From: Pseudomonadota bacterium
GTDB lineage: Bacteria; Pseudomonadota; Gammaproteobacteria; Magnimaribacterales; D2472
Length of the DNA stretch: 54,652 bases
Direction: 5' to 3'
Assembly: GCA_028404565.1 (NCBI GenBank)
Contig: JAOOBR010000006.1
Span: forward strand, 1 to 54,652
Made by a program: the position numbers and the translations under genes. How positions within the stretch are numbered: the stretch's first letter is position 1; the number at the start of each line of letters is the position of its first letter. Positions 1 through 54,652 of this stretch are shown here, piece by piece. Under the pieces are notes generated by a model. The model searched no databases and was not told the origin of the DNA. It worked only from the letters and a program-made list of their open reading frames with translations.

Positions 1-474
1 CATATATTTGGCAATACTTTTGAAATTCCAGAAGCAATTATTAATGATGATGCGTCAATTCCAGGAATAGATGGAAGAAAAATGAGTAAATCTTATAACA
101 ATGTAATTCCTTTGCTTTGTGATGAAAAAACATTAAGAAAATCAATTATGAAGATTGTAACTAATTCACTTGAACCTGGTGAGCCCAAAGATTACAAATC
201 TTGTAATGTTTTTAGTCTTTATACAAATTTTGCATCAGATGAAGAAATAGCTGAGCTTAAGGAAGAATATAATAATGGCATGTCTTGGGGTGACGCTAAA
301 AACAAGCTTTTTGATAAGGCTAATGACTCTCTATTACCAATACGTGAAAGATATTTTGAATTAAAAGAGCAAAAAGACTTAGTAAAAGATCATCTTTCTG
401 ACGGAGCAAAAAAGGTTCGTCCATTAGCGCAAGAATTCATTGAAGAAATTCGTTCAAAAATAGGTATCTCTTAA
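1..474 (+). CDS. trpS: Tryptophanyl-tRNA synthetase, C-terminal part (5' end outside window)
   Basis: The reading frame is open from the first base and ends at TAA 472-474. It carries GIDGRKMSKSYNN, the KMSKS signature of a class I aminoacyl-tRNA synthetase in the form typical of TrpS. About 130 residues follow, matching the usual C-terminal helical region that ends near the tRNA anticodon site. The enzyme charges tRNA-Trp in the cytoplasm. An apparent ATG at 82 is the methionine of the KMSKS loop, not a start, so the gene is truncated by the window edge. The next gene begins 4 nt downstream on the same strand. Confidence 0.9.
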   Translation, partial: HIFGNTFEIPEAIINDDASIPGIDGRKMSKSYNNVIPLLCDEKTLRKSIMKIVTNSLEPGEPKDYKSCNVFSLYTNFASDEEIAELKEEYNNGMSWGDAKNKLFDKANDSLLPIRERYFELKEQKDLVKDHLSDGAKKVRPLAQEFIEEIRSKIGIS

Positions 475-478
475 TAAA

Positions 479-1663
479 GTGAAGAAACCAATGTTCTGGC
501 TAAAATCAGGGCTTTTTGCTGTTGGTCTTGGTATGTCCTTTGTTTATGCAATCATTCCACCATTAGCAAGGGACTTAGGCCTTTCAGAAATACAAGCTTC
601 ATTTATTTTTTCTTTATCTGCTGTAGCTTGGGCAATGACGTCTGCACCATGGGGGAGAGCGTCTGATAAATATGGAAGAAGAAATATAGCAATACTTGGA
701 TATATTGGATATTCAATATCCATGATAATTCTTATATTGCCAATATATCTAGCAGATAAAAATATTCTAAGTGCTGTATTTGTATTTCCGCTTTTAATAT
801 TAGGTAGAACAATTTATGGATTATTGGGATCGGCTACAAGACCTGCATCATTTGCTTATATTGCTGACATTACACCTAAAAGCAAGAGAACAAAGAAATT
901 TGCAAGGTTTGAATCAAATTTTCTTTTAGGCACATTGGTTGGCCCACTTTTAGGTGGGTATTTATATTTGATATCAGCATTAGCCCCCTTTATTTTCTTT
1001 TCTATTTTAGGAATCGTAGTTGCTATGGGCGTATTCTTTACACTTGAAAATAAACCTATGGAGGTCTCAGAAATCCCAACAGCTAAATTATCGAGACTTG
1101 CGCCTACCGTATGGCCTTATTTAGTTTTTGCATCAGTGTTGAGTCTTTGTTCAGCATCATTATTGCAATCTATTGGCTTTTATTTAACTGATAACTTTGA
1201 CAATCTCGAAGATATTACTTTATTGATAAGTTTTACGTTTGTCCTTTTATCTATATCAACAATTGTTAGTCAAAATATGTTCACTAGCATGTTTAATCTA
1301 AATAATTATAAATTATTGATATACGGATGTTTAATTCTTACTGTTTCATATTGTGTAATGGCTATATCAGACTCAATTGCAACATATTTTTCTTCTATTA
1401 TCCTTCACGGAGTGGGTTTGGGCATGGTCAGACCTGCTAATTCATCCGGACTCTCAATAGCTCAACAACCTGAATACCAAGGTGAAGCCGCAGGACATTT
1501 GGGATCAGTTCTTCCTATAGGTCATATACTCACACCTATAGTAGCTATGCCTTTGTACATTTATAATAGCTCATTGTTGTACTTTGCAAGCGGAATTTTG
1601 TGCTTTATTTTGTTTGTTTTTATAGTATTACACCCAATATTTAAATATAGATATGAAGACTAA
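479..1663 (+). CDS. Major facilitator superfamily exporter
   Basis: This 394-residue integral membrane protein has about 12 hydrophobic segments. The loop after the second segment reads GRASDKYGRRNIAILGY, the MFS motif A (G-x-x-x-D-x-x-G-R-R). A later stretch, LGRTIYGLLGSATRPASFAYIADITP, resembles motif C regions of drug:H+ antiporters of the TetA/DHA1 type. It probably exports a small molecule; the substrate cannot be told from sequence. The frame opens with GTG at 479, and an alternative ATG lies four codons in. It sits 4 nt after trpS and overlaps hemH by 11 nt, which suggests co-transcription. Confidence 0.8.
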   Translation: MKKPMFWLKSGLFAVGLGMSFVYAIIPPLARDLGLSEIQASFIFSLSAVAWAMTSAPWGRASDKYGRRNIAILGYIGYSISMIILILPIYLADKNILSAVFVFPLLILGRTIYGLLGSATRPASFAYIADITPKSKRTKKFARFESNFLLGTLVGPLLGGYLYLISALAPFIFFSILGIVVAMGVFFTLENKPMEVSEIPTAKLSRLAPTVWPYLVFASVLSLCSASLLQSIGFYLTDNFDNLEDITLLISFTFVLLSISTIVSQNMFTSMFNLNNYKLLIYGCLILTVSYCVMAISDSIATYFSSIILHGVGLGMVRPANSSGLSIAQQPEYQGEAAGHLGSVLPIGHILTPIVAMPLYIYNSSLLYFASGILCFILFVFIVLHPIFKYRYED

Positions 1664-2657
1664 AAAAGGACTATTACTTATAAACCTTGGAACTCCTGAT
1701 GATCCAGGTTATTTATCTGTCTTTAAATACTTAAGACAATTCTTAATGGATCCAAAAGTTATTACTGTTCCATACATTCTTAGATTTATTCTAGTTACGC
1801 TTATAATTGTTCCTTTTAGGGCTTTTAGTTCTGGAAAGATCTACAAAAAAATATGGACTGAAAATGGTTCACCTCTCATAGTAAATACATCTGCTTTAGC
1901 TAATAAAGTTAGTAAAAAGGTTCCACACATTGAGGTAGAATTTGCTATGAGATATCAATCCCCATCTATCGAAGATAAATTAAAAAAGTTAATTTCTCAA
2001 AATCTTGATGAAATTGTAATACTTCCTTTATTTCCTCAATATAGCACTGCAACAACCGGATCCGTTTTTGATGAAATTTCTAGAGTTCTAAAAAAACAGA
2101 GTGTTACACCGTCTATCAAGTTTATAAATCAATTTTATGAACAAGAATCATTTATAGATTCTTGGGAGGATAAGCTGAAATCATTTGATGTTGATAAGTA
2201 TGATCACATCTTATTCAGTTATCACGGATTACCAACCAAAGCGGTTGATGATATATATGATGATTCTCTTTGTGCTGACAACAACTGCGAAAATGAAATA
2301 ACTAATGAAAATAAGTTTTGCTATAAAGCAACGTGTTATGAGACTACTAGGCTTATTGCAAACAGATTTAATCTTTCACCAAATAAATACACAGTTTCAT
2401 TCCAGTCGAGATTAACAAAAAACTGGCTTGAACCCTTTACCGATGAGGTTCTAGAAAGTTTTCCAAGCAAAGGCATAGAAAATATACTTGTTCTTTCGCC
2501 CGCTTTTACAGCCGATAATTTAGAAACATTATATGAAATAGATGATGAATATAAGGAGTTATTTATAGAAAATGGAGGTAAATCATTAACTATGGTACCT
2601 TCATTAAATGATTCATCTAAATGGGCAGATTCAATAGTAGAAATAATAGATGTATAG
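1653..2657 (+). CDS. hemH: Ferrochelatase with an internal four-cysteine segment
   Basis: HemH inserts Fe2+ into protoporphyrin IX in the last step of protoheme synthesis. The 334-residue protein begins with LLLINLGTPDDP. It has the catalytic histidine in SYHGLP (H191), the SFQSRL...W segment near 249-259, and the conserved acidic motif ETLYEI (E291, E295) close to the end. Between the histidine and the TTRL helix lie Cys207, Cys212, Cys223 and Cys228 (C-x4-C-x10-C-x4-C). A cluster of cysteines inserted here is known in one class of bacterial [2Fe-2S] ferrochelatases, so this enzyme probably carries a cluster (inference). The ATG overlaps the end of the MFS gene. Confidence 0.95.
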   Translation: MKTKKGLLLINLGTPDDPGYLSVFKYLRQFLMDPKVITVPYILRFILVTLIIVPFRAFSSGKIYKKIWTENGSPLIVNTSALANKVSKKVPHIEVEFAMRYQSPSIEDKLKKLISQNLDEIVILPLFPQYSTATTGSVFDEISRVLKKQSVTPSIKFINQFYEQESFIDSWEDKLKSFDVDKYDHILFSYHGLPTKAVDDIYDDSLCADNNCENEITNENKFCYKATCYETTRLIANRFNLSPNKYTVSFQSRLTKNWLEPFTDEVLESFPSKGIENILVLSPAFTADNLETLYEIDDEYKELFIENGGKSLTMVPSLNDSSKWADSIVEIIDV

Positions 2658-2666
2658 GGAGGAAAT

Positions 2667-3539
2667 ATGTTTAAAGATGATTTACTAAAAGATAAGAGGA
2701 TTTTAGTCACTGGAGGTGGAACTGGCCTTGGAAAAGAAATGGCAACTCACTTCGCAAAACATGGTGCTCAAGTTTATATTTGTGGAAGACGTGGAAATGT
2801 GTTGGAAGATACGGCTAATGAGCTAAAAGAAAAATATGGTGTTGATGTTAAACATGAGCCTCTAGATATTAGATCACCACAAGATGTTGACGATTACATA
2901 GGTAGAATTTTTGATGAAGGTCCTCTCGATGGTCTTGTAAACAATGCAGCAGGTAATTTTATTTCACCAACAAAGGATTTATCTTCAAGAGGGTTTGATG
3001 CAATTGCAAATATAGTTTTCCATGGAACTTTTTATGTAACTCATTCAGTTGGTAAAAGATGGATAGAGCAAAAATGTAAAGGCTCAATAATTTCTATATT
3101 AGCTACTTGGGTGTGGACAGGATCTGCTTATGTTGTGCCTTCAGCTATGTCAAAAACTGGATTAGATGCAATGACAAAATCATTGGCCGTTGAATGGGGT
3201 CCATATGGAATTAGACTGAACTCTATTGCCCCTGGACCTTTCCCAACAGAAGGTGCATGGGCCAGATTAAGTCCAAAAGGGGATATAAGTGAAGATACCT
3301 ATAAAGCTATTCCTTTGGGAAGAGCAGGAAAAATGGAAGAATTACAAAATCTAGCAACTTTTTTAATGGCTGATGGTTGTGAATATCTTACTGGACAGAC
3401 TATTGCCCTAGATGGTGCTCAGTATTTAAGTGGCGGTGGAACTTTCTCTAATTTATCAGAACTTTCAGACAATGATTGGTCTGAAATAAGAGATATAATA
3501 AGAAAAGCTAACAATAAAGATAAAAAGAATAGATCTTAA
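2667..3539 (+). CDS. SDR oxidoreductase resembling 2,4-dienoyl-CoA reductase
   Basis: This 290-residue short-chain dehydrogenase has the NADP(H) motif TGGGTGLG (15-22), NNAAGNF (92-98) and a C-terminal LTGQTIALDG. NNAAGNF, VVPSAMSKTG and GAWARLSPKG closely follow mitochondrial and peroxisomal 2,4-dienoyl-CoA reductases (from memory of that family). As in that family, the usual Y-x-x-x-K is missing: Lys163 is present but the residue four before it is Ser159. The likely role is NADPH-dependent reduction of 2,4-dienoyl-CoA during beta-oxidation of unsaturated fatty acids. A generic 3-oxoacyl reductase is the alternative. AGGGAGGAAAT-type ribosome binding sequence precedes the ATG, 9 nt after hemH. 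Confidence 0.75.
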   Translation: MFKDDLLKDKRILVTGGGTGLGKEMATHFAKHGAQVYICGRRGNVLEDTANELKEKYGVDVKHEPLDIRSPQDVDDYIGRIFDEGPLDGLVNNAAGNFISPTKDLSSRGFDAIANIVFHGTFYVTHSVGKRWIEQKCKGSIISILATWVWTGSAYVVPSAMSKTGLDAMTKSLAVEWGPYGIRLNSIAPGPFPTEGAWARLSPKGDISEDTYKAIPLGRAGKMEELQNLATFLMADGCEYLTGQTIALDGAQYLSGGGTFSNLSELSDNDWSEIRDIIRKANNKDKKNRS

Positions 3540-3557
3540 TTTAGCTTGGAGGATATT

Positions 3558-4985
3558 ATGCAAAATCAAAGCTCAATGGAAGAAGTTCTGAGACTTCAAA
3601 GAGAACATTTCTTGAATGAAGGTCCGCCTTCATATGAATTACGAATCGACAGATTAGATAGAGTCAAAGATATGGTTATTCAAAATAAAGAAAGAATAAC
3701 TGAAGCATTAAACGCTGACTTTGGGGCAAGATCACCTAATCAATCACTAATATCTGATGTTTATGGTGTTCTTCCTGCATTTTCCCATGCAAAAAAACAT
3801 TTAAAGTCCTGGATGAAAGATGAGAAGAGAAAATCTAACTTTCCATTTGGACTAATGGGAGCTAAGTCATATATCCACAGAGAACCGCTTGGAGTTGTTG
3901 GAATGATATCTCCATGGAACTTTCCAATGTATTTATCGCTTGCTCCTCTAGCTGGAATCTTTAGTGCAGGAAATCAAGTAATGCATAAGCCAAGTGAATT
4001 TACTCCTATCACTTCTGAACTTTTAAAAGAAATTTGTGATAGTGCTTTTGATGAAATTGAATTTGCAACTTTTTTAGGTGGTCCAGATGTCGGCGCCGCT
4101 TTTACTCAGCTTAAGTTTGATCATCTGCTATTTACAGGAAGTGGAAATATCGGAAAGCATGTAATGCGTGCGGCTTCGGAAAATCTAGTTCCATTAACAC
4201 TGGAACTTGGAGGAAAATCTCCAGTTATAGTCAGCGATTCTTCAAATATAGATATAACAGCACGAAGAGTAATGTTTAATAAGACTCTTAATGCAGGTCA
4301 AATTTGTCTAGCGCCTGATTATGTTTATGTTCATGAAACAGAGAAGGATAATTTTGTAGAAGCATGTAAGGATCAAGTTAATGAATTTTATAGCGATCTT
4401 AAATATAACCCTGACTATACATCAGTAATAAATCAAAAACATTATGACAGATTAAATGGTCTTCTCTCAGACGCTAAAGATCATGGTGCAGAGATTGTGG
4501 AAATTAATCCAGCAAATGAAGATTTCTCTCAGCAAGAGTCACATAAAATTCCCCCAACACTTGTTTTAAACCCAACTGATGAAATGCAAATAATGAAAGA
4601 AGAGATTTTTGGTCCCTTACTTCCAATAAAGACTTACAAGGACATAAATGAACCAATTAACTATATAAATAAAAATGATAAACCATTGGGCCTATATTAT
4701 TTTGGTAACAATAAGAATGAAGAGGCAAAAGTTGTAAACTCAACAACCTCTGGTGGAGTAACTGTTAATGACATTATGGGACATATTCAACAAAATGAAT
4801 TAGGTTTTGGAGGAGTTGGTCCATCTGGAATGGGCAAATATGATGGTTTTGATGGATTTATGAACTTTTCGAACAATAAGCCAATTTATAAGCAAATAGG
4901 GTTTGGTTTAGATAAATTACTTGATGCTATAAGACCTCCATATAAAGGTAGTATAGAAGACGTTCTAAAAAAACTATTAAAGTAA
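3558..4985 (+). CDS. Aldehyde dehydrogenase, coniferyl-aldehyde dehydrogenase type
   Basis: This NAD(P)-dependent aldehyde dehydrogenase has about 475 residues. It shows the cofactor/oxyanion asparagine in ISPWNFP (N120), the general base in LELGGKSP (E216) and the nucleophile in NAGQICLAPDY (C250), numbered from the start chosen here. GVVGMISPWNFP and the short length resemble the coniferyl or long-chain aldehyde dehydrogenase branch. The frame extends upstream to TTG at 3546, but that TTG lies inside TTGGAGGA, a good ribosome binding site for ATG 3558, so ATG 3558 is preferred. The gene follows the dienoyl-CoA reductase-like gene, and its stop overlaps the lolC start by 1 nt. The physiological aldehyde is unknown. 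Confidence 0.85.
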   Translation: MQNQSSMEEVLRLQREHFLNEGPPSYELRIDRLDRVKDMVIQNKERITEALNADFGARSPNQSLISDVYGVLPAFSHAKKHLKSWMKDEKRKSNFPFGLMGAKSYIHREPLGVVGMISPWNFPMYLSLAPLAGIFSAGNQVMHKPSEFTPITSELLKEICDSAFDEIEFATFLGGPDVGAAFTQLKFDHLLFTGSGNIGKHVMRAASENLVPLTLELGGKSPVIVSDSSNIDITARRVMFNKTLNAGQICLAPDYVYVHETEKDNFVEACKDQVNEFYSDLKYNPDYTSVINQKHYDRLNGLLSDAKDHGAEIVEINPANEDFSQQESHKIPPTLVLNPTDEMQIMKEEIFGPLLPIKTYKDINEPINYINKNDKPLGLYYFGNNKNEEAKVVNSTTSGGVTVNDIMGHIQQNELGFGGVGPSGMGKYDGFDGFMNFSNNKPIYKQIGFGLDKLLDAIRPPYKGSIEDVLKKLLK

Positions 4986-6217
4986 TGCTTAAACTTTCAG
5001 CCTCTCTTGGCCTAAAGTATTTTAGATCAAGCAAAGGAGCATTCGTATCCTTTACTTCCATTATGGCTGTAATGGGTTTAACTATCGGTGTGGCAGCTCT
5101 CATTATCGTTACATCAGTCATGAATGGGTTTGAAAAAGAACTTAGAGACAGAATATTAGGTGTAATACCTCACGTATTAATTCATTCAAAAGAACCTATT
5201 TCTAATTATGAGTTACTAATTGATCGAATAGAGAAAAATCCAGATGTTGAGGCAGCAGCACCATTTATTCAAACTCAGGCATTGATATCTATTGGTAATA
5301 GATCAAAGGGAATTGCTCTAACTGGAATAGATGTAAAGAAAGAGTCTGAAGTTTCAATACTTCCCAATAATATGTTGATGGGCTCCTTAGAATCACTGAA
5401 TGATAACGAAATCATTTTGGGATATTGGTTAGCAGCTCATTTAGGAACTTCAGTTGGTGATGAGGTTAATATTACAACTTCAGAAATGAGATCATCCATA
5501 ATTGGATCTTTTCCTAGAAGCTTTAAATTTATTGTTTCTGGTATTTTTGAATTAAAGGCTGAGCCAGATCAGAATTTGGCTTTAATCACTCACAAGTCTG
5601 CTCAAAAAATTAAAGGATTCGGGGATGCAACAGAAAATATAAGATTAAAGGTTACAGATATTATGAATTCAAGAGTTATTGGATCAGATATTGTTTTAGA
5701 AATATCTACTCAAGACGAAATATATGCATCATCAACTTGGGAAAAAACTCACGGAACCTTATTTCAAGCGGTCCAATTAGAAAAATTAATAATAGGTATT
5801 CTGGTTTTCTTAATTATTGGTGTAGCTGCGTTTAATGTTCTTTGTACTACAATTATGAGTGTAAGATCTAAAGAAAGAGAGATAGCTATTCTCAAAACAA
5901 TTGGTGCATCAGACTTTACAATTGTAAGTATTTTTATCTTTCAAGGTTTATATATATCAATGTTGGGTATCATTTCTGGTCTCATATTGGGGATATTAAT
6001 TACATTAAATCTTGATCCTTTAATTAACTTTATTGAAACATTAATTAATAGATCATTATTGGATAATTACTTTATTAATTATTTTCCATATGCTTTTAAC
6101 TTTAATCAAATAACTTTAGTTCTACTTTCTTCATTTCTTTTATGTTTTATTTCTTCTGTTTGGCCATCAACAAGAGCAGCTAAATTGAATCCTAATGAGG
6201 TTCTAAGACATGAATAA
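4985..6217 (+). CDS. lolC: Lipoprotein-releasing ABC transporter permease LolC/LolE
   Basis: This inner-membrane permease of the LolCDE machine extracts outer-membrane lipoproteins. The 410-residue protein has the family layout: an N-terminal transmembrane helix (about 22-46, with GLTIGVAALIIVTSVMNGF), a periplasmic domain of about 220 residues, then three helices of the FtsX domain (about 267-290, 315-340, 375-398). The end, WPSTRAAKLNPNEVLRHE, is typical. SVRSKEREIAILKTIGA is the cytoplasmic coupling loop. It is followed directly by lolD with an 8-nt overlap. Only one permease gene is present here, whereas many relatives have both lolC and lolE; a second copy may be elsewhere. Confidence 0.9.
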   Translation: MLKLSASLGLKYFRSSKGAFVSFTSIMAVMGLTIGVAALIIVTSVMNGFEKELRDRILGVIPHVLIHSKEPISNYELLIDRIEKNPDVEAAAPFIQTQALISIGNRSKGIALTGIDVKKESEVSILPNNMLMGSLESLNDNEIILGYWLAAHLGTSVGDEVNITTSEMRSSIIGSFPRSFKFIVSGIFELKAEPDQNLALITHKSAQKIKGFGDATENIRLKVTDIMNSRVIGSDIVLEISTQDEIYASSTWEKTHGTLFQAVQLEKLIIGILVFLIIGVAAFNVLCTTIMSVRSKEREIAILKTIGASDFTIVSIFIFQGLYISMLGIISGLILGILITLNLDPLINFIETLINRSLLDNYFINYFPYAFNFNQITLVLLSSFLLCFISSVWPSTRAAKLNPNEVLRHE

Positions 6218-6881
6218 AATTTTTATAAAAGATTTATCGAAAACTTTTATTACAGATGGAATTAAGAATTCTGTTTTACGTGATATTAATTTCTCTTTAT
6301 CTCAGGGAGAAACATGTTCGATAATAGGTGCTTCAGGATGTGGTAAATCTACATTCTTACACCTTTTAGCTAGATTAGATGATTATTCTTCAGGAAGGAT
6401 TTTCTTTAATGAAATAAATTATAGTGATTTAAATTCAGATTCATCAGCAAGCTTAAGGCTGGAGAATTTTGGTTTTGTATACCAATTTCATCACCTTCTT
6501 GAAGATTTTAATGCCTTTGATAATTGTAAAATTGTTCAAGACTTAAATAATAATAAAAATAATCAAAATATTGATGAACTCTTAATAAGTGTTGGCTTAG
6601 AGGATAAATTTAAATCTTATCCGTACCAACTTTCTGGAGGAGAGAAACAAAGATTAGCAATTGCAAGGGCTTTATCAAACAATCCAAATTTTTTAATTAT
6701 GGATGAGCCTACTGGAAATCTTGATAACAAAACATCTCAACTTATTCAGGATTTAATACTGAATATTTCAAGAAAAAATGAGATAGGGATCATTCTGGCA
6801 ACTCATGATTTAAATTTTGCTAATATGATGGATACAGTTTATGAAATTTATGATGGGGGCTTAAGAAAAGTCAATGAGTGA
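6210..6881 (+). CDS. lolD: Lipoprotein-releasing ABC transporter ATPase LolD
   Basis: LolD is the cytoplasmic ATPase that powers lipoprotein release by LolC/E. The 223-residue protein has Walker A GASGCGKST (40-48), the ABC signature LSGGEKQRLAIARAL, and Walker B LIMDEPTGNLD followed by a switch histidine in ATHD. The length and the EPTGNLD form place it in the MacB/LolD/FtsE group, and adjacency to lolC decides the role. The ATG overlaps lolC by 8 nt and the stop overlaps exbB by 8 nt, so these genes are very likely translated from one message. Confidence 0.93.
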   Translation: MNKIFIKDLSKTFITDGIKNSVLRDINFSLSQGETCSIIGASGCGKSTFLHLLARLDDYSSGRIFFNEINYSDLNSDSSASLRLENFGFVYQFHHLLEDFNAFDNCKIVQDLNNNKNNQNIDELLISVGLEDKFKSYPYQLSGGEKQRLAIARALSNNPNFLIMDEPTGNLDNKTSQLIQDLILNISRKNEIGIILATHDLNFANMMDTVYEIYDGGLRKVNE

Positions 6882-7467
6882 TATTTTTATAGCAGGTGGA
6901 TGGTTTATGTGGCCTCTCTTAGCTTGCTCTATAACTATAATCTCAATATCTATTGAAAGATTTTGGATGTTACAAGAAAGACTTGTTTCTCCATCTGGTC
7001 TAGATAAGCAGGTTCTAAATTTAATTGATAGAGACCTTTTAGATGACTACCAGGAGAGAGCAATATCAGACATTTCATCATTAGGAGATCTTTTAATAAC
7101 TGTTCATAAATATAAAGAATTATCTAGAGATCTACTTGAATCTAAATTAGAGGAAAAATCTATTGAAATTAAATATAAACTTGAGAGAAATCTTTCAATG
7201 CTTGGAGTGGTTTCAACCATTTCTCCTTTATTAGGTCTCTTAGGGACAGTTGTTGGAATGATAACTGTTTTTTCAACTTTTCAATCTTCAGGTGCAGCAT
7301 CACCTGACTTATTAGCTAGCGGTATTTCTCAAGCGCTCATCACAACTGCATTTGGCTTAATGATTGCAGTTCCAGGACTTATTTTACATAGACACTTTGA
7401 GCAAAAAGTTAATAAATTAATGATTTTGTTACAAAGTAAAACCTCATCATTTATTGATAATTTTTAA
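6874..7467 (+). CDS. exbB: MotA/TolQ/ExbB-family proton channel protein
   Basis: This inner-membrane stator of 197 residues has hydrophobic segments near 8-27, 112-134 and 152-172. The conserved block SPLLGLLGTVVGMITVFSTF (118-137) and a second conserved helix, GISQALITTAFGLMIAVPGL, are diagnostic of ExbB/TolQ. With ExbD it couples the proton gradient to an envelope process, either TonB-dependent uptake or a task linked to this locus. In many gammaproteobacteria an exbB-exbD-like pair sits just before msbA/lpxK, as here. No tonB gene is adjacent. The ATG overlaps lolD, and exbD begins immediately after the stop. Confidence 0.88.
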   Translation: MSDIFIAGGWFMWPLLACSITIISISIERFWMLQERLVSPSGLDKQVLNLIDRDLLDDYQERAISDISSLGDLLITVHKYKELSRDLLESKLEEKSIEIKYKLERNLSMLGVVSTISPLLGLLGTVVGMITVFSTFQSSGAASPDLLASGISQALITTAFGLMIAVPGLILHRHFEQKVNKLMILLQSKTSSFIDNF

Positions 7468-7869
7468 ATGAAATTTGCACTAACATCAAATAAAAATCCA
7501 AGTATAGAGATTACTCCACTAATCGATATTGTATTTATTTTAGTTATCTTCTTTGTTGCAACCTCAAAGATAACAGATTCACAATTTCTTGATTTAGACC
7601 TGCCAACTACAGAATCATTTAATGTAGAGACATCCTCGCTATCTAACCAAATTTATATCTTTAATGACAATACTGTAATCTTCAATAATAAATCATACAT
7701 TGTTAATAATGATGCCTTAAAAAATGCACTTTTAAATGAATTAATTGTCGAAGATACGATTATTCTTAGTATAGAAGGCGATGTTACGCATAAAATAACT
7801 ATAGAACTTATGGACTTTTTACAAAAAAATTCATTTTCTGATGTTCAAATTAGGACTTTATCAAAATGA
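7468..7869 (+). CDS. exbD: Biopolymer transport protein ExbD/TolR family
   Basis: This 133-residue protein has one transmembrane helix (about 15-32) and a small periplasmic domain. SIEITPLIDIVFIL contains the conserved proton-carrying aspartate (D20). The helix start, ITPLIDIVF, is the ExbD/TolR signature. It partners ExbB to form a proton-driven motor. It starts with no gap after exbB and overlaps the following msbA-lpxK gene by 4 nt (ATGA), so translation is coupled. Like its partner it lacks an adjacent tonB or tolA, so which system it energises is open. Confidence 0.9.
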   Translation: MKFALTSNKNPSIEITPLIDIVFILVIFFVATSKITDSQFLDLDLPTTESFNVETSSLSNQIYIFNDNTVIFNNKSYIVNNDALKNALLNELIVEDTIILSIEGDVTHKITIELMDFLQKNSFSDVQIRTLSK

Positions 7870-10634
7870 AACAAAATTCATTAAAAAGATTATTTTCTTA
7901 CTCATGGAGATATAAATGGTCTTTCCTAATAAGTATTTTTGGTTTTATTTTATTTGCATCAGCTGATATAGCAGCAGTTGAGTGGATTAGGCAAATTATT
8001 GGTTTCATTAATGATAACTCAGAAGATAAACAGCAACTTCTTGCTTTATCTTTAATTGGTATTGCTCTTGCACGAGGATTGGGTTTCTTTATTGGTAATT
8101 ACTTTATGGCTAGAGTAGGATTTGGAGTTGTTTACCATCTTCGGGATGAACTATTTAAAAAGTTACATCAGCTACCAAAAAAATATTTTGATCAAAATCA
8201 GTCTGGTCAATTAATTAATAGAATTACATTCACAACAACCCAAGTATCTGGTGCAGCATCTAATGCTATTAAAACCTTAGTTAGAGAAGGATTTTTATTA
8301 ATAGGTTTATTCTTTTATATGATCTATCTTAACTGGAAGTTAACGTTACTTCTTATTGTTACTGCACCTTTAATTGCAATAATTGTTTATTTTGCTGGTA
8401 AAAGATTAAGAAGACTTGCAAAAAAAATACAAACAGCAATGGGCGATGTTACTCATATTGCATCAGAAGCTGTAAATGGCCATGTTGAAATTAAATCATT
8501 TGGTGCTGAAGAGTATGAAAATAGCAGATTTGCAGATGCTAACTCTTCAAATAAAGTACAGAATTTAAAACTTGAAGCTACAAATAATCTAGCTACACCA
8601 ATAATCCAATTTTTAGTTTCTATATCCCTTTCCCTAGTTGCATATTTTGCATTAGGTTCTTCTTTGGGAATAACACTTGATGCAGAAACCTTCGTAGCAT
8701 TTTTTACAGCAGCAGGTTTGATGGCAAAACCTATAAGACAGTTATCAAGCATTAATGGAGTTATACAAAAAGGTTTAGCTGCTGCAAATGAGATATTTGA
8801 TCAATTAGATTTTGATGACGAAGTTAATACTGGAGATACAACAAAAACTATCGAAGGCGTTATAGAGTTTAAGGATGTTTCTTTTGGATATACAGGAGAT
8901 AAAAATATATTAAATAATATAAATTTAACCGTTAATAAGCATGAAACAATAGCATTTGTTGGTAAATCGGGATCGGGAAAATCTACATTAGCTAATCTTA
9001 TTTCTAGATTTTATTCGGATTACACTGGACAGATATTAATAGATGGAATTCCAAACAATGAATATGATTTAAGTTTTCTTAGAAAATCTATATCAATTGT
9101 TACTCAGTCACCAACTCTATTTAACGACACTATAGAAAGGAATATAGCCTATGGTGATGACGAATTTGATACTGAGAGAGTAATGGAGTCTGCCAGATTA
9201 GCAGGATGTTTAGATTTTATAGATAAATTACCAGAAGGCATAAATTCAGAAATAGGAGATGATGGTGTACTACTGTCAGGCGGTCAAAGACAAAGGCTTG
9301 CAATAGCAAGAGCTTTTTATAAAAATTCTCCAATTATTATTCTGGATGAGGCAACGTCTGCTCTTGACACTGAATCAGAAGAATTAGTGCAAGAGTCACT
9401 TGAAAAATTAATATCTGATAGAACCACGATAGTTATAGCTCATAGATTATCAACCATTGAAAATGCCGATCAAATAGTAGTTCTGGATAACGGTCTTATA
9501 TCGCAACAAGGAAAACATTTAGATTTACTTGAAGAAGAGGGCATATACGCTTCACTATATAAAAATGTTCCAATTGAAAGTAAGAAATCATCATCTACAT
9601 CCCTACAAAAAGTTTCATATTTACAGCCAATTGACGATGTTGAAAATAATTCCAGTTTTGTAATAAATGCTTGGTATCAAAAACATTTATGGCTGTATCT
9701 ACTCTTACCATTCTCATGGATTTTTACTTTCCTAACTAATAGACGAAGAAGAAAATATCTTAAAAACCAAATTTCGTCATTTAAAACAGATACTCCAGTT
9801 GTTGTTGTTGGAAATATAAATATTGGTGGAACAGGTAAAACACCTCTAGTTAAGCATATTGCTTCAAAACTAAAAGAGAGGGGTTTAAAGGTTGGAATTG
9901 TCTCAAGAGGCTATGGCGGTAACTTCTCAGGAACACTTAGAGTTGATGATAATACTGAATATAAAAAATCAGGTGATGAAGCGCAAATCCTTGCTAATTT
10001 AAATGTTCCTTTATATTTAGATAAAAATAGACCAAGAGCAATTCAAAATCTAATAGATGAAAATGATTGTGATGTAATTTTATCTGATGATGGTCTTCAA
10101 CATTATAAAATGTATCGTGATATTGAAATTATCGTCATAGATGGATCTAGAAGACTTGGAAATGGTTTAACATTCCCAGCTGGACCTCTAAGAGAATCAT
10201 CAAAAAGATTAAAAACAGGAAACTACATTATCAATAATGGCGGACCAACTGAGGATGGTGAAATTCTAATGACCCTTCAGCCAAGTAAATTTGTCCATTT
10301 AAGTACAGGTAAATCGTATGATATTGATAAATGGCCTATGCATAATCAGATACATGCGGTTGCTGGTTTAGGTAATCCTGGTAGATTTTTTGATACCCTA
10401 TCTCAACTGAATTTTGATATCGAAAGACATCCATTTCCTGATCATCATCAATTTGAAGAAAGCGATCTTGAATTTCTTGATCATCATCCAATAATAATGA
10501 CTGAAAAAGATGCAGCTCGTTGTAAGAATTTTGAAAATCCTAGAATCTGGTATTTAACTGTCGAGCCAAAAATAGAAGAATCATTTATTAATGATCTAGA
10601 ATCAAGAATACGATCTTTACAAAGCGATGAATGA
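7866..10634 (+). CDS. msbA-lpxK: MsbA-LpxK fusion: lipid A flippase ABC exporter plus tetraacyldisaccharide 4'-kinase
   Basis: One open frame of 922 residues holds two lipid A enzymes that are normally separate. Residues 1 to about 569 are MsbA: six membrane segments, then a nucleotide-binding domain with Walker A GKSGSGKST (366-374), signature LSGGQ (470-474) and Walker B IILDEATSAL. After a polar Ser/Asn-rich linker (about 570-598), LpxK begins with its hydrophobic N-terminal segment (about 603-623). Its P-loop GNINIGGTGKTP spans 649-660, followed by SRGYGG and DDGLQH (741-746). LpxK phosphorylates the lipid A disaccharide 4' position; MsbA flips core-lipid A across the inner membrane. No in-frame ATG, GTG or TTG lies in the linker, so separate initiation of LpxK looks unlikely. 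Confidence 0.92.
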   Translation: MKQNSLKRLFSYSWRYKWSFLISIFGFILFASADIAAVEWIRQIIGFINDNSEDKQQLLALSLIGIALARGLGFFIGNYFMARVGFGVVYHLRDELFKKLHQLPKKYFDQNQSGQLINRITFTTTQVSGAASNAIKTLVREGFLLIGLFFYMIYLNWKLTLLLIVTAPLIAIIVYFAGKRLRRLAKKIQTAMGDVTHIASEAVNGHVEIKSFGAEEYENSRFADANSSNKVQNLKLEATNNLATPIIQFLVSISLSLVAYFALGSSLGITLDAETFVAFFTAAGLMAKPIRQLSSINGVIQKGLAAANEIFDQLDFDDEVNTGDTTKTIEGVIEFKDVSFGYTGDKNILNNINLTVNKHETIAFVGKSGSGKSTLANLISRFYSDYTGQILIDGIPNNEYDLSFLRKSISIVTQSPTLFNDTIERNIAYGDDEFDTERVMESARLAGCLDFIDKLPEGINSEIGDDGVLLSGGQRQRLAIARAFYKNSPIIILDEATSALDTESEELVQESLEKLISDRTTIVIAHRLSTIENADQIVVLDNGLISQQGKHLDLLEEEGIYASLYKNVPIESKKSSSTSLQKVSYLQPIDDVENNSSFVINAWYQKHLWLYLLLPFSWIFTFLTNRRRRKYLKNQISSFKTDTPVVVVGNINIGGTGKTPLVKHIASKLKERGLKVGIVSRGYGGNFSGTLRVDDNTEYKKSGDEAQILANLNVPLYLDKNRPRAIQNLIDENDCDVILSDDGLQHYKMYRDIEIIVIDGSRRLGNGLTFPAGPLRESSKRLKTGNYIINNGGPTEDGEILMTLQPSKFVHLSTGKSYDIDKWPMHNQIHAVAGLGNPGRFFDTLSQLNFDIERHPFPDHHQFEESDLEFLDHHPIIMTEKDAARCKNFENPRIWYLTVEPKIEESFINDLESRIRSLQSDE

Positions 10635-11361
10635 GTTTATCGTAATAATTCCTTCAAGACTTTCTAGTACAAGACTTAAAGAAAAAGCTCTTCTAGACTT
10701 AAATGGAAAGAGTTTGATTGAAAGAGTTTATCTCAGAGCCATTCAGAGCAACGCAAAAGAAGTTTTTATAGCAACTGATTCAAAAAAGATTGAGGATCAT
10801 GTAAAAAAATTTTCACCTAATGTCATCTTAACCTCAAAAGAACATGAGTCTGGCACCGATAGAGTTCATGAATGTGCAGAAAAATTAGATATTAGTGATG
10901 ACATGGTCATTGTTAATGTTCAAGGTGATGAACCATTTATAGATCCAGAAACAATAAATAAAACAGCAGATATAATTTTTAAAAATAAAAATGCATCTGT
11001 TGGTTCAGCATGTACGTTGTTTAAAGATAATGATTTTAATGATCCCAATAATGTAAAAGTTTATTTATCAGACTCAAATAGAGCCATAAATTTTTTACGA
11101 AACGTTGATCCAATTGATCTCTCGAGGAATAAAGCAAAGTATTTCCATCATGTAGGTATATATTCATACAATTATGAAACTTTAAGTACTTTTGTTTCAT
11201 TACCCAGATCTAAAAATGAGATTTCTGAAAGCCTTGAGCAATTAAGATTTCTAGATAATGATCATGAGATCTATTTAGTTGAAATCGAAGAATTAAGTAT
11301 AGGAATTGATACCGAGACTGATTATAAAAAAGCTTTAAAGATTCTTAATAATAATGACTAA
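10627..11361 (+). CDS. kdsB: 3-deoxy-manno-octulosonate cytidylyltransferase (CMP-KDO synthetase)
   Basis: KdsB activates KDO with CTP, making the CMP-KDO used to decorate lipid A. The 244-residue protein has the nucleotidyltransferase N-terminus IIPSRLSSTRLKEKAL, the metal- and nucleotide-binding NVQGDEPFI near 98-106, and HHVGIYSYN. The C-terminal ELSIGIDTETDYKKA is also typical. Its ATG overlaps msbA-lpxK by 8 nt, so lipid A phosphorylation, lipid A export and KDO activation are encoded on one likely transcript. It overlaps murB by 8 nt downstream. Confidence 0.95.
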   Translation: MNEFIVIIPSRLSSTRLKEKALLDLNGKSLIERVYLRAIQSNAKEVFIATDSKKIEDHVKKFSPNVILTSKEHESGTDRVHECAEKLDISDDMVIVNVQGDEPFIDPETINKTADIIFKNKNASVGSACTLFKDNDFNDPNNVKVYLSDSNRAINFLRNVDPIDLSRNKAKYFHHVGIYSYNYETLSTFVSLPRSKNEISESLEQLRFLDNDHEIYLVEIEELSIGIDTETDYKKALKILNNND

Positions 11362-12337
11362 ATACGAAACTAAGATTAAAAATTCTTTAAATCTTCCTTG
11401 TCATACAAATACGCTATACGAAATTGAATCAACTGAAGATCTTCTTAAAGTTGACTTCAACAAATATGATGAATTATTGATTATAGGAGAATGTACAAAT
11501 TTAGTTCTTCCTTCAAAACTTAATAAAAAAGTAATTAAATCAAAAAATACAAATGTTAATAAAATATCATCAACCTTGTATAGGGTTGGATCTGCTGTAA
11601 ATTGGAATGATTTTGTATTAAGTGTTATTGAAGATAATAGATTTGGTATTGAAAATTTAATAGGTATTCCTGGATCTGTAGGTGCAGCACCAGTTCAAAA
11701 TATAGGGGCATATGGAGTTCAGGTTTCTGATTTTATTAAAAGTATAAATGTCTATGACTTTAAAGATAAAAGTTTTAAAAAACTTTTAAAAGATCAATGT
11801 AATTTTGGCTATAGATCTTCAATTTTTCAAAGTAAACCTTATTTTATTATTGATATTGATTTTGAATTTAATCATATTGAAAAACTGAATATGGATTATG
11901 AGGGTATAAGACACCTTATTACCGCTCAAAACAAAGATATAACATCTATAACCTCAAAAGAACTAGGTGAGATTATCATTGAGCTACGAGATTCAAAGCT
12001 GCCTAACCCTAAACTGGTACCAAATGCTGGAAGCTTTTTTAAGAATCCTATAATTAATGAAAAGAATATTTCATACAAGAACTTTAAAAAAGAAGATTTA
12101 ATAATATGGGATTATGATAAACCAAATGTAAAAGTTGGAGCAGGAAGACTTATTGAGCTTATAAAAAGTACTCTAAATCAAGAAGCTATTGATAATTTAC
12201 ATTCAAGTCACGCACTAATAATTACCAACAAAAACAATATTACTTATGATGACATCATAAAAATCTCACAAGATATTCAATCAAAAGTCTATAAAGAGTT
12301 TAATATTCACTTAGAGATAGAACCAACGATTATATAA
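11354..12337 (+). CDS. murB: UDP-N-acetylenolpyruvoylglucosamine reductase
   Basis: MurB reduces UDP-GlcNAc-enolpyruvate to UDP-MurNAc, a committed step of peptidoglycan synthesis, using FAD and NADPH in the cytoplasm. The 327-residue protein shows the FAD-binding segment GIPGSVGAAPVQNIGAYGVQ, the YRSSIFQ loop characteristic of the E. coli-type (type I) enzyme, and NAGSFFKNP with the proton-donating serine. The C-terminal HLEIEPTII fits. It follows kdsB with an 8-nt overlap, as in many gammaproteobacteria where kdsB and murB are close neighbours. Confidence 0.95.
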   Translation: MTKYETKIKNSLNLPCHTNTLYEIESTEDLLKVDFNKYDELLIIGECTNLVLPSKLNKKVIKSKNTNVNKISSTLYRVGSAVNWNDFVLSVIEDNRFGIENLIGIPGSVGAAPVQNIGAYGVQVSDFIKSINVYDFKDKSFKKLLKDQCNFGYRSSIFQSKPYFIIDIDFEFNHIEKLNMDYEGIRHLITAQNKDITSITSKELGEIIIELRDSKLPNPKLVPNAGSFFKNPIINEKNISYKNFKKEDLIIWDYDKPNVKVGAGRLIELIKSTLNQEAIDNLHSSHALIITNKNNITYDDIIKISQDIQSKVYKEFNIHLEIEPTII

Positions 12338-12339
12338 AA

Positions 12340-12930
12340 ATGATTTATGCAGCTTTAGCTCATTTGTTTGCTGTAATGAGCCCAGGACCTGATACAGCAA
12401 TAATTATTAGAGAGGTTTCGCTTAATAAAAGAAGGGGGGGATTATTCTGTGCATTTGGGATTGGGGTTGGGATATTAATTCATTGTTACTTGGCAATATT
12501 TGGTATATCAACTCTATTACTTTCAAATAATATTGCGGGTGATCTAATATCAATGTTTGGGTCTTTTTACTTAATATTTATAGGTATCTCATCATTTAAA
12601 AGTGAATCGCAGAGATCTGAAAAATCACATTTAATGTCCAGCAGCTTCATAAATGGATTTATTACAAACATCTTTAATATAAAAGCTTTTATTTTCTTTA
12701 TTTCATTATTTTCAATTATTCTTAATGATGATATTTCATCTATTGGAAAGATCTTTATCCCTATGTACTTTGCAGTAGCTACTTCTTTATGGTTTTCATT
12801 CTTAACCATAGTTCTTACACATGATAATATTCAAAAGAGATGGGAGCCAGTTCAAGAAATTATTAATAAGATTTCAGGATCTATCCTTATTGCTCTTGGA
12901 TGTTTAATTATGATAAATATACTTTTCTAG
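12340..12930 (+). CDS. LysE/RhtB-family amino-acid exporter
   Basis: This 196-residue membrane protein has about six hydrophobic segments. Near the N-terminus it carries SPGPDTAIIIREVSLNKRRGG, the LysE/RhtB signature (SPGPD, then a G-R/K-R-x-G loop). The family exports amino acids or derivatives such as homoserine, threonine or lysine; the substrate here is unknown. It starts 2 nt after murB. Its stop codon TAG (12928-12930) interlocks with the stop of the convergent ctlX-like gene on the other strand (12927-12929), so the two genes overlap by 4 nt at a CTAG. Confidence 0.82.
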   Translation: MIYAALAHLFAVMSPGPDTAIIIREVSLNKRRGGLFCAFGIGVGILIHCYLAIFGISTLLLSNNIAGDLISMFGSFYLIFIGISSFKSESQRSEKSHLMSSSFINGFITNIFNIKAFIFFISLFSIILNDDISSIGKIFIPMYFAVATSLWFSFLTIVLTHDNIQKRWEPVQEIINKISGSILIALGCLIMINILF

Positions 12931-13796
12931 AATAACTCCAATAGCATGCAACGAACTGAACCACCACCAACTTTTTCAATTGTGGGAATATTTATTTCTA
13001 CGATATCGTAATATTTTTCAATAAATCTTTTTTGTATTAAATCTAAAGCCTTAAGACCAGATGAAGATATTAAAAATTTAGCTTCGTTGTTAATATTTCT
13101 TACTACTATGGCATTCCCTGAAAAATTTTTAACCTGCTCTATAGATAAATAAAGAATCTTATGAGTTTTTTCAATATTTGATAGTAAGTATTTAGAGTCA
13201 GAAATTGAATCAAAACATATTCCAGCAAATTCATTTGTAATAAACATTAGAACATTTGTATGGTAAGTGGGTTTTTTATCTATATAGCTTTTAAAATGAA
13301 CAAGATTATATCCTCTAAGTTCAGACCATTTTGAAGCTAAACTTACGTTTGATCTATTTGATTCAGCCATATATGCGGTTTTGTTAACTCTATCTAAAAC
13401 CAAAGAACCTGTTCCTTCTAAAAAAATATTTTTTCCTTCATATTCAGTTAAATCATTTGTAAGTGAATAGTTCGTATTTAAAAAATTTATGTTTAAGTTT
13501 GATCTTTCTATACGTCTACTAGGAGATTGCATACTAAATAAGTCATAAGTTCCATCTTCAAAAGTTACAACCCAATTATTAGGATATATGCTGTCAGGTG
13601 AATTTTTTGGACTCTTTAGTATATTAAATGAGATTTTATTTTTATCTAATGTACTTATAAAGTTATCAAACTCTTCAAAAATATTTAGCTTATTAAAATG
13701 AACATCATTTTGAAAAACATTTGTATCAAACGTCTCTGTATTAAAATTAAAATTTGATGGCTCAACTAGAGCTAATTTATTTGCTGATTGATCCAA
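12927..13796 (-). CDS. ctlX: CtlX-like arginine-deiminase-related guanidino/ureido hydrolase
   Basis: This 289-residue protein of the amidinotransferase/arginine deiminase fold resembles CtlX (citrulline utilisation hydrolase). The N-terminal PSNFNFN, then YPNNWVVTFEDGT (acidic catalytic residue region), SPSRRIER and FLEGTGSLVLDR, are family features. The C-terminal GGGSVRCM places the nucleophile cysteine at 283. It presumably hydrolyses citrulline, arginine or a related compound; the exact substrate is inferred from family only. The start is TTG (complement of 13794-13796), supported because the family-conserved N-terminus begins right there. It overlaps the upstream DUF885 gene by 25 nt. 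Confidence 0.75.
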   Translation of the reverse strand: MDQSANKLALVEPSNFNFNTETFDTNVFQNDVHFNKLNIFEEFDNFISTLDKNKISFNILKSPKNSPDSIYPNNWVVTFEDGTYDLFSMQSPSRRIERSNLNINFLNTNYSLTNDLTEYEGKNIFLEGTGSLVLDRVNKTAYMAESNRSNVSLASKWSELRGYNLVHFKSYIDKKPTYHTNVLMFITNEFAGICFDSISDSKYLLSNIEKTHKILYLSIEQVKNFSGNAIVVRNINNEAKFLISSSGLKALDLIQKRFIEKYYDIVEINIPTIEKVGGGSVRCMLLELF

Positions 13797-15553
13797 GAAT
13801 TTATATTTTCCTCAAGAACATAAAGAGGTATGCCTCCATGTCTCAAAACCTCATGATGGAATTCTTTAATATCAAACTCATCACCTAACTTATTCTCAGA
13901 AATAGCTCTGAGTTCCTTTATTTTAAGTTCACCAATTTTGTATGCCAATGCTTGACCAGGCCAATTAATATATCTATCAATTTCATTTATGACATCCTGT
14001 TTTGTCTTTGCTGCATTGTCTAAGAAATATTCAATTGCTTGTTGTCTTGACCATCCTTTGTAATGCATTCCGGTATCAACAACAAGTCTTACTGCTCGCC
14101 ACATTTCATATGTTAGCTGACCAAACTTGGAATATGGATCCTTATACATCCCTAAGTCTTCACCTAAACTTTCAGCATATAAACCCCATCCTTCAACGAA
14201 CGCAGTATAGCCCCCATATTTTCTAAAGTTTGGTAAATCTAATTCCATCGTATAAGCAATTTGTAAATGATGGCCGGGCATTGCCTCATGAAGTGATAGC
14301 GCTTCTATTTCATATTTAGGTCTAACCTCAGGCATATATAGGTTTACATAGTAATATCCAGCTCTTGAACCATCAGCAGCAGGTCTTTGATAGTAGGCTG
14401 TTGTAGTATCAGGAGCACTCTCCATTGGTATAGGTTTTAATCCATATGGCATAGAAGGCAAGTCTTTAAATAATTTAACCAACAAAGGATCTATTCTTTT
14501 AGATGTAGCAAGATATTCTGTAAATAGCTCTTCACCTGTTTCAAAGTAAAATTGGCTATCTGTTCTTAAAAAGTTTAAGAATTCATCAAAACTTCCATTC
14601 CATTGAACTTGATCCATAATCTTAAACATTTCATTCTTTATCCTAGATACTTCACTTAATCCAATATTATGTATTTCATCTGGGGTGAGCTCGGTAGTTG
14701 TAAATTGCCTAGCGATGAGTTCATAGTATTGTGAACCATTTTTAATATCGCTAATTCCTATTGTGTCTCTACAATTAGGATAATAAGAATTTTCAAAGAA
14801 ATTTAATAACTTTACATAAGAGGGTATTACAACATTGGTTATAGTAATTTGCGCTTGCTCTCTTATTTGTTCTTGTTCTTGATTTGATATTTCATCTGGT
14901 AAAAACTCAAATGCATCATAGAAAGGACTATTTATATAAGAATCGACATTTTGTAATTTTATTTGATTTAAGACTCTACTCATTAAAACCTTTGGGGGCA
15001 TGACTTGATTTTCAATACCTTGGTTTGCTAGTGCAATATATTGATCAATTACATCATCAAGTTTTTCTAGACGAGAAATCCAGTCCATATATTGTTGAAA
15101 ATTACGAAGAGGTAAAGTTTCAGCTGTTTCGTGTTGAAGTTGAATACCACCTCTATGACTAAAAGGTAGTAAATGTATTTGATATTGATGTTTTTCTGCA
15201 GAGTTTTTATAACCATCTAAAAACAATCGATAGTTAAGTCTATTTTCATCTGAAAAATCATCAACACTCATCATTTCAAGTTCTCGAATAACTTTTAATG
15301 TGTGCTCATGATCTTTATTTATCTTCTCAATTGAATAATCAGGCCATAATGTATTGAAGCGCAAATCTCCCATATAAGATGCATAGATTGGATTATCCTC
15401 TATTGATTTTGCAAATTCTTTATCTAGAAGTTCTAAAAATTTCTTCTCATCATTAGTTTTAGACAAGAAATTTGGTATAAGAGATAGATTAAAAGCAACA
15501 ACTAAACCTAGCGATAGTAATCCTGTATAGAGAATATATCTAAGCTTAAACAT
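13772..15553 (-). CDS. DUF885 family putative metallopeptidase, membrane-anchored or exported
   Basis: This 593-residue protein starts with a hydrophobic export or anchor segment (about 6-30). The body is helical. It has HEAMPGHH (422-429) followed by EGWGLY (454-459), a zinc-site pattern of gluzincin type (histidines plus a downstream glutamate) seen in DUF885 proteins. The family is linked to peptidase or dipeptide-related activity in some members, but a defined substrate is not established here. The start ATG overlaps the ETF-QO stop (TAATG), and its 3' end overlaps the ctlX-like gene, so the three genes form one probable operon. Confidence 0.8.
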   Translation of the reverse strand: MFKLRYILYTGLLSLGLVVAFNLSLIPNFLSKTNDEKKFLELLDKEFAKSIEDNPIYASYMGDLRFNTLWPDYSIEKINKDHEHTLKVIRELEMMSVDDFSDENRLNYRLFLDGYKNSAEKHQYQIHLLPFSHRGGIQLQHETAETLPLRNFQQYMDWISRLEKLDDVIDQYIALANQGIENQVMPPKVLMSRVLNQIKLQNVDSYINSPFYDAFEFLPDEISNQEQEQIREQAQITITNVVIPSYVKLLNFFENSYYPNCRDTIGISDIKNGSQYYELIARQFTTTELTPDEIHNIGLSEVSRIKNEMFKIMDQVQWNGSFDEFLNFLRTDSQFYFETGEELFTEYLATSKRIDPLLVKLFKDLPSMPYGLKPIPMESAPDTTTAYYQRPAADGSRAGYYYVNLYMPEVRPKYEIEALSLHEAMPGHHLQIAYTMELDLPNFRKYGGYTAFVEGWGLYAESLGEDLGMYKDPYSKFGQLTYEMWRAVRLVVDTGMHYKGWSRQQAIEYFLDNAAKTKQDVINEIDRYINWPGQALAYKIGELKIKELRAISENKLGDEFDIKEFHHEVLRHGGIPLYVLEENINSWINQQIN

Positions 15554-17196
15554 TACATGTTGAGATAATTTGGACCACCCATACCTTCAGGTGTTACCCA
15601 AGTAATATTTTGTGACGGATCTTTGATGTCACATGTCTTACAGTGAACACAATTCTGAGCATTTATAACAAATTTGTCTTTACTATCCTCATTTACAACC
15701 TCGTAAACACCTGCAGGACAATATCTCTGAGCTGGTTCTGCATATTTAGGTAAATTTACACTTATTGGGATGTTTTCATCTTTTAATTTCAAATGACATG
15801 GCTGATCTTCTTCATGAGTAGTGTTGGAAAGGTAAACAGAACTTAACTTATCAAAAGATATAATTCCATCGGGTTTGGGATAATCAATTTTAGGCATTTT
15901 TGAAGCATCTTCTAAGCAAGCATAATCAGGAGTAGGGTGGTTTAATGTAAATGGTAGATTGCCTCTAAATATGAATTGATCAATGGCAGCTAAAATAGGC
16001 CCCACAAAATTACCAAACTTATGTAACAAGGGGCCAAAGTTCCTTGCTTTATATAACTCTTTTTGAAGCCAAGAATTTTGAATATTGTCCTCATAACTAA
16101 CAAGATCTGAACCAATATTATTATTTTCTAATGCATCAAAAACGGTTTCTGCTGCAATCATCCCTGATTTCATTGCTGTATGCGTTCCCTTTATCTTAGG
16201 AAAATTGAGTGTGCCGGCATTATCCCCAACAATAAGACCACCATTGAATGACATTTTAGGCCTAGACTGATAACCACCCTTTATAAGAGCTCTTGCACCA
16301 TAAGCTACTCTAGTTCCATCTTTAAGAAGTTTAGATATCCCAGAATGATGTTTCCATTGTTGAAATTCATCATATGGACTTAAATAAGGATTTTTATAAT
16401 CCAATGGAACAACGTAACCCATATAAAGCTGATTATTTTTGCCATGGTAACAATAAGAACCTGAGACTGTTCCATTTGCTGGCCAACCAGCAGTATGCAT
16501 AACTGTTCCTTCTTTATGTAAATCAGGTTTGATATCCCATATTTCTTTAAAGCCTATTCCGTAATGTTGTGGATCTTTTCCATCGTCTAATTTAAATTTT
16601 TTAATTATTTGTTTTCCAAGATGACCTCTACAACCTTCAGACAGAATTGTATATTTACCTCTAAGTTCCATACTTGGTTGATATGATGGTTTCTTCTCAC
16701 CATCCTTACCGACACCCATTTCACCTGTAACAATTCCTTTGAGCTGCTCATCTTCAATAATTATTTCTGAAGCAGTAAATCCCGGAAATATCTCGACACC
16801 AAGAGATTCAGCTTCTTTTGCCAACCATCTACAAAAATTAGCAAGACTCATTATGTAATTACCATGGTTATTGAAATTAGGCATTAATATGCCTGGCAGA
16901 GGGACAGGTATAGATATATTTTGATTTATCAGATATTTAACAACATCTTTTTTAACTGGTGTATCAAGGGGTGCTTCTTTTTCCTTCCAGTCAGGAATAA
17001 GTTCATTAAGAGCTGTTGGCTCAAATACATTACCAGACAAAATATGAGCACCAACTTCTGAACCTTTCTCAATAACGCATATCGAGTGATTTGTATTATT
17101 CTTTTTGTTTAACTGAGCAAATTTTATGGCTGTAGAAAGTCCAGCAGGTCCAGCACCCACAACAAGGACATCATATTCCATTACATCACGTTCCAT
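15553..17196 (-). CDS. etfD: Electron transfer flavoprotein-ubiquinone oxidoreductase
   Basis: ETF-QO passes electrons from reduced ETF to ubiquinone at the inner membrane, linking acyl-CoA dehydrogenases to respiration. The 547-residue protein has the FAD dinucleotide motif VVGAGPAGLS near the N-terminus and GLIVGDNAGTLN in the second FAD segment. The C-terminal 4Fe-4S ligands lie in RYCPAGVYEV and NCVHCKTCDI. Length matches the family (about 550). AGGAAG sits 5 nt before the ATG. It is divergent from etfB-etfA across 79 nt, so both halves of the ETF pathway share one intergenic control region. Confidence 0.95.
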   Translation of the reverse strand: MERDVMEYDVLVVGAGPAGLSTAIKFAQLNKKNNTNHSICVIEKGSEVGAHILSGNVFEPTALNELIPDWKEKEAPLDTPVKKDVVKYLINQNISIPVPLPGILMPNFNNHGNYIMSLANFCRWLAKEAESLGVEIFPGFTASEIIIEDEQLKGIVTGEMGVGKDGEKKPSYQPSMELRGKYTILSEGCRGHLGKQIIKKFKLDDGKDPQHYGIGFKEIWDIKPDLHKEGTVMHTAGWPANGTVSGSYCYHGKNNQLYMGYVVPLDYKNPYLSPYDEFQQWKHHSGISKLLKDGTRVAYGARALIKGGYQSRPKMSFNGGLIVGDNAGTLNFPKIKGTHTAMKSGMIAAETVFDALENNNIGSDLVSYEDNIQNSWLQKELYKARNFGPLLHKFGNFVGPILAAIDQFIFRGNLPFTLNHPTPDYACLEDASKMPKIDYPKPDGIISFDKLSSVYLSNTTHEEDQPCHLKLKDENIPISVNLPKYAEPAQRYCPAGVYEVVNEDSKDKFVINAQNCVHCKTCDIKDPSQNITWVTPEGMGGPNYLNM

Positions 17197-17275
17197 AAAT
17201 ACTTCCTAAGCTCTTTAGAAATTGTGTAAAAAGCATTACAATTATAGCCGCAAAACCCTTTAAACTTAACATATT

Positions 17276-18028
17276 ATGAAAATACTAGTACCTGTAAAAA
17301 GAGTAGTCGACTATAACGTAAAGGTAAGGCCATTATCTGATAATTCAAATGTTGACCTGAATAATGTAAAGATGTCAGTAAATCCATTTTGTGAAATTGC
17401 GGTTGAAGAAGCCGTCAGATTGAAAGAGTCTGGACAAGCTACAGAAGTAGTAGTCGTCACAGTTGGAGGTGATGAATCTCAAGAACAGCTAAGAGCATGC
17501 CTTGCTCTTGGAGCCGATAGAGCTATTTTAGCTCAATCTGAAGGTCTTCTTGAGCCACTAGCAATTGCAAAAGTTCTTACCAAAATAGTTGAATCTGAAA
17601 ATCCAAACCTTGTAATTTTAGGTAAGCAAGCGATTGACGGAGATAACAATCAAACTGGTCAGATGTTAGCTGCAATGCTTGATATGCCTCAAGCAACATT
17701 TGCATCTGAACTCAAGATTGAAGGAGATAATGCAGTCGTTACTAGAGAGATTGATGGTGGTTTGCAAACAATAAGTGTCAATCTTCCAGCTATCGTTACT
17801 ACAGATTTAAGATTAAACGAACCAAGATATGCATCTTTACCAAACATTATGCAAGCCAAGAAAAAAGATCTTTCTGTACAGAATGTCTCCGATCTAGGTA
17901 TAGATGTATCAGATAGGACCTCTATTTTATCTGTTGAATTACCGCCAACACGTGAAGCAGGTGTGATGGTTGATTCAGTTGAAGAATTAGTTGAAAAGTT
18001 AAAAAATGAAGCAAAGGTAATAACATGA
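17276..18028 (+). CDS. etfB: Electron transfer flavoprotein beta subunit
   Basis: EtfB forms a heterodimer with EtfA and carries AMP plus part of the FAD site; it accepts electrons from acyl-CoA dehydrogenases. The 250-residue protein begins [18 protein letters not shown]. It contains [40 protein letters not shown] and the ETF beta signature region around VTREIDGG. It overlaps etfA by 4 nt (ATGA). The genes for two of its likely partners, acyl-CoA dehydrogenases, lie at the right end of this window. Confidence 0.96.
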
Positions 18029-18954
18029 GCATATTAGTAGTAGCAGAACATGATAATAATGAAATTAAAGGTTCAACTCTTAACACGGTAACAGCCGCAT
18101 CAGAAATTGGTGGTGATGTATCAGTGTTAGTTGCTGGATCTGAATCGTCGTCAGCAGCAGAGCAAGCATCAAAGATTTCTGGAATTAGTTCAGTTATTCA
18201 TGTTGATGATCCAATCTATAAAAATTTCTTAGCTGAAGACCTAGGTAACTTAGTTGCTTCTATAGCAGAGGGATTTAATTATATACTCGCTCCTGCTACG
18301 ACATTTGGTAAGAATTTTTTACCCAGAGTAGCCGCTAAATTAGATGTACAACAGATTTCAGATATTATTTCTGTTGAGGATCCTGATACTTTCAAAAGAC
18401 CAATTTATGCAGGAAGCTGTATTGCAACTGTTAAATCAAATGATTCTGTTAAAGTAATTACTGTGAGAACAACGGCTTTTGATGCTTCACTTATGTCAGA
18501 CTCATCAGTAACTGTTAATCCTGGTGACGTAGTTGACTCTCTTAATAATTCAAGTTTTGTAAATGATGAAATTGCAGAAAGTGATAGACCTGAACTTACA
18601 GCAGCAGATGTAATAGTTTCAGGAGGAAGAGCTTTAGGTTCATCTGAAAACTTTAAAATCATTGAGGCATTAGCTGACAAGTTAGGCGCTGCAGTTGGAG
18701 CTTCTAGAGCAGCCGTAGATGCTGGTTATGTGCCAAATGACTATCAAGTTGGACAAACAGGAAAAATAGTTGCACCCTCACTTTATATAGCTATTGGTAT
18801 TTCTGGAGCAATTCAGCATTTGGCGGGAATGAAAGATTCAAAGATAATAGTTGCTATAAATAGAGATGAAGATGCACCTATCTTTCAGGTTGCAGACTAT
18901 GGTCTTGTAGGCGACTTATTTGAAGCCGTTCCTGAACTTACAGATTCTGTATAA
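18025..18954 (+). CDS. etfA: Electron transfer flavoprotein alpha subunit
   Basis: EtfA holds the FAD of the electron transfer flavoprotein. The 309-residue protein has the two-domain layout. The C-terminal FAD domain carries [36 protein letters not shown], and the closing signature [20 protein letters not shown] followed by [20 protein letters not shown]. It starts inside the last codons of etfB. A YhhQ-type transporter begins 4 nt later, apparently unrelated in function. Confidence 0.96.
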
Positions 18955-18958
18955 CTAA

Positions 18959-19693
18959 ATGGAATTCCTCTTTCAGGGGCTATCTCAAGAAAGCTTATGG
19001 TTAGTCGTAGTCTTTTATGACTTACTCTTAGTTGTAATTCTTTATAAATTTTTTGGTAAATATGGATTATATACTGCTGTAATCCTTGGAATTATCTTAG
19101 GAAACCTTCAAGGTGGTAAGGTTTCTGAATTTGTAATATTTGATACGACTTTCACCGTCAGTATGGGTGCAATTCTTTATTCAGGTATTTATTTTTCAAC
19201 GGATCTTCTAAACGAAAAATATGGTAAAACTGAGGCAAATAGGGCGGTAAATCTTGGCTTTTTTGCTAATGTTGCAGTTCTTTTAACTCTGCTTTTAAGT
19301 TTATTATTTAAACCTTCTGATTTAACTGGATCTGCGCTTGAAGTACATAATGCTTTATCAGTTATCGCATCATATTCACCTGCTTTTATAATAGGATCAT
19401 TAACAGCTTACTTTATTAGTCAAAAGTTTGATGTTTGGTTTTTTAACTACCTTAAAACACTTACTCAAGGAAAATATCTTTGGTTACGGAATAATCTTTC
19501 AACTATTACCTCACAATTAATAGATACATTTATTTATACATTTACGTGGGTTATAGCGACCGACTTGAGTATTTACGATGCTTTTTATATAGCTTTATCA
19601 AAATATATTTTCAAAATATTTATAGCACTGATAGATACAATATTTATTTATGGTGTAAGGAATCTAAATCCTCTTGTTAGAAATGACGAATAG
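18959..19693 (+). CDS. yhhQ: YhhQ-family queuosine precursor transporter
   Basis: This 244-residue membrane protein has about six hydrophobic helices. STDLLNEKYGKTEANRAVNLGF is the conserved loop of the DUF165/YhhQ family, which takes up 7-deazaguanine queuosine precursors (preQ0/preQ1) in E. coli. The assignment of substrate is by family only. It follows etfA closely but has no functional link to it. Its 3' end overlaps the convergent thiD gene by 17 nt. Confidence 0.75.
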   Translation: MEFLFQGLSQESLWLVVVFYDLLLVVILYKFFGKYGLYTAVILGIILGNLQGGKVSEFVIFDTTFTVSMGAILYSGIYFSTDLLNEKYGKTEANRAVNLGFFANVAVLLTLLLSLLFKPSDLTGSALEVHNALSVIASYSPAFIIGSLTAYFISQKFDVWFFNYLKTLTQGKYLWLRNNLSTITSQLIDTFIYTFTWVIATDLSIYDAFYIALSKYIFKIFIALIDTIFIYGVRNLNPLVRNDE

Positions 19694-20453
19694 GTCCATT
19701 ACCTGATCCAAAATCAGGCGCATTTTTAATACCATTTTGAACATACTCGATAGATACTTTTATAGACTCTTTTATATCATTGCCAAGACCAATATTTGTA
19801 GCTATTGCTGATGCCAATGAGCATCCAGTTCCATGAGTATTTTTACTAATAATTTTTTTGGACTCAAATATATATTCATCGCCACTAGATGTTATTAAAA
19901 CATCATTTATGATATCTGAATTACCATGACCGCCTTTAACTAATACATGTTTGCATCCAAGCTTTAATAAATTTTTTCCTGCCTCTATTTGATCTTCTAA
20001 GCAGTTAATCTTCTTTTCACTTAGTATTTCAGCTTCATATATATTTGGTGTAATTAAAAAAGATTTATTGATAAGATTATTTTTTATCGAATTTACCACT
20101 TCGTCACTCACCAGAACATCTCCTGATGTAGCAACCATAACTGGATCTAAAACGATTTTGTAATTAGAAATCTTCTTACTTATATATTCAATAATATCTA
20201 AATCCGCCAACATTCCAATTTTTACAATATCAGGAGATAGATCAGTAGTTATTGAATTAATTTGGTCCATAACTATTTCTTTTGGAAGAGGGTAGATTGA
20301 TTGGACGCCGACAGTATTTTGGGCCGTTATAGCTGTTATTGCAGTCATTGCATATCCTTTGAAATATGAAATTGTTTTAATATCAGCTTGTATGCCGGCT
20401 CCACCTCCTGAATCTGAACCAGCAATAATAAGAACTTTTGGTATAAAAGACAT
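19677..20453 (-). CDS. thiD: Hydroxymethylpyrimidine/phosphomethylpyrimidine kinase
   Basis: ThiD phosphorylates HMP and HMP-P in the thiamin pyrimidine branch. The 258-residue protein starts VLIIAGSDSGGGAGIQADIKT, the ThiD substrate-binding signature. It contains VLDPVMVATSGD, LVKGGHG, and the anion-hole motif NTHGTGCSLASAIA. No other thi genes are adjacent. Translation starts only 10 nt after the T-tract-bearing terminator of the upstream gene, with TATAAT 6 nt before the ATG and no ribosome binding sequence. The mRNA may therefore be leaderless, or arise by terminator read-through. Confidence 0.94.
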   Translation of the reverse strand: MSFIPKVLIIAGSDSGGGAGIQADIKTISYFKGYAMTAITAITAQNTVGVQSIYPLPKEIVMDQINSITTDLSPDIVKIGMLADLDIIEYISKKISNYKIVLDPVMVATSGDVLVSDEVVNSIKNNLINKSFLITPNIYEAEILSEKKINCLEDQIEAGKNLLKLGCKHVLVKGGHGNSDIINDVLITSSGDEYIFESKKIISKNTHGTGCSLASAIATNIGLGNDIKESIKVSIEYVQNGIKNAPDFGSGNGPIRHF

Positions 20454-20470
20454 TCTGTGATTATAAAAAA
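20448..20470 (-). promoter_or_regulatory. Candidate -10 element for thiD (possible leaderless transcript)
   Basis: On the minus strand a perfect TATAAT (complement of about 20458-20463) is followed by CACAGA and the thiD ATG. With usual -10 to start-site spacing, transcription would begin at or next to the A of ATG. I see no convincing -35 at 16-18 nt because that region is the terminator stem. Confidence is therefore low. Confidence 0.35.
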
Positions 20471-20494
20471 AACGCCTATCAATAGATAGGCGTT
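20463..20494 (-). terminator. Rho-independent terminator of the 20514-20951 gene
   Basis: AACGCCTATC (20471-20480) and GATAGGCGTT (20485-20494) pair perfectly over 10 bp around a 4-nt loop. On the minus strand the stem is followed by a run of T residues (complement of the A run 20465-20472, part of which lies in the stem). It lies 20 nt beyond the stop of the small membrane protein gene and directly before thiD. Confidence 0.9.
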
Positions 20495-20513
20495 AATGGA
20501 TTGCAAAACCTAT

Positions 20514-20951
20514 TTAGTCACTTGTATTAACCCATAGTGGGATTACGGCAATACCGAGAGCAGCTACTAGCATTAACATACCACCAACTTTTCCGATCAT
20601 GTTACCGCCTTCTGCCATAGCAGCTACAAATGCTTGGGAGCCTGGTCCTAGATCTACGTCTCCATTGGCTGAATCAAGTGTAGATAATGCTAATGCATGA
20701 CCTTCATATAAGCCACCAATATTCCCATATACAACTAAGCCAGATAGAAATACTCCTACAGCAAAAGCTGTAACGAATACTTTTCCTAACATGTTTACAT
20801 TTTTTTCTAGCGAAACACTACTAAATCTAGCTGCAACCCATACAGCTAAAACTATAGCAAGAAATCCAGTAGCATTTGCTGTTCTTCCAGCTGCAAACGC
20901 ATCCCACATTGCTATTTCCGCCATTGCACTTTGTACTAATGCATCTTCCAT
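20514..20951 (-). CDS. Unrecognised small integral membrane protein with strong expression signals
   Basis: I do not recognise this 145-residue protein. It is rich in Ala, Gly, Val and Met, and has about three hydrophobic helices (roughly 27-46, 60-82 and 120-141). A polar loop, EGHALALSTLDSANGDVDLGPG, lies between the last two. There is no clear cleavable signal peptide and no cysteine or histidine-rich metal site. The signals around it are unusual for this window: AGGAGG six nt before the ATG, a perfect terminator after the stop, and a visibly higher GC and different codon mix than its neighbours. All three point to an abundant, single-gene transcript. Function unknown. Confidence 0.85.
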   Translation of the reverse strand: MEDALVQSAMAEIAMWDAFAAGRTANATGFLAIVLAVWVAARFSSVSLEKNVNMLGKVFVTAFAVGVFLSGLVVYGNIGGLYEGHALALSTLDSANGDVDLGPGSQAFVAAMAEGGNMIGKVGGMLMLVAALGIAVIPLWVNTSD

Positions 20952-21063
20952 ACTTATCCTCCTAATATGTAAGTAAGTTAATAAAATTTACCTCCCTGTA
21001 TATATGATACATACTTTTTTGTATTCTATTTATAGATTTCTTAAATTTTTGTACTATGTGTAT

Positions 21064-21591
21064 ATGAACTCAGATTTTATAATCTTAATTGTCCAAATAA
21101 TTGCAGCTTTAGGTGTCGTAGTGTCAGTAATATATTTAGGTGTTCAAATACACCAACAAAATGAAATTACTAAAGCACAATTTGGCCATTCATTAACTCA
21201 AAGACAATATGAAAGATATTTTGCAACAGCTAAAGATGGTGAATTTGCAAATTTTTTATCTAAAGACTGGTCATCTGATGAATTAACTGATGCCGAAAAT
21301 TGGAGATCAACAATGTTCATTATTATGTGTCTTGTTGATATATTCGATGTCTACGAAAAAGTAAAAAAAGGCTTTGTTGATAAAAAACATTTAGATATTC
21401 GAATGAATGCACTTAAGTTCGGGACTATGAAAACCGACAAAGCCAGATCGGCTTGGGATTTTTGGAAAACTACTCGAGATCAAGATTTTATTAATTGGTT
21501 TGAGTCAGAAATCTACGGTGAAGGCCAGCTCGATGCAGATGAACTACTTGAACAAACAAAAGGTGGTTCATTTAAAGCCAGTATCCGATAA
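21064..21591 (+). CDS. Hypothetical protein with an N-terminal membrane anchor
   Basis: The protein has about 175 residues when started at ATG 21064; the frame can extend to ATG 21004, adding a less convincing 20-residue segment. A single hydrophobic helix (FIILIVQIIAALGVVVSVIYLGVQI, in two parts near residues 5-28) is followed by a soluble helical domain with many Trp, Asp and Lys residues (LTQRQYERYF, SAWDFWKTTRDQDFINWFES). Proteins of this look are common in marine gammaproteobacteria but have no assigned function that I know. It is divergent from the small membrane protein gene and 5 nt short of the convergent DUF1295 gene. Confidence 0.65.
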   Translation: MNSDFIILIVQIIAALGVVVSVIYLGVQIHQQNEITKAQFGHSLTQRQYERYFATAKDGEFANFLSKDWSSDELTDAENWRSTMFIIMCLVDIFDVYEKVKKGFVDKKHLDIRMNALKFGTMKTDKARSAWDFWKTTRDQDFINWFESEIYGEGQLDADELLEQTKGGSFKASIR

Positions 21592-21596
21592 AGACA

Positions 21597-22466
21597 TTAA
21601 TCTTTTATAAACCAAAATAATAATTGTGGTGTTTTATCCATATATTCCTTGTAGTCAGGTCTTTTTTTAAGACTTCTGTTGTCCATCATAGGACATGAAA
21701 TAAATACAAATAAGGCTAACATTACTAATGGACAAGCTAATAGCCACAAAGGTGTTGACCCCGAAGCAAGAGCAAATATATATATACCAAACCAAAAACT
21801 TACTTCACCAAGATAATTAGGATGTCTTGAGTATTTCCATAATCCATATTTCATAGTTTTACCCAAGTTATTGATATCTTTTCTAAAATTTCTCATTTGA
21901 TCATCTGAAATATACTGAACGGTAACCGCAACTGCTATTAATATAAAACCAACATAAACAAGGTTGTTTAAGTCTTCTGAAGTTAAAGCTACATAAATAG
22001 GGTAGAGACTTATGTTTACAATCAATGTTGGGATAAGATGGATTCCAAAAAGATCGTTAATAAACGCCAAGAGTCTATTATTATTTTTTAAATCTATATA
22101 TCTAAAGTCTTCATGATCTAAATTAGTCCAATTAAGAAACCAGTTATAAGTTAACCTCAGTGCCCAAAATAGAAATCCCGATATTACTAAACTTTGTTCT
22201 AGATTAGATAAAGATGATTGATTAGAAATATAGAAGACTATTGGTATTGGTGCTACATGCCAAAAAGGATCGTAAATACTTGAATTTTTGTGAATATTAG
22301 AAAATAAGAAAATAATTAAGGTGGCAGTTATGTGCCAAACTAATATAAGAAGCCAACCATCAAGATCAAGGTTTTTAGTAAACAGGAATGCTAGATAGAA
22401 AGAAATTAAATAGTATAAAAAAACTAAGGCAAGACTTCCGTGTTTGGTTTTAATTAGATTCTGCAA
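21597..22466 (-). CDS. DUF1295 / steroid 5-alpha-reductase-like membrane protein
   Basis: This 289-residue protein has seven or so hydrophobic helices. The C-terminal GLWKYSRHPNYLGEVSFWFG is the conserved NADPH-binding region of DUF1295 and the steroid reductase/isoprenylcysteine methyltransferase superfamily. A double-bond reduction of a lipid or isoprenoid substrate is possible; the substrate is unknown. The start overlaps the upstream TPR gene by 17 nt, implying coupled translation of two membrane proteins. Confidence 0.75.
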   Translation of the reverse strand: MQNLIKTKHGSLALVFLYYLISFYLAFLFTKNLDLDGWLLILVWHITATLIIFLFSNIHKNSSIYDPFWHVAPIPIVFYISNQSSLSNLEQSLVISGFLFWALRLTYNWFLNWTNLDHEDFRYIDLKNNNRLLAFINDLFGIHLIPTLIVNISLYPIYVALTSEDLNNLVYVGFILIAVAVTVQYISDDQMRNFRKDINNLGKTMKYGLWKYSRHPNYLGEVSFWFGIYIFALASGSTPLWLLACPLVMLALFVFISCPMMDNRSLKKRPDYKEYMDKTPQLLFWFIKD

Positions 22467-23940
22467 AACTTTCTAAAGTTGATTTAAGTTCTTTGTCATT
22501 TAAATGAAATAATGAGATTTCATCTTTCCAATTAAGGTCTTTAAACTTCTCAGCACCCATTTCATACCAACTTTCTTTTATGTATTCAATATTTTGTTTT
22601 GTCTTAATATGCATGTAAATAAACCAATCTTGAAAATCATGTTCCTCTATCTGATTAAAGATTTCATCACATTTTTTGTAATCGTTATTTAAATAGTATG
22701 CTAAAAATAACTTCTTTAATGGCCTGTCTGAATTACTATCCATAGCAGGAATGGGTTCCATTTTATACATTTTTTCAAATACCTTAATGCCGCTCTCGAT
22801 TTCACCGTTCCTGATTAGAGCATCTCCATAGATTGATAATACAAATGGATGATTTGGATTTGCGTTATATGCCTTAGTTGCATAGATTTTACTCTGTTGG
22901 AAATTTTGAAGTGTTAGATTTGCTTCACCCAAAATCCTATTTGTGTTCCAATCATTGTCATTAAGTTCATTTGCTTTACTTAAAGAACTTAAAAATTCTT
23001 CCATGTTTTCATCATTTCTTTCTCTAAAACCAAGTGTCATAGCTTGACCAAGGGTACAAGCTTTCCAAGAATAGGGAAGTGCATTAGTATCATCAGCTTC
23101 AATTGCTGCATCAAGCATTTTTATGGCTTCGGCATTAGCTTCTTTATCAAATTTTTGATTAAGAGCTCTTCCTTTAAGAGTATATTCATAAGAAGTCATA
23201 TTCTCAGTTGGTTTTCTATGTGCTCTTTTTAAGCTTGTTATTTCAATTTCACCAACTATGCATCTAATAATTTTTGTAACAATCTCATCCTGAATTTCAA
23301 AAATATCAGTATTTATTCGATCATATTTGTTACTCCAAATAACTCTATCATCATTCATATCACTTAATTCGACTGAAATACGCAATCTGTCATTTGAAGA
23401 CCTTATGGATCCTGATACGATGAAATCAAAACCCCACTCATCTTTAAATGATTGAGATGTATAGTCCTTACCCCTAAATCCAAAACAGGTTTTTCTTGTA
23501 GCAACTGATATTTCTTTAATCATAGATAACTCAGTTATCAAGTCTTCTACAATTCCATCAACTAGAAACTCTCCATCATTGTCATTATTTAAATTTTCAA
23601 AAGGTATTAAACCTATTTTTGGCCTGTAGTCGTCAATAGTAGAATTATTCTCATCGAAATTTTTTAAAGTCTCTCCATCAATTGTTTTTTTCCTAGTTAC
23701 ATATGCAATTATTAAAACAATAGGAAATAAAACTAAAACACCAATGAATAGGATCTGCATAAAAGATTCGCTAGAAATCCCAAATATTAATTCTGTGGAT
23801 AGGTTATCTGTAACTATACTAGCAACTTGAATTAAGCCAAAAGAAGCAACTGCATATCCTGCAGATGTTTTAATAAGAATCGATCCGATATTCTTAAGCT
23901 TGATCTTAATAAAATGAAGCGCAATCTTTAGCTTTTTCAT
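22450..23940 (-). CDS. Membrane-anchored TPR protein resembling cyclase-associated TPR proteins, no catalytic domain
   Basis: The 496-residue protein begins with a basic helix and two hydrophobic segments (about 25-45 and 61-81). A domain at 107-240 (KIGLIPFENLNND, FLVDGIVEDLITELS, DFIVSGSIRSSNDRLRISVEL) matches the TolB-like segment found in many class III adenylate cyclases and TPR regulators. Residues about 245-430 are helical repeats typical of TPRs (for example ATKAYNANPNHPFVLSIYGDA). The cyclase domain that often precedes this module is absent. It is probably a scaffold or regulator; its partner is unknown. It overlaps the DUF1295 gene. Confidence 0.7.
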   Translation of the reverse strand: MKKLKIALHFIKIKLKNIGSILIKTSAGYAVASFGLIQVASIVTDNLSTELIFGISSESFMQILFIGVLVLFPIVLIIAYVTRKKTIDGETLKNFDENNSTIDDYRPKIGLIPFENLNNDNDGEFLVDGIVEDLITELSMIKEISVATRKTCFGFRGKDYTSQSFKDEWGFDFIVSGSIRSSNDRLRISVELSDMNDDRVIWSNKYDRINTDIFEIQDEIVTKIIRCIVGEIEITSLKRAHRKPTENMTSYEYTLKGRALNQKFDKEANAEAIKMLDAAIEADDTNALPYSWKACTLGQAMTLGFRERNDENMEEFLSSLSKANELNDNDWNTNRILGEANLTLQNFQQSKIYATKAYNANPNHPFVLSIYGDALIRNGEIESGIKVFEKMYKMEPIPAMDSNSDRPLKKLFLAYYLNNDYKKCDEIFNQIEEHDFQDWFIYMHIKTKQNIEYIKESWYEMGAEKFKDLNWKDEISLFHLNDKELKSTLESFAESN

Positions 23941-23982
23941 ATTTATATAATAATAAAAAATTAAATGATTTAAAATTATGTG

Positions 23983-24891
23983 ATGAACAAGTTGTTAGTT
24001 TTAATTTCAATAATATCAGTAGCTTTTTTTCAAAATCCTATTATTTCTTTGAGTTTGGGCTTAATACTTGGATTTATTATAAAAGATAATCTTAAAGGAT
24101 TTATCTCAAATGTTGGCTCTACACCTCTACAAATTGGTATTGTTCTAATTGGCTTTTCGATTAGTTTTAAAACTTTTACTGATTTATTAACTAATTACTT
24201 TCCTATAATAAGTATCTTCGTAGTAATCACTTTTCTTATAGGTTTGTTAATAGGGAGGTTATTTAGTTTAGATAGAAAGTTTATATATTTAATTTCCTCT
24301 GCAACTGCAATTTGTGGAGCAACAGCTGCATTAGCTATATCATCGATCATTAAAGCTAAACCAAATCAGATATCACTTGCTGTTTTTATAATCTTTTTAA
24401 TGAATGCATTTGCTTTGGCTTTATTTCCAATTATTGGAAGATTCTTAGGCCTTACTGATATGCAGTTTGCTTTGTTCTCAGCTTTAGCTATTCATGATAC
24501 AGCATCGGTAGTAGGTTCTGGTTTTTTATATAGTGATGAAGCTGGTGAAATTGCAACTACTCTGAAAGTTGGAAGAACAATTTGGATAGTACCGTTAATT
24601 GCCTTAATTGCTTTTATGGAAAACGAAAAGAAATCATTAAATTTAAAAGAATTACCAAAATTTATTATTTTGTTTTTTATAGTAATTGCTATATCGAATA
24701 TATTCACTTTACCTGGTCAGATTTATGAAATTTCAAAATTACTGAGTATTGTGTTTATAAATATCGGTATTTTTTTTATTGCGCTCCAGTCAAAGGTTGA
24801 GCAAATCAGTGATTCAACAAGCTTAATTTATCCAATTTTGTTATGGCTATCTATAGTTTTAATATCATTTGTGGTAGTGACAAGCTTATAA
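23983..24891 (+). CDS. UPF0324 (YeiH-like) integral membrane protein
   Basis: This protein of about 302 residues has nine or more hydrophobic helices. STPLQIGIVLIGFSISF, ATAICGATAALAISSIIKA and LAIHDTASVVGSG are the conserved blocks of the YeiH/UPF0324 family, often annotated as putative sulfate exporters. The transported solute is not proven. GTG 23980 directly precedes ATG 23983 in frame, and either could start translation; I chose ATG. It is divergent from the TPR gene, with about 40 nt between them. Confidence 0.75.
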   Translation: MNKLLVLISIISVAFFQNPIISLSLGLILGFIIKDNLKGFISNVGSTPLQIGIVLIGFSISFKTFTDLLTNYFPIISIFVVITFLIGLLIGRLFSLDRKFIYLISSATAICGATAALAISSIIKAKPNQISLAVFIIFLMNAFALALFPIIGRFLGLTDMQFALFSALAIHDTASVVGSGFLYSDEAGEIATTLKVGRTIWIVPLIALIAFMENEKKSLNLKELPKFIILFFIVIAISNIFTLPGQIYEISKLLSIVFINIGIFFIALQSKVEQISDSTSLIYPILLWLSIVLISFVVVTSL

Positions 24892-24899
24892 TTATATAA

Positions 24900-26297
24900 A
24901 TGAAGTATCCATCTATTACCGAACTTGTTTTAAGAGACGGTCAACAGTCTTTAATAGCTACAAGAATGCGCTTGTCAGATATGACACCAATACTTTCAAA
25001 ACTTGATAATATTGGATTTTCTTCACTTGAGATGTGGGGTGGTGCAACATATGACTGCTGTCTGCGTTTTTTAAATGAAGATCCGTGGGAAAGGCTAAAA
25101 GTTATCAAGTCTCATGTTAAAAAGACTCAACTTCAAATGCTTCTTCGTGGTAAGAATTTAGTAGGTTATAAAAAGTATGATGACACTGTAATAGATTTAT
25201 TTATAAAGAAGTCATCTGAAAATGGAATTGATATTTTTAGAATATTTGATGCACTTAATGATATTAATAATATTGTCTATTCTATAGAGTGCGCCAATAA
25301 ATATAATGCTAATTCCCAAGGAACGATATCTTACACAACTAGCCCAATTCATAATGAAAAATATTGGCTGAAATTAGCTAAAGATATAGAAGAAGCTGGC
25401 GCTAAGTCTCTTGGCATAAAGGATATGGCAGGATTGCTAAAGCCTAAATCTGCTTATGAGCTAATTAAAAAACTTAAAAAGAATCTCAGTATTCCAATAC
25501 ACCTTCATACTCATGCTACAACTGGATTATCAGATGCTACAAATTTTAAAGCTTATGAAGCAGGAGTCGATAATATTGATACATCTATATCATCATTTTC
25601 TAATCTCTATGCTCATACAGCAACAGAAAGCCTTATATCAATGATTTATGATGATAACGATAATCCATTTGATATGAATGAATTAGCTGAAGTTTCTGAT
25701 TATTTTCAAAATATACGAAATAAATATAGCCAATATGAAGGATCAATGAAAGGTGTTGATATAAAAATGCTTATCAATCAGGTTCCAGGTGGTATGTTAA
25801 GTATTTTAGAAAAACAACTACTTGATTTAAATAAATCAGATAAATTGGATGATTTAGTTAAGGAAATACCAAGAATTCGTAAAGACGTTGGATATATTCC
25901 CCTGGTAACTCCAACATCGCAAATAATAGGGGCGCAAGCACTCTTAAATATTCTTGATAACGAACGATATAAAAACTTAAATAAAGAATTTATTGATCTT
26001 GTAAAAGGGGATTATGGAAAAATACCTGGTGATGTTGATAAAGCATTATTAAAAATAGTCGATGCGAAGTCTCATGACCAAACTATTGAATCAAAAACTG
26101 TTGATCAAGCAAGACTACATTTCAAAGATTTCTGCAAAGAGTACAACCTAGAAAATTTATATAAAAGTGATACTGATCTTTTAAACTATATTTTATTTAC
26201 TAAAGAATCAAAAGACTTCTATACCAAGTCATCAGTAGTCAGTATGAATGATCTTATTGAGCTACAAGAAGGTTTTGGGCTTTATATGTCTGATTAA
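24900..26297 (+). CDS. Carboxyltransferase subunit (OadA/PycB-like) lacking the biotin carrier domain
   Basis: The 465-residue protein matches the carboxyltransferase part of oxaloacetate decarboxylase alpha or pyruvate carboxylase subunit B. Features are LRDGQQSL (11-18, metal-binding Asp13), the GIKDMAG lysine (K174) and the metal-binding HLHTHA (201-206). The PYC/OADA conserved helical domain covers the second half (QVPGGMLSILEKQL). Typical proteins continue to about 600 residues, ending in a biotinyl domain with the MKM motif; this one stops at LYMSD before it. A separate biotin carrier protein elsewhere would be needed. Neither a biotin carboxylase nor oadB/oadG is adjacent. Confidence 0.78.
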   Translation: MKYPSITELVLRDGQQSLIATRMRLSDMTPILSKLDNIGFSSLEMWGGATYDCCLRFLNEDPWERLKVIKSHVKKTQLQMLLRGKNLVGYKKYDDTVIDLFIKKSSENGIDIFRIFDALNDINNIVYSIECANKYNANSQGTISYTTSPIHNEKYWLKLAKDIEEAGAKSLGIKDMAGLLKPKSAYELIKKLKKNLSIPIHLHTHATTGLSDATNFKAYEAGVDNIDTSISSFSNLYAHTATESLISMIYDDNDNPFDMNELAEVSDYFQNIRNKYSQYEGSMKGVDIKMLINQVPGGMLSILEKQLLDLNKSDKLDDLVKEIPRIRKDVGYIPLVTPTSQIIGAQALLNILDNERYKNLNKEFIDLVKGDYGKIPGDVDKALLKIVDAKSHDQTIESKTVDQARLHFKDFCKEYNLENLYKSDTDLLNYILFTKESKDFYTKSSVVSMNDLIELQEGFGLYMSD

Positions 26298-26368
26298 TAA
26301 TCATTTTTTTGCAATAACTATTTAACTTAATCAGTTTTTATATTACTTTATATATCGGAGGAAATTTT

Positions 26369-27049
26369 ATGAAAAAATTATTAACTTTATCGATTTTAAG
26401 TTTATCAATCTATTCAGTATCTGATGGTCATCCTGAAGGTGCATTTAACACTTTATTTGTTAAAGCTGCTGATGTAGATAGATATGTAACTTATATGAAA
26501 AATAATCCAGCTGTTTTTGAACAAACTGGAGTTGATGTTGCAGGCGTTTGTGTGACGACTTCTGGACAATCTTATCCAGGTCAAATGTTTGTATGGAATG
26601 CTTTTTCAAGCACTGAAGTCGCTATGAATGCATCGACTTTATATGATCCATTTAAAGCTAATTCTTCATTTCAAAGACTCAGAGAGCCAATGTTTACAGC
26701 TACTTTTGTTCCTTTAAAGGCATTTGAGCTAGATCCAGGGTTTGAAAGAGTCTGGAAAGTTAGATTAAATGATTGGAAATCTTATGTTGAAGCTATGACG
26801 AAATTAGAAAAAGCACAACAAGAAGCAGGTCATGATGTTCAAATTGGTGTTTTTGCACCTATTGGTGGAGGAACTGAAGCATTTCATTTGAGAACTATTC
26901 ATGAAAACGGTGCAGATGCCGGAAGAATTATTGATGAATATCTAGCAGGTGCATCCTGGGGATCGCTTTGGGATGAAGCACAACAGTATGTTGATGAAAT
27001 TGTTGAAGAGACTGTTGAGCAATGCCAAATAATATATTCTTCTGAATAA
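26369..27049 (+). CDS. Unrecognised exported protein, probably two alpha/beta repeats
   Basis: This 226-residue protein starts MKKLLTLSILSLSIYSVSDG, a signal peptide with likely cleavage near residue 20. The mature part looks like two related halves of ferredoxin-like (dimeric alpha-beta barrel) character: FNTLFVKAADVDRYVTYM near the start and WKVRLNDWKSYVEAMTKL near 130. This repeat call is by eye. TCGGAGGAAATTTT before the ATG is one of the strongest ribosome binding sites in the window. It is followed 10 nt later by an exported cupin and then a terminator, so the pair is a small operon. Function unknown. Confidence 0.7.
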   Translation: MKKLLTLSILSLSIYSVSDGHPEGAFNTLFVKAADVDRYVTYMKNNPAVFEQTGVDVAGVCVTTSGQSYPGQMFVWNAFSSTEVAMNASTLYDPFKANSSFQRLREPMFTATFVPLKAFELDPGFERVWKVRLNDWKSYVEAMTKLEKAQQEAGHDVQIGVFAPIGGGTEAFHLRTIHENGADAGRIIDEYLAGASWGSLWDEAQQYVDEIVEETVEQCQIIYSSE

Positions 27050-27059
27050 GGAGTTATTT

Positions 27060-27455
27060 ATGTATAAATATTTTTTATTAACAATCTTAATTAGTTCTCC
27101 AATATTTAGTGACGATGAACCAACATTTCCAGGTTTGGTATCTAGCGAAGTGTTTGGACTGGGAAATGGAATGGTAATGCATGTTGAAAGAAGAAACTCA
27201 TGTAATCAAGATGGAACGCCTAAACACTTTCATCCAGCTGCAGGAACTCTTGTGTATGTTCTTGATGGTACTTCACAATCAAAATCATCAGGAGATTGGA
27301 AAAATTATTCAAAGAATGAGTATTGGTTTGAAAGATCAGACTGGGTACACGGTGGTGAAGAAGATACACCATCATTACCTGAAGGAACTTGCCAACAACT
27401 TCTAGTTGTAAGAGTTGCTGAAGAGGGCAAAGATCATACAGTATTTATAGATTAA
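27060..27455 (+). CDS. Exported cupin-domain protein
   Basis: This 131-residue protein has a signal peptide (MYKYFLLTILISSPIFS, cleavage near 17-18) and one cupin domain. The first cupin motif is visible as KHFHPAAGTLVYVLDG, and the second around ERSDWVHGGE, giving candidate metal-binding histidines. Small single-cupin exported proteins bind or modify small ligands; nothing more specific can be said. AAGGAG precedes the ATG. It ends the two-gene unit with the exported protein upstream. Confidence 0.72.
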   Translation: MYKYFLLTILISSPIFSDDEPTFPGLVSSEVFGLGNGMVMHVERRNSCNQDGTPKHFHPAAGTLVYVLDGTSQSKSSGDWKNYSKNEYWFERSDWVHGGEEDTPSLPEGTCQQLLVVRVAEEGKDHTVFID

Positions 27456-27465
27456 TTAAGTTTAT

Positions 27466-27492
27466 AAAAAGCTCTCTTCATGAGAGCTTTTT
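27466..27492. terminator. Bidirectional intrinsic terminator between convergent genes
   Basis: AAAAAGCTCTC (27466-27476) pairs with GAGAGCTTTTT (27482-27492) around a 5-nt TTCAT loop. The GC-rich core is flanked by A and T tracts, so it can terminate transcription from both the cupin gene (+) and the M14 carboxypeptidase gene (-), whose stop begins 2 nt away. Confidence 0.9.
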
Positions 27493-27493
27493 A

Positions 27494-30340
27494 TTATGGA
27501 TTGACAAGCGGGTTAGTCCCAAGACCGCTACCATAGATAACAGCATTTAACCATAAACGATTTGTACCTCTAGCAGAACCTCTAAAATTTGGCTCTCCAG
27601 AGAATAAAATTATTTGTCCTTTACCTATCTTTTCACGAGTGAGATAAGCAGAGTTAGCTATTCTTTGGCTAGCTTCAGGCCAAACTAAACCACTCATTCT
27701 TACATTTAAATCATAACCAGAAGGTATTTGAGACCAATTTATGGTTTTAGTTTCAGAATCCTCATTTGGTATTAATTCTCCAACTCTCAATGCAGCTGTT
27801 GAATTACCTCCAGTCATGAGTATTGGATAGTTTCCATAAAGAACTGGCACCACATCTTCAGCTCCAAAAGTTAACCAATTTTCACTATCAGCTCTTGCTG
27901 AAACGATAGCGCCAGACGGCATTAATGTTGATTGCCATTTATCTCTCATTTCTAACTGTTCTTTTGAATATGAAACATCTGATGTTTCCCATGGATACGT
28001 AATTTGTGTATCTACTTTGTTAGAATTTGCATTTGATATATCAATGTTATCTTCTAATGAATAAATTTCTCTCATTAAATCCATGTTATAGCTTTTACTC
28101 TTATCAAATGTAGTATTTAAGCTCTTAACTGAACCCATGCTATCCGTTGAGATTATTGATCTTGTAGATCTATTATGGGCTATTAATGTCCCACCTTGTT
28201 TAACCCAATCCATTAAGATATTTTTTGCATTATCATTTAAGTCTGGATTTCCGCTAGGAAGAATAATTGTGTTATATCTTCTTAAATCTCCATAACCTGT
28301 CAGTGATGAATTTAATTGGCTATGCCTTATACCTAAATGATGATCTAAAGACCACCAACTAACACCAACATCATACGAATTAAAACCTGAATGACTTAAT
28401 ATAGCTATTTGTGGTTTTTTTAGTAATCTAAAATGTCTACCGCCCCAATCAGGCAATTCTTTTGGTCCAAAGCCAGATTCTATTGATACAACTGATATAT
28501 CAAGATCAGTAGCTACAGTTTCAATAGCTTCATGTAAATTATTATATGAAGGATTATCCATAGCAATAACAGCTACGCTGCCTCTAGATAAATCATGGCC
28601 AGATAATATTGAATCTTTATCTATTATTCGAACTTGAATATTTTGTTCTAACAATCTTGCTGCAAATGCAACAGATCTGTCATCTTTACCATCAACTGCC
28701 CAAATAACTGCATTTTTATTAATTTCTAATGTTGGAGGCGATGGGCTCCACTTACTTAAGTTACCTTTTAGATCTTGAGGTACAGTAATAGCTGGCAAAC
28801 CAAACATCATTGTGAAATTAAATGCAGTAGTGTCATACATTATTGATGAACCATTTTTAATTCTTTTTCGTTTTTCTTCAATTAATACCTCATCGTCTAT
28901 CTCTGCATCAAATTCAAGAATTGCTGAAACAAGAGGGGCCTCAGGTTGATTGTTTGGGATAATCATACTACCTGAAGGAATAGTATATTGACTGACGGTA
29001 TTACCGTTTTGTTTTAGTGCATTAGAAACATTTATTGGTTTATCATTCTTATAGATTTCAATATCTTGAGCTTTTAATTTTTCTGCAAGTGCATTAATTC
29101 TGCCATTATTATCAGTTGCTAAAACAACATAGCTCCTATTTGAATATTTACTATTACTTGAGACATTATATTTTCTTCCATCCCAATAATCTTGATACAT
29201 TGACTTGGTGTTATTTTTTAATGTGTCTAGATTTATCATAGTACTTACAAATTGATGATGAACAGATTCTTTATACGACTGGATGGTGCCTTCAGGTCTT
29301 CTTACACCATCTTCAGCCATTCTTGATTGTTCATACAGAATTCCTAAGGTTCCTCTAAAAGCAACATAAAAAGAATATCCTGGATATAGATCTTCATGCC
29401 ATTCACCAGTATAAAAACGCCAATTTCTTCTATCAAATTCACTTCCTTGATCCTTTGCGAATACATTTCCCCATTTAATAAGATCATAATCAACATTTTT
29501 ATTAATAGGCTCTCTTGCTGGGCCAGTCATAAAAGTGTCTTGTGATCCCATTTCATGGGCATCAACTAATATTTGAGGTTTCCACTCATTAATAAGAGCA
29601 ACTCTTCCTTGGGTTTCTGGCTGAGTTAAATATACCCAATCTCTATTTAAATCAAAATAATAGTGATTAGTTCTTCCGTATGGCCAGTCACCAGTATGAA
29701 TTAATGATTGATCGTCATAATTGGGAGCAGTTCCTCTATATTGTTCAAGATTCTTTGCAAATCTAGCTCTACCATCTGGATTCATAAGTGGATCGACGAT
29801 AATAACCATCTCATCAAGCAACTCTAAAATATCATCGTCCTTACTAGCTATAAGATGATAGATAACACCTAATGCTGCATCAGCACCAGAAGTTTCATTT
29901 CCATGAATAGAGTAGGCCATCCAGGCTACAGCAGGAAGTTCATTAATTAATGTTTTTGCTTTTCTGTCATTTGTAACTCTTGCATCAGCAAGTTGTGAGA
30001 TTTTATCTTTTATTAAATTAAGATTTTTTAGATTTTCAGGAGAAGAAATGAATACTGCATGTAAAGGTCTATTTTCATGGGATCTAGCATATTCAATAAC
30101 TTTTAATTTATCAGATTGGTTTGCCCATGATTTCAATGCAGATGTAATCTGTTCTGGTGTAGCTACACGTGTTGCATAATCAAAATCTAAAAATTCATTT
30201 GGGTGATCGACGGAATCAATATAGTTATCATCAAGAATAACTTCTTTATAAAGATCTTTTGATAATGAGGTTGGGTCCATTAATGTATTAGCATTAATAT
30301 TAAGTGTAAAAATAAAAATTAATAGGATGTATCTATGCAT
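27494..30340 (-). CDS. Exported M14-family zinc carboxypeptidase, large form
   Basis: This 948-residue protein has a signal peptide (residues 1 to about 17). The M14 zinc site is clear: SIHGNE (H146, E149), substrate-binding NPDGR (187-191) and DLNRDW (230-235), and the third zinc ligand in DAHEMG (H262). The catalytic Glu is probably in the ILYEQSR region. About 550 further residues follow, including a segment resembling a class I glutamine amidotransferase-like or ThuA-like fold (ILSHSGFNSYDVGVSWWSLD; inference). It probably trims peptides outside the cytoplasm. GGGAGA precedes the ATG. It is divergent from the ABM gene. Confidence 0.85.
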   Translation of the reverse strand: MHRYILLIFIFTLNINANTLMDPTSLSKDLYKEVILDDNYIDSVDHPNEFLDFDYATRVATPEQITSALKSWANQSDKLKVIEYARSHENRPLHAVFISSPENLKNLNLIKDKISQLADARVTNDRKAKTLINELPAVAWMAYSIHGNETSGADAALGVIYHLIASKDDDILELLDEMVIIVDPLMNPDGRARFAKNLEQYRGTAPNYDDQSLIHTGDWPYGRTNHYYFDLNRDWVYLTQPETQGRVALINEWKPQILVDAHEMGSQDTFMTGPAREPINKNVDYDLIKWGNVFAKDQGSEFDRRNWRFYTGEWHEDLYPGYSFYVAFRGTLGILYEQSRMAEDGVRRPEGTIQSYKESVHHQFVSTMINLDTLKNNTKSMYQDYWDGRKYNVSSNSKYSNRSYVVLATDNNGRINALAEKLKAQDIEIYKNDKPINVSNALKQNGNTVSQYTIPSGSMIIPNNQPEAPLVSAILEFDAEIDDEVLIEEKRKRIKNGSSIMYDTTAFNFTMMFGLPAITVPQDLKGNLSKWSPSPPTLEINKNAVIWAVDGKDDRSVAFAARLLEQNIQVRIIDKDSILSGHDLSRGSVAVIAMDNPSYNNLHEAIETVATDLDISVVSIESGFGPKELPDWGGRHFRLLKKPQIAILSHSGFNSYDVGVSWWSLDHHLGIRHSQLNSSLTGYGDLRRYNTIILPSGNPDLNDNAKNILMDWVKQGGTLIAHNRSTRSIISTDSMGSVKSLNTTFDKSKSYNMDLMREIYSLEDNIDISNANSNKVDTQITYPWETSDVSYSKEQLEMRDKWQSTLMPSGAIVSARADSENWLTFGAEDVVPVLYGNYPILMTGGNSTAALRVGELIPNEDSETKTINWSQIPSGYDLNVRMSGLVWPEASQRIANSAYLTREKIGKGQIILFSGEPNFRGSARGTNRLWLNAVIYGSGLGTNPLVNP

Positions 30341-30380
30341 TTAATTCTCCCTTTAAGATATAAATAATCTTTAGAAATCA

Positions 30381-30386
30381 TATAAT
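30381..30386 (+). promoter_or_regulatory. Candidate -10 element for the ABM-domain gene
   Basis: A perfect TATAAT lies 26 nt before the ATG at 30412, in the 71-nt divergent gap with the M14 gene. No good -35 is seen at 16-18 nt upstream, so this is only a candidate. Confidence 0.35.
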
Positions 30387-30411
30387 AAAAAGATTAAATA
30401 ATGGAGTTATT

Positions 30412-30717
30412 ATGAAAAATTTAGTTATTGTTTCTTTTCCTGCTAAACCAGAAACTCTTGAAACACTTAAAGAGGCTATGAGAAGGGCGCTTCCTGATAC
30501 TAGAAACTATGAAGGTTGCTTATCTGTAAATACATTTATTGAGGAATCAACTAATACTATTCATCTCATTGAAGATTGGGAAACACTTGATCATCAAGAA
30601 ACATATCTCAGCTGGAGAGTTGAAACTGGATTACTAACAGATTTAGATCACTTATTGGATGGGGGAGCTGCTGCTATTAAGGTTGTTATATGCGGTCCAG
30701 AACATCAGGATATATAA
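30412..30717 (+). CDS. Antibiotic biosynthesis monooxygenase (ABM) domain protein
   Basis: This 101-residue single-domain protein of dimeric alpha-beta barrel type begins NLVIVSFPAKPETLETLKEAMRRALPDTRNYEGCLS. The TRNYEGCLS turn and IHLIEDWETLDHQETYLSW are the hallmark blocks of ABM/putative quinol monooxygenase proteins. Members act on quinols or reactive carbonyl compounds, or have unknown roles. GGAGTTATT places a ribosome binding site in front of the ATG. It stands alone between divergent and convergent neighbours. Confidence 0.75.
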   Translation: MKNLVIVSFPAKPETLETLKEAMRRALPDTRNYEGCLSVNTFIEESTNTIHLIEDWETLDHQETYLSWRVETGLLTDLDHLLDGGAAAIKVVICGPEHQDI

Positions 30718-30727
30718 TATAGGTTCG

Positions 30728-30743
30728 CATAATATATATTATG
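30728..30743. repeat. Perfect 16-bp AT-rich palindrome between convergent genes
   Basis: CATAATAT and ATATTATG form a perfect inverted repeat with no spacer, located between the ABM stop (30717) and the PhoD stop (30744). It may act as a weak bidirectional stop signal or a protein site. It lacks the GC core of a normal intrinsic terminator. Confidence 0.5.
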
Positions 30744-32327
30744 TTAAATAATAGGCGTATTAGGTCTAACGTTAAACTTATTAGTGTCTATAACCTCGTA
30801 AACCTTTGATTTAACAGTATTTACGTACACAAAACTTACTTCAGATTTATCTTTAGTTATTTTAAGTAATGTATAACCTTTATGCTTACCTTCTGTCCAC
30901 TTTACATTTTTATTTTCTTTAATAAATCCTTTCTCTATACTATCTGTTAATGACCCAAATGTATCAATCGTATTTGGTGAAGATATTGCAGGTGTACCAA
31001 TCTCTACACCAATAAAGTTGTTATTTTTATCATATAAGTTATTTAGCCATGAATTATGTGTATCTCCAGTCAAGACTAGTACTGAATTTGCCTTTTTTAA
31101 TTCTTTAAAAAGCCTCTCTCGTTCTTTTGGATAACCATCCCAGGCATCAGTATTATATGGAACATTTGCACCTCCTATCTTTAAATACTTATGCAAATAA
31201 TCAGGTAGGATCTTTTTATTAATATTGGCAAATATAGTTGGCAGATAGACTTGAGCCATTAATACCTGTTGACCAATAATTGACCACTTAAACTTTTTAT
31301 TTAAATTATTTTTAATCCATAACATCTGTTCAAGGCCAATTAATTTTCTGTCAACTGATAAATCTTTTTTATATTTAGATTTATTTATTGAATTGCCATC
31401 AAAATAATCCTCTATATTTATCTGCTTGTCCCTATAAATTGATCTTGTATCAAGCATCAATAATTGAAATAAGTTACCAACTTCAAACTTTCTCCATATT
31501 TTAAGTTTTGATTTATTCTCTCTAATTGGCATCCATTCTAAATAAGCTTTAACTGCATTAGCTTTTCTTGATTGAAAGAAGCCCTCGTCATTTTGATGGT
31601 TTTCTGCTCCATACTTCCATGAGTCATTAGTAAATTCGTGGTCATCCCAAACAGCTATCATTGGTTTCGATTTATGTAGTTCCTGTAAGTCTAAATCACT
31701 TTTATATTGGGCATGACGCCTTCTGTAATCATTTAAACTTACTATTTCGTGTTTTGGATCTACTACCCTATCAAAGCGTTTAGAATCTTCTGTAGCATAT
31801 CCATCTTTATCATATTCATATATATAATCACCAAGATGCAATACTAAGTCTATATCTTTATTTTTAGCCATCTCTCGGTATGCATTAAAGTACCCTGCTG
31901 GATGATTTGAGCAACTACAGAAAGCTATATTGTATTTATCAGGTTCATTCTGAGGAAGTGTATTGGTAATTCCTGTATCGGAGAAAGTATCGTTAAAAAG
32001 GAATCTATAAAATACTTTATTCCCTCTAAATGGATTTGGAACATTAACATCTACTTTAACAGTAAAATCATTTGAATATTTAGCTGAAACATGGCCTGAG
32101 TTTAATATATTCTTAAAATTCTTATCTGCTGATAATTGCCATTTAATAGTTACATCTTTATTAAATGTTGGTGAGACTTTTGTCCATAAAATTATGTTAG
32201 TATTCGTTGGATCACCACTTGCTACACCGAAATTAAAAGAAACATTATTTTTTCTAGAAGCTTTTAATTTTAAGGTAAAGATTGACGAAACGAACAATAA
32301 CCCTTTTAAAAAAGATCTCCTATTCAT
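30744..32327 (-). CDS. phoD: PhoD-like alkaline phosphatase/phosphodiesterase with Tat signal
   Basis: This protein of about 527 residues starts MNRRSFLKGLL, a twin-arginine export signal (RRSFLK), which suits a metalloenzyme folded in the cytoplasm. PhoD-family blocks are visible: an N-terminal beta domain (FNFGVASGDPT, IILWTKVSP), then CSCSNHPAGYFNAYREMAK, LVLHLGDYIYEYD, AVWDDHEFTNDSW and VLTGDTHNSW with metal-binding Asp and His residues. It hydrolyses phosphate esters or phosphodiesters outside the cytoplasm. The frame extends to TTG 32336, but the Tat motif makes ATG (complement of 32325-32327) the better start. It lies downstream of an SRPBCC gene. Confidence 0.88.
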   Translation of the reverse strand: MNRRSFLKGLLFVSSIFTLKLKASRKNNVSFNFGVASGDPTNTNIILWTKVSPTFNKDVTIKWQLSADKNFKNILNSGHVSAKYSNDFTVKVDVNVPNPFRGNKVFYRFLFNDTFSDTGITNTLPQNEPDKYNIAFCSCSNHPAGYFNAYREMAKNKDIDLVLHLGDYIYEYDKDGYATEDSKRFDRVVDPKHEIVSLNDYRRRHAQYKSDLDLQELHKSKPMIAVWDDHEFTNDSWKYGAENHQNDEGFFQSRKANAVKAYLEWMPIRENKSKLKIWRKFEVGNLFQLLMLDTRSIYRDKQINIEDYFDGNSINKSKYKKDLSVDRKLIGLEQMLWIKNNLNKKFKWSIIGQQVLMAQVYLPTIFANINKKILPDYLHKYLKIGGANVPYNTDAWDGYPKERERLFKELKKANSVLVLTGDTHNSWLNNLYDKNNNFIGVEIGTPAISSPNTIDTFGSLTDSIEKGFIKENKNVKWTEGKHKGYTLLKITKDKSEVSFVYVNTVKSKVYEVIDTNKFNVRPNTPII

Positions 32328-32336
32328 TTGTACCAA

Positions 32337-32822
32337 TTAGGAAAACCATCTATGAGTACCAAATTGATTTCGTAAAACATTAGTTTCTGTTTTCATGTAA
32401 TGATTAAAGCCCTTTATTACATGATTAATATAAGACTGAAGCATTGGTTTTATATACAAATACCAAAATAATCTTTGTATAAGTCTATTTTCAATTGGAA
32501 TATAGTTTTTAATATTTGGATTAATTCTAACTCTTAAAGATGAGCTTCTTTCATCACCCTCTACGACCCAATTAACAATAGCCATATTTCGTTTACCACC
32601 TATCCTTAAATCATAACCATTATCAGTCCAATTAAAAAATTCTCTATTGAATTTCATGCCATTGTGATATTCAAGATGATCTACTGATCCATTGCCAGGC
32701 CAGTTTATAATCTCATTTTTTTTACAAAATGGATGATATTTATTTAAATTTCCTGGCTCCCTTATAAGGTTTAATATTTTTGATTTAGGTAAGTTTAGTT
32801 GTACCTTAGATTCAACATACAT
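32337..32822 (-). CDS. SRPBCC-superfamily (START/Bet v 1-like) protein
   Basis: This 161-residue cytoplasmic protein has the polyketide cyclase/SRPBCC opening VESKVQLNLPKSKILNLIREPGNLNKYHPFC, then NWTDNGYDLRIGG and a closing amphipathic helix (PMLQSYINHVIKGFNHYMK). This fold forms a hydrophobic pocket for lipids or other small ligands. No catalytic motif is evident. It lies 4 nt downstream of the M64 gene and just before phoD, so the three are probably co-transcribed. Confidence 0.7.
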   Translation of the reverse strand: MYVESKVQLNLPKSKILNLIREPGNLNKYHPFCKKNEIINWPGNGSVDHLEYHNGMKFNREFFNWTDNGYDLRIGGKRNMAIVNWVVEGDERSSSLRVRINPNIKNYIPIENRLIQRLFWYLYIKPMLQSYINHVIKGFNHYMKTETNVLRNQFGTHRWFS

Positions 32823-32826
32823 ATAT

Positions 32827-35394
32827 TTAATTTAATATGTATCTGCTTACTTCTGAATAAATATTTTGATTATTTCGTCTAATTAAAGAAACATAACTTG
32901 GATTAATATCTATTGGGATTACGACATTAAAGTTAGATATAGGTGCCTCAAAGGCAAAGTGCTCTTTATCTTCCATATCAATATGTTGCAATCTGACCAT
33001 AAACGGATCCCCTATACCAATTTTATATACAAGCTCATTTTGATTATTGTAAAATTCTAATCCGTAAATATCTTTTTTTCTTATCATTGGATCTTTGATA
33101 AGCTTAGGATTTGGTCTCTCAATAGAAGTTGAATTCACTTTAATAGCATCTTTTGAAAGACTCAAATTAAATACTTTCTGATTTGTGTTTGAATTAGGTC
33201 TGTCAAAAAAGAATTTTTTAGCGTTATGTGATGATGAAAATTGACCTGATGTTTGCTGATAATTAGCCCAATTTATTTTAAAGGTTGAGCCCATTGAGCA
33301 ACAAGATGCAGCAAATAAAAAGTTATCCATATTCGATGAATCAACAGATTCATCTGTAAACCATCCATTGTTTGGATCGTACCATTCAAAAGATCCTATA
33401 TATGGCATTAATGAAGCGAGAGGAGTTAATTCTGGATCTGGCTGATAATAATAACTTCTTTCAAAATTACCTTCATAAAAATCTACTGGGCTTAATGGAT
33501 CATTTGGCGCAAAAAGATTACCTGATAAGTCTTCAACTTGATAAGAATATGAAACCCAATCGTTATCAGCAGGCCTTTCAAAGGTAACTGAAAGTTTGTT
33601 TTCATGTTCAGGTTTTTCAATACCATCAACAAACCATTTTAGTTTTAATTTACTTTGATCATAAACAGCATCAACTGCAAGCGTAATAGAGTTTGTTAGA
33701 CCATTAGAGCTTGTAAGATCACCATATCCAGACTCACCGTTTACTGAGAAGTCTCTAAAACCTTGATTCATTATTGAACCAATTGCGAAGCCATCAATAT
33801 TTACAGGACCATAATAAAGGTAACAACACCACATAATGTTTATCCACTGTGATCTATAATCACCCTCTTCACCATAATATGTTCCTTCAAGAAGCCCTAT
33901 CCTGTCTTCACATCCTGGTTCAAAATCAACACCAGGATAATCACTATCAGGATATTCATTCATAAAACATTCGCACTCTTCGTAAGATAATTCATCTCTA
34001 TAATAAATAGTTCCATCTGAATAGTTGTAACAAATATCATAATCAACACCCGGAATTTCTTCAGAGAAATCAATATGATGCTTCCATTTAACTTCATTAG
34101 GATCAAAAACAGTTGTTGTATTTACACTCCAATCTCCATACCACTCTGGAAAAGTTCTTTCACCTCCAGAATCATATTCATCACCCATATACCCATGTGA
34201 ATGTCCTAACTCATGCATAACTACATTTCTCGATCTATCTGAGATTGGTTGAATGTTTACAGAACCTTGAGCAACACCTCTACCACTAATTGTTGTTAGG
34301 AAAGATGTAACAGTCCAATTTGGGACTATATCTGTCATAAAGTCCCTATCAACTTCACCTATACAATATATGGAAGCGTCCCATGAAGCATAACAACCCG
34401 TTCTGATATCAAATATTGAAACACCAGTTAATGCTACTTCCTCTAGAACAATGATATTGAAGTATCCGTTAACTAAGTCAGATGCATCTGAACTCATAAG
34501 AAGATTTACGGAAGACAGTAAAGCTTCGTGAAATGAGTCTCTACTTGACTCACCATTTAATTGGTCACCAACAAATAAATAATTGGTTCTAGCTTCAGTA
34601 TTCGGACCTCCAACAAGGTAGTAAAGATATTGATCACTTGTGGAGCAGTTGTTACCAGTACTATCACAATAATCAACAGATTTAATTTCTCTATTGCTAA
34701 GGAAATAAGCTTCCATTTGACCACCACAAGCTGAATCAGTTCCGTCAGATACACATATATCCATTAAATGAAGCCCAGCATTTTGATTAGAAGCTATATT
34801 AATATCTACAGTCCCAGATCCTGGAAGAGTTAAATCTTCAGTAAATGTACCAGAGATACTTTGACCTTCAATTTGAGCAAAAACTGAAAGTTCAGAGAGT
34901 GTATTATCGATATCACCTATTGTGACGCTTATAGATAAATTATCATCAAAGATTAATGTGCTTTCATTAAAAGATGATAAATCATCATTAATTATTATTG
35001 TTGGTGGATCATTAACTGATATTACATTAGCATTTACATTTAAAGTTCTACTTTCATATGATCCAGTTTGTCCTTGCGGTGTTGCAACTACAGTAATTGA
35101 AAATGTGTCATTACCAAAATAATTAGGTTTTGGTGAATAAAATAATGCTCCTGAATTTGATATCGATACATTTGCATTTGCTGAAGGTTTTGAAATTGTA
35201 TATGTGATAGTAGATGGCTTATTTGTTGAGGATGAAATAATAGTTTCATAAATATCATCTTCATTAACTGAGAATGAGCTAAATTGTTGAACAGTAAGTT
35301 CTAGACTTGAGCCACTGCCTCCACCTCCGCACGATACTAGAAATAATGATAGAAGCAAAAATTGTAGTGAATTATTTTTCATATTTAAACTCAT
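32827..35394 (-). CDS. Lipoprotein with cadherin-like domain and M64-type (IgA peptidase) metalloprotease domain
   Basis: The 855-residue frame has a lipoprotein signal: LFLVSC, with Cys22 the acylation site, followed by a GGGGSGSS tether. Residues about 40-125 look like a cadherin/Ig-like bacterial repeat (FSVNEDD, LFYSPKPNYFGNDTFSITV). The region from about 240 carries VVMHELGHSHGYMGDEYD (HExxH at 394-398), the zinc site of peptidase family M64. A cysteine-rich patch (EECECFMNEY, MWCCYLYYG) follows. A surface-anchored metalloprotease is likely. ATG at 35394 or the second ATG four codons in (MKNNSLQF) could be the start. infA is divergent only 17 nt away. Confidence 0.8.
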   Translation of the reverse strand: MSLNMKNNSLQFLLLSLFLVSCGGGGSGSSLELTVQQFSSFSVNEDDIYETIISSSTNKPSTITYTISKPSANANVSISNSGALFYSPKPNYFGNDTFSITVVATPQGQTGSYESRTLNVNANVISVNDPPTIIINDDLSSFNESTLIFDDNLSISVTIGDIDNTLSELSVFAQIEGQSISGTFTEDLTLPGSGTVDINIASNQNAGLHLMDICVSDGTDSACGGQMEAYFLSNREIKSVDYCDSTGNNCSTSDQYLYYLVGGPNTEARTNYLFVGDQLNGESSRDSFHEALLSSVNLLMSSDASDLVNGYFNIIVLEEVALTGVSIFDIRTGCYASWDASIYCIGEVDRDFMTDIVPNWTVTSFLTTISGRGVAQGSVNIQPISDRSRNVVMHELGHSHGYMGDEYDSGGERTFPEWYGDWSVNTTTVFDPNEVKWKHHIDFSEEIPGVDYDICYNYSDGTIYYRDELSYEECECFMNEYPDSDYPGVDFEPGCEDRIGLLEGTYYGEEGDYRSQWINIMWCCYLYYGPVNIDGFAIGSIMNQGFRDFSVNGESGYGDLTSSNGLTNSITLAVDAVYDQSKLKLKWFVDGIEKPEHENKLSVTFERPADNDWVSYSYQVEDLSGNLFAPNDPLSPVDFYEGNFERSYYYQPDPELTPLASLMPYIGSFEWYDPNNGWFTDESVDSSNMDNFLFAASCCSMGSTFKINWANYQQTSGQFSSSHNAKKFFFDRPNSNTNQKVFNLSLSKDAIKVNSTSIERPNPKLIKDPMIRKKDIYGLEFYNNQNELVYKIGIGDPFMVRLQHIDMEDKEHFAFEAPISNFNVVIPIDINPSYVSLIRRNNQNIYSEVSRYILN

Positions 35395-35404
35395 AATGTA
35401 TTAT
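35376..35404 (+). promoter_or_regulatory. Candidate promoter for infA, compatible with a leaderless mRNA
   Basis: TTTTCA (35376-35381, four of six to consensus) is followed after 17 nt by TATTAT (35399-35404). The infA ATG lies 7 nt after the -10, where transcription usually starts, and there is no ribosome binding sequence before it. The promoter lies largely inside the start of the divergent M64 gene. Confidence 0.45.
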
Positions 35405-35411
35405 AGCCCAG

Positions 35412-35630
35412 ATGGCAAAAGAAGATAATATTGAATTAGAAGGTTTAGTCATTGAGACCCTTCCAAATACTACTTTCAAGGTAAAGCTGGAAAACGATCA
35501 TATCATTACTGCTCATATCTCAGGAAAAATGAGAAAAAATTATATCAGGATCCTTACTGGAGATAAGGTTAAAGTAGAGATGTCTCCATATGATCTGACA
35601 AAGGGAAGAATTACGTTTAGAGGAAGATAA
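35412..35630 (+). CDS. infA: Translation initiation factor IF-1
   Basis: This 72-residue OB-fold protein begins [28 protein letters not shown] and has [36 protein letters not shown], the canonical IF-1 sequence. It binds the ribosomal A site during initiation. It abuts the convergent clpA stop with no spacer. clpA-infA neighbourhood is conserved in gammaproteobacteria. The start has no visible Shine-Dalgarno sequence. Confidence 0.97.
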
Positions 35631-37874
35631 TTATTTTTTAATCTTTGCAGTAACTTTCTTTTTAGTAAAACTTATCTTTTCACTCTTAATAGTAATATTG
35701 ATAACCCCACCCTCTTTTAAATCCTTATCTAGGATCTTATCGACAAGTGGTTTTTTAATATTGTCAGTAATAAATCTCTCCATAGGTCTTGCACCCATTT
35801 CTTTATTAAAGCTCTTTTCAGCAATCCATTTAAGTAGATCTTTTTTATAAACTATCTCTATATTTCTTTCATCAAGCTGCGCTTGAAGTTTTGTCATGAA
35901 TTTATCAGCTACTGATAAGATAACTTCAATATCAAGTGAATTAAACTCAATTATTTCATCAAGACGATTTCTAAACTCAGGTGAAAATAATCGTTTTAAT
36001 GATTCCATAGCATCTGATTGATTGGATTGCTCATTAAAACCAATATTTCTTTTCGATAGTAATTGAGCTCCTACATTTGTGGTCATAATAAGAACACAAT
36101 TTCTAAAATCGGCTTTTCTTCCATTATTATCAGTAAGAACACCAGCATCCATTACTTGAAGCAATATGTTGAATATATCTGGATGCGCCTTTTCAATTTC
36201 ATCTAAGAGAATTACGCTGTTAGGACTCTTTGTAACAGAGTCTGTAAGTAAACCACCTTGGTCTGAGCCAACATATCCTGGAGGAGCGCCTATTAATCTA
36301 GATACAGCGTGTCTCTCCATATATTCCGACATATCAAATCTCAATAAAGGAACACCTAGTATTGTTGATAGCTGTTTTGAAATTTCTGTCTTACCTACAC
36401 CCGTTGGGCCAGTAAATAGAAAAGAACCAATTGTTTTATTTTCATCTCTTAAACCAACTCGTGAAAGCTTAATAGCATTTGATAATACTTTTATAGCTTT
36501 ATCTTGACCAAAAATAACTGTTTTTAATTTAGTTTCTATATCTTTAAGATTTTCAACATCTGATGTACTGAGGTTCTTTTTAGGAATTTGAGTGATAAAT
36601 GAAATTGTATTTTCTATATCATGTGTACTTATTTTGATTGGATCATCATTATCTCTATAAAGGTTTTTTGATGCCCCAGTTTCATCTATAACATCAAATG
36701 CCTTGTCTGGTAGATATTTATCATTAATAAATTTATCTGAAAGGTTAACCGCAGCTACAATTGAATCATTTGAAAATTTTACATTATGATATTTTTCGAA
36801 TTCTTTTATTACACCATTAATAATAGTTATACATTCCTCAACTGAAGGTTCATTTACGTCTATCTTTTGAAATCTTCTAGCTAAAGCTTGATTTTTTGAG
36901 AATACATTACGATATTCCTGGAAAGTTGTTGATCCTATGCATCTTATATTTCCTTTAGCTAGTTCAGGTTTAAGAAGATTTGATACATCTAGAGACCCTC
37001 CTCCAGCTGAACCTGCACCAATAATTGTATGGATCTCATCAATAAATAAGATTGGATTTTTTTGAGACTTTAAGAAATTGATGACTTCTTTTATTCTCTT
37101 CTCAAAATCACCTCTATATTTGGTTCCTGCTATCAAAGAAGCAATATCAAGTGAAAATATAGAAAAGCTTTGAACGGATTTAGGAATTGAACCGTTATAG
37201 ATTTGCTGAGCAAGGCCTTCAACAAGAGCTGTTTTTCCAACACCAGATTCTCCAACAAGTATAGGATTGTTTTTATTTTTTCTTGAAAGAATTTGTACTA
37301 ATCTATTAAGTTCTTCTTCTCTTCCTATTAAAGTATCTAATTTGTTATTTTCAGCAAGTTTTTTTAAATCGATGAGATGGTTTGAGCTTTCATCTGATTT
37401 GCTATCTGTTAATTCTGTATCACTTGTTAGACCTAAATCTTCTTTCTTAGATTTTTTTCCATGAGAGATAAAAGTCACAACATCTAGTCTGCTTACTCCA
37501 TGCTTAGTTAGAAGGTAAACAGCATGTGATTCCTTTTCAGAAAAAATAGCTACGAGAATATTTATGTGCTTAACCAATCCTTTTCCAGATGATTGAACAT
37601 GAAAAACAGATCTTTGCAGGACTCTTTGAAATCCTAAGGTTGGTTGTGATGATTTAGCATTTTCACCTTTTGTAATAGCAGTATCTTGAAGAAACTCTTT
37701 AACATCATTATTTAAAGCTGAAATATTGCAGTTAGAAGCTTTTAATGCATCTCTTACTTCAAAATCTTCCATAATCATTAAGAGTAGATGTTCTACTGTA
37801 ATATACTGAAGACCAGTTTTTGTAGCCTGATCAAATAATGATGAAATTGAATTTTCTAGCTCTTTACTAAACAT
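35631..37874 (-). CDS. clpA: ATP-dependent Clp protease ATP-binding subunit ClpA
   Basis: ClpA unfolds substrates and feeds them to ClpP. The 747-residue protein has the Clp N-domain repeats (about 1-140), the first AAA+ domain with Walker A GESGVGKTALVEG and LFIDEIHTIIGAG, and the second with GPTGVGKTEISKQL and ILLDEIEKAHPD. A C-terminal D2-small domain ends it (KEMGARPMERFI). The absence of a long coiled-coil M-domain separates it from ClpB. It starts 2 nt after clpS, its adaptor. No clpP is in the window. Confidence 0.96.
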   Translation of the reverse strand: MFSKELENSISSLFDQATKTGLQYITVEHLLLMIMEDFEVRDALKASNCNISALNNDVKEFLQDTAITKGENAKSSQPTLGFQRVLQRSVFHVQSSGKGLVKHINILVAIFSEKESHAVYLLTKHGVSRLDVVTFISHGKKSKKEDLGLTSDTELTDSKSDESSNHLIDLKKLAENNKLDTLIGREEELNRLVQILSRKNKNNPILVGESGVGKTALVEGLAQQIYNGSIPKSVQSFSIFSLDIASLIAGTKYRGDFEKRIKEVINFLKSQKNPILFIDEIHTIIGAGSAGGGSLDVSNLLKPELAKGNIRCIGSTTFQEYRNVFSKNQALARRFQKIDVNEPSVEECITIINGVIKEFEKYHNVKFSNDSIVAAVNLSDKFINDKYLPDKAFDVIDETGASKNLYRDNDDPIKISTHDIENTISFITQIPKKNLSTSDVENLKDIETKLKTVIFGQDKAIKVLSNAIKLSRVGLRDENKTIGSFLFTGPTGVGKTEISKQLSTILGVPLLRFDMSEYMERHAVSRLIGAPPGYVGSDQGGLLTDSVTKSPNSVILLDEIEKAHPDIFNILLQVMDAGVLTDNNGRKADFRNCVLIMTTNVGAQLLSKRNIGFNEQSNQSDAMESLKRLFSPEFRNRLDEIIEFNSLDIEVILSVADKFMTKLQAQLDERNIEIVYKKDLLKWIAEKSFNKEMGARPMERFITDNIKKPLVDKILDKDLKEGGVINITIKSEKISFTKKKVTAKIKK

Positions 37875-37876
37875 AC

Positions 37877-38191
37877 CTAATCATAAATTGGTTTTACTAT
37901 ACTAATCAATGGATGATCATTAATTTTAGCAAGGTTATTAACTTCATAAGATTTTGTTTCTGCTAAGTCCTTAGTGAATATTCCACATGATGCTTCACCT
38001 TCGTTATGAACCTTAAGCATAATTTCATTTGCTTTTTGATCTGTGTGATTAAAAATTTCTTTTAAAACATAAACAACAAAATCCATAGGAGTAAAATCAT
38101 CATTTAATAAAATGACATCAAACATAGGTGGTTTTTTTGTTTTAGGTTTTAGCTCTTGGACTTTATTTTCAAACGACGCGATCTCAGACAT
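37877..38191 (-). CDS. clpS: ClpA adaptor protein ClpS
   Basis: ClpS delivers N-degron substrates to ClpAP. The 104-residue protein has the core PPMFDVILLNDDFTPMDFVVYVLKEIF with the NDD(F/Y)TPM motif that contacts N-terminal hydrophobic residues, and HNEGEASCGIFTKDLAE. It sits between icd (9 nt upstream) and clpA (2 nt downstream) on the same strand, suggesting that icd, clpS and clpA are read together. Confidence 0.97.
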   Translation of the reverse strand: MSEIASFENKVQELKPKTKKPPMFDVILLNDDFTPMDFVVYVLKEIFNHTDQKANEIMLKVHNEGEASCGIFTKDLAETKSYEVNNLAKINDHPLISIVKPIYD

Positions 38192-38200
38192 TAAATCCTT

Positions 38201-39454
38201 TTACATTCTTTTGATCATCTCTTTTGCAAAACCTGAGCAAGAAACAAGTGTAGCGTTATCCATTAATCTCTCAAAATCATAGGTTACATATCTATCTTGA
38301 ATAGTTTTTTCAATTGAGTTGATTAAAAGATCTGCAGCTTCATTCCAGTTTATATGTCTAAGCATCATTTCAGCGGAAAGAATTAAAGATAATGGATTAA
38401 CTTTATCTAGGCCAGCATATTTTGGTGCAGTTCCATGTGTAGCTTCAAACATCGCAGCCTCATCACCAATATTTGCACCAGGTGCAATACCTATACCACC
38501 AACCATTGCCGCTAGTGCATCTGAAAGGTAATCACCATTTAAATTCATTGTTGCAATAACATCATATTCTCTTGGTCTTAATAGTATTTGCTGTAAAAAA
38601 GCATCGCATATAACGTCTTTTACTATTATTTTTCTCCCGTTGTTGGGATTAATAAAGTAATGCCATGGACCTCCATCAAGATCATCACCATCGAATTCTT
38701 CTCTACAAAGCTCGTACCCCCAATCTCTAAATGCACCTTCAGTAAATTTCATAATATTTCCTTTGTGTACTAGAGTGACAGAGGATCTATCTTGTTCGAT
38801 AGCATATTCAAATGCTCTCTTTACTAGCCTTTTTGTTCCCTCTTCTGATATTGGTTTTACACCCAGTCCAACATTTTGTGGGAATCTTATCTGATCGACA
38901 TTGAATTTATCTTGAAGTATTTTCACTAATTCTGCAGATTCATTTGAGTCAGACGCAAACTCTACACCAGCGTAAATATCTTCTGAGTTTTCTCTAAAGA
39001 TTACCATATCAACATCACCTGGAACCTTTACTGGGCTAGGAACACCAGTAAACCATCTAACTGGACGTAAACATACATATAGATCAAGAATTTGTCTTAG
39101 TGAAACATTTAATGATCTTATGCCTCCACCAACAGGCGTTGTTAAAGGTCCTTTAATACTTACAACATACTCACGAAGAGCATCTAAGGTCTCATCTGGT
39201 AACCATTCATCTTTACCATAAACTTTAGTAGATTTTTCACCGCAATATATTTCCATCCAAGATATAGATTTTTCTTCTCCATAAGCTTTTTCAACAGCGG
39301 CATCAACAACATCAATCATAGCCGGTGTTATATCTGAACCAATACCATCACCCTCTATAAATGGAATTATTGGATTATTAGGAACAGTCAAGACTCCATC
39401 TTTTAAAGTTATTTTTTCACCTGATTCAGGAATTTTTATATTTTTATAGCTCAA
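38201..39454 (-). CDS. icd: NADP-type isocitrate dehydrogenase
   Basis: Icd converts isocitrate to 2-oxoglutarate in the TCA cycle. It follows the E. coli enzyme closely: [17 protein letters not shown], the substrate-binding serine in [27 protein letters not shown], and [19 protein letters not shown] chose TTG at the complement of 39452-39454 ([12 protein letters not shown], 417 residues), because AAAGGA lies 6 nt before it and the length equals the family norm. The frame extends to another TTG at 39478. The enzyme competes with isocitrate lyase (aceA, in this window) for substrate. Confidence 0.95.
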
Positions 39455-39492
39455 TTTATATCCTTTAATATTTAACAAATTTTGTGATGCAA

Positions 39493-39520
39493 ATTATACT
39501 CCTTATAAAAATTATTTTAA
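39493..39520 (-). promoter_or_regulatory. Candidate sigma-70-type promoter for icd-clpS-clpA
   Basis: On the minus strand TTAAAA (complement of 39515-39520) is followed by a 16-nt spacer and a perfect TATAAT (complement of 39493-39498), about 38 nt before the chosen icd start. It lies in the 85-nt gap shared with the divergent mnmA. Confidence 0.5.
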
Positions 39521-39539
39521 TAGATAATAAAAAATAAAT

Positions 39540-40625
39540 ATGTCTAATAAAACAGTAGTTATAGGTATGTCTGGTGGAGTAGATTCGTCTGTTTCAGCAT
39601 ATCTATTAAAAAAACAGGGATTTAATGTAATTGGATTATTTATGAAAAATTGGCAATCTGAACCAGGAGAAGTTTGTACATCTGAAATTGACTTCAAAGA
39701 TGCCTCAGAAGTTTGCGATATACTTGATATTCCCCTTCACAAAGCTAACTTTTCGGATGATTACTGGCATAGAGTTTTTAAGCAATTTCTCTCAGAGCAT
39801 GAAAAAGGACGAACTCCTAATCCAGATATTCTATGCAATAGAGAAATAAAATTTAAATCTTTTTATGATTATGCTTTAAAGATAGGCGCTGACTTCATAG
39901 CTACTGGGCATTATGCAAAAGTTGAAAATGATGATGGAGAAGCAAAACTATATAGGTCTAAAGATATTGATAAAGATCAAACATATTTTTTGCATGAAGT
40001 TAGTTCAAAAGAATTTAGTAAATCTATATTCCCTCTTTCTGATATCTATAAATCTGAAGTAAGGGATATTGCTAAAGAACTAAATTTGAATATTCATTCA
40101 AAAAAAGATTCTGTAGGAATATGTTTCGTAGGCGAAAAGAATTTAAGAGATTTCTTAAATAGATTTATTAAATTTGAGAAAGGTAATATTTTAAATACTG
40201 ATAATGAGATTATCGGTGAGCATAACGGATCTATTCTATATACAATTGGACAAAGACAAGGTTTAGGTATCGGCGGGATCAAAGATAAAGATGAACTGCC
40301 TTGGTATGTTTATGGAAAGAATATAAGTAAAAATGAAATATATGTATGCCAGGGTGTAGATAACCAGCTTCTCTATACTGAAAATATCACACTAAATAAT
40401 ATTCATTGGATTAATAAATCAAAAAAGTTTAAAAATTTAGATTGCTTAGTACAGATTAGGCATCGCCATAAGCCAGTAAAATGCAATATTGAATTTAATG
40501 AAGGATTTAGAGTTACCTTTAATGAAGAAATCCGAGGTGTAGCACCTGGTCAATCAGCTGTCTTTTATAAAGATAACTTATGTTTGGGTGGTGGTGTTAT
40601 TGAAGCAAGAAATAATGATTTATAA
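39540..40625 (+). CDS. mnmA: tRNA-specific 2-thiouridylase MnmA
   Basis: MnmA thiolates U34 of Lys, Glu and Gln tRNAs. The 361-residue protein has the PP-loop GMSGGVDSSV near residue 9, FMKNWQSE, the catalytic cysteine in PNPDILCNREIKF, FIATGHYAK and the second cysteine in SVGICFVG. The C-terminal beta-barrel includes YTIGQRQGLGIGG. The ATG has no ribosome binding sequence in front of it. In E. coli, hflD lies between mnmA and purB; here purB follows after only 8 nt. Confidence 0.96.
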   Translation: MSNKTVVIGMSGGVDSSVSAYLLKKQGFNVIGLFMKNWQSEPGEVCTSEIDFKDASEVCDILDIPLHKANFSDDYWHRVFKQFLSEHEKGRTPNPDILCNREIKFKSFYDYALKIGADFIATGHYAKVENDDGEAKLYRSKDIDKDQTYFLHEVSSKEFSKSIFPLSDIYKSEVRDIAKELNLNIHSKKDSVGICFVGEKNLRDFLNRFIKFEKGNILNTDNEIIGEHNGSILYTIGQRQGLGIGGIKDKDELPWYVYGKNISKNEIYVCQGVDNQLLYTENITLNNIHWINKSKKFKNLDCLVQIRHRHKPVKCNIEFNEGFRVTFNEEIRGVAPGQSAVFYKDNLCLGGGVIEARNNDL

Positions 40626-40633
40626 TTTTAAAT

Positions 40634-41980
40634 ATGAATAACTCCATTAATAATTTATCCCCTTTAGACGGAAGATATTCCAATAAAGTATCTGAAATTA
40701 CTGAGCTTTTTAGTGAAAAAGCACTTATCCAGAAAAGATTTATTATTGAAATTGAATGGTTACTATTTGTTTTGAATGAAAGTTTTTATAAAACTATCAA
40801 AATATCAAAAGTTGATATCAATAGGATAAACAAATTTAAAAATAATTTTGATCAGTCATATGCAAGAAAAATAAAATCTATTGAAAATAAAACCAATCAT
40901 GATGTTAAAGCTGTTGAATATTTTATTAATGATCATTTTAAGAAAAATAACCTAAAAAAATTTATTCCTTATGTTCATTTAGGTTTAACTTCGGAGGATG
41001 TTAATTCTCTTGCTTATGCGCTAATGATAAGAGAAATAAAAAATGAAACTATCGTTTCAATTAGTTTGCTGAACAAACAGTTAAAATCTTTAGCAAATAA
41101 ATATAAGAAAATATCATTTTTAGCACGAACTCATGGTCAACCTGCGTCCCCTTCTACACTTGGTAAAGAAATACTTGTATTTCATAAAAGACTAGAAAGA
41201 CAGATAGATCAGTTAAAAAGTATTAAGCCTATGGCGAAATGGGGAGGAGCTACAGGAAACTATCATACAATTCTTTTAGCTAATATAAATAAAGATCCAG
41301 TTAGGATAGCAACAAAATTTATTAGGAAGTTTAAAGTTGAACATAATATGGTTACCACACAAATTGAACCACATGATTGGATAGCTGAAACATGTCATGC
41401 GCTTATCAGGGTTAATAATATTGTAAATGATCTAAATAATGATATGTGGATGTATATTGCTAATGACATTTTTAGCTTAAAAACAATAAAAGATGAGGTT
41501 GGGTCATCAACAATGCCTCACAAAGTTAATCCAATAGATTTTGAAAACTCTGAGGGAAATATAGGCCTAGCAAACTCTATGCTTAATTTTTTTGCTGAAA
41601 AACTTCCAATATCTAGATTGCAAAGAGATTTAAGTGATTCAACTTCATTGAGAAATATAGGTGTTGCTTTTGGATATTCTGTAATTTCTTATAAGTCAAC
41701 TTTAAGAGGATTACAAAAAATAACTCCAAATAAAAATAAAATAAATGAAGAGCTAGATAATAGCTGGATTGTTTTAAGTGAAGCTGTGCAAACAATAATG
41801 CGCCTAGAAAATATAGAGAATGCATATGAAAAACTAAAAGATTTAACAAGAGGTAAAAATCTAAATAAGGAGCAATATCTTGAATTTGTTGAAGATTTGG
41901 ATATTACACAAAAGAATAAAGACTATTTAAAAAGTTTAAATCCGAGAAACTACATTGGAGTTGCTCCAAAACTTAAATAA
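40634..41980 (+). CDS. purB: Adenylosuccinate lyase
   Basis: PurB cleaves SAICAR and adenylosuccinate in purine synthesis. The 448-residue protein begins with SPLDGRYSNKVSEI, has TNHDVKAVEYFI, the catalytic histidine region ARTHGQPASPSTLGKE and the signature SSTMPHKVNPIDFENSEGN with the mobile-loop serine. Length and sequence match the E. coli-type enzyme. It is co-directional with mnmA, as in related genomes. Confidence 0.96.
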   Translation: MNNSINNLSPLDGRYSNKVSEITELFSEKALIQKRFIIEIEWLLFVLNESFYKTIKISKVDINRINKFKNNFDQSYARKIKSIENKTNHDVKAVEYFINDHFKKNNLKKFIPYVHLGLTSEDVNSLAYALMIREIKNETIVSISLLNKQLKSLANKYKKISFLARTHGQPASPSTLGKEILVFHKRLERQIDQLKSIKPMAKWGGATGNYHTILLANINKDPVRIATKFIRKFKVEHNMVTTQIEPHDWIAETCHALIRVNNIVNDLNNDMWMYIANDIFSLKTIKDEVGSSTMPHKVNPIDFENSEGNIGLANSMLNFFAEKLPISRLQRDLSDSTSLRNIGVAFGYSVISYKSTLRGLQKITPNKNKINEELDNSWIVLSEAVQTIMRLENIENAYEKLKDLTRGKNLNKEQYLEFVEDLDITQKNKDYLKSLNPRNYIGVAPKLK

Positions 41981-42035
41981 ATGTTTATATTTCGAGCATA
42001 AAATACTATTATGGAAAACCTTTTGAGGTATCAAT

Positions 42036-43619
42036 ATGAAAAAATATAGCGATCTTATTAAAGAGATTAAGAATTCTGAAAATTTTAAAAATTCTTCATG
42101 GGAATCTATTAATCCCGAATATGTAGCAAGGATGCAACTTCAAAACAGATTTAAGTCTGGAATTGAAATAGCTAAATATAATGCTGCGATCATGAGAAAA
42201 GATATGGATGATTATGATAATGATTCTTCAAAATATACTCAGTCTCTTGGTTGTTGGCATGGCTTTATAGGGCAACAAAAACTAATATCAATAAAAAAAC
42301 ATTTTGATACTAACGATAAGAAATATCTTTACCTTTCAGGTTGGATGATAGCGGCTCTTAGATCACAATTTGGACCTCTGCCAGATCAGTCGATGCATGA
42401 GAAAACTTCTGTTGCTAGTTTGATAAACGAACTCTATACATTCTTAAGACAGGCTGATGCAAGAGAGCTTGGTGGGCTCTTTAGAGAGTTAGATGAAGCA
42501 AGTGATGAAAATGATAGAAAAGAAATTATCAACAAAATAGATAATTATCAAACTCATGTTGTTCCTATCATTGCTGATATAGATGCAGGATTTGGTAATG
42601 AAGAAGCTACATACTTAATGGCAAAGCAAATGATAGAAGCTGGCGCATGTGCGATTCAAATAGAAAATCAGGTATCAGATGAAAAACAATGCGGTCATCA
42701 AGATGGAAAAGTAACTGTTCCTCATGCTGAATTTTTAGCAAAAATTAATGCTGTTAGATATGCATTTCTTGAGCTTGGTGTTGATGATGGAATTATAGTA
42801 GCTAGAACAGACTCTCTTGGCGCTGGATTAACTGCAAAAATTGCAATAACAAAAGAAGTTGGTGACTTGGGTGACCAATATAACTCTTTCTTGGATACAG
42901 AAGAAGTTAATGAAACAGATATTAAACATGGAGATGTGATGATTAATCATCATGGAAAAATTGTTAGACCAAAAAGATTACCTTCGAATCTTTATAAATT
43001 TAAAGAAGGTACAGGTGAAGCTAGGTGTATTTTGGATTCTATTACAAGCCTACAAAGCGGTGCTGATTTAATTTGGATTGAAACAGAAAAACCACATATA
43101 GGGCAAATTGCAGAGATGATGAATGAAATTAAGAAAGTTGTACCTAATGCAAAGCTTGTTTATAACAACAGTCCGTCATTCAATTGGACTCTTAATTTTA
43201 GACAGCAAGTCTTTGATGCATGGGAACAAGAAGGTAAGGACGTAACACAATATGAAAAAGATGATTTGATGGCTGAAAAATATGATTCTACAGAACTAGC
43301 AATTGAGGCCGATGAAAAAATAAGAACATTTCAGGCTGATGCTGCAAAAGAAGCAGGTATCTTTCATCACCTAATAACACTTCCTACATATCATACTGCT
43401 GCCCTTTCTACAGATAATCTAGCTAAAGCATATTTTGGTGATGACGGTATGTTAGGTTATGTTAAAAACGTTCAAAGGCAAGAGATTAGACAAGGTATTG
43501 CCTGCGTCAAGCATCAAAATATGGCTGGTTCAGATATGGGCGATGATCATAAAGAATATTTTGCTGGTGAGGCTGCTCTAAAAGCTGCCGGTAAAGATAA
43601 TACTATGAATCAGTTTTAA
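42036..43619 (+). CDS. aceA: Isocitrate lyase, long (Pseudomonas-type) form
   Basis: AceA splits isocitrate to glyoxylate and succinate, the entry to the glyoxylate shunt needed for growth on acetate or fatty acids. The 527-residue protein has DIDAGFGNEEATYLMAKQMIEAGACAIQIENQ. Its catalytic loop is KQCGH (217-221), where the common form is KKCGH. NNSPSFNWTLNF and HHLITLPTYHTAAL also fit the longer isocitrate lyase branch. TTTTGAGGTATCAAT gives a ribosome binding site. No malate synthase is nearby. The 3' end overlaps the convergent nqrM by 17 nt. Confidence 0.94.
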   Translation: MKKYSDLIKEIKNSENFKNSSWESINPEYVARMQLQNRFKSGIEIAKYNAAIMRKDMDDYDNDSSKYTQSLGCWHGFIGQQKLISIKKHFDTNDKKYLYLSGWMIAALRSQFGPLPDQSMHEKTSVASLINELYTFLRQADARELGGLFRELDEASDENDRKEIINKIDNYQTHVVPIIADIDAGFGNEEATYLMAKQMIEAGACAIQIENQVSDEKQCGHQDGKVTVPHAEFLAKINAVRYAFLELGVDDGIIVARTDSLGAGLTAKIAITKEVGDLGDQYNSFLDTEEVNETDIKHGDVMINHHGKIVRPKRLPSNLYKFKEGTGEARCILDSITSLQSGADLIWIETEKPHIGQIAEMMNEIKKVVPNAKLVYNNSPSFNWTLNFRQQVFDAWEQEGKDVTQYEKDDLMAEKYDSTELAIEADEKIRTFQADAAKEAGIFHHLITLPTYHTAALSTDNLAKAYFGDDGMLGYVKNVQRQEIRQGIACVKHQNMAGSDMGDDHKEYFAGEAALKAAGKDNTMNQF

Positions 43620-43785
43620 TACAATCACCCTGTTCTTTTCCACAAAACTCGCAAGGTGCACCTTCCTCAAAGGTTGAGAGGCCACCGCATGAACCTTGCA
43701 AAGGTTTATTATTAAGAATAAAACCAGCAGCAAGACCACAAATTGCAAGCGCAAAGACTAAAGATGCGATTAATATCTCACTCAT
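43603..43785 (-). CDS. nqrM: Na+-NQR maturation factor NqrM
   Basis: This 60-residue protein has one N-terminal membrane helix (about 4-25) and four cysteines in GSCGGL, PCEFCGKEQGDC. That pattern is the NqrM (DUF539) family, thought to deliver iron for the Fe site between NqrD and NqrE. It is the last gene of the nqr operon and overlaps the apbE stop by 8 nt. Confidence 0.92.
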   Translation of the reverse strand: MSEILIASLVFALAICGLAAGFILNNKPLQGSCGGLSTFEEGAPCEFCGKEQGDCIKTDS

Positions 43786-44779
43786 AATTCATATTTTGCC
43801 ATGATTTTGATTCAAAATACTTAATTAAGCCATCACTAATATAAATAATCTTAACTTTTATACCTAATGATTCTGATAACTCTACAGACTCATCAAGTGA
43901 CATAATGTTAAACGCTGTTGCAAATGCATCAGCTCTACTAACTGACGATTCATCTAAAACAGTTACGGAAAGCACATTATTATCTTTAGATTTAGTAATT
44001 CTTGGATCTATAGAATGAGATACTAGCTCACCATCAAGATACTTAAAGTTTAAATAATCACCAGAAGTTGCAACACCGATGAATTTACTAGAGTTAGTCA
44101 CTGTAAATGAAACATTTTGCTGCAAAGATTGAGGGTCTTGAATACCAATAGTCCAAACACCATTTTTAGATGATCCATTAGCTGCAATCTCACCACCAAT
44201 ATCAATTAAATAATTATTAAAATTATTTGCTAAGAGATAATCAGAAATTGCATCTACAGCATAACCCTTAGCTACTGATGATAGGTCAAAAACAACATCT
44301 TTGTATTTAGAGATACTTTTATTTTTATCATCAATCGAAAACTTTAAGGAATAGGATTCAAATACATACTGATTATCAAGAAATAAATTAGGGCCAAACC
44401 CAAGGTTATTTACAAGAGAACCTACTGTTATGTCGTATACACCATTAGTTTTATCTGAAACATCCAATGCAATCTTAATAATTTCATACAGTTCATCTGA
44501 AAGAAAAAACTCTTTATCGATATCATAAAAATTTAACTTATTAACTTCAGAATTTTGCTTATAGTTTGATGCAATTAAATCAATATCATTGAGAATATCC
44601 TCTATTTCATCAATATATTGTTGATTTATAAATTCTTTAGAGGATATTTTCCAATAAGTACCATAGATCTCCCCTTGATAGATATAATTATTCTTTTGAT
44701 TGTAGTCGTAAGCGAAATAGATGCAGACTAAACCAACAACAAGGGCTATGAACTTAGAAATATTTGGTCTTGTAATAAT
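43778..44779 (-). CDS. apbE: FAD:protein FMN transferase ApbE, apparently starting at a non-standard ATT codon
   Basis: ApbE attaches FMN to threonines of NqrB and NqrC. The conserved C-terminal part (GVYDITVGSLVNNLGFGP, VFDLSSVAKGYAVDAISDYL, YLIDIGGEIAANG, SISRADAFATAFNIMSL-like region) is clear. Translating further upstream in the same frame continues the family sequence without a break: an anchor helix KFIALVVGLVCIYFAY, then YGTYWKISS and SNYKQNSEVNKLN. No ATG, GTG or TTG exists in that stretch back to the in-frame stop at 44795-44797. ATT codons at 44777-44779 and 44774-44776 follow GGTGGT at 5-8 nt, the best start guess, giving about 333 residues. A TTG at 44465-44467 would remove about 105 conserved residues. 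Confidence 0.85.
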   Translation of the reverse strand: MITRPNISKFIALVVGLVCIYFAYDYNQKNNYIYQGEIYGTYWKISSKEFINQQYIDEIEDILNDIDLIASNYKQNSEVNKLNFYDIDKEFFLSDELYEIIKIALDVSDKTNGVYDITVGSLVNNLGFGPNLFLDNQYVFESYSLKFSIDDKNKSISKYKDVVFDLSSVAKGYAVDAISDYLLANNFNNYLIDIGGEIAANGSSKNGVWTIGIQDPQSLQQNVSFTVTNSSKFIGVATSGDYLNFKYLDGELVSHSIDPRITKSKDNNVLSVTVLDESSVSRADAFATAFNIMSLDESVELSESLGIKVKIIYISDGLIKYFESKSWQNMNYE

Positions 44780-44781
44780 AA

Positions 44782-46002
44782 CTAACCACCAAAATCATCT
44801 AGTGCAATGTTTTCCCTTTCAACTCCAAGATCTAAAAGCATATCTATAACAGCTTTATTCATCATTGGTGGGCCACACAAGTAGTACTCACAATCTTCAG
44901 GTGCTGGGTGATTTTTTAAATAATTATCAAATAAAACCTGATGGATAAATCCTGTATCGCCACTCCAATTATCTTCTGGTAAAGGATCTGAAAGAGCTAC
45001 ATGCCATGAAAAATTATCATTTTCATTATCTAATTTATCAAACTCATCAACATAGAACATCTCTTTTAAACTTCTTGCTCCGTACCAAAATGTTATTTTT
45101 CTATCAGTGTTAATTCGAAGAAGTTGATCAAAAATATGTGCTCTCATTGGAGCCATGCCTGCACCACCACCGACAAATACCATTTCGTTAGGAGTTTCTT
45201 TTGCAAAGAATTCACCAAATGGACCAAATACCTTAACTTTATCTCCGGGTTTCAAGTTAAAAACCCAAGAAGACATTAAACCCGGAGGAAAATCGCTACC
45301 AGGAGGTGGTGAAGCTATTCTAATATTAAATTTTAGTACTCCTTTCTCTTCAGGATAATTTGCCATCGAGTAGGCTCTTATAACTGGCTCGTTATTTACA
45401 GCTTTATTATCCCAAATTTTAAATCTATCCCAATCTTCATGATATTCATCTTCAATATCAAAATCCTTGTAATCTATTTTATATTCAGGAGCTTCCAGTT
45501 GGACATATCCACCAGCTCTGAAGTCCACATTTTCACCCTCAGGTAATTTTAAAATTAATTCCTTAATAAAGGTTGCAACATTGTCATTAGAAACCACCTC
45601 ACATTCCCACTCTTTAACTCCAAAAACATCATCTGGCACTGTTATTTTTAAATCATTTTTAACTGCAACCTGACATGACAATCTCCAACCATCATTCTTT
45701 TCTTTTGCATTAAAATGACTTTCTTCAGTTGGAAGAATTGAACCTCCACCTTCAAGAATTTGGCATTTACATTGACTACATGTTCCACCACCGCCACAAG
45801 CAGAAGAAAGGAAGATTTTGTTATCTGCTAATGTTTGTAGGAGTTTTGATCCTGTTTGTACTTCAAGTTTATTTTCTTCATCTCCGTTGATTGTTATTGA
45901 AACATTGCCTGAAGCAACTAATTGACTTCTTGCAAGAAGAATTACAACTACAAGTAGTAAAACTATGCCTGTAAATGAAACAACTCCTAATACTAAATCC
46001 AT
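44782..46002 (-). CDS. nqrF: Na+-translocating NADH:quinone reductase subunit F
   Basis: NqrF is the NADH-oxidising entry subunit with FAD and a 2Fe-2S centre. The 406-residue protein has an N-terminal anchor helix (about 4-25) and a ferredoxin domain with Cys69, Cys75, Cys78 and Cys110, matching the family spacing. The ferredoxin reductase domain shows RAYSMANYP (FAD), [12 protein letters not shown] (NADH) and [14 protein letters not shown]. It ends with DDFGG. It lies 10 nt after nqrE, and its stop is next to the apbE start. Confidence 0.97.
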
Positions 46003-46012
46003 TTAAAATCTC

Positions 46013-46624
46013 CTATAAAGATATTCCACCAAATGACATGAAACCAAAGCTCATTAAACCAACAATAATAAAAGTCATACCAAGACCTTTAAGACCTTCA
46101 GGAATATCTGAGTACTTTAATTTTTCTCTGATCCCTGCGAGTATCACAATTGCCATAGCCCAACCAACACCTGCACCTAGACCATAAGCAATACTTTCAG
46201 TGAACATTAAGTCTTTTTCTACCATAAATAAAGAAGCACCTAATATTGCACAATTAACTGTGATTAAGGGTAAGAATACCCCAAGAGCATTATATAAAGC
46301 TGGTATATATTTATCTAAAAACATTTCTAAAATTTGAACTGCAGCAGCAATCACGCCAATGTAACTAATTAGTTCTACAAACTCTAAGTTTGTATTTGGA
46401 AGGCCAGCCCAAGTAAGAGCACCCTCTCTTAATACATAGTTATAAATTAAGTTATTTAAAGGCACTGTGATAGCACAAACTACTATGACGGCTATTCCTA
46501 AACCAAATGCTGCATCAATCTTTTTAGATATAGCTAAAAAAGTACACATGCCTAAAAATAAAGATAAGGCTATATTTTCAATAAAGACAGTATTGATGAA
46601 TATATTTAGATAATGTTCAAACAT
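46013..46624 (-). CDS. nqrE: Na+-translocating NADH:quinone reductase subunit E
   Basis: NqrE is a six-helix membrane subunit of 203 residues. Cys27 (LGMCTFLA) and Cys125 (TVNCAILG) are the conserved intramembrane pair that with NqrD binds an iron centre. [11 protein letters not shown] and [22 protein letters not shown] are typical. NqrD and NqrE are inverted-topology homologues. The start overlaps nqrD by 8 nt. Confidence 0.96.
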
Positions 46625-47294
46625 TTAACTCTCTTTTATTTAAATTTGGTGCAACGGAATGTTTTGATAAATCAAACTCATCCTCTTCAATCTGATCATT
46701 GTTATAGCCCCTAATTAACCAAATAAATAAACCAATAATAATAAATGAGCTTGGTGGTAGCAGAAGGAGATTATTAGTTGGGTACCAATCACCAAAAATT
46801 GGAATACCAAACAAAGTTCCTGCACCGAAAAGCTCACGAATAAATGCAACACCAATAAGTATTAAACTATAGCCAATGCCATTACCAAGGCCATCTAAGA
46901 AACTTACAAAAGGTTTTTCTTTCATTGCAAAAGCTTCAGCTCTTCCCATTACAATACAATTGGTAATAATCAGACCAACAAATACTGATAGTTTTTTGCT
47001 TGTTTCATAGTCATAGGCCTTAAGAAGTTCGTCAACCAAAATAACCAGTGTAGCAATGATAGTCATTTGAACAATAATACGGACAGATGAAGGTATGTAG
47101 TTTCTAATGATTGAAATAAATAGATTTGAGAGTGAAACAACAGATGTTAGAGCAATACACATTATCAATGTGACATTTAAATTACTTGTTACAGCTAAAG
47201 CTGAGCAAATTCCTAAAATTTGGAGCGTTATTGGGTTCTCCTTGATTAGAGGATTTACTAGAACTTCTTTATATTGCTTAAGACTCATAATCAA
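46617..47294 (-). CDS. nqrD: Na+-translocating NADH:quinone reductase subunit D
   Basis: NqrD is a 225-residue membrane subunit paired with NqrE. The conserved cysteines are in LGICSAL (C30) and [13 protein letters not shown] (C113), numbered from the first methionine. A second ATG (MSLKQYKE) two codons in gives family-like numbering and may be the real start. [20 protein letters not shown] is characteristic. It overlaps nqrC by 17 nt and nqrE by 8 nt. Confidence 0.96.
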
Positions 47295-48048
47295 AATTTT
47301 CTAAAAGTTTTAAATAACCTGAATCACTAAACCAGTATTCAATCATATTAGAAACACCCCTACTCGTCAGAGTTGCTCCAGAAAGACCGTCAACCATATA
47401 TTTAGCATCATTCATGTTCTGATCAACAGCACCTTTTATTACTTGTAGTTTTACATCTCCAGATTGATAAATCTCTTTTCCAACCCAAATATTTTTCCAA
47501 TTAGGATTATCAACCTCTCCACCAAGACCTGGTGTTTCCTTATGCTCATAAAATTCAATACCTACAACAGTATTAAAATCATTTTCTATAGCAATATAAC
47601 CATAAAGAGTTCCCCATAAACCATAGCCACGTATTGGAAGAATTAATTTATCTATTTCATTATCTTTAGTTGAAAAATAAATTTTTCCAATATTTTCTCT
47701 ATTTTTAATAATTGCAATATCTTTATCAGCTGGAACCGGCTTAGACTGATCTGAGAATCTCAATGATTGTAGTTGATCATATTTATCTATATCAAAATCT
47801 TTATACTCCCTATATGTTTCTCCGGTATCAAAATCTAAGAAACGAATCTCAAGGTTTTTAAATTGATCTTCAACTGACATTGATTCATCATAAATATTTG
47901 CAGCTTCAAGAATCTTAATTCTTTTATCATTGAGCTTATTTGTATTCTGTTGGTCTCTGAGAGATACAGCGGTAAAAGAAACAAATAGAGAGCATAGCAA
48001 GCAAACCCCAAGGGTTACACCTAAAGTCTTCATAATTGTTTCATTCAT
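47278..48048 (-). CDS. nqrC: Na+-translocating NADH:quinone reductase subunit C
   Basis: NqrC is a single-helix anchored subunit (about 8-28) with a periplasmic FMN domain; 256 residues. The flavinylation motif SGATLTS is present, with the FMN-accepting Thr226. [13 protein letters not shown] is another family block. ApbE, encoded two genes downstream of nqrE in the same operon, is the expected transferase. It overlaps nqrB by 4 nt. Confidence 0.96.
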
Positions 48049-49277
48049 AATGCTTCTCTGTATTTAAGTTTCTTTTGAATATTATTATTTACAACTAAGT
48101 GATCTATAACAGGTGCTAAAAGGTTAGCAAAAAGTATAGCAAGCATCATTCCTTCAGGAAATGCTGGATTAACAACACGTATAAGGACTACTGTAACTCC
48201 TATAACTATTCCATATATCCATCTACCTTTATTGGTTCCAGACCCTGAAACTGGTTCGGTAGCCATAAAAACCAAACCAAATGCAAAACTACCAATAACA
48301 AGATGCCAGTAAAATGGAACATTGAACATTGGGTTAGTTTCTGAACCAATAATATTGAATAGCGAACTTGTAACAAACATCCCTAAAAGTGTTCCGAGCA
48401 TAATCCTGTAGGAGGCAATTCTTGTCATCAAAAGAATTACTGCAGCAATTGAAATCGCAATAATAGATGTCTCTCCTACTGAACCAGGAATATTTCCAGC
48501 AAAAGCATCAAACCAACTAAATTTATCAGTCAGTCCAGGCACACCAGATTCTGCAGCAACACCAAGAGGTGTAGCGCCTGAATAACCCTGTGGAATAATC
48601 ATTTGATCTCCTAGTCCAGAAATCCAAACTTTATCACCAGAAATATCAGATGGATACGCAAAATAAAGGAAAGCTCTACCAGTTAAAGCAGGATTGAGGA
48701 AGTTTTTGCCAGTACCTCCAAAAATCTCTTTTCCAATAACAATTCCAAATGTTATACCTAATGCAGCTTGCCATAAAGGAAGATCTGGTGGACAACTTAA
48801 AGCAAAAAGAACTGAAGATACAAAAAAACCTTCATTAACCTCATGTTTTCTAATAATTGCGAATAAAATTTCCCATGAAATACCTACTAAAAATGTTGTT
48901 GCATAAATAGGAATAAAATAGACTGCACCAAACCACATTTTATTTATAAAACTATTTGGCTCATAACCAAAAATATTTACAAGATAATGATGCCAGTCAC
49001 CAGTATTAGGTGTATCAATGAGCGCTAAATATTCAAGAGACTGGTTTCCAATGTTGTACATACCAAAAAACATTGCTGGAAATGTGGATAGCCAGACTAT
49101 GACCATCATTCGTTGAATATCTAGTGCGTCTCTTATATGAATTGGATTTTTGGTTTTATTTCTTGAGAGAAAAAATAAGTTTTCGAAGATATCATAAATT
49201 GGGAAATATTTTTCAGCTGTCCCACCTTTTGAAAAGGAAGGTTTTGCGTCATCAAAAAGATTTCTAAGAAATTTCAT
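48045..49277 (-). CDS. nqrB: Na+-translocating NADH:quinone reductase subunit B
   Basis: NqrB is the ten-helix membrane subunit that carries riboflavin and a covalent FMN and forms the Na+ path; 410 residues. The FMN attachment motif GYSGATPLGV has Thr236, the same position as in the Vibrio enzyme as I recall it. FGGTGKNFLNPALTGRAFLYFAYP and FMATEPVSGSGTNKGRWIYG are family blocks. It overlaps nqrA and nqrC by 4 nt each. Confidence 0.97.
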   Translation of the reverse strand: MKFLRNLFDDAKPSFSKGGTAEKYFPIYDIFENLFFLSRNKTKNPIHIRDALDIQRMMVIVWLSTFPAMFFGMYNIGNQSLEYLALIDTPNTGDWHHYLVNIFGYEPNSFINKMWFGAVYFIPIYATTFLVGISWEILFAIIRKHEVNEGFFVSSVLFALSCPPDLPLWQAALGITFGIVIGKEIFGGTGKNFLNPALTGRAFLYFAYPSDISGDKVWISGLGDQMIIPQGYSGATPLGVAAESGVPGLTDKFSWFDAFAGNIPGSVGETSIIAISIAAVILLMTRIASYRIMLGTLLGMFVTSSLFNIIGSETNPMFNVPFYWHLVIGSFAFGLVFMATEPVSGSGTNKGRWIYGIVIGVTVVLIRVVNPAFPEGMMLAILFANLLAPVIDHLVVNNNIQKKLKYREAL

Positions 49278-50590
49278 TGCAATTCTTTATATATTAATTC
49301 TAAGTTTTCATCCAAAATTGAGCAGTAATCATATTTACTAGGACATACATAACTACATAGGGATAAATCTTCAGGAGCCAACTCTAAAACACCAAGTTTA
49401 ATTGCATTTTCAATGTCTTTTACAACAATAGATTTTAATAACTGGAGTGACATTATATTTAGCGGCATAACCTCCTCATAAGCAGCAACAGGAACTATTC
49501 CTCTATTACTTCCATTAAGAGCGGTATTGAACTCAAACTCTTCGGGTTTTACCCAGCTTGATATGAAGGCGCCAAGCTTAGAATGCAGTTTTGATCCAGG
49601 CATAAGCCAGTTAAGAAAAGTATCAGGTACTTCATCTGAAATAGCAGAAATCTGATTATGATAAAAGCCTAAAAATGTTAATGAATCAGTAATTTCATAT
49701 CCATTTAGAACGGATCCAGATATTAATCGAGAATTATCTTTTAAGTTACCTGCAACAAGTTCTCTGCAATCAGATCCAACTCTAGCTTTAACAATTTTTG
49801 GTTCAATAATTGAAGGTCCGCCGATAGATACATACCTAGAGGTTCTTATCTTATTATTAAGAGCAAAGTCACCAAATGATAGAATACCCTGCCCATCTGT
49901 GTACCAACACTTAGAGTTTATATCTACAGGTTTTATAAAATGTATATGTGTTCCTGAGAGACCTGCAGGATGAGGACCCTTAAAATTATAGTAATTTATT
50001 CCATCTATAAAATTATTAAAGTCATTATTTTGATAGCAAACGTGTATATTACAGTTAAAAATTTCCTTCAATTTCATCAACGATCTATTGAATAAATCTA
50101 TTTCATGTTGAAGATAAATATATGGATCAACCGATAAAGGGTTTGTATCACAAATATTTACAAATATATCATTAGGAATATCATTGGGTTTTGGTGTTTT
50201 GTTAAAGGGTCTTGTTCTAAAATTATTAATGACTCCATATTTTGATAGGTTTCTGAAAAGAATCTCATCACTATCATTTAAAATTTCAACTTGATTCTCT
50301 TGGTCAGCAACCTCAATCTCTATACTTATAAAACGTCTCTTTTCACCTCTGTTAATAGATTTTATTAACCCTCCAGCTGGAGAAGTGAAAAATACACCTG
50401 GATTTTTTTTGTCCTCGAATAAAACTGAACCAATTTTTACCTGGTCACCAACTTCAACCATCATTGTTGGTTTCATACCAATATAATCTGGTCCAAGAAT
50501 GCCAACATGAGATATTTTTGTTGAGTCGGAGACAGTGCCCTCAGGTGACCCTGAAATAGGTATATTTAAGCCTTTTTTTAAGTTATACAA
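49274..50590 (-). CDS. nqrA: Na+-translocating NADH:quinone reductase subunit A
   Basis: NqrA is the cytoplasmic peripheral subunit, 438 residues. LKKGLNIPISGSPEG, VGILGPDYIGMKPTMMVEVGDQVKIG and FTSPAGGLIKSINRGEKR are NqrA blocks. The C-terminal LSLCSYVCPSKYDYCSILDENLE is the expected ending. The start is TTG (complement of 50588-50590) with AGGAAG 7 nt before it, in good agreement with the family N-terminus. The 66 nt between gap and nqrA may hold a second promoter. Confidence 0.96.
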   Translation of the reverse strand: MYNLKKGLNIPISGSPEGTVSDSTKISHVGILGPDYIGMKPTMMVEVGDQVKIGSVLFEDKKNPGVFFTSPAGGLIKSINRGEKRRFISIEIEVADQENQVEILNDSDEILFRNLSKYGVINNFRTRPFNKTPKPNDIPNDIFVNICDTNPLSVDPYIYLQHEIDLFNRSLMKLKEIFNCNIHVCYQNNDFNNFIDGINYYNFKGPHPAGLSGTHIHFIKPVDINSKCWYTDGQGILSFGDFALNNKIRTSRYVSIGGPSIIEPKIVKARVGSDCRELVAGNLKDNSRLISGSVLNGYEITDSLTFLGFYHNQISAISDEVPDTFLNWLMPGSKLHSKLGAFISSWVKPEEFEFNTALNGSNRGIVPVAAYEEVMPLNIMSLQLLKSIVVKDIENAIKLGVLELAPEDLSLCSYVCPSKYDYCSILDENLELIYKELQ

Positions 50591-50621
50591 CTTTTAACTT
50601 CCTATCTTAAAAAACGTTTGA

Positions 50622-50627
50622 ATTATA
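50622..50627 (-). promoter_or_regulatory. Candidate -10 element in front of nqrA
   Basis: TATAAT (complement of 50622-50627) lies about 31 nt before the nqrA TTG start in the only sizeable gap of the ACAD-gap-nqr run. No good -35 is visible, so an internal nqr promoter is possible but not shown. Confidence 0.3.
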
Positions 50628-50656
50628 GTATTTAAAGCCTCTATATACTACTAATA

Positions 50657-52150
50657 TCAAACCTTTACGGGCAATCTAATGAGATTTATGCCAGCAATAT
50701 TTTTAACTAAATTAACAACTTGGACTGAATAACCATACTCATTGTCATACCAACAATATAAGGTAATTTTATTGTCAGAAACTATGGTTGCTTGTGAATC
50801 AATTACGGAAGCAAAAGGACTTGAGTAAAAGTCAGAAGAGACAATCTCAGTGGAGTTAACAAAACCAACAATTTCTCTATATTTAGAGTTAAAGGCTGTC
50901 TTCCTGAGAAATTCATTAACATCATCTTTATTTAGATCATTCTTATCTACTGTAAGTGACATTACAGCCAAACTTACATTTGGAGTCGGAACTCTAATAG
51001 CATTACCAGTTAATTTTCCATCGAGTTCAGGTAATGCTTTAGAAACTGCTTTTACTGCTCCTGTAGATGTTATAACCATATTTAAAGCGGCACTTCTTCC
51101 TCTTCTATCTTTCTTATGATAATTATCGATTAGATTTTGATCATTTGTATATGCATGAACAGTTTCGATATGTCCTGATGTTATTGAGTATTCTTTATTT
51201 AAAATGTCTAAAACCGGAACAATTGCATTAGTCGTGCAAGAAGCAGCTGAGATTACGTTATCAGATTCATTCAATATGTCGTTATTAATACCGTTAACAA
51301 TATTCTTTATTTGACCCTTCCCAGGTGCAGTTAGAACAACTTTGCTAGCGCCAGATTCTAGATGAAGAGATAAATCTTTCTCCTCTCTCCAGACGCCTGT
51401 GTTATCAATAACAATTGGATTATCTATATCGTAATCGGAATAATTAAAGTCTTTTGGTCCATTTGCATAGATGATCTTTACAGGATTTCCATTTATTACT
51501 AAAGTTTCCGTCTCATTATCGACTCTAATAGTTCCATGAAATGAACCGTGAACAGAATCACGTCTCAACAAACTAGCTCGTTTAAGAAGATCGTTTGTAT
51601 CCGATCCTTTTCTCACGACAATTGCTCTGAGTCTATAATAATTACCTGGGCCTGTCATTTGAGCCATAATGCGTGAAACTAACCTACCGATTCGACCAAA
51701 CCCATACAAAACTATGTCCTGGGGTTTTGAAGGTCTGTGCTGATCAACTTTATCTAGTGGATCTAAAATATATGATTTAATGTGAGAGTCAATTTCTGAA
51801 TCATCTAAAGATTTATTCTCTTTCATGAAATCCACTACTATCTCTCCTAGATCAATCTCACAATCTTTTATATCTTGGAGTTCAATTCTTTGTAAAAAGG
51901 GATAGGTCTCGAGTTCAGAAATCTCAGTATCTTCAACTCTTCTTATAAATCTATGTGACTTCATTATTTCTATAGGAGATTGATTTATTAATGAATGTCC
52001 GTACATGAGAACGTTTACACCATTTCTATAAAGTCTTCCTATTATAGGAACCATTAATTCTGCTAAACCTTCACGCCATTTCCAGTCACCAAAAAAATCA
52101 TCTGGTTTGTCTCTTAACCTGAGATCTGGATTTTTTGTGAGATCAGTCAT
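50657..52150 (-). CDS. gap: Glyceraldehyde-3-phosphate dehydrogenase, long form with N-terminal extension
   Basis: The 497-residue protein has about 140 residues ahead of the normal GAPDH core. The core begins with the NAD motif YGFGRIGR (149-156) and has the catalytic SAASCTTNAIVP (Cys305), then a histidine expected in the following helix-strand region (ETVHAYT). It ends with CWYDNEYGYSVQVVNL. Similar long GAPDHs are known in Pseudomonas and Vibrio beside nqr and mfd, so the neighbourhood is conserved. The role of the extension is unknown. The ATG overlaps the stop of the acyl-CoA dehydrogenase gene (TAATG). Confidence 0.9.
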   Translation of the reverse strand: MTDLTKNPDLRLRDKPDDFFGDWKWREGLAELMVPIIGRLYRNGVNVLMYGHSLINQSPIEIMKSHRFIRRVEDTEISELETYPFLQRIELQDIKDCEIDLGEIVVDFMKENKSLDDSEIDSHIKSYILDPLDKVDQHRPSKPQDIVLYGFGRIGRLVSRIMAQMTGPGNYYRLRAIVVRKGSDTNDLLKRASLLRRDSVHGSFHGTIRVDNETETLVINGNPVKIIYANGPKDFNYSDYDIDNPIVIDNTGVWREEKDLSLHLESGASKVVLTAPGKGQIKNIVNGINNDILNESDNVISAASCTTNAIVPVLDILNKEYSITSGHIETVHAYTNDQNLIDNYHKKDRRGRSAALNMVITSTGAVKAVSKALPELDGKLTGNAIRVPTPNVSLAVMSLTVDKNDLNKDDVNEFLRKTAFNSKYREIVGFVNSTEIVSSDFYSSPFASVIDSQATIVSDNKITLYCWYDNEYGYSVQVVNLVKNIAGINLIRLPVKV

Positions 52151-53253
52151 TAGGAATTATTAAATTTTTTCAGATGAAAATGTGAATTACCAAATTGCGA
52201 ATCAATTGAAATAAATCTTTTTAAATAATGGCCTATGGACATTTCTTCACTAACGCCCATACCTCCGTGGAGTTGAACTGCATCCTCACCAACTTTCTTC
52301 CCCGATAAGCCAACTTGAGATTTTAAGGCGGAAACTGATCTATATTTAGAATCATTATTTTCATGCATATCAATCATAGATTTGTATAAAAGAGATTTGC
52401 AGAGTTCAGCCTCTATAAACATATCAACCATTTTATGTTGTAAAACTTGAAAGTTACTTATTGGTTGACCAAATTGTTCCCTACTCTTTGTGTATTCAAC
52501 AGTTTTAAGATAACAAGATTCCATGCATCCAACAGCCTCTGCTGAAACACATAATGTTCCATAATTAATTGCATCTTTGATCAGTTGTTCTGCCTCATCA
52601 CCTGTTGCAACTATTTGATCAGCATTAATTCCAACATTTTCAAAATTAAGTTGAGATATACGTCTGTCATCAACAGTTTTAAAGTTATTGATTGATAATC
52701 CATCAGTATCTTTGCTTACAAGAACTATTGTAGTCACATCATTATGATTAACCGTAACTAAGTAGTGATCGGCATTTGAACCATTTAAAACAAGGTTTTT
52801 AGTCCCATTTAAAGATAGAGAATCAGTACCTTCTAGAAGACATGTAATGTCTTTAAATTCATAATTACGATTTTGTTCCATGTATGCAAGAGATATTTGC
52901 TCTTCACCTGAAATAAGTTTTGAAATAAAGTCATTCTTTTTATCAAAGGATGAATTATCAAGAATATATCCAGAAAGAACAACATTACTAAGATATGGTT
53001 CTAATACTAGAAATTTACCAAATTCCTCAAAAAGTATAGATAACTCTATAGGTCCAAAATCAAAACCTCCGGATTCACTGGAAAATGGCATAGCAAGCCA
53101 ACCTTGATCTGCAAAAAGTTTCCATTTTTCAGGATCAAATCCAGATTCAGTATTAATGAAATTCTCTCTATCATAAAAATCATAGTCAGAATTACAAAAC
53201 TTCTGAATTTGCTCTCTTAGAAGGTTTTGTTCATCGGAGAAATTTAGATTCAT
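52150..53253 (-). CDS. Acyl-CoA dehydrogenase, small-subunit type
   Basis: This 367-residue FAD-dependent acyl-CoA dehydrogenase resembles the smaller partner of paired enzymes such as pimeloyl-CoA dehydrogenase small subunit (from memory). It has the N-terminal helical domain (LNFSDEQNLLREQIQKF), GCMESCYLKTVEYTKSREQFGQPISNFQ, and the C-terminal VQLHGGMGVSEEMSIGHYLKRF. The segment where medium-chain enzymes carry the YEGT catalytic glutamate is not present as such. It starts on the stop of the larger subunit (TAATG overlap), consistent with an alpha2-beta2 complex. Electrons would pass to ETF. Confidence 0.88.
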   Translation of the reverse strand: MNLNFSDEQNLLREQIQKFCNSDYDFYDRENFINTESGFDPEKWKLFADQGWLAMPFSSESGGFDFGPIELSILFEEFGKFLVLEPYLSNVVLSGYILDNSSFDKKNDFISKLISGEEQISLAYMEQNRNYEFKDITCLLEGTDSLSLNGTKNLVLNGSNADHYLVTVNHNDVTTIVLVSKDTDGLSINNFKTVDDRRISQLNFENVGINADQIVATGDEAEQLIKDAINYGTLCVSAEAVGCMESCYLKTVEYTKSREQFGQPISNFQVLQHKMVDMFIEAELCKSLLYKSMIDMHENNDSKYRSVSALKSQVGLSGKKVGEDAVQLHGGMGVSEEMSIGHYLKRFISIDSQFGNSHFHLKKFNNS

Positions 53254-54434
53254 TAGACTCCCAGTACAAACTTAGAAATAATATTCTTTTGAATTTCATT
53301 ACTACCACCATATATGGTTACTTTTCTCATATTTAAATATTTTGATAAAGCATCATTGGTGTACTCTGGTCCATTTGGCTTAACATTTGATCCATAGCCA
53401 TCAGGTCCTCCATAAGGAATTGCAAATTCTCCTGCAGCTTCTACATATAATTCTGTAAGACGCTGTTGTATCTCTGTTCCTTTAATTTTCAATATAGAAG
53501 ATTCAGCTCCAGGATTTCCTCCACCTTCTAAAGCTGAAAGAAGTCTAAGTTCTGTAAACTCAAGAGCCATAATATCAATTTCTAATTGTGAAACTTTAGC
53601 AATGAGATCATCATCTCCTAAATCTTTAGAAATTTCTTTAAGTCTTTCAAGTTGTCTTTTAGAAGCACCAACACCTGCAATACCAAAACGCTCATGAGCT
53701 AAAAGGAATTTTGCATATGTCCAACCTTTGCCCTCTTCCCCAATAAGGTTTTCTGCAGGCACTTTAACGTCAGTAAAAAATACTGAATTAACTTCGTGAT
53801 CGCCATCAATTGTAATGATTGGTTTAACTTCAATACCAGGAGACTTCATATCGATTAGTAAAAATGAAATACCTTCTTGTTTCTTTCCAGAAGAATCAGT
53901 TCTTACTAAGCAAAAAATCCAATCAGCATTTTGTGCTAGTGTAGTCCATGTTTTTGAACCATTGATAATGTAATAATCCTTTCCATCCTCATTAATGAGT
54001 TCTGCTTTTGTTTTTAAGGAAGCTAAATCTGAACCAGATCCAGGCTCTGAATAACCCTGACACCACCATGTATCAAAATTAAGTATATCTGGTAAGAATC
54101 TATCTTTTTGCTCCTGATTTCCAAATGTATAGATAACAGGACCAACCATACTTACACCAAAAGGAATAAGTGGCGGGCATCCTGCGAGTCCAAGCTCATT
54201 TTGGAAAATATAAATTTGTGCTGGTGACCAACCAGTACCGCCATATTCGACAGGCCAATTAAAGCCCATCCAGCCTTTTGCAGAAAGTGATTTGTGCCAA
54301 TCAACTATGTCTTCTCTAGTTAATGGTTCACCATTTTCTATTTTCTCTTTAACATGCTTTGGATATTCATTTGCTAAAAAATCTCTAACCTCATCTCTGA
54401 ATTCCAAGTCCTTTGAAGAAAAGCTTAATTCCAT
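53253..54434 (-). CDS. Acyl-CoA dehydrogenase, large-subunit type
   Basis: This 393-residue acyl-CoA dehydrogenase has WCQGYSEPGSGSDLASLKTKA (FAD and substrate binding), NGSKTWTTLAQNADW, LAHERFGIAG and the C-terminal VTIYGGSNEIQKNIISKF. In that last block Gly replaces the Glu of the YEGT type, so the base may lie in the LAHERFG helix, as in isovaleryl- and long-chain enzymes, or the pair shares one active site. It resembles the large subunit of pimeloyl- or steroid-side-chain-type heteromeric enzymes. TAGGAAA precedes the ATG. It is the first gene of the run through gap, nqrA-F, apbE and nqrM. Confidence 0.9.
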   Translation of the reverse strand: MELSFSSKDLEFRDEVRDFLANEYPKHVKEKIENGEPLTREDIVDWHKSLSAKGWMGFNWPVEYGGTGWSPAQIYIFQNELGLAGCPPLIPFGVSMVGPVIYTFGNQEQKDRFLPDILNFDTWWCQGYSEPGSGSDLASLKTKAELINEDGKDYYIINGSKTWTTLAQNADWIFCLVRTDSSGKKQEGISFLLIDMKSPGIEVKPIITIDGDHEVNSVFFTDVKVPAENLIGEEGKGWTYAKFLLAHERFGIAGVGASKRQLERLKEISKDLGDDDLIAKVSQLEIDIMALEFTELRLLSALEGGGNPGAESSILKIKGTEIQQRLTELYVEAAGEFAIPYGGPDGYGSNVKPNGPEYTNDALSKYLNMRKVTIYGGSNEIQKNIISKFVLGV

Positions 54435-54460
54435 AATATATTTCCTATAAATAGTTACTT

Positions 54461-54478
54461 ATAATGTGCACTTATTAT
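54461..54478. promoter_or_regulatory. Imperfect palindrome with GTGCAC core in a divergent promoter region
   Basis: ATAAT, the palindrome GTGCAC (54466-54471), TT and ATTAT make an imperfect inverted repeat in the 57-nt gap between the acyl-CoA dehydrogenase gene (-) and the mfd-like gene (+). It overlaps -10-like sequences on both strands, a suitable place for a repressor. Purely positional evidence. Confidence 0.3.
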
Positions 54479-54491
54479 ACAAGACACTAGA

Positions 54492-54652
54492 TTGAAAAAA
54501 CAGAACAAAGAAACCTTTAAATCCCTTAAAAGCTCTTTAGAAAAAAATAGCAAAATATTGATAATTTGCTCGTCAAATTCAGAAATTGAAGATCTATACG
54601 AAGAATTAATTGATTATGTAAATAAAAAAAGAATTGTTCGATTTTATGATAG
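54492..54652 (+). CDS. mfd: Probable transcription-repair coupling factor Mfd, N-terminal fragment (3' end outside window)
   Basis: A frame starting at TTG 54492 is open to the window edge (53 residues). After a lysine-rich start it reads KILIICSSNSEIEDLYEELIDYVNKKRIVRFYD. This resembles the N-terminal UvrB-homology domain of Mfd, in which a parallel strand (VLVVTP) is followed by a helix and LxxFPDWE. The usual FPDWE block would lie just past the end. Conserved placement of mfd next to long-form gap and nqr in Pseudomonas supports the call. The frame has no ATG before it back to a TAA at 54462. Confidence 0.6.
   Translation, partial: MKKQNKETFKSLKSSLEKNSKILIICSSNSEIEDLYEELIDYVNKKRIVRFYD

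Follow-up and report, generated by a model that had tools for sequence, protein, structure and literature searches.

A stretch of 54,652 nucleotides from the genome of a bacterium of the ocean order SAR86, here called the window, carries a gene for a three-helix membrane protein of 145 amino acids whose family has so far been found only in this order among the sampled genomes, and whose strong expression signals recur across the family. Few uncultivated bacteria of the surface ocean are as numerous as SAR86, whose genome is small. The open frame is a real gene, and its product can be modelled with confidence as a monomer. As the best account of these findings we consider an abundant, self-packing and SAR86-specific protein of the inner membrane with a structural or organising role, which is a tentative interpretation that we hold at somewhat less than even probability. 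The gene, its signals and two further genes that might be associated with it are listed in Table 1.

Table 1. Coordinates in the window of the gene for the three-helix protein, its signals and two possible associates.
Feature	Position	Strand	Evidence or remark
Coding sequence, 145-aa three-helix membrane protein	20514..20951	-	ATG-start open frame; in-frame conserved homologues; AlphaFold2 pLDDT 90.8
Ribosome-binding site AGGAGG, 6 nt before ATG	20958..20963	-	Invariant in 7/7 aligned congeners
Terminator hairpin, 10 perfect pairs	20471..20494	-	Aligned in 7/7 congeners; 10 pairs in the window and in each of the six others
T-tail of the terminator	20463..20470	-	Sequence; congener alignment
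Intergenic stretch upstream, which has to contain the promoter (none of the listed consensus sites)	20964..21063	-	Upper limit taken from relatives, in which the divergent gene starts with MNSD
Possible associate, secreted 226-aa protein of cluster c33	26369..27049	+	Relatives adjoin other family members; ribosome site -9.5, third of 49; a lead only
Possible associate, small secreted cupin-like protein	27060..27455	+	Relatives next to c45 near family genes; ribosome site -8.8, fifth of 49; a lead only

The stand-alone layout that a preliminary description of this DNA had pointed out is borne out by the neighbouring genes. On the downstream side, thiD (19677-20453) lies on the same strand but only past the hairpin, and it is followed by a queuosine-precursor transporter, both exceeding the NCBIfam cut-offs. 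The upstream neighbour is a frame of 195 amino acids on the opposite strand that has no NCBIfam or Pfam match. A scan of the window against Rfam matched no RNA element. A second Shine-Dalgarno-like motif, AGGGAGG, is found at 20991-20997 on the minus strand, about 40 nt upstream of the ATG; it is also present in the loci L036 and L037 and missing in L032-L035. Two other frames of the window exceed Pfam cut-offs, namely a DUF1295 membrane enzyme at 21597-22466 (minus strand), a relative of which (cluster c5) adjoins three-helix family genes in other SAR86 genomes (L096, L097, L119 and L051), and a small protein with an antibiotic biosynthesis monooxygenase (ABM) domain at 30412-30717 (plus strand).

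The ribosome-binding site falls just outside the interval that the preliminary description had assigned to the gene. None of the other 50 non-overlapping open reading frames of at least 60 amino acids in the window (51 in all) has a perfect AGGAGG in the 16 nt that precede the longest-frame start. By pairing energy with the anti-Shine-Dalgarno sequence (-10.2) it ranks second of the 49 frames of at least 100 amino acids, behind the frame at 2667-3539 (-11.9), and the other 48 frames have a mean of -2.9 with a standard deviation of 3.8. To describe it as the strongest ribosome site in the window therefore comes close without being strictly correct. The terminator, which had been called perfect, is the best of the 31 terminator-like matches in the window (14+12+5), none of the others combining 10 pairs with 5 G-C pairs. 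The composition of the gene also stands out. Its GC content of 0.411 and the 42% share of alanine, glycine and valine in its product are both the highest of the 51 frames, in agreement with the contrast that had been noted. However, GC at third codon positions (0.207) is ordinary among the same frames, and the GC contrast thus comes from the amino acids. The side-chain nitrogen content of the protein is the third lowest of the 49 frames.

These expression signals are not a one-off but recur across the family, in copies that are old and diverged. With one entry per identical start region, the best-start pairing energy averages -8.8 in 57 unique members, compared with -2.5 in 411 neighbour genes; this set retains a few mis-called starts, which are internal for L052 (4998), L053 and L110 and wrongly placed upstream for L117. 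A perfect AGGAGG is found in 16 of the 57 members and GGAG in 54. When 100 nt of downstream sequence were required and identical downstream stretches were dropped, a terminator within 110 nt was found for 51 of 64 members and for 28 of 414 neighbours. Where present, the family terminators begin 7-27 nt past the stop codon, and they also occur in 11 of the 16 tandem copies that precede another copy. The upstream gap to a non-family neighbour is 46-187 nt in 43 of 45 cases. In two loci, L095:4350-5536 and L102:3978-5416, the family gene shares 4 nt with the next frame on the same strand and no terminator was detected, in contrast to the layout of most members; the overlapped gene of L095 encodes a secreted lipoprotein-like protein of cluster c72, and that of L102 reads by eye as an alpha/beta hydrolase.

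It could be argued that such signals have little bearing on the amount of protein, since a strong site and a terminator might be typical of any stand-alone gene in this lineage, and that the three-helix protein is an ordinary minor membrane protein. Ten neighbour genes that have a 40-nt upstream gap and a terminator also possess fairly strong ribosome sites (mean -6.6), indicating that part of the site strength goes with standing alone. In line with a minor protein, no sigma-70-like promoter upstream of the gene on the minus strand is among the 60 listed of 74 promoter matches. The family mean nevertheless exceeds that of this stand-alone control, albeit a small one, and the scarcity of terminators among the neighbour genes does not suggest that they are a common feature of genes in the lineage. 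We regard a minor protein as unlikely, but as an explanation to be taken seriously. Some neighbours, those of cluster c30 (by eye SCO1-like), reach the same site strength inside operons.

The codon usage of the gene, which the preliminary description had suggested comparing with that of ribosomal proteins, points against abundance rather than for it and does not serve as a proof of it. As a search of the incomplete assembly that contains the window did not detect genes for L5 and L7/L12, the ribosomal cluster of the congener G004 was taken as reference; its 27 "ribosomal" genes include those for RpoA and EF-G and leave out SecY. The three-helix gene scores -0.029 and ranks 45 of 49 window frames, and resampling under ribosomal usage gave a score this low in only 0.4% of cases, which would fit a minor protein. 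The test has little power, however, because ribosomal genes in this lineage are hardly biased: in leave-one-out scoring they reach a mean of 0.011 and thereby barely differ from the window genes at -0.017. Codon usage is accordingly weak evidence against abundance. In this SAR86 genus, the ribosomal-cluster genes (locus L093, set against the window frames) thus display almost no codon adaptation.

A membrane protein of about 145 residues with three helices and an acidic, glycine-rich loop had been predicted, and two methods agree on three main helices and an acidic loop that contains glycine. A single-chain AlphaFold2 model of the window protein, built on 22 sequences, has a mean pLDDT of 90.8 and a pTM of 0.75 and places helices at residues 2-49, 54-96, 103-113 and 118-140, while hydropathy indicates three membrane stretches in windows centred at 27-41, 60-74 and 124-136. 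A paralogue of 37% identity yields a similar arrangement (pLDDT 90.2, pTM 0.71; helices 2-39, 44-84, 91-100 and 109-127). With 48 and 43 residues, the first two helices of the window protein are far longer than a bilayer needs and must project on one side. Charges averaged over 60 members are +2.60/-1.03 for the hairpin at residues 40-60, +0.77/-2.73 for residues 1-30 and +0.67/-4.75 for residues 76-118. Applying the positive-inside rule to this distribution, we infer that the hairpin is inside, the acidic part outside and the topology N-out/C-in. Near-invariant among the 60 members are W38, R42 and K57 (59 each) as well as W140 (all 60), and residue 61 is always Thr or Ser; N53 is found in 49. 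All of these positions probably lie near the cytoplasmic edge of the membrane.

From these features, a mechanism can be proposed for the structural role that we favour. The protein would be a bulk product of a short transcript that serves this gene alone. A hairpin with its turn towards the cytoplasm would be formed by helix 1 (2-49) together with helix 2 (54-96), and both long helices would reach past the bilayer into an acidic periplasmic part that includes the short helix 103-113, from which helix 3 (118-140) would return to the cytoplasm. W38, R42, N53, K57 and W140 might fix the bundle at the cytoplasmic lipid interface, copies could pack side by side via their Ala/Gly-rich faces, and the packed copies would then give structure or order to the inner membrane of SAR86.

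The family is confined to the SAR86 order among the genomes sampled so far. A search with the single protein gave matches in 41 of 61 relatives, its own genome counted. With a profile of 23 rows, matches were obtained in 143 of the 199 genomes available for the order, including 35 of the 40 near-complete ones, and a profile of 41 rows likewise found 143 genomes. At E <= 0.001, 4 of 369 genomes in a sample of the class were matched, all four within the order, and the only match among 299 genomes in a sample of the phylum was the genome of the window itself; neither sample contained a match outside the order at this threshold. The assignment of the window to a SAR86 genome agrees with the 25 loci that were found in named records, 24 of which carry the label SAR86 cluster, the remaining one being from a gammaproteobacterial MAG. 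A wider range was considered on the basis of the iterated 41-member profile, as 28 of 32 class-sample genomes at E <= 0.1 lie outside the order (E 0.0014-0.0985), but it was rejected: every matched genome within the order has a best E of at most 3.5e-18, the best outsider only 0.0014, and most outsider rows are limited to a small portion of the profile and fall within long frames. An origin from phages, viral contigs or plasmids was also rejected, because 50,697 phage records, plasmids and viral contigs contained no relative.

Genomes possess one to four copies of the gene, often head to tail, and the window assembly, which is 79% complete, shows one. The absence of the family from five of the 40 near-complete genomes shows that it is not essential to all SAR86, which again would fit a minor protein. 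In contrast, the persistence of old paralogues in small genomes speaks against a minor protein. In a tree of 60 unique members from the fetched loci, which served also for the conservation counts, represents only part of the matched genomes and carries a long-branch warning, the tandem copies of one family of the order (f3) are spread over different supported branches, which reappear from genus to genus, and the copies are therefore old paralogues rather than recent duplicates. The members from the order families f1 and f3 need at least five and at least three label changes, respectively, on starred branches of this tree. In four genomes of family f2 (G743, G751, G757 and G773), a TAA is reported inside the profile match, in one copy each.

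The dN/dS values of the three-helix gene against six congeners range from 0.035 to 0.148, and those of thiD against three of these six from 0.10 to 0.11. Relative to thiD, the three-helix gene is under stronger constraint among the nearest congeners, but not among farther ones, as in the comparison with L036 (0.148 for the three-helix gene, 0.110 for thiD).

A partner gene that is kept across the family was sought, but none was seen in the fetched loci. The contexts include thiD/etf and, assigned by eye, hisG, hisDB and trmA, and in f3 the arrays of family genes adjoin genes that by eye encode SCO1, heme O synthase and heme A synthase. This last context could point to an accessory subunit of a respiratory membrane complex such as cytochrome oxidase. 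It is restricted to f3, however, and over the 60 members no His or Cys column that could serve heme or a metal reaches 55% conservation. Further, no usable PDB sequence or fold match was obtained, chains of mycobacterial supercomplexes appearing only at E >= 2, and we think that a respiratory role is very unlikely. The membrane anchors of succinate dehydrogenase, SdhC and SdhD, have a conserved heme-ligand histidine in a membrane helix, and this identity was rejected for want of such a column.

More attention is deserved by secreted proteins of about 230-260 amino acids, which form four clusters (c33, c45, c59 and c72) and whose genes occupy 9 of the 104 slots adjacent to family genes, in six contexts, compared with 0 of 290 slots at distances 2-4. 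Together with a small secreted cupin-like protein they also have some of the strongest ribosome sites among the neighbours, as do unrelated ones such as the SCO1-like c30, and in the window the c33 gene and the cupin gene are situated about 5.4 kb from the three-helix gene; congeners too have a c33 or c45 gene at about this distance, which in G005 is one of c45. The three-helix protein could thus be the membrane half of an envelope system of SAR86, a channel or docking base that acts with the secreted proteins and the cupin in the binding or uptake of small molecules. The adjacency had been noticed before it was counted, and on related genomes, so that it provides a lead only; moreover, the filter for secreted neighbours was a hydropathy rule that also picked thiD (falsely) and others, and the four clusters were chosen by eye. 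Most family loci have no such neighbour, the immediate neighbours in the window are different ones, and the many copies in some genomes raise the chance of adjacency. Searches of 61 genomes detected c33 in 25 and c45 in 31, in many cases 16-81 kb away from the family gene or on a different contig. Additional c33 genes are situated at distances 5-6 in L055 and in the window, with shorter pieces in L049, L052 and L054. We consider this division of labour rather improbable. An extended version, in which SAR86 has an envelope system of its own that comprises abundant three-helix proteins in several old versions, matched secreted double-domain proteins and the cupin, and that evolved with the order as an apparatus for periplasmic capture or membrane organisation, appears distinctly improbable to us.

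As judged by eye from their sequences, the proteins of all four secreted clusters may each consist of two beta-alpha-beta-beta-alpha units. The four profile pairs that were compared did not reveal homology among the clusters, which does not favour a common envelope system, and the secreted neighbours tried gave no meaningful Pfam row and no NCBIfam or PDB match. The cupin-like protein matches Cupin_2 weakly and below the cut-off (E 0.0051). In f3, genes of c33 and c45 in L041-type genomes stand head to tail with up to four in a row (e.g. G041:C1:234005-235417 and G047:C2:60048-62895) and form a multi-copy secreted family that has no Pfam or NCBIfam match.

The preliminary description had placed the three-helix protein in no family, and had named a clear match to a known one as a finding that would speak against it; comparison with Pfam, NCBIfam, PHROGs, PDB sequences and folds and viral folds gave nothing usable. 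The single Pfam row of the window protein, DUF7472 (PF24284), covers only 24 residues (53-76) with E 0.12 and 13 bits, far under the cut-off of 27, and reflects a resemblance of hydrophobic helices. When 23 members were scanned, the best Pfam match was TrbL_2 in one member (E 0.00042), and TRAP-gamma was matched by two (E 0.1 at best); both were rejected as hydrophobic-helix noise. NCBIfam gave no row for the window protein, and PHROGs no significant match, the best being a family of unknown function (E 0.027). With phmmer no PDB sequence was found at E <= 10, and V-ATPase subunit a, as the sole profile match in the PDB (E 2.9), was not usable. Foldseek searches with both models found nothing at E <= 0.001, although a protein of known structure may share the fold despite the lack of a match. 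VIA-align reported Z scores up to 10.3 to designed bundles and SPX domains, values that according to the tool could arise by chance between helical bundles; such designed and natural three-helix bundles in the PDB (e.g. 6r2g, 8ek4, 6m6z and SPX domains) share the general arrangement of long helices, but with Foldseek E values of 0.45 or worse they do not indicate an evolutionary link to the protein. A literature search covering titles and the starts of abstracts found no paper that treats it. The family is new in the sense that the databases and samples searched contain no sequence or fold relative outside the order.

Unknown gene families that are specific to clades of uncultivated taxa have been collected in the FESNov catalogue (PMC10849945), and a second study (PMC8371827) states that more than 40% of the genes in its genomes are frequently annotated as hypothetical. 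The catalogue calls a family clade-specific if it is present in at least 90% of the genomes of a clade and all of its members are in that clade (PMC10849945). In our class and phylum samples all members of the three-helix family fall within the order, and its coverage is slightly under 90% in the near-complete genomes and lower in all 199. It thus resembles the FESNov families in its confinement to an order, its occurrence in uncultivated bacteria and its purifying selection. The name SAR86 occurs 0 times in the main text of PMC10849945, and the family may already be catalogued, without a function, in the tables of that paper.

For metaproteomics the family would be a ready marker that is specific to SAR86. 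If the protein is abundant, it would represent a sizeable and so far unnamed part of the membrane in a major ocean group. The lack of relatives outside the order does not imply a new mechanism, and the function may prove ordinary. A known small and abundant envelope protein is the major lipoprotein Lpp, which is encoded by a short stand-alone gene with a strong ribosome site and a strong terminator and is an Ala-rich helical product. Unlike Lpp, the three-helix protein has three membrane helices and no lipoprotein signal, and no sequence relation is claimed; it is in the design of the gene and in the Ala-rich helical product, and hence only in the manner of working, that the three-helix gene resembles that of Lpp.
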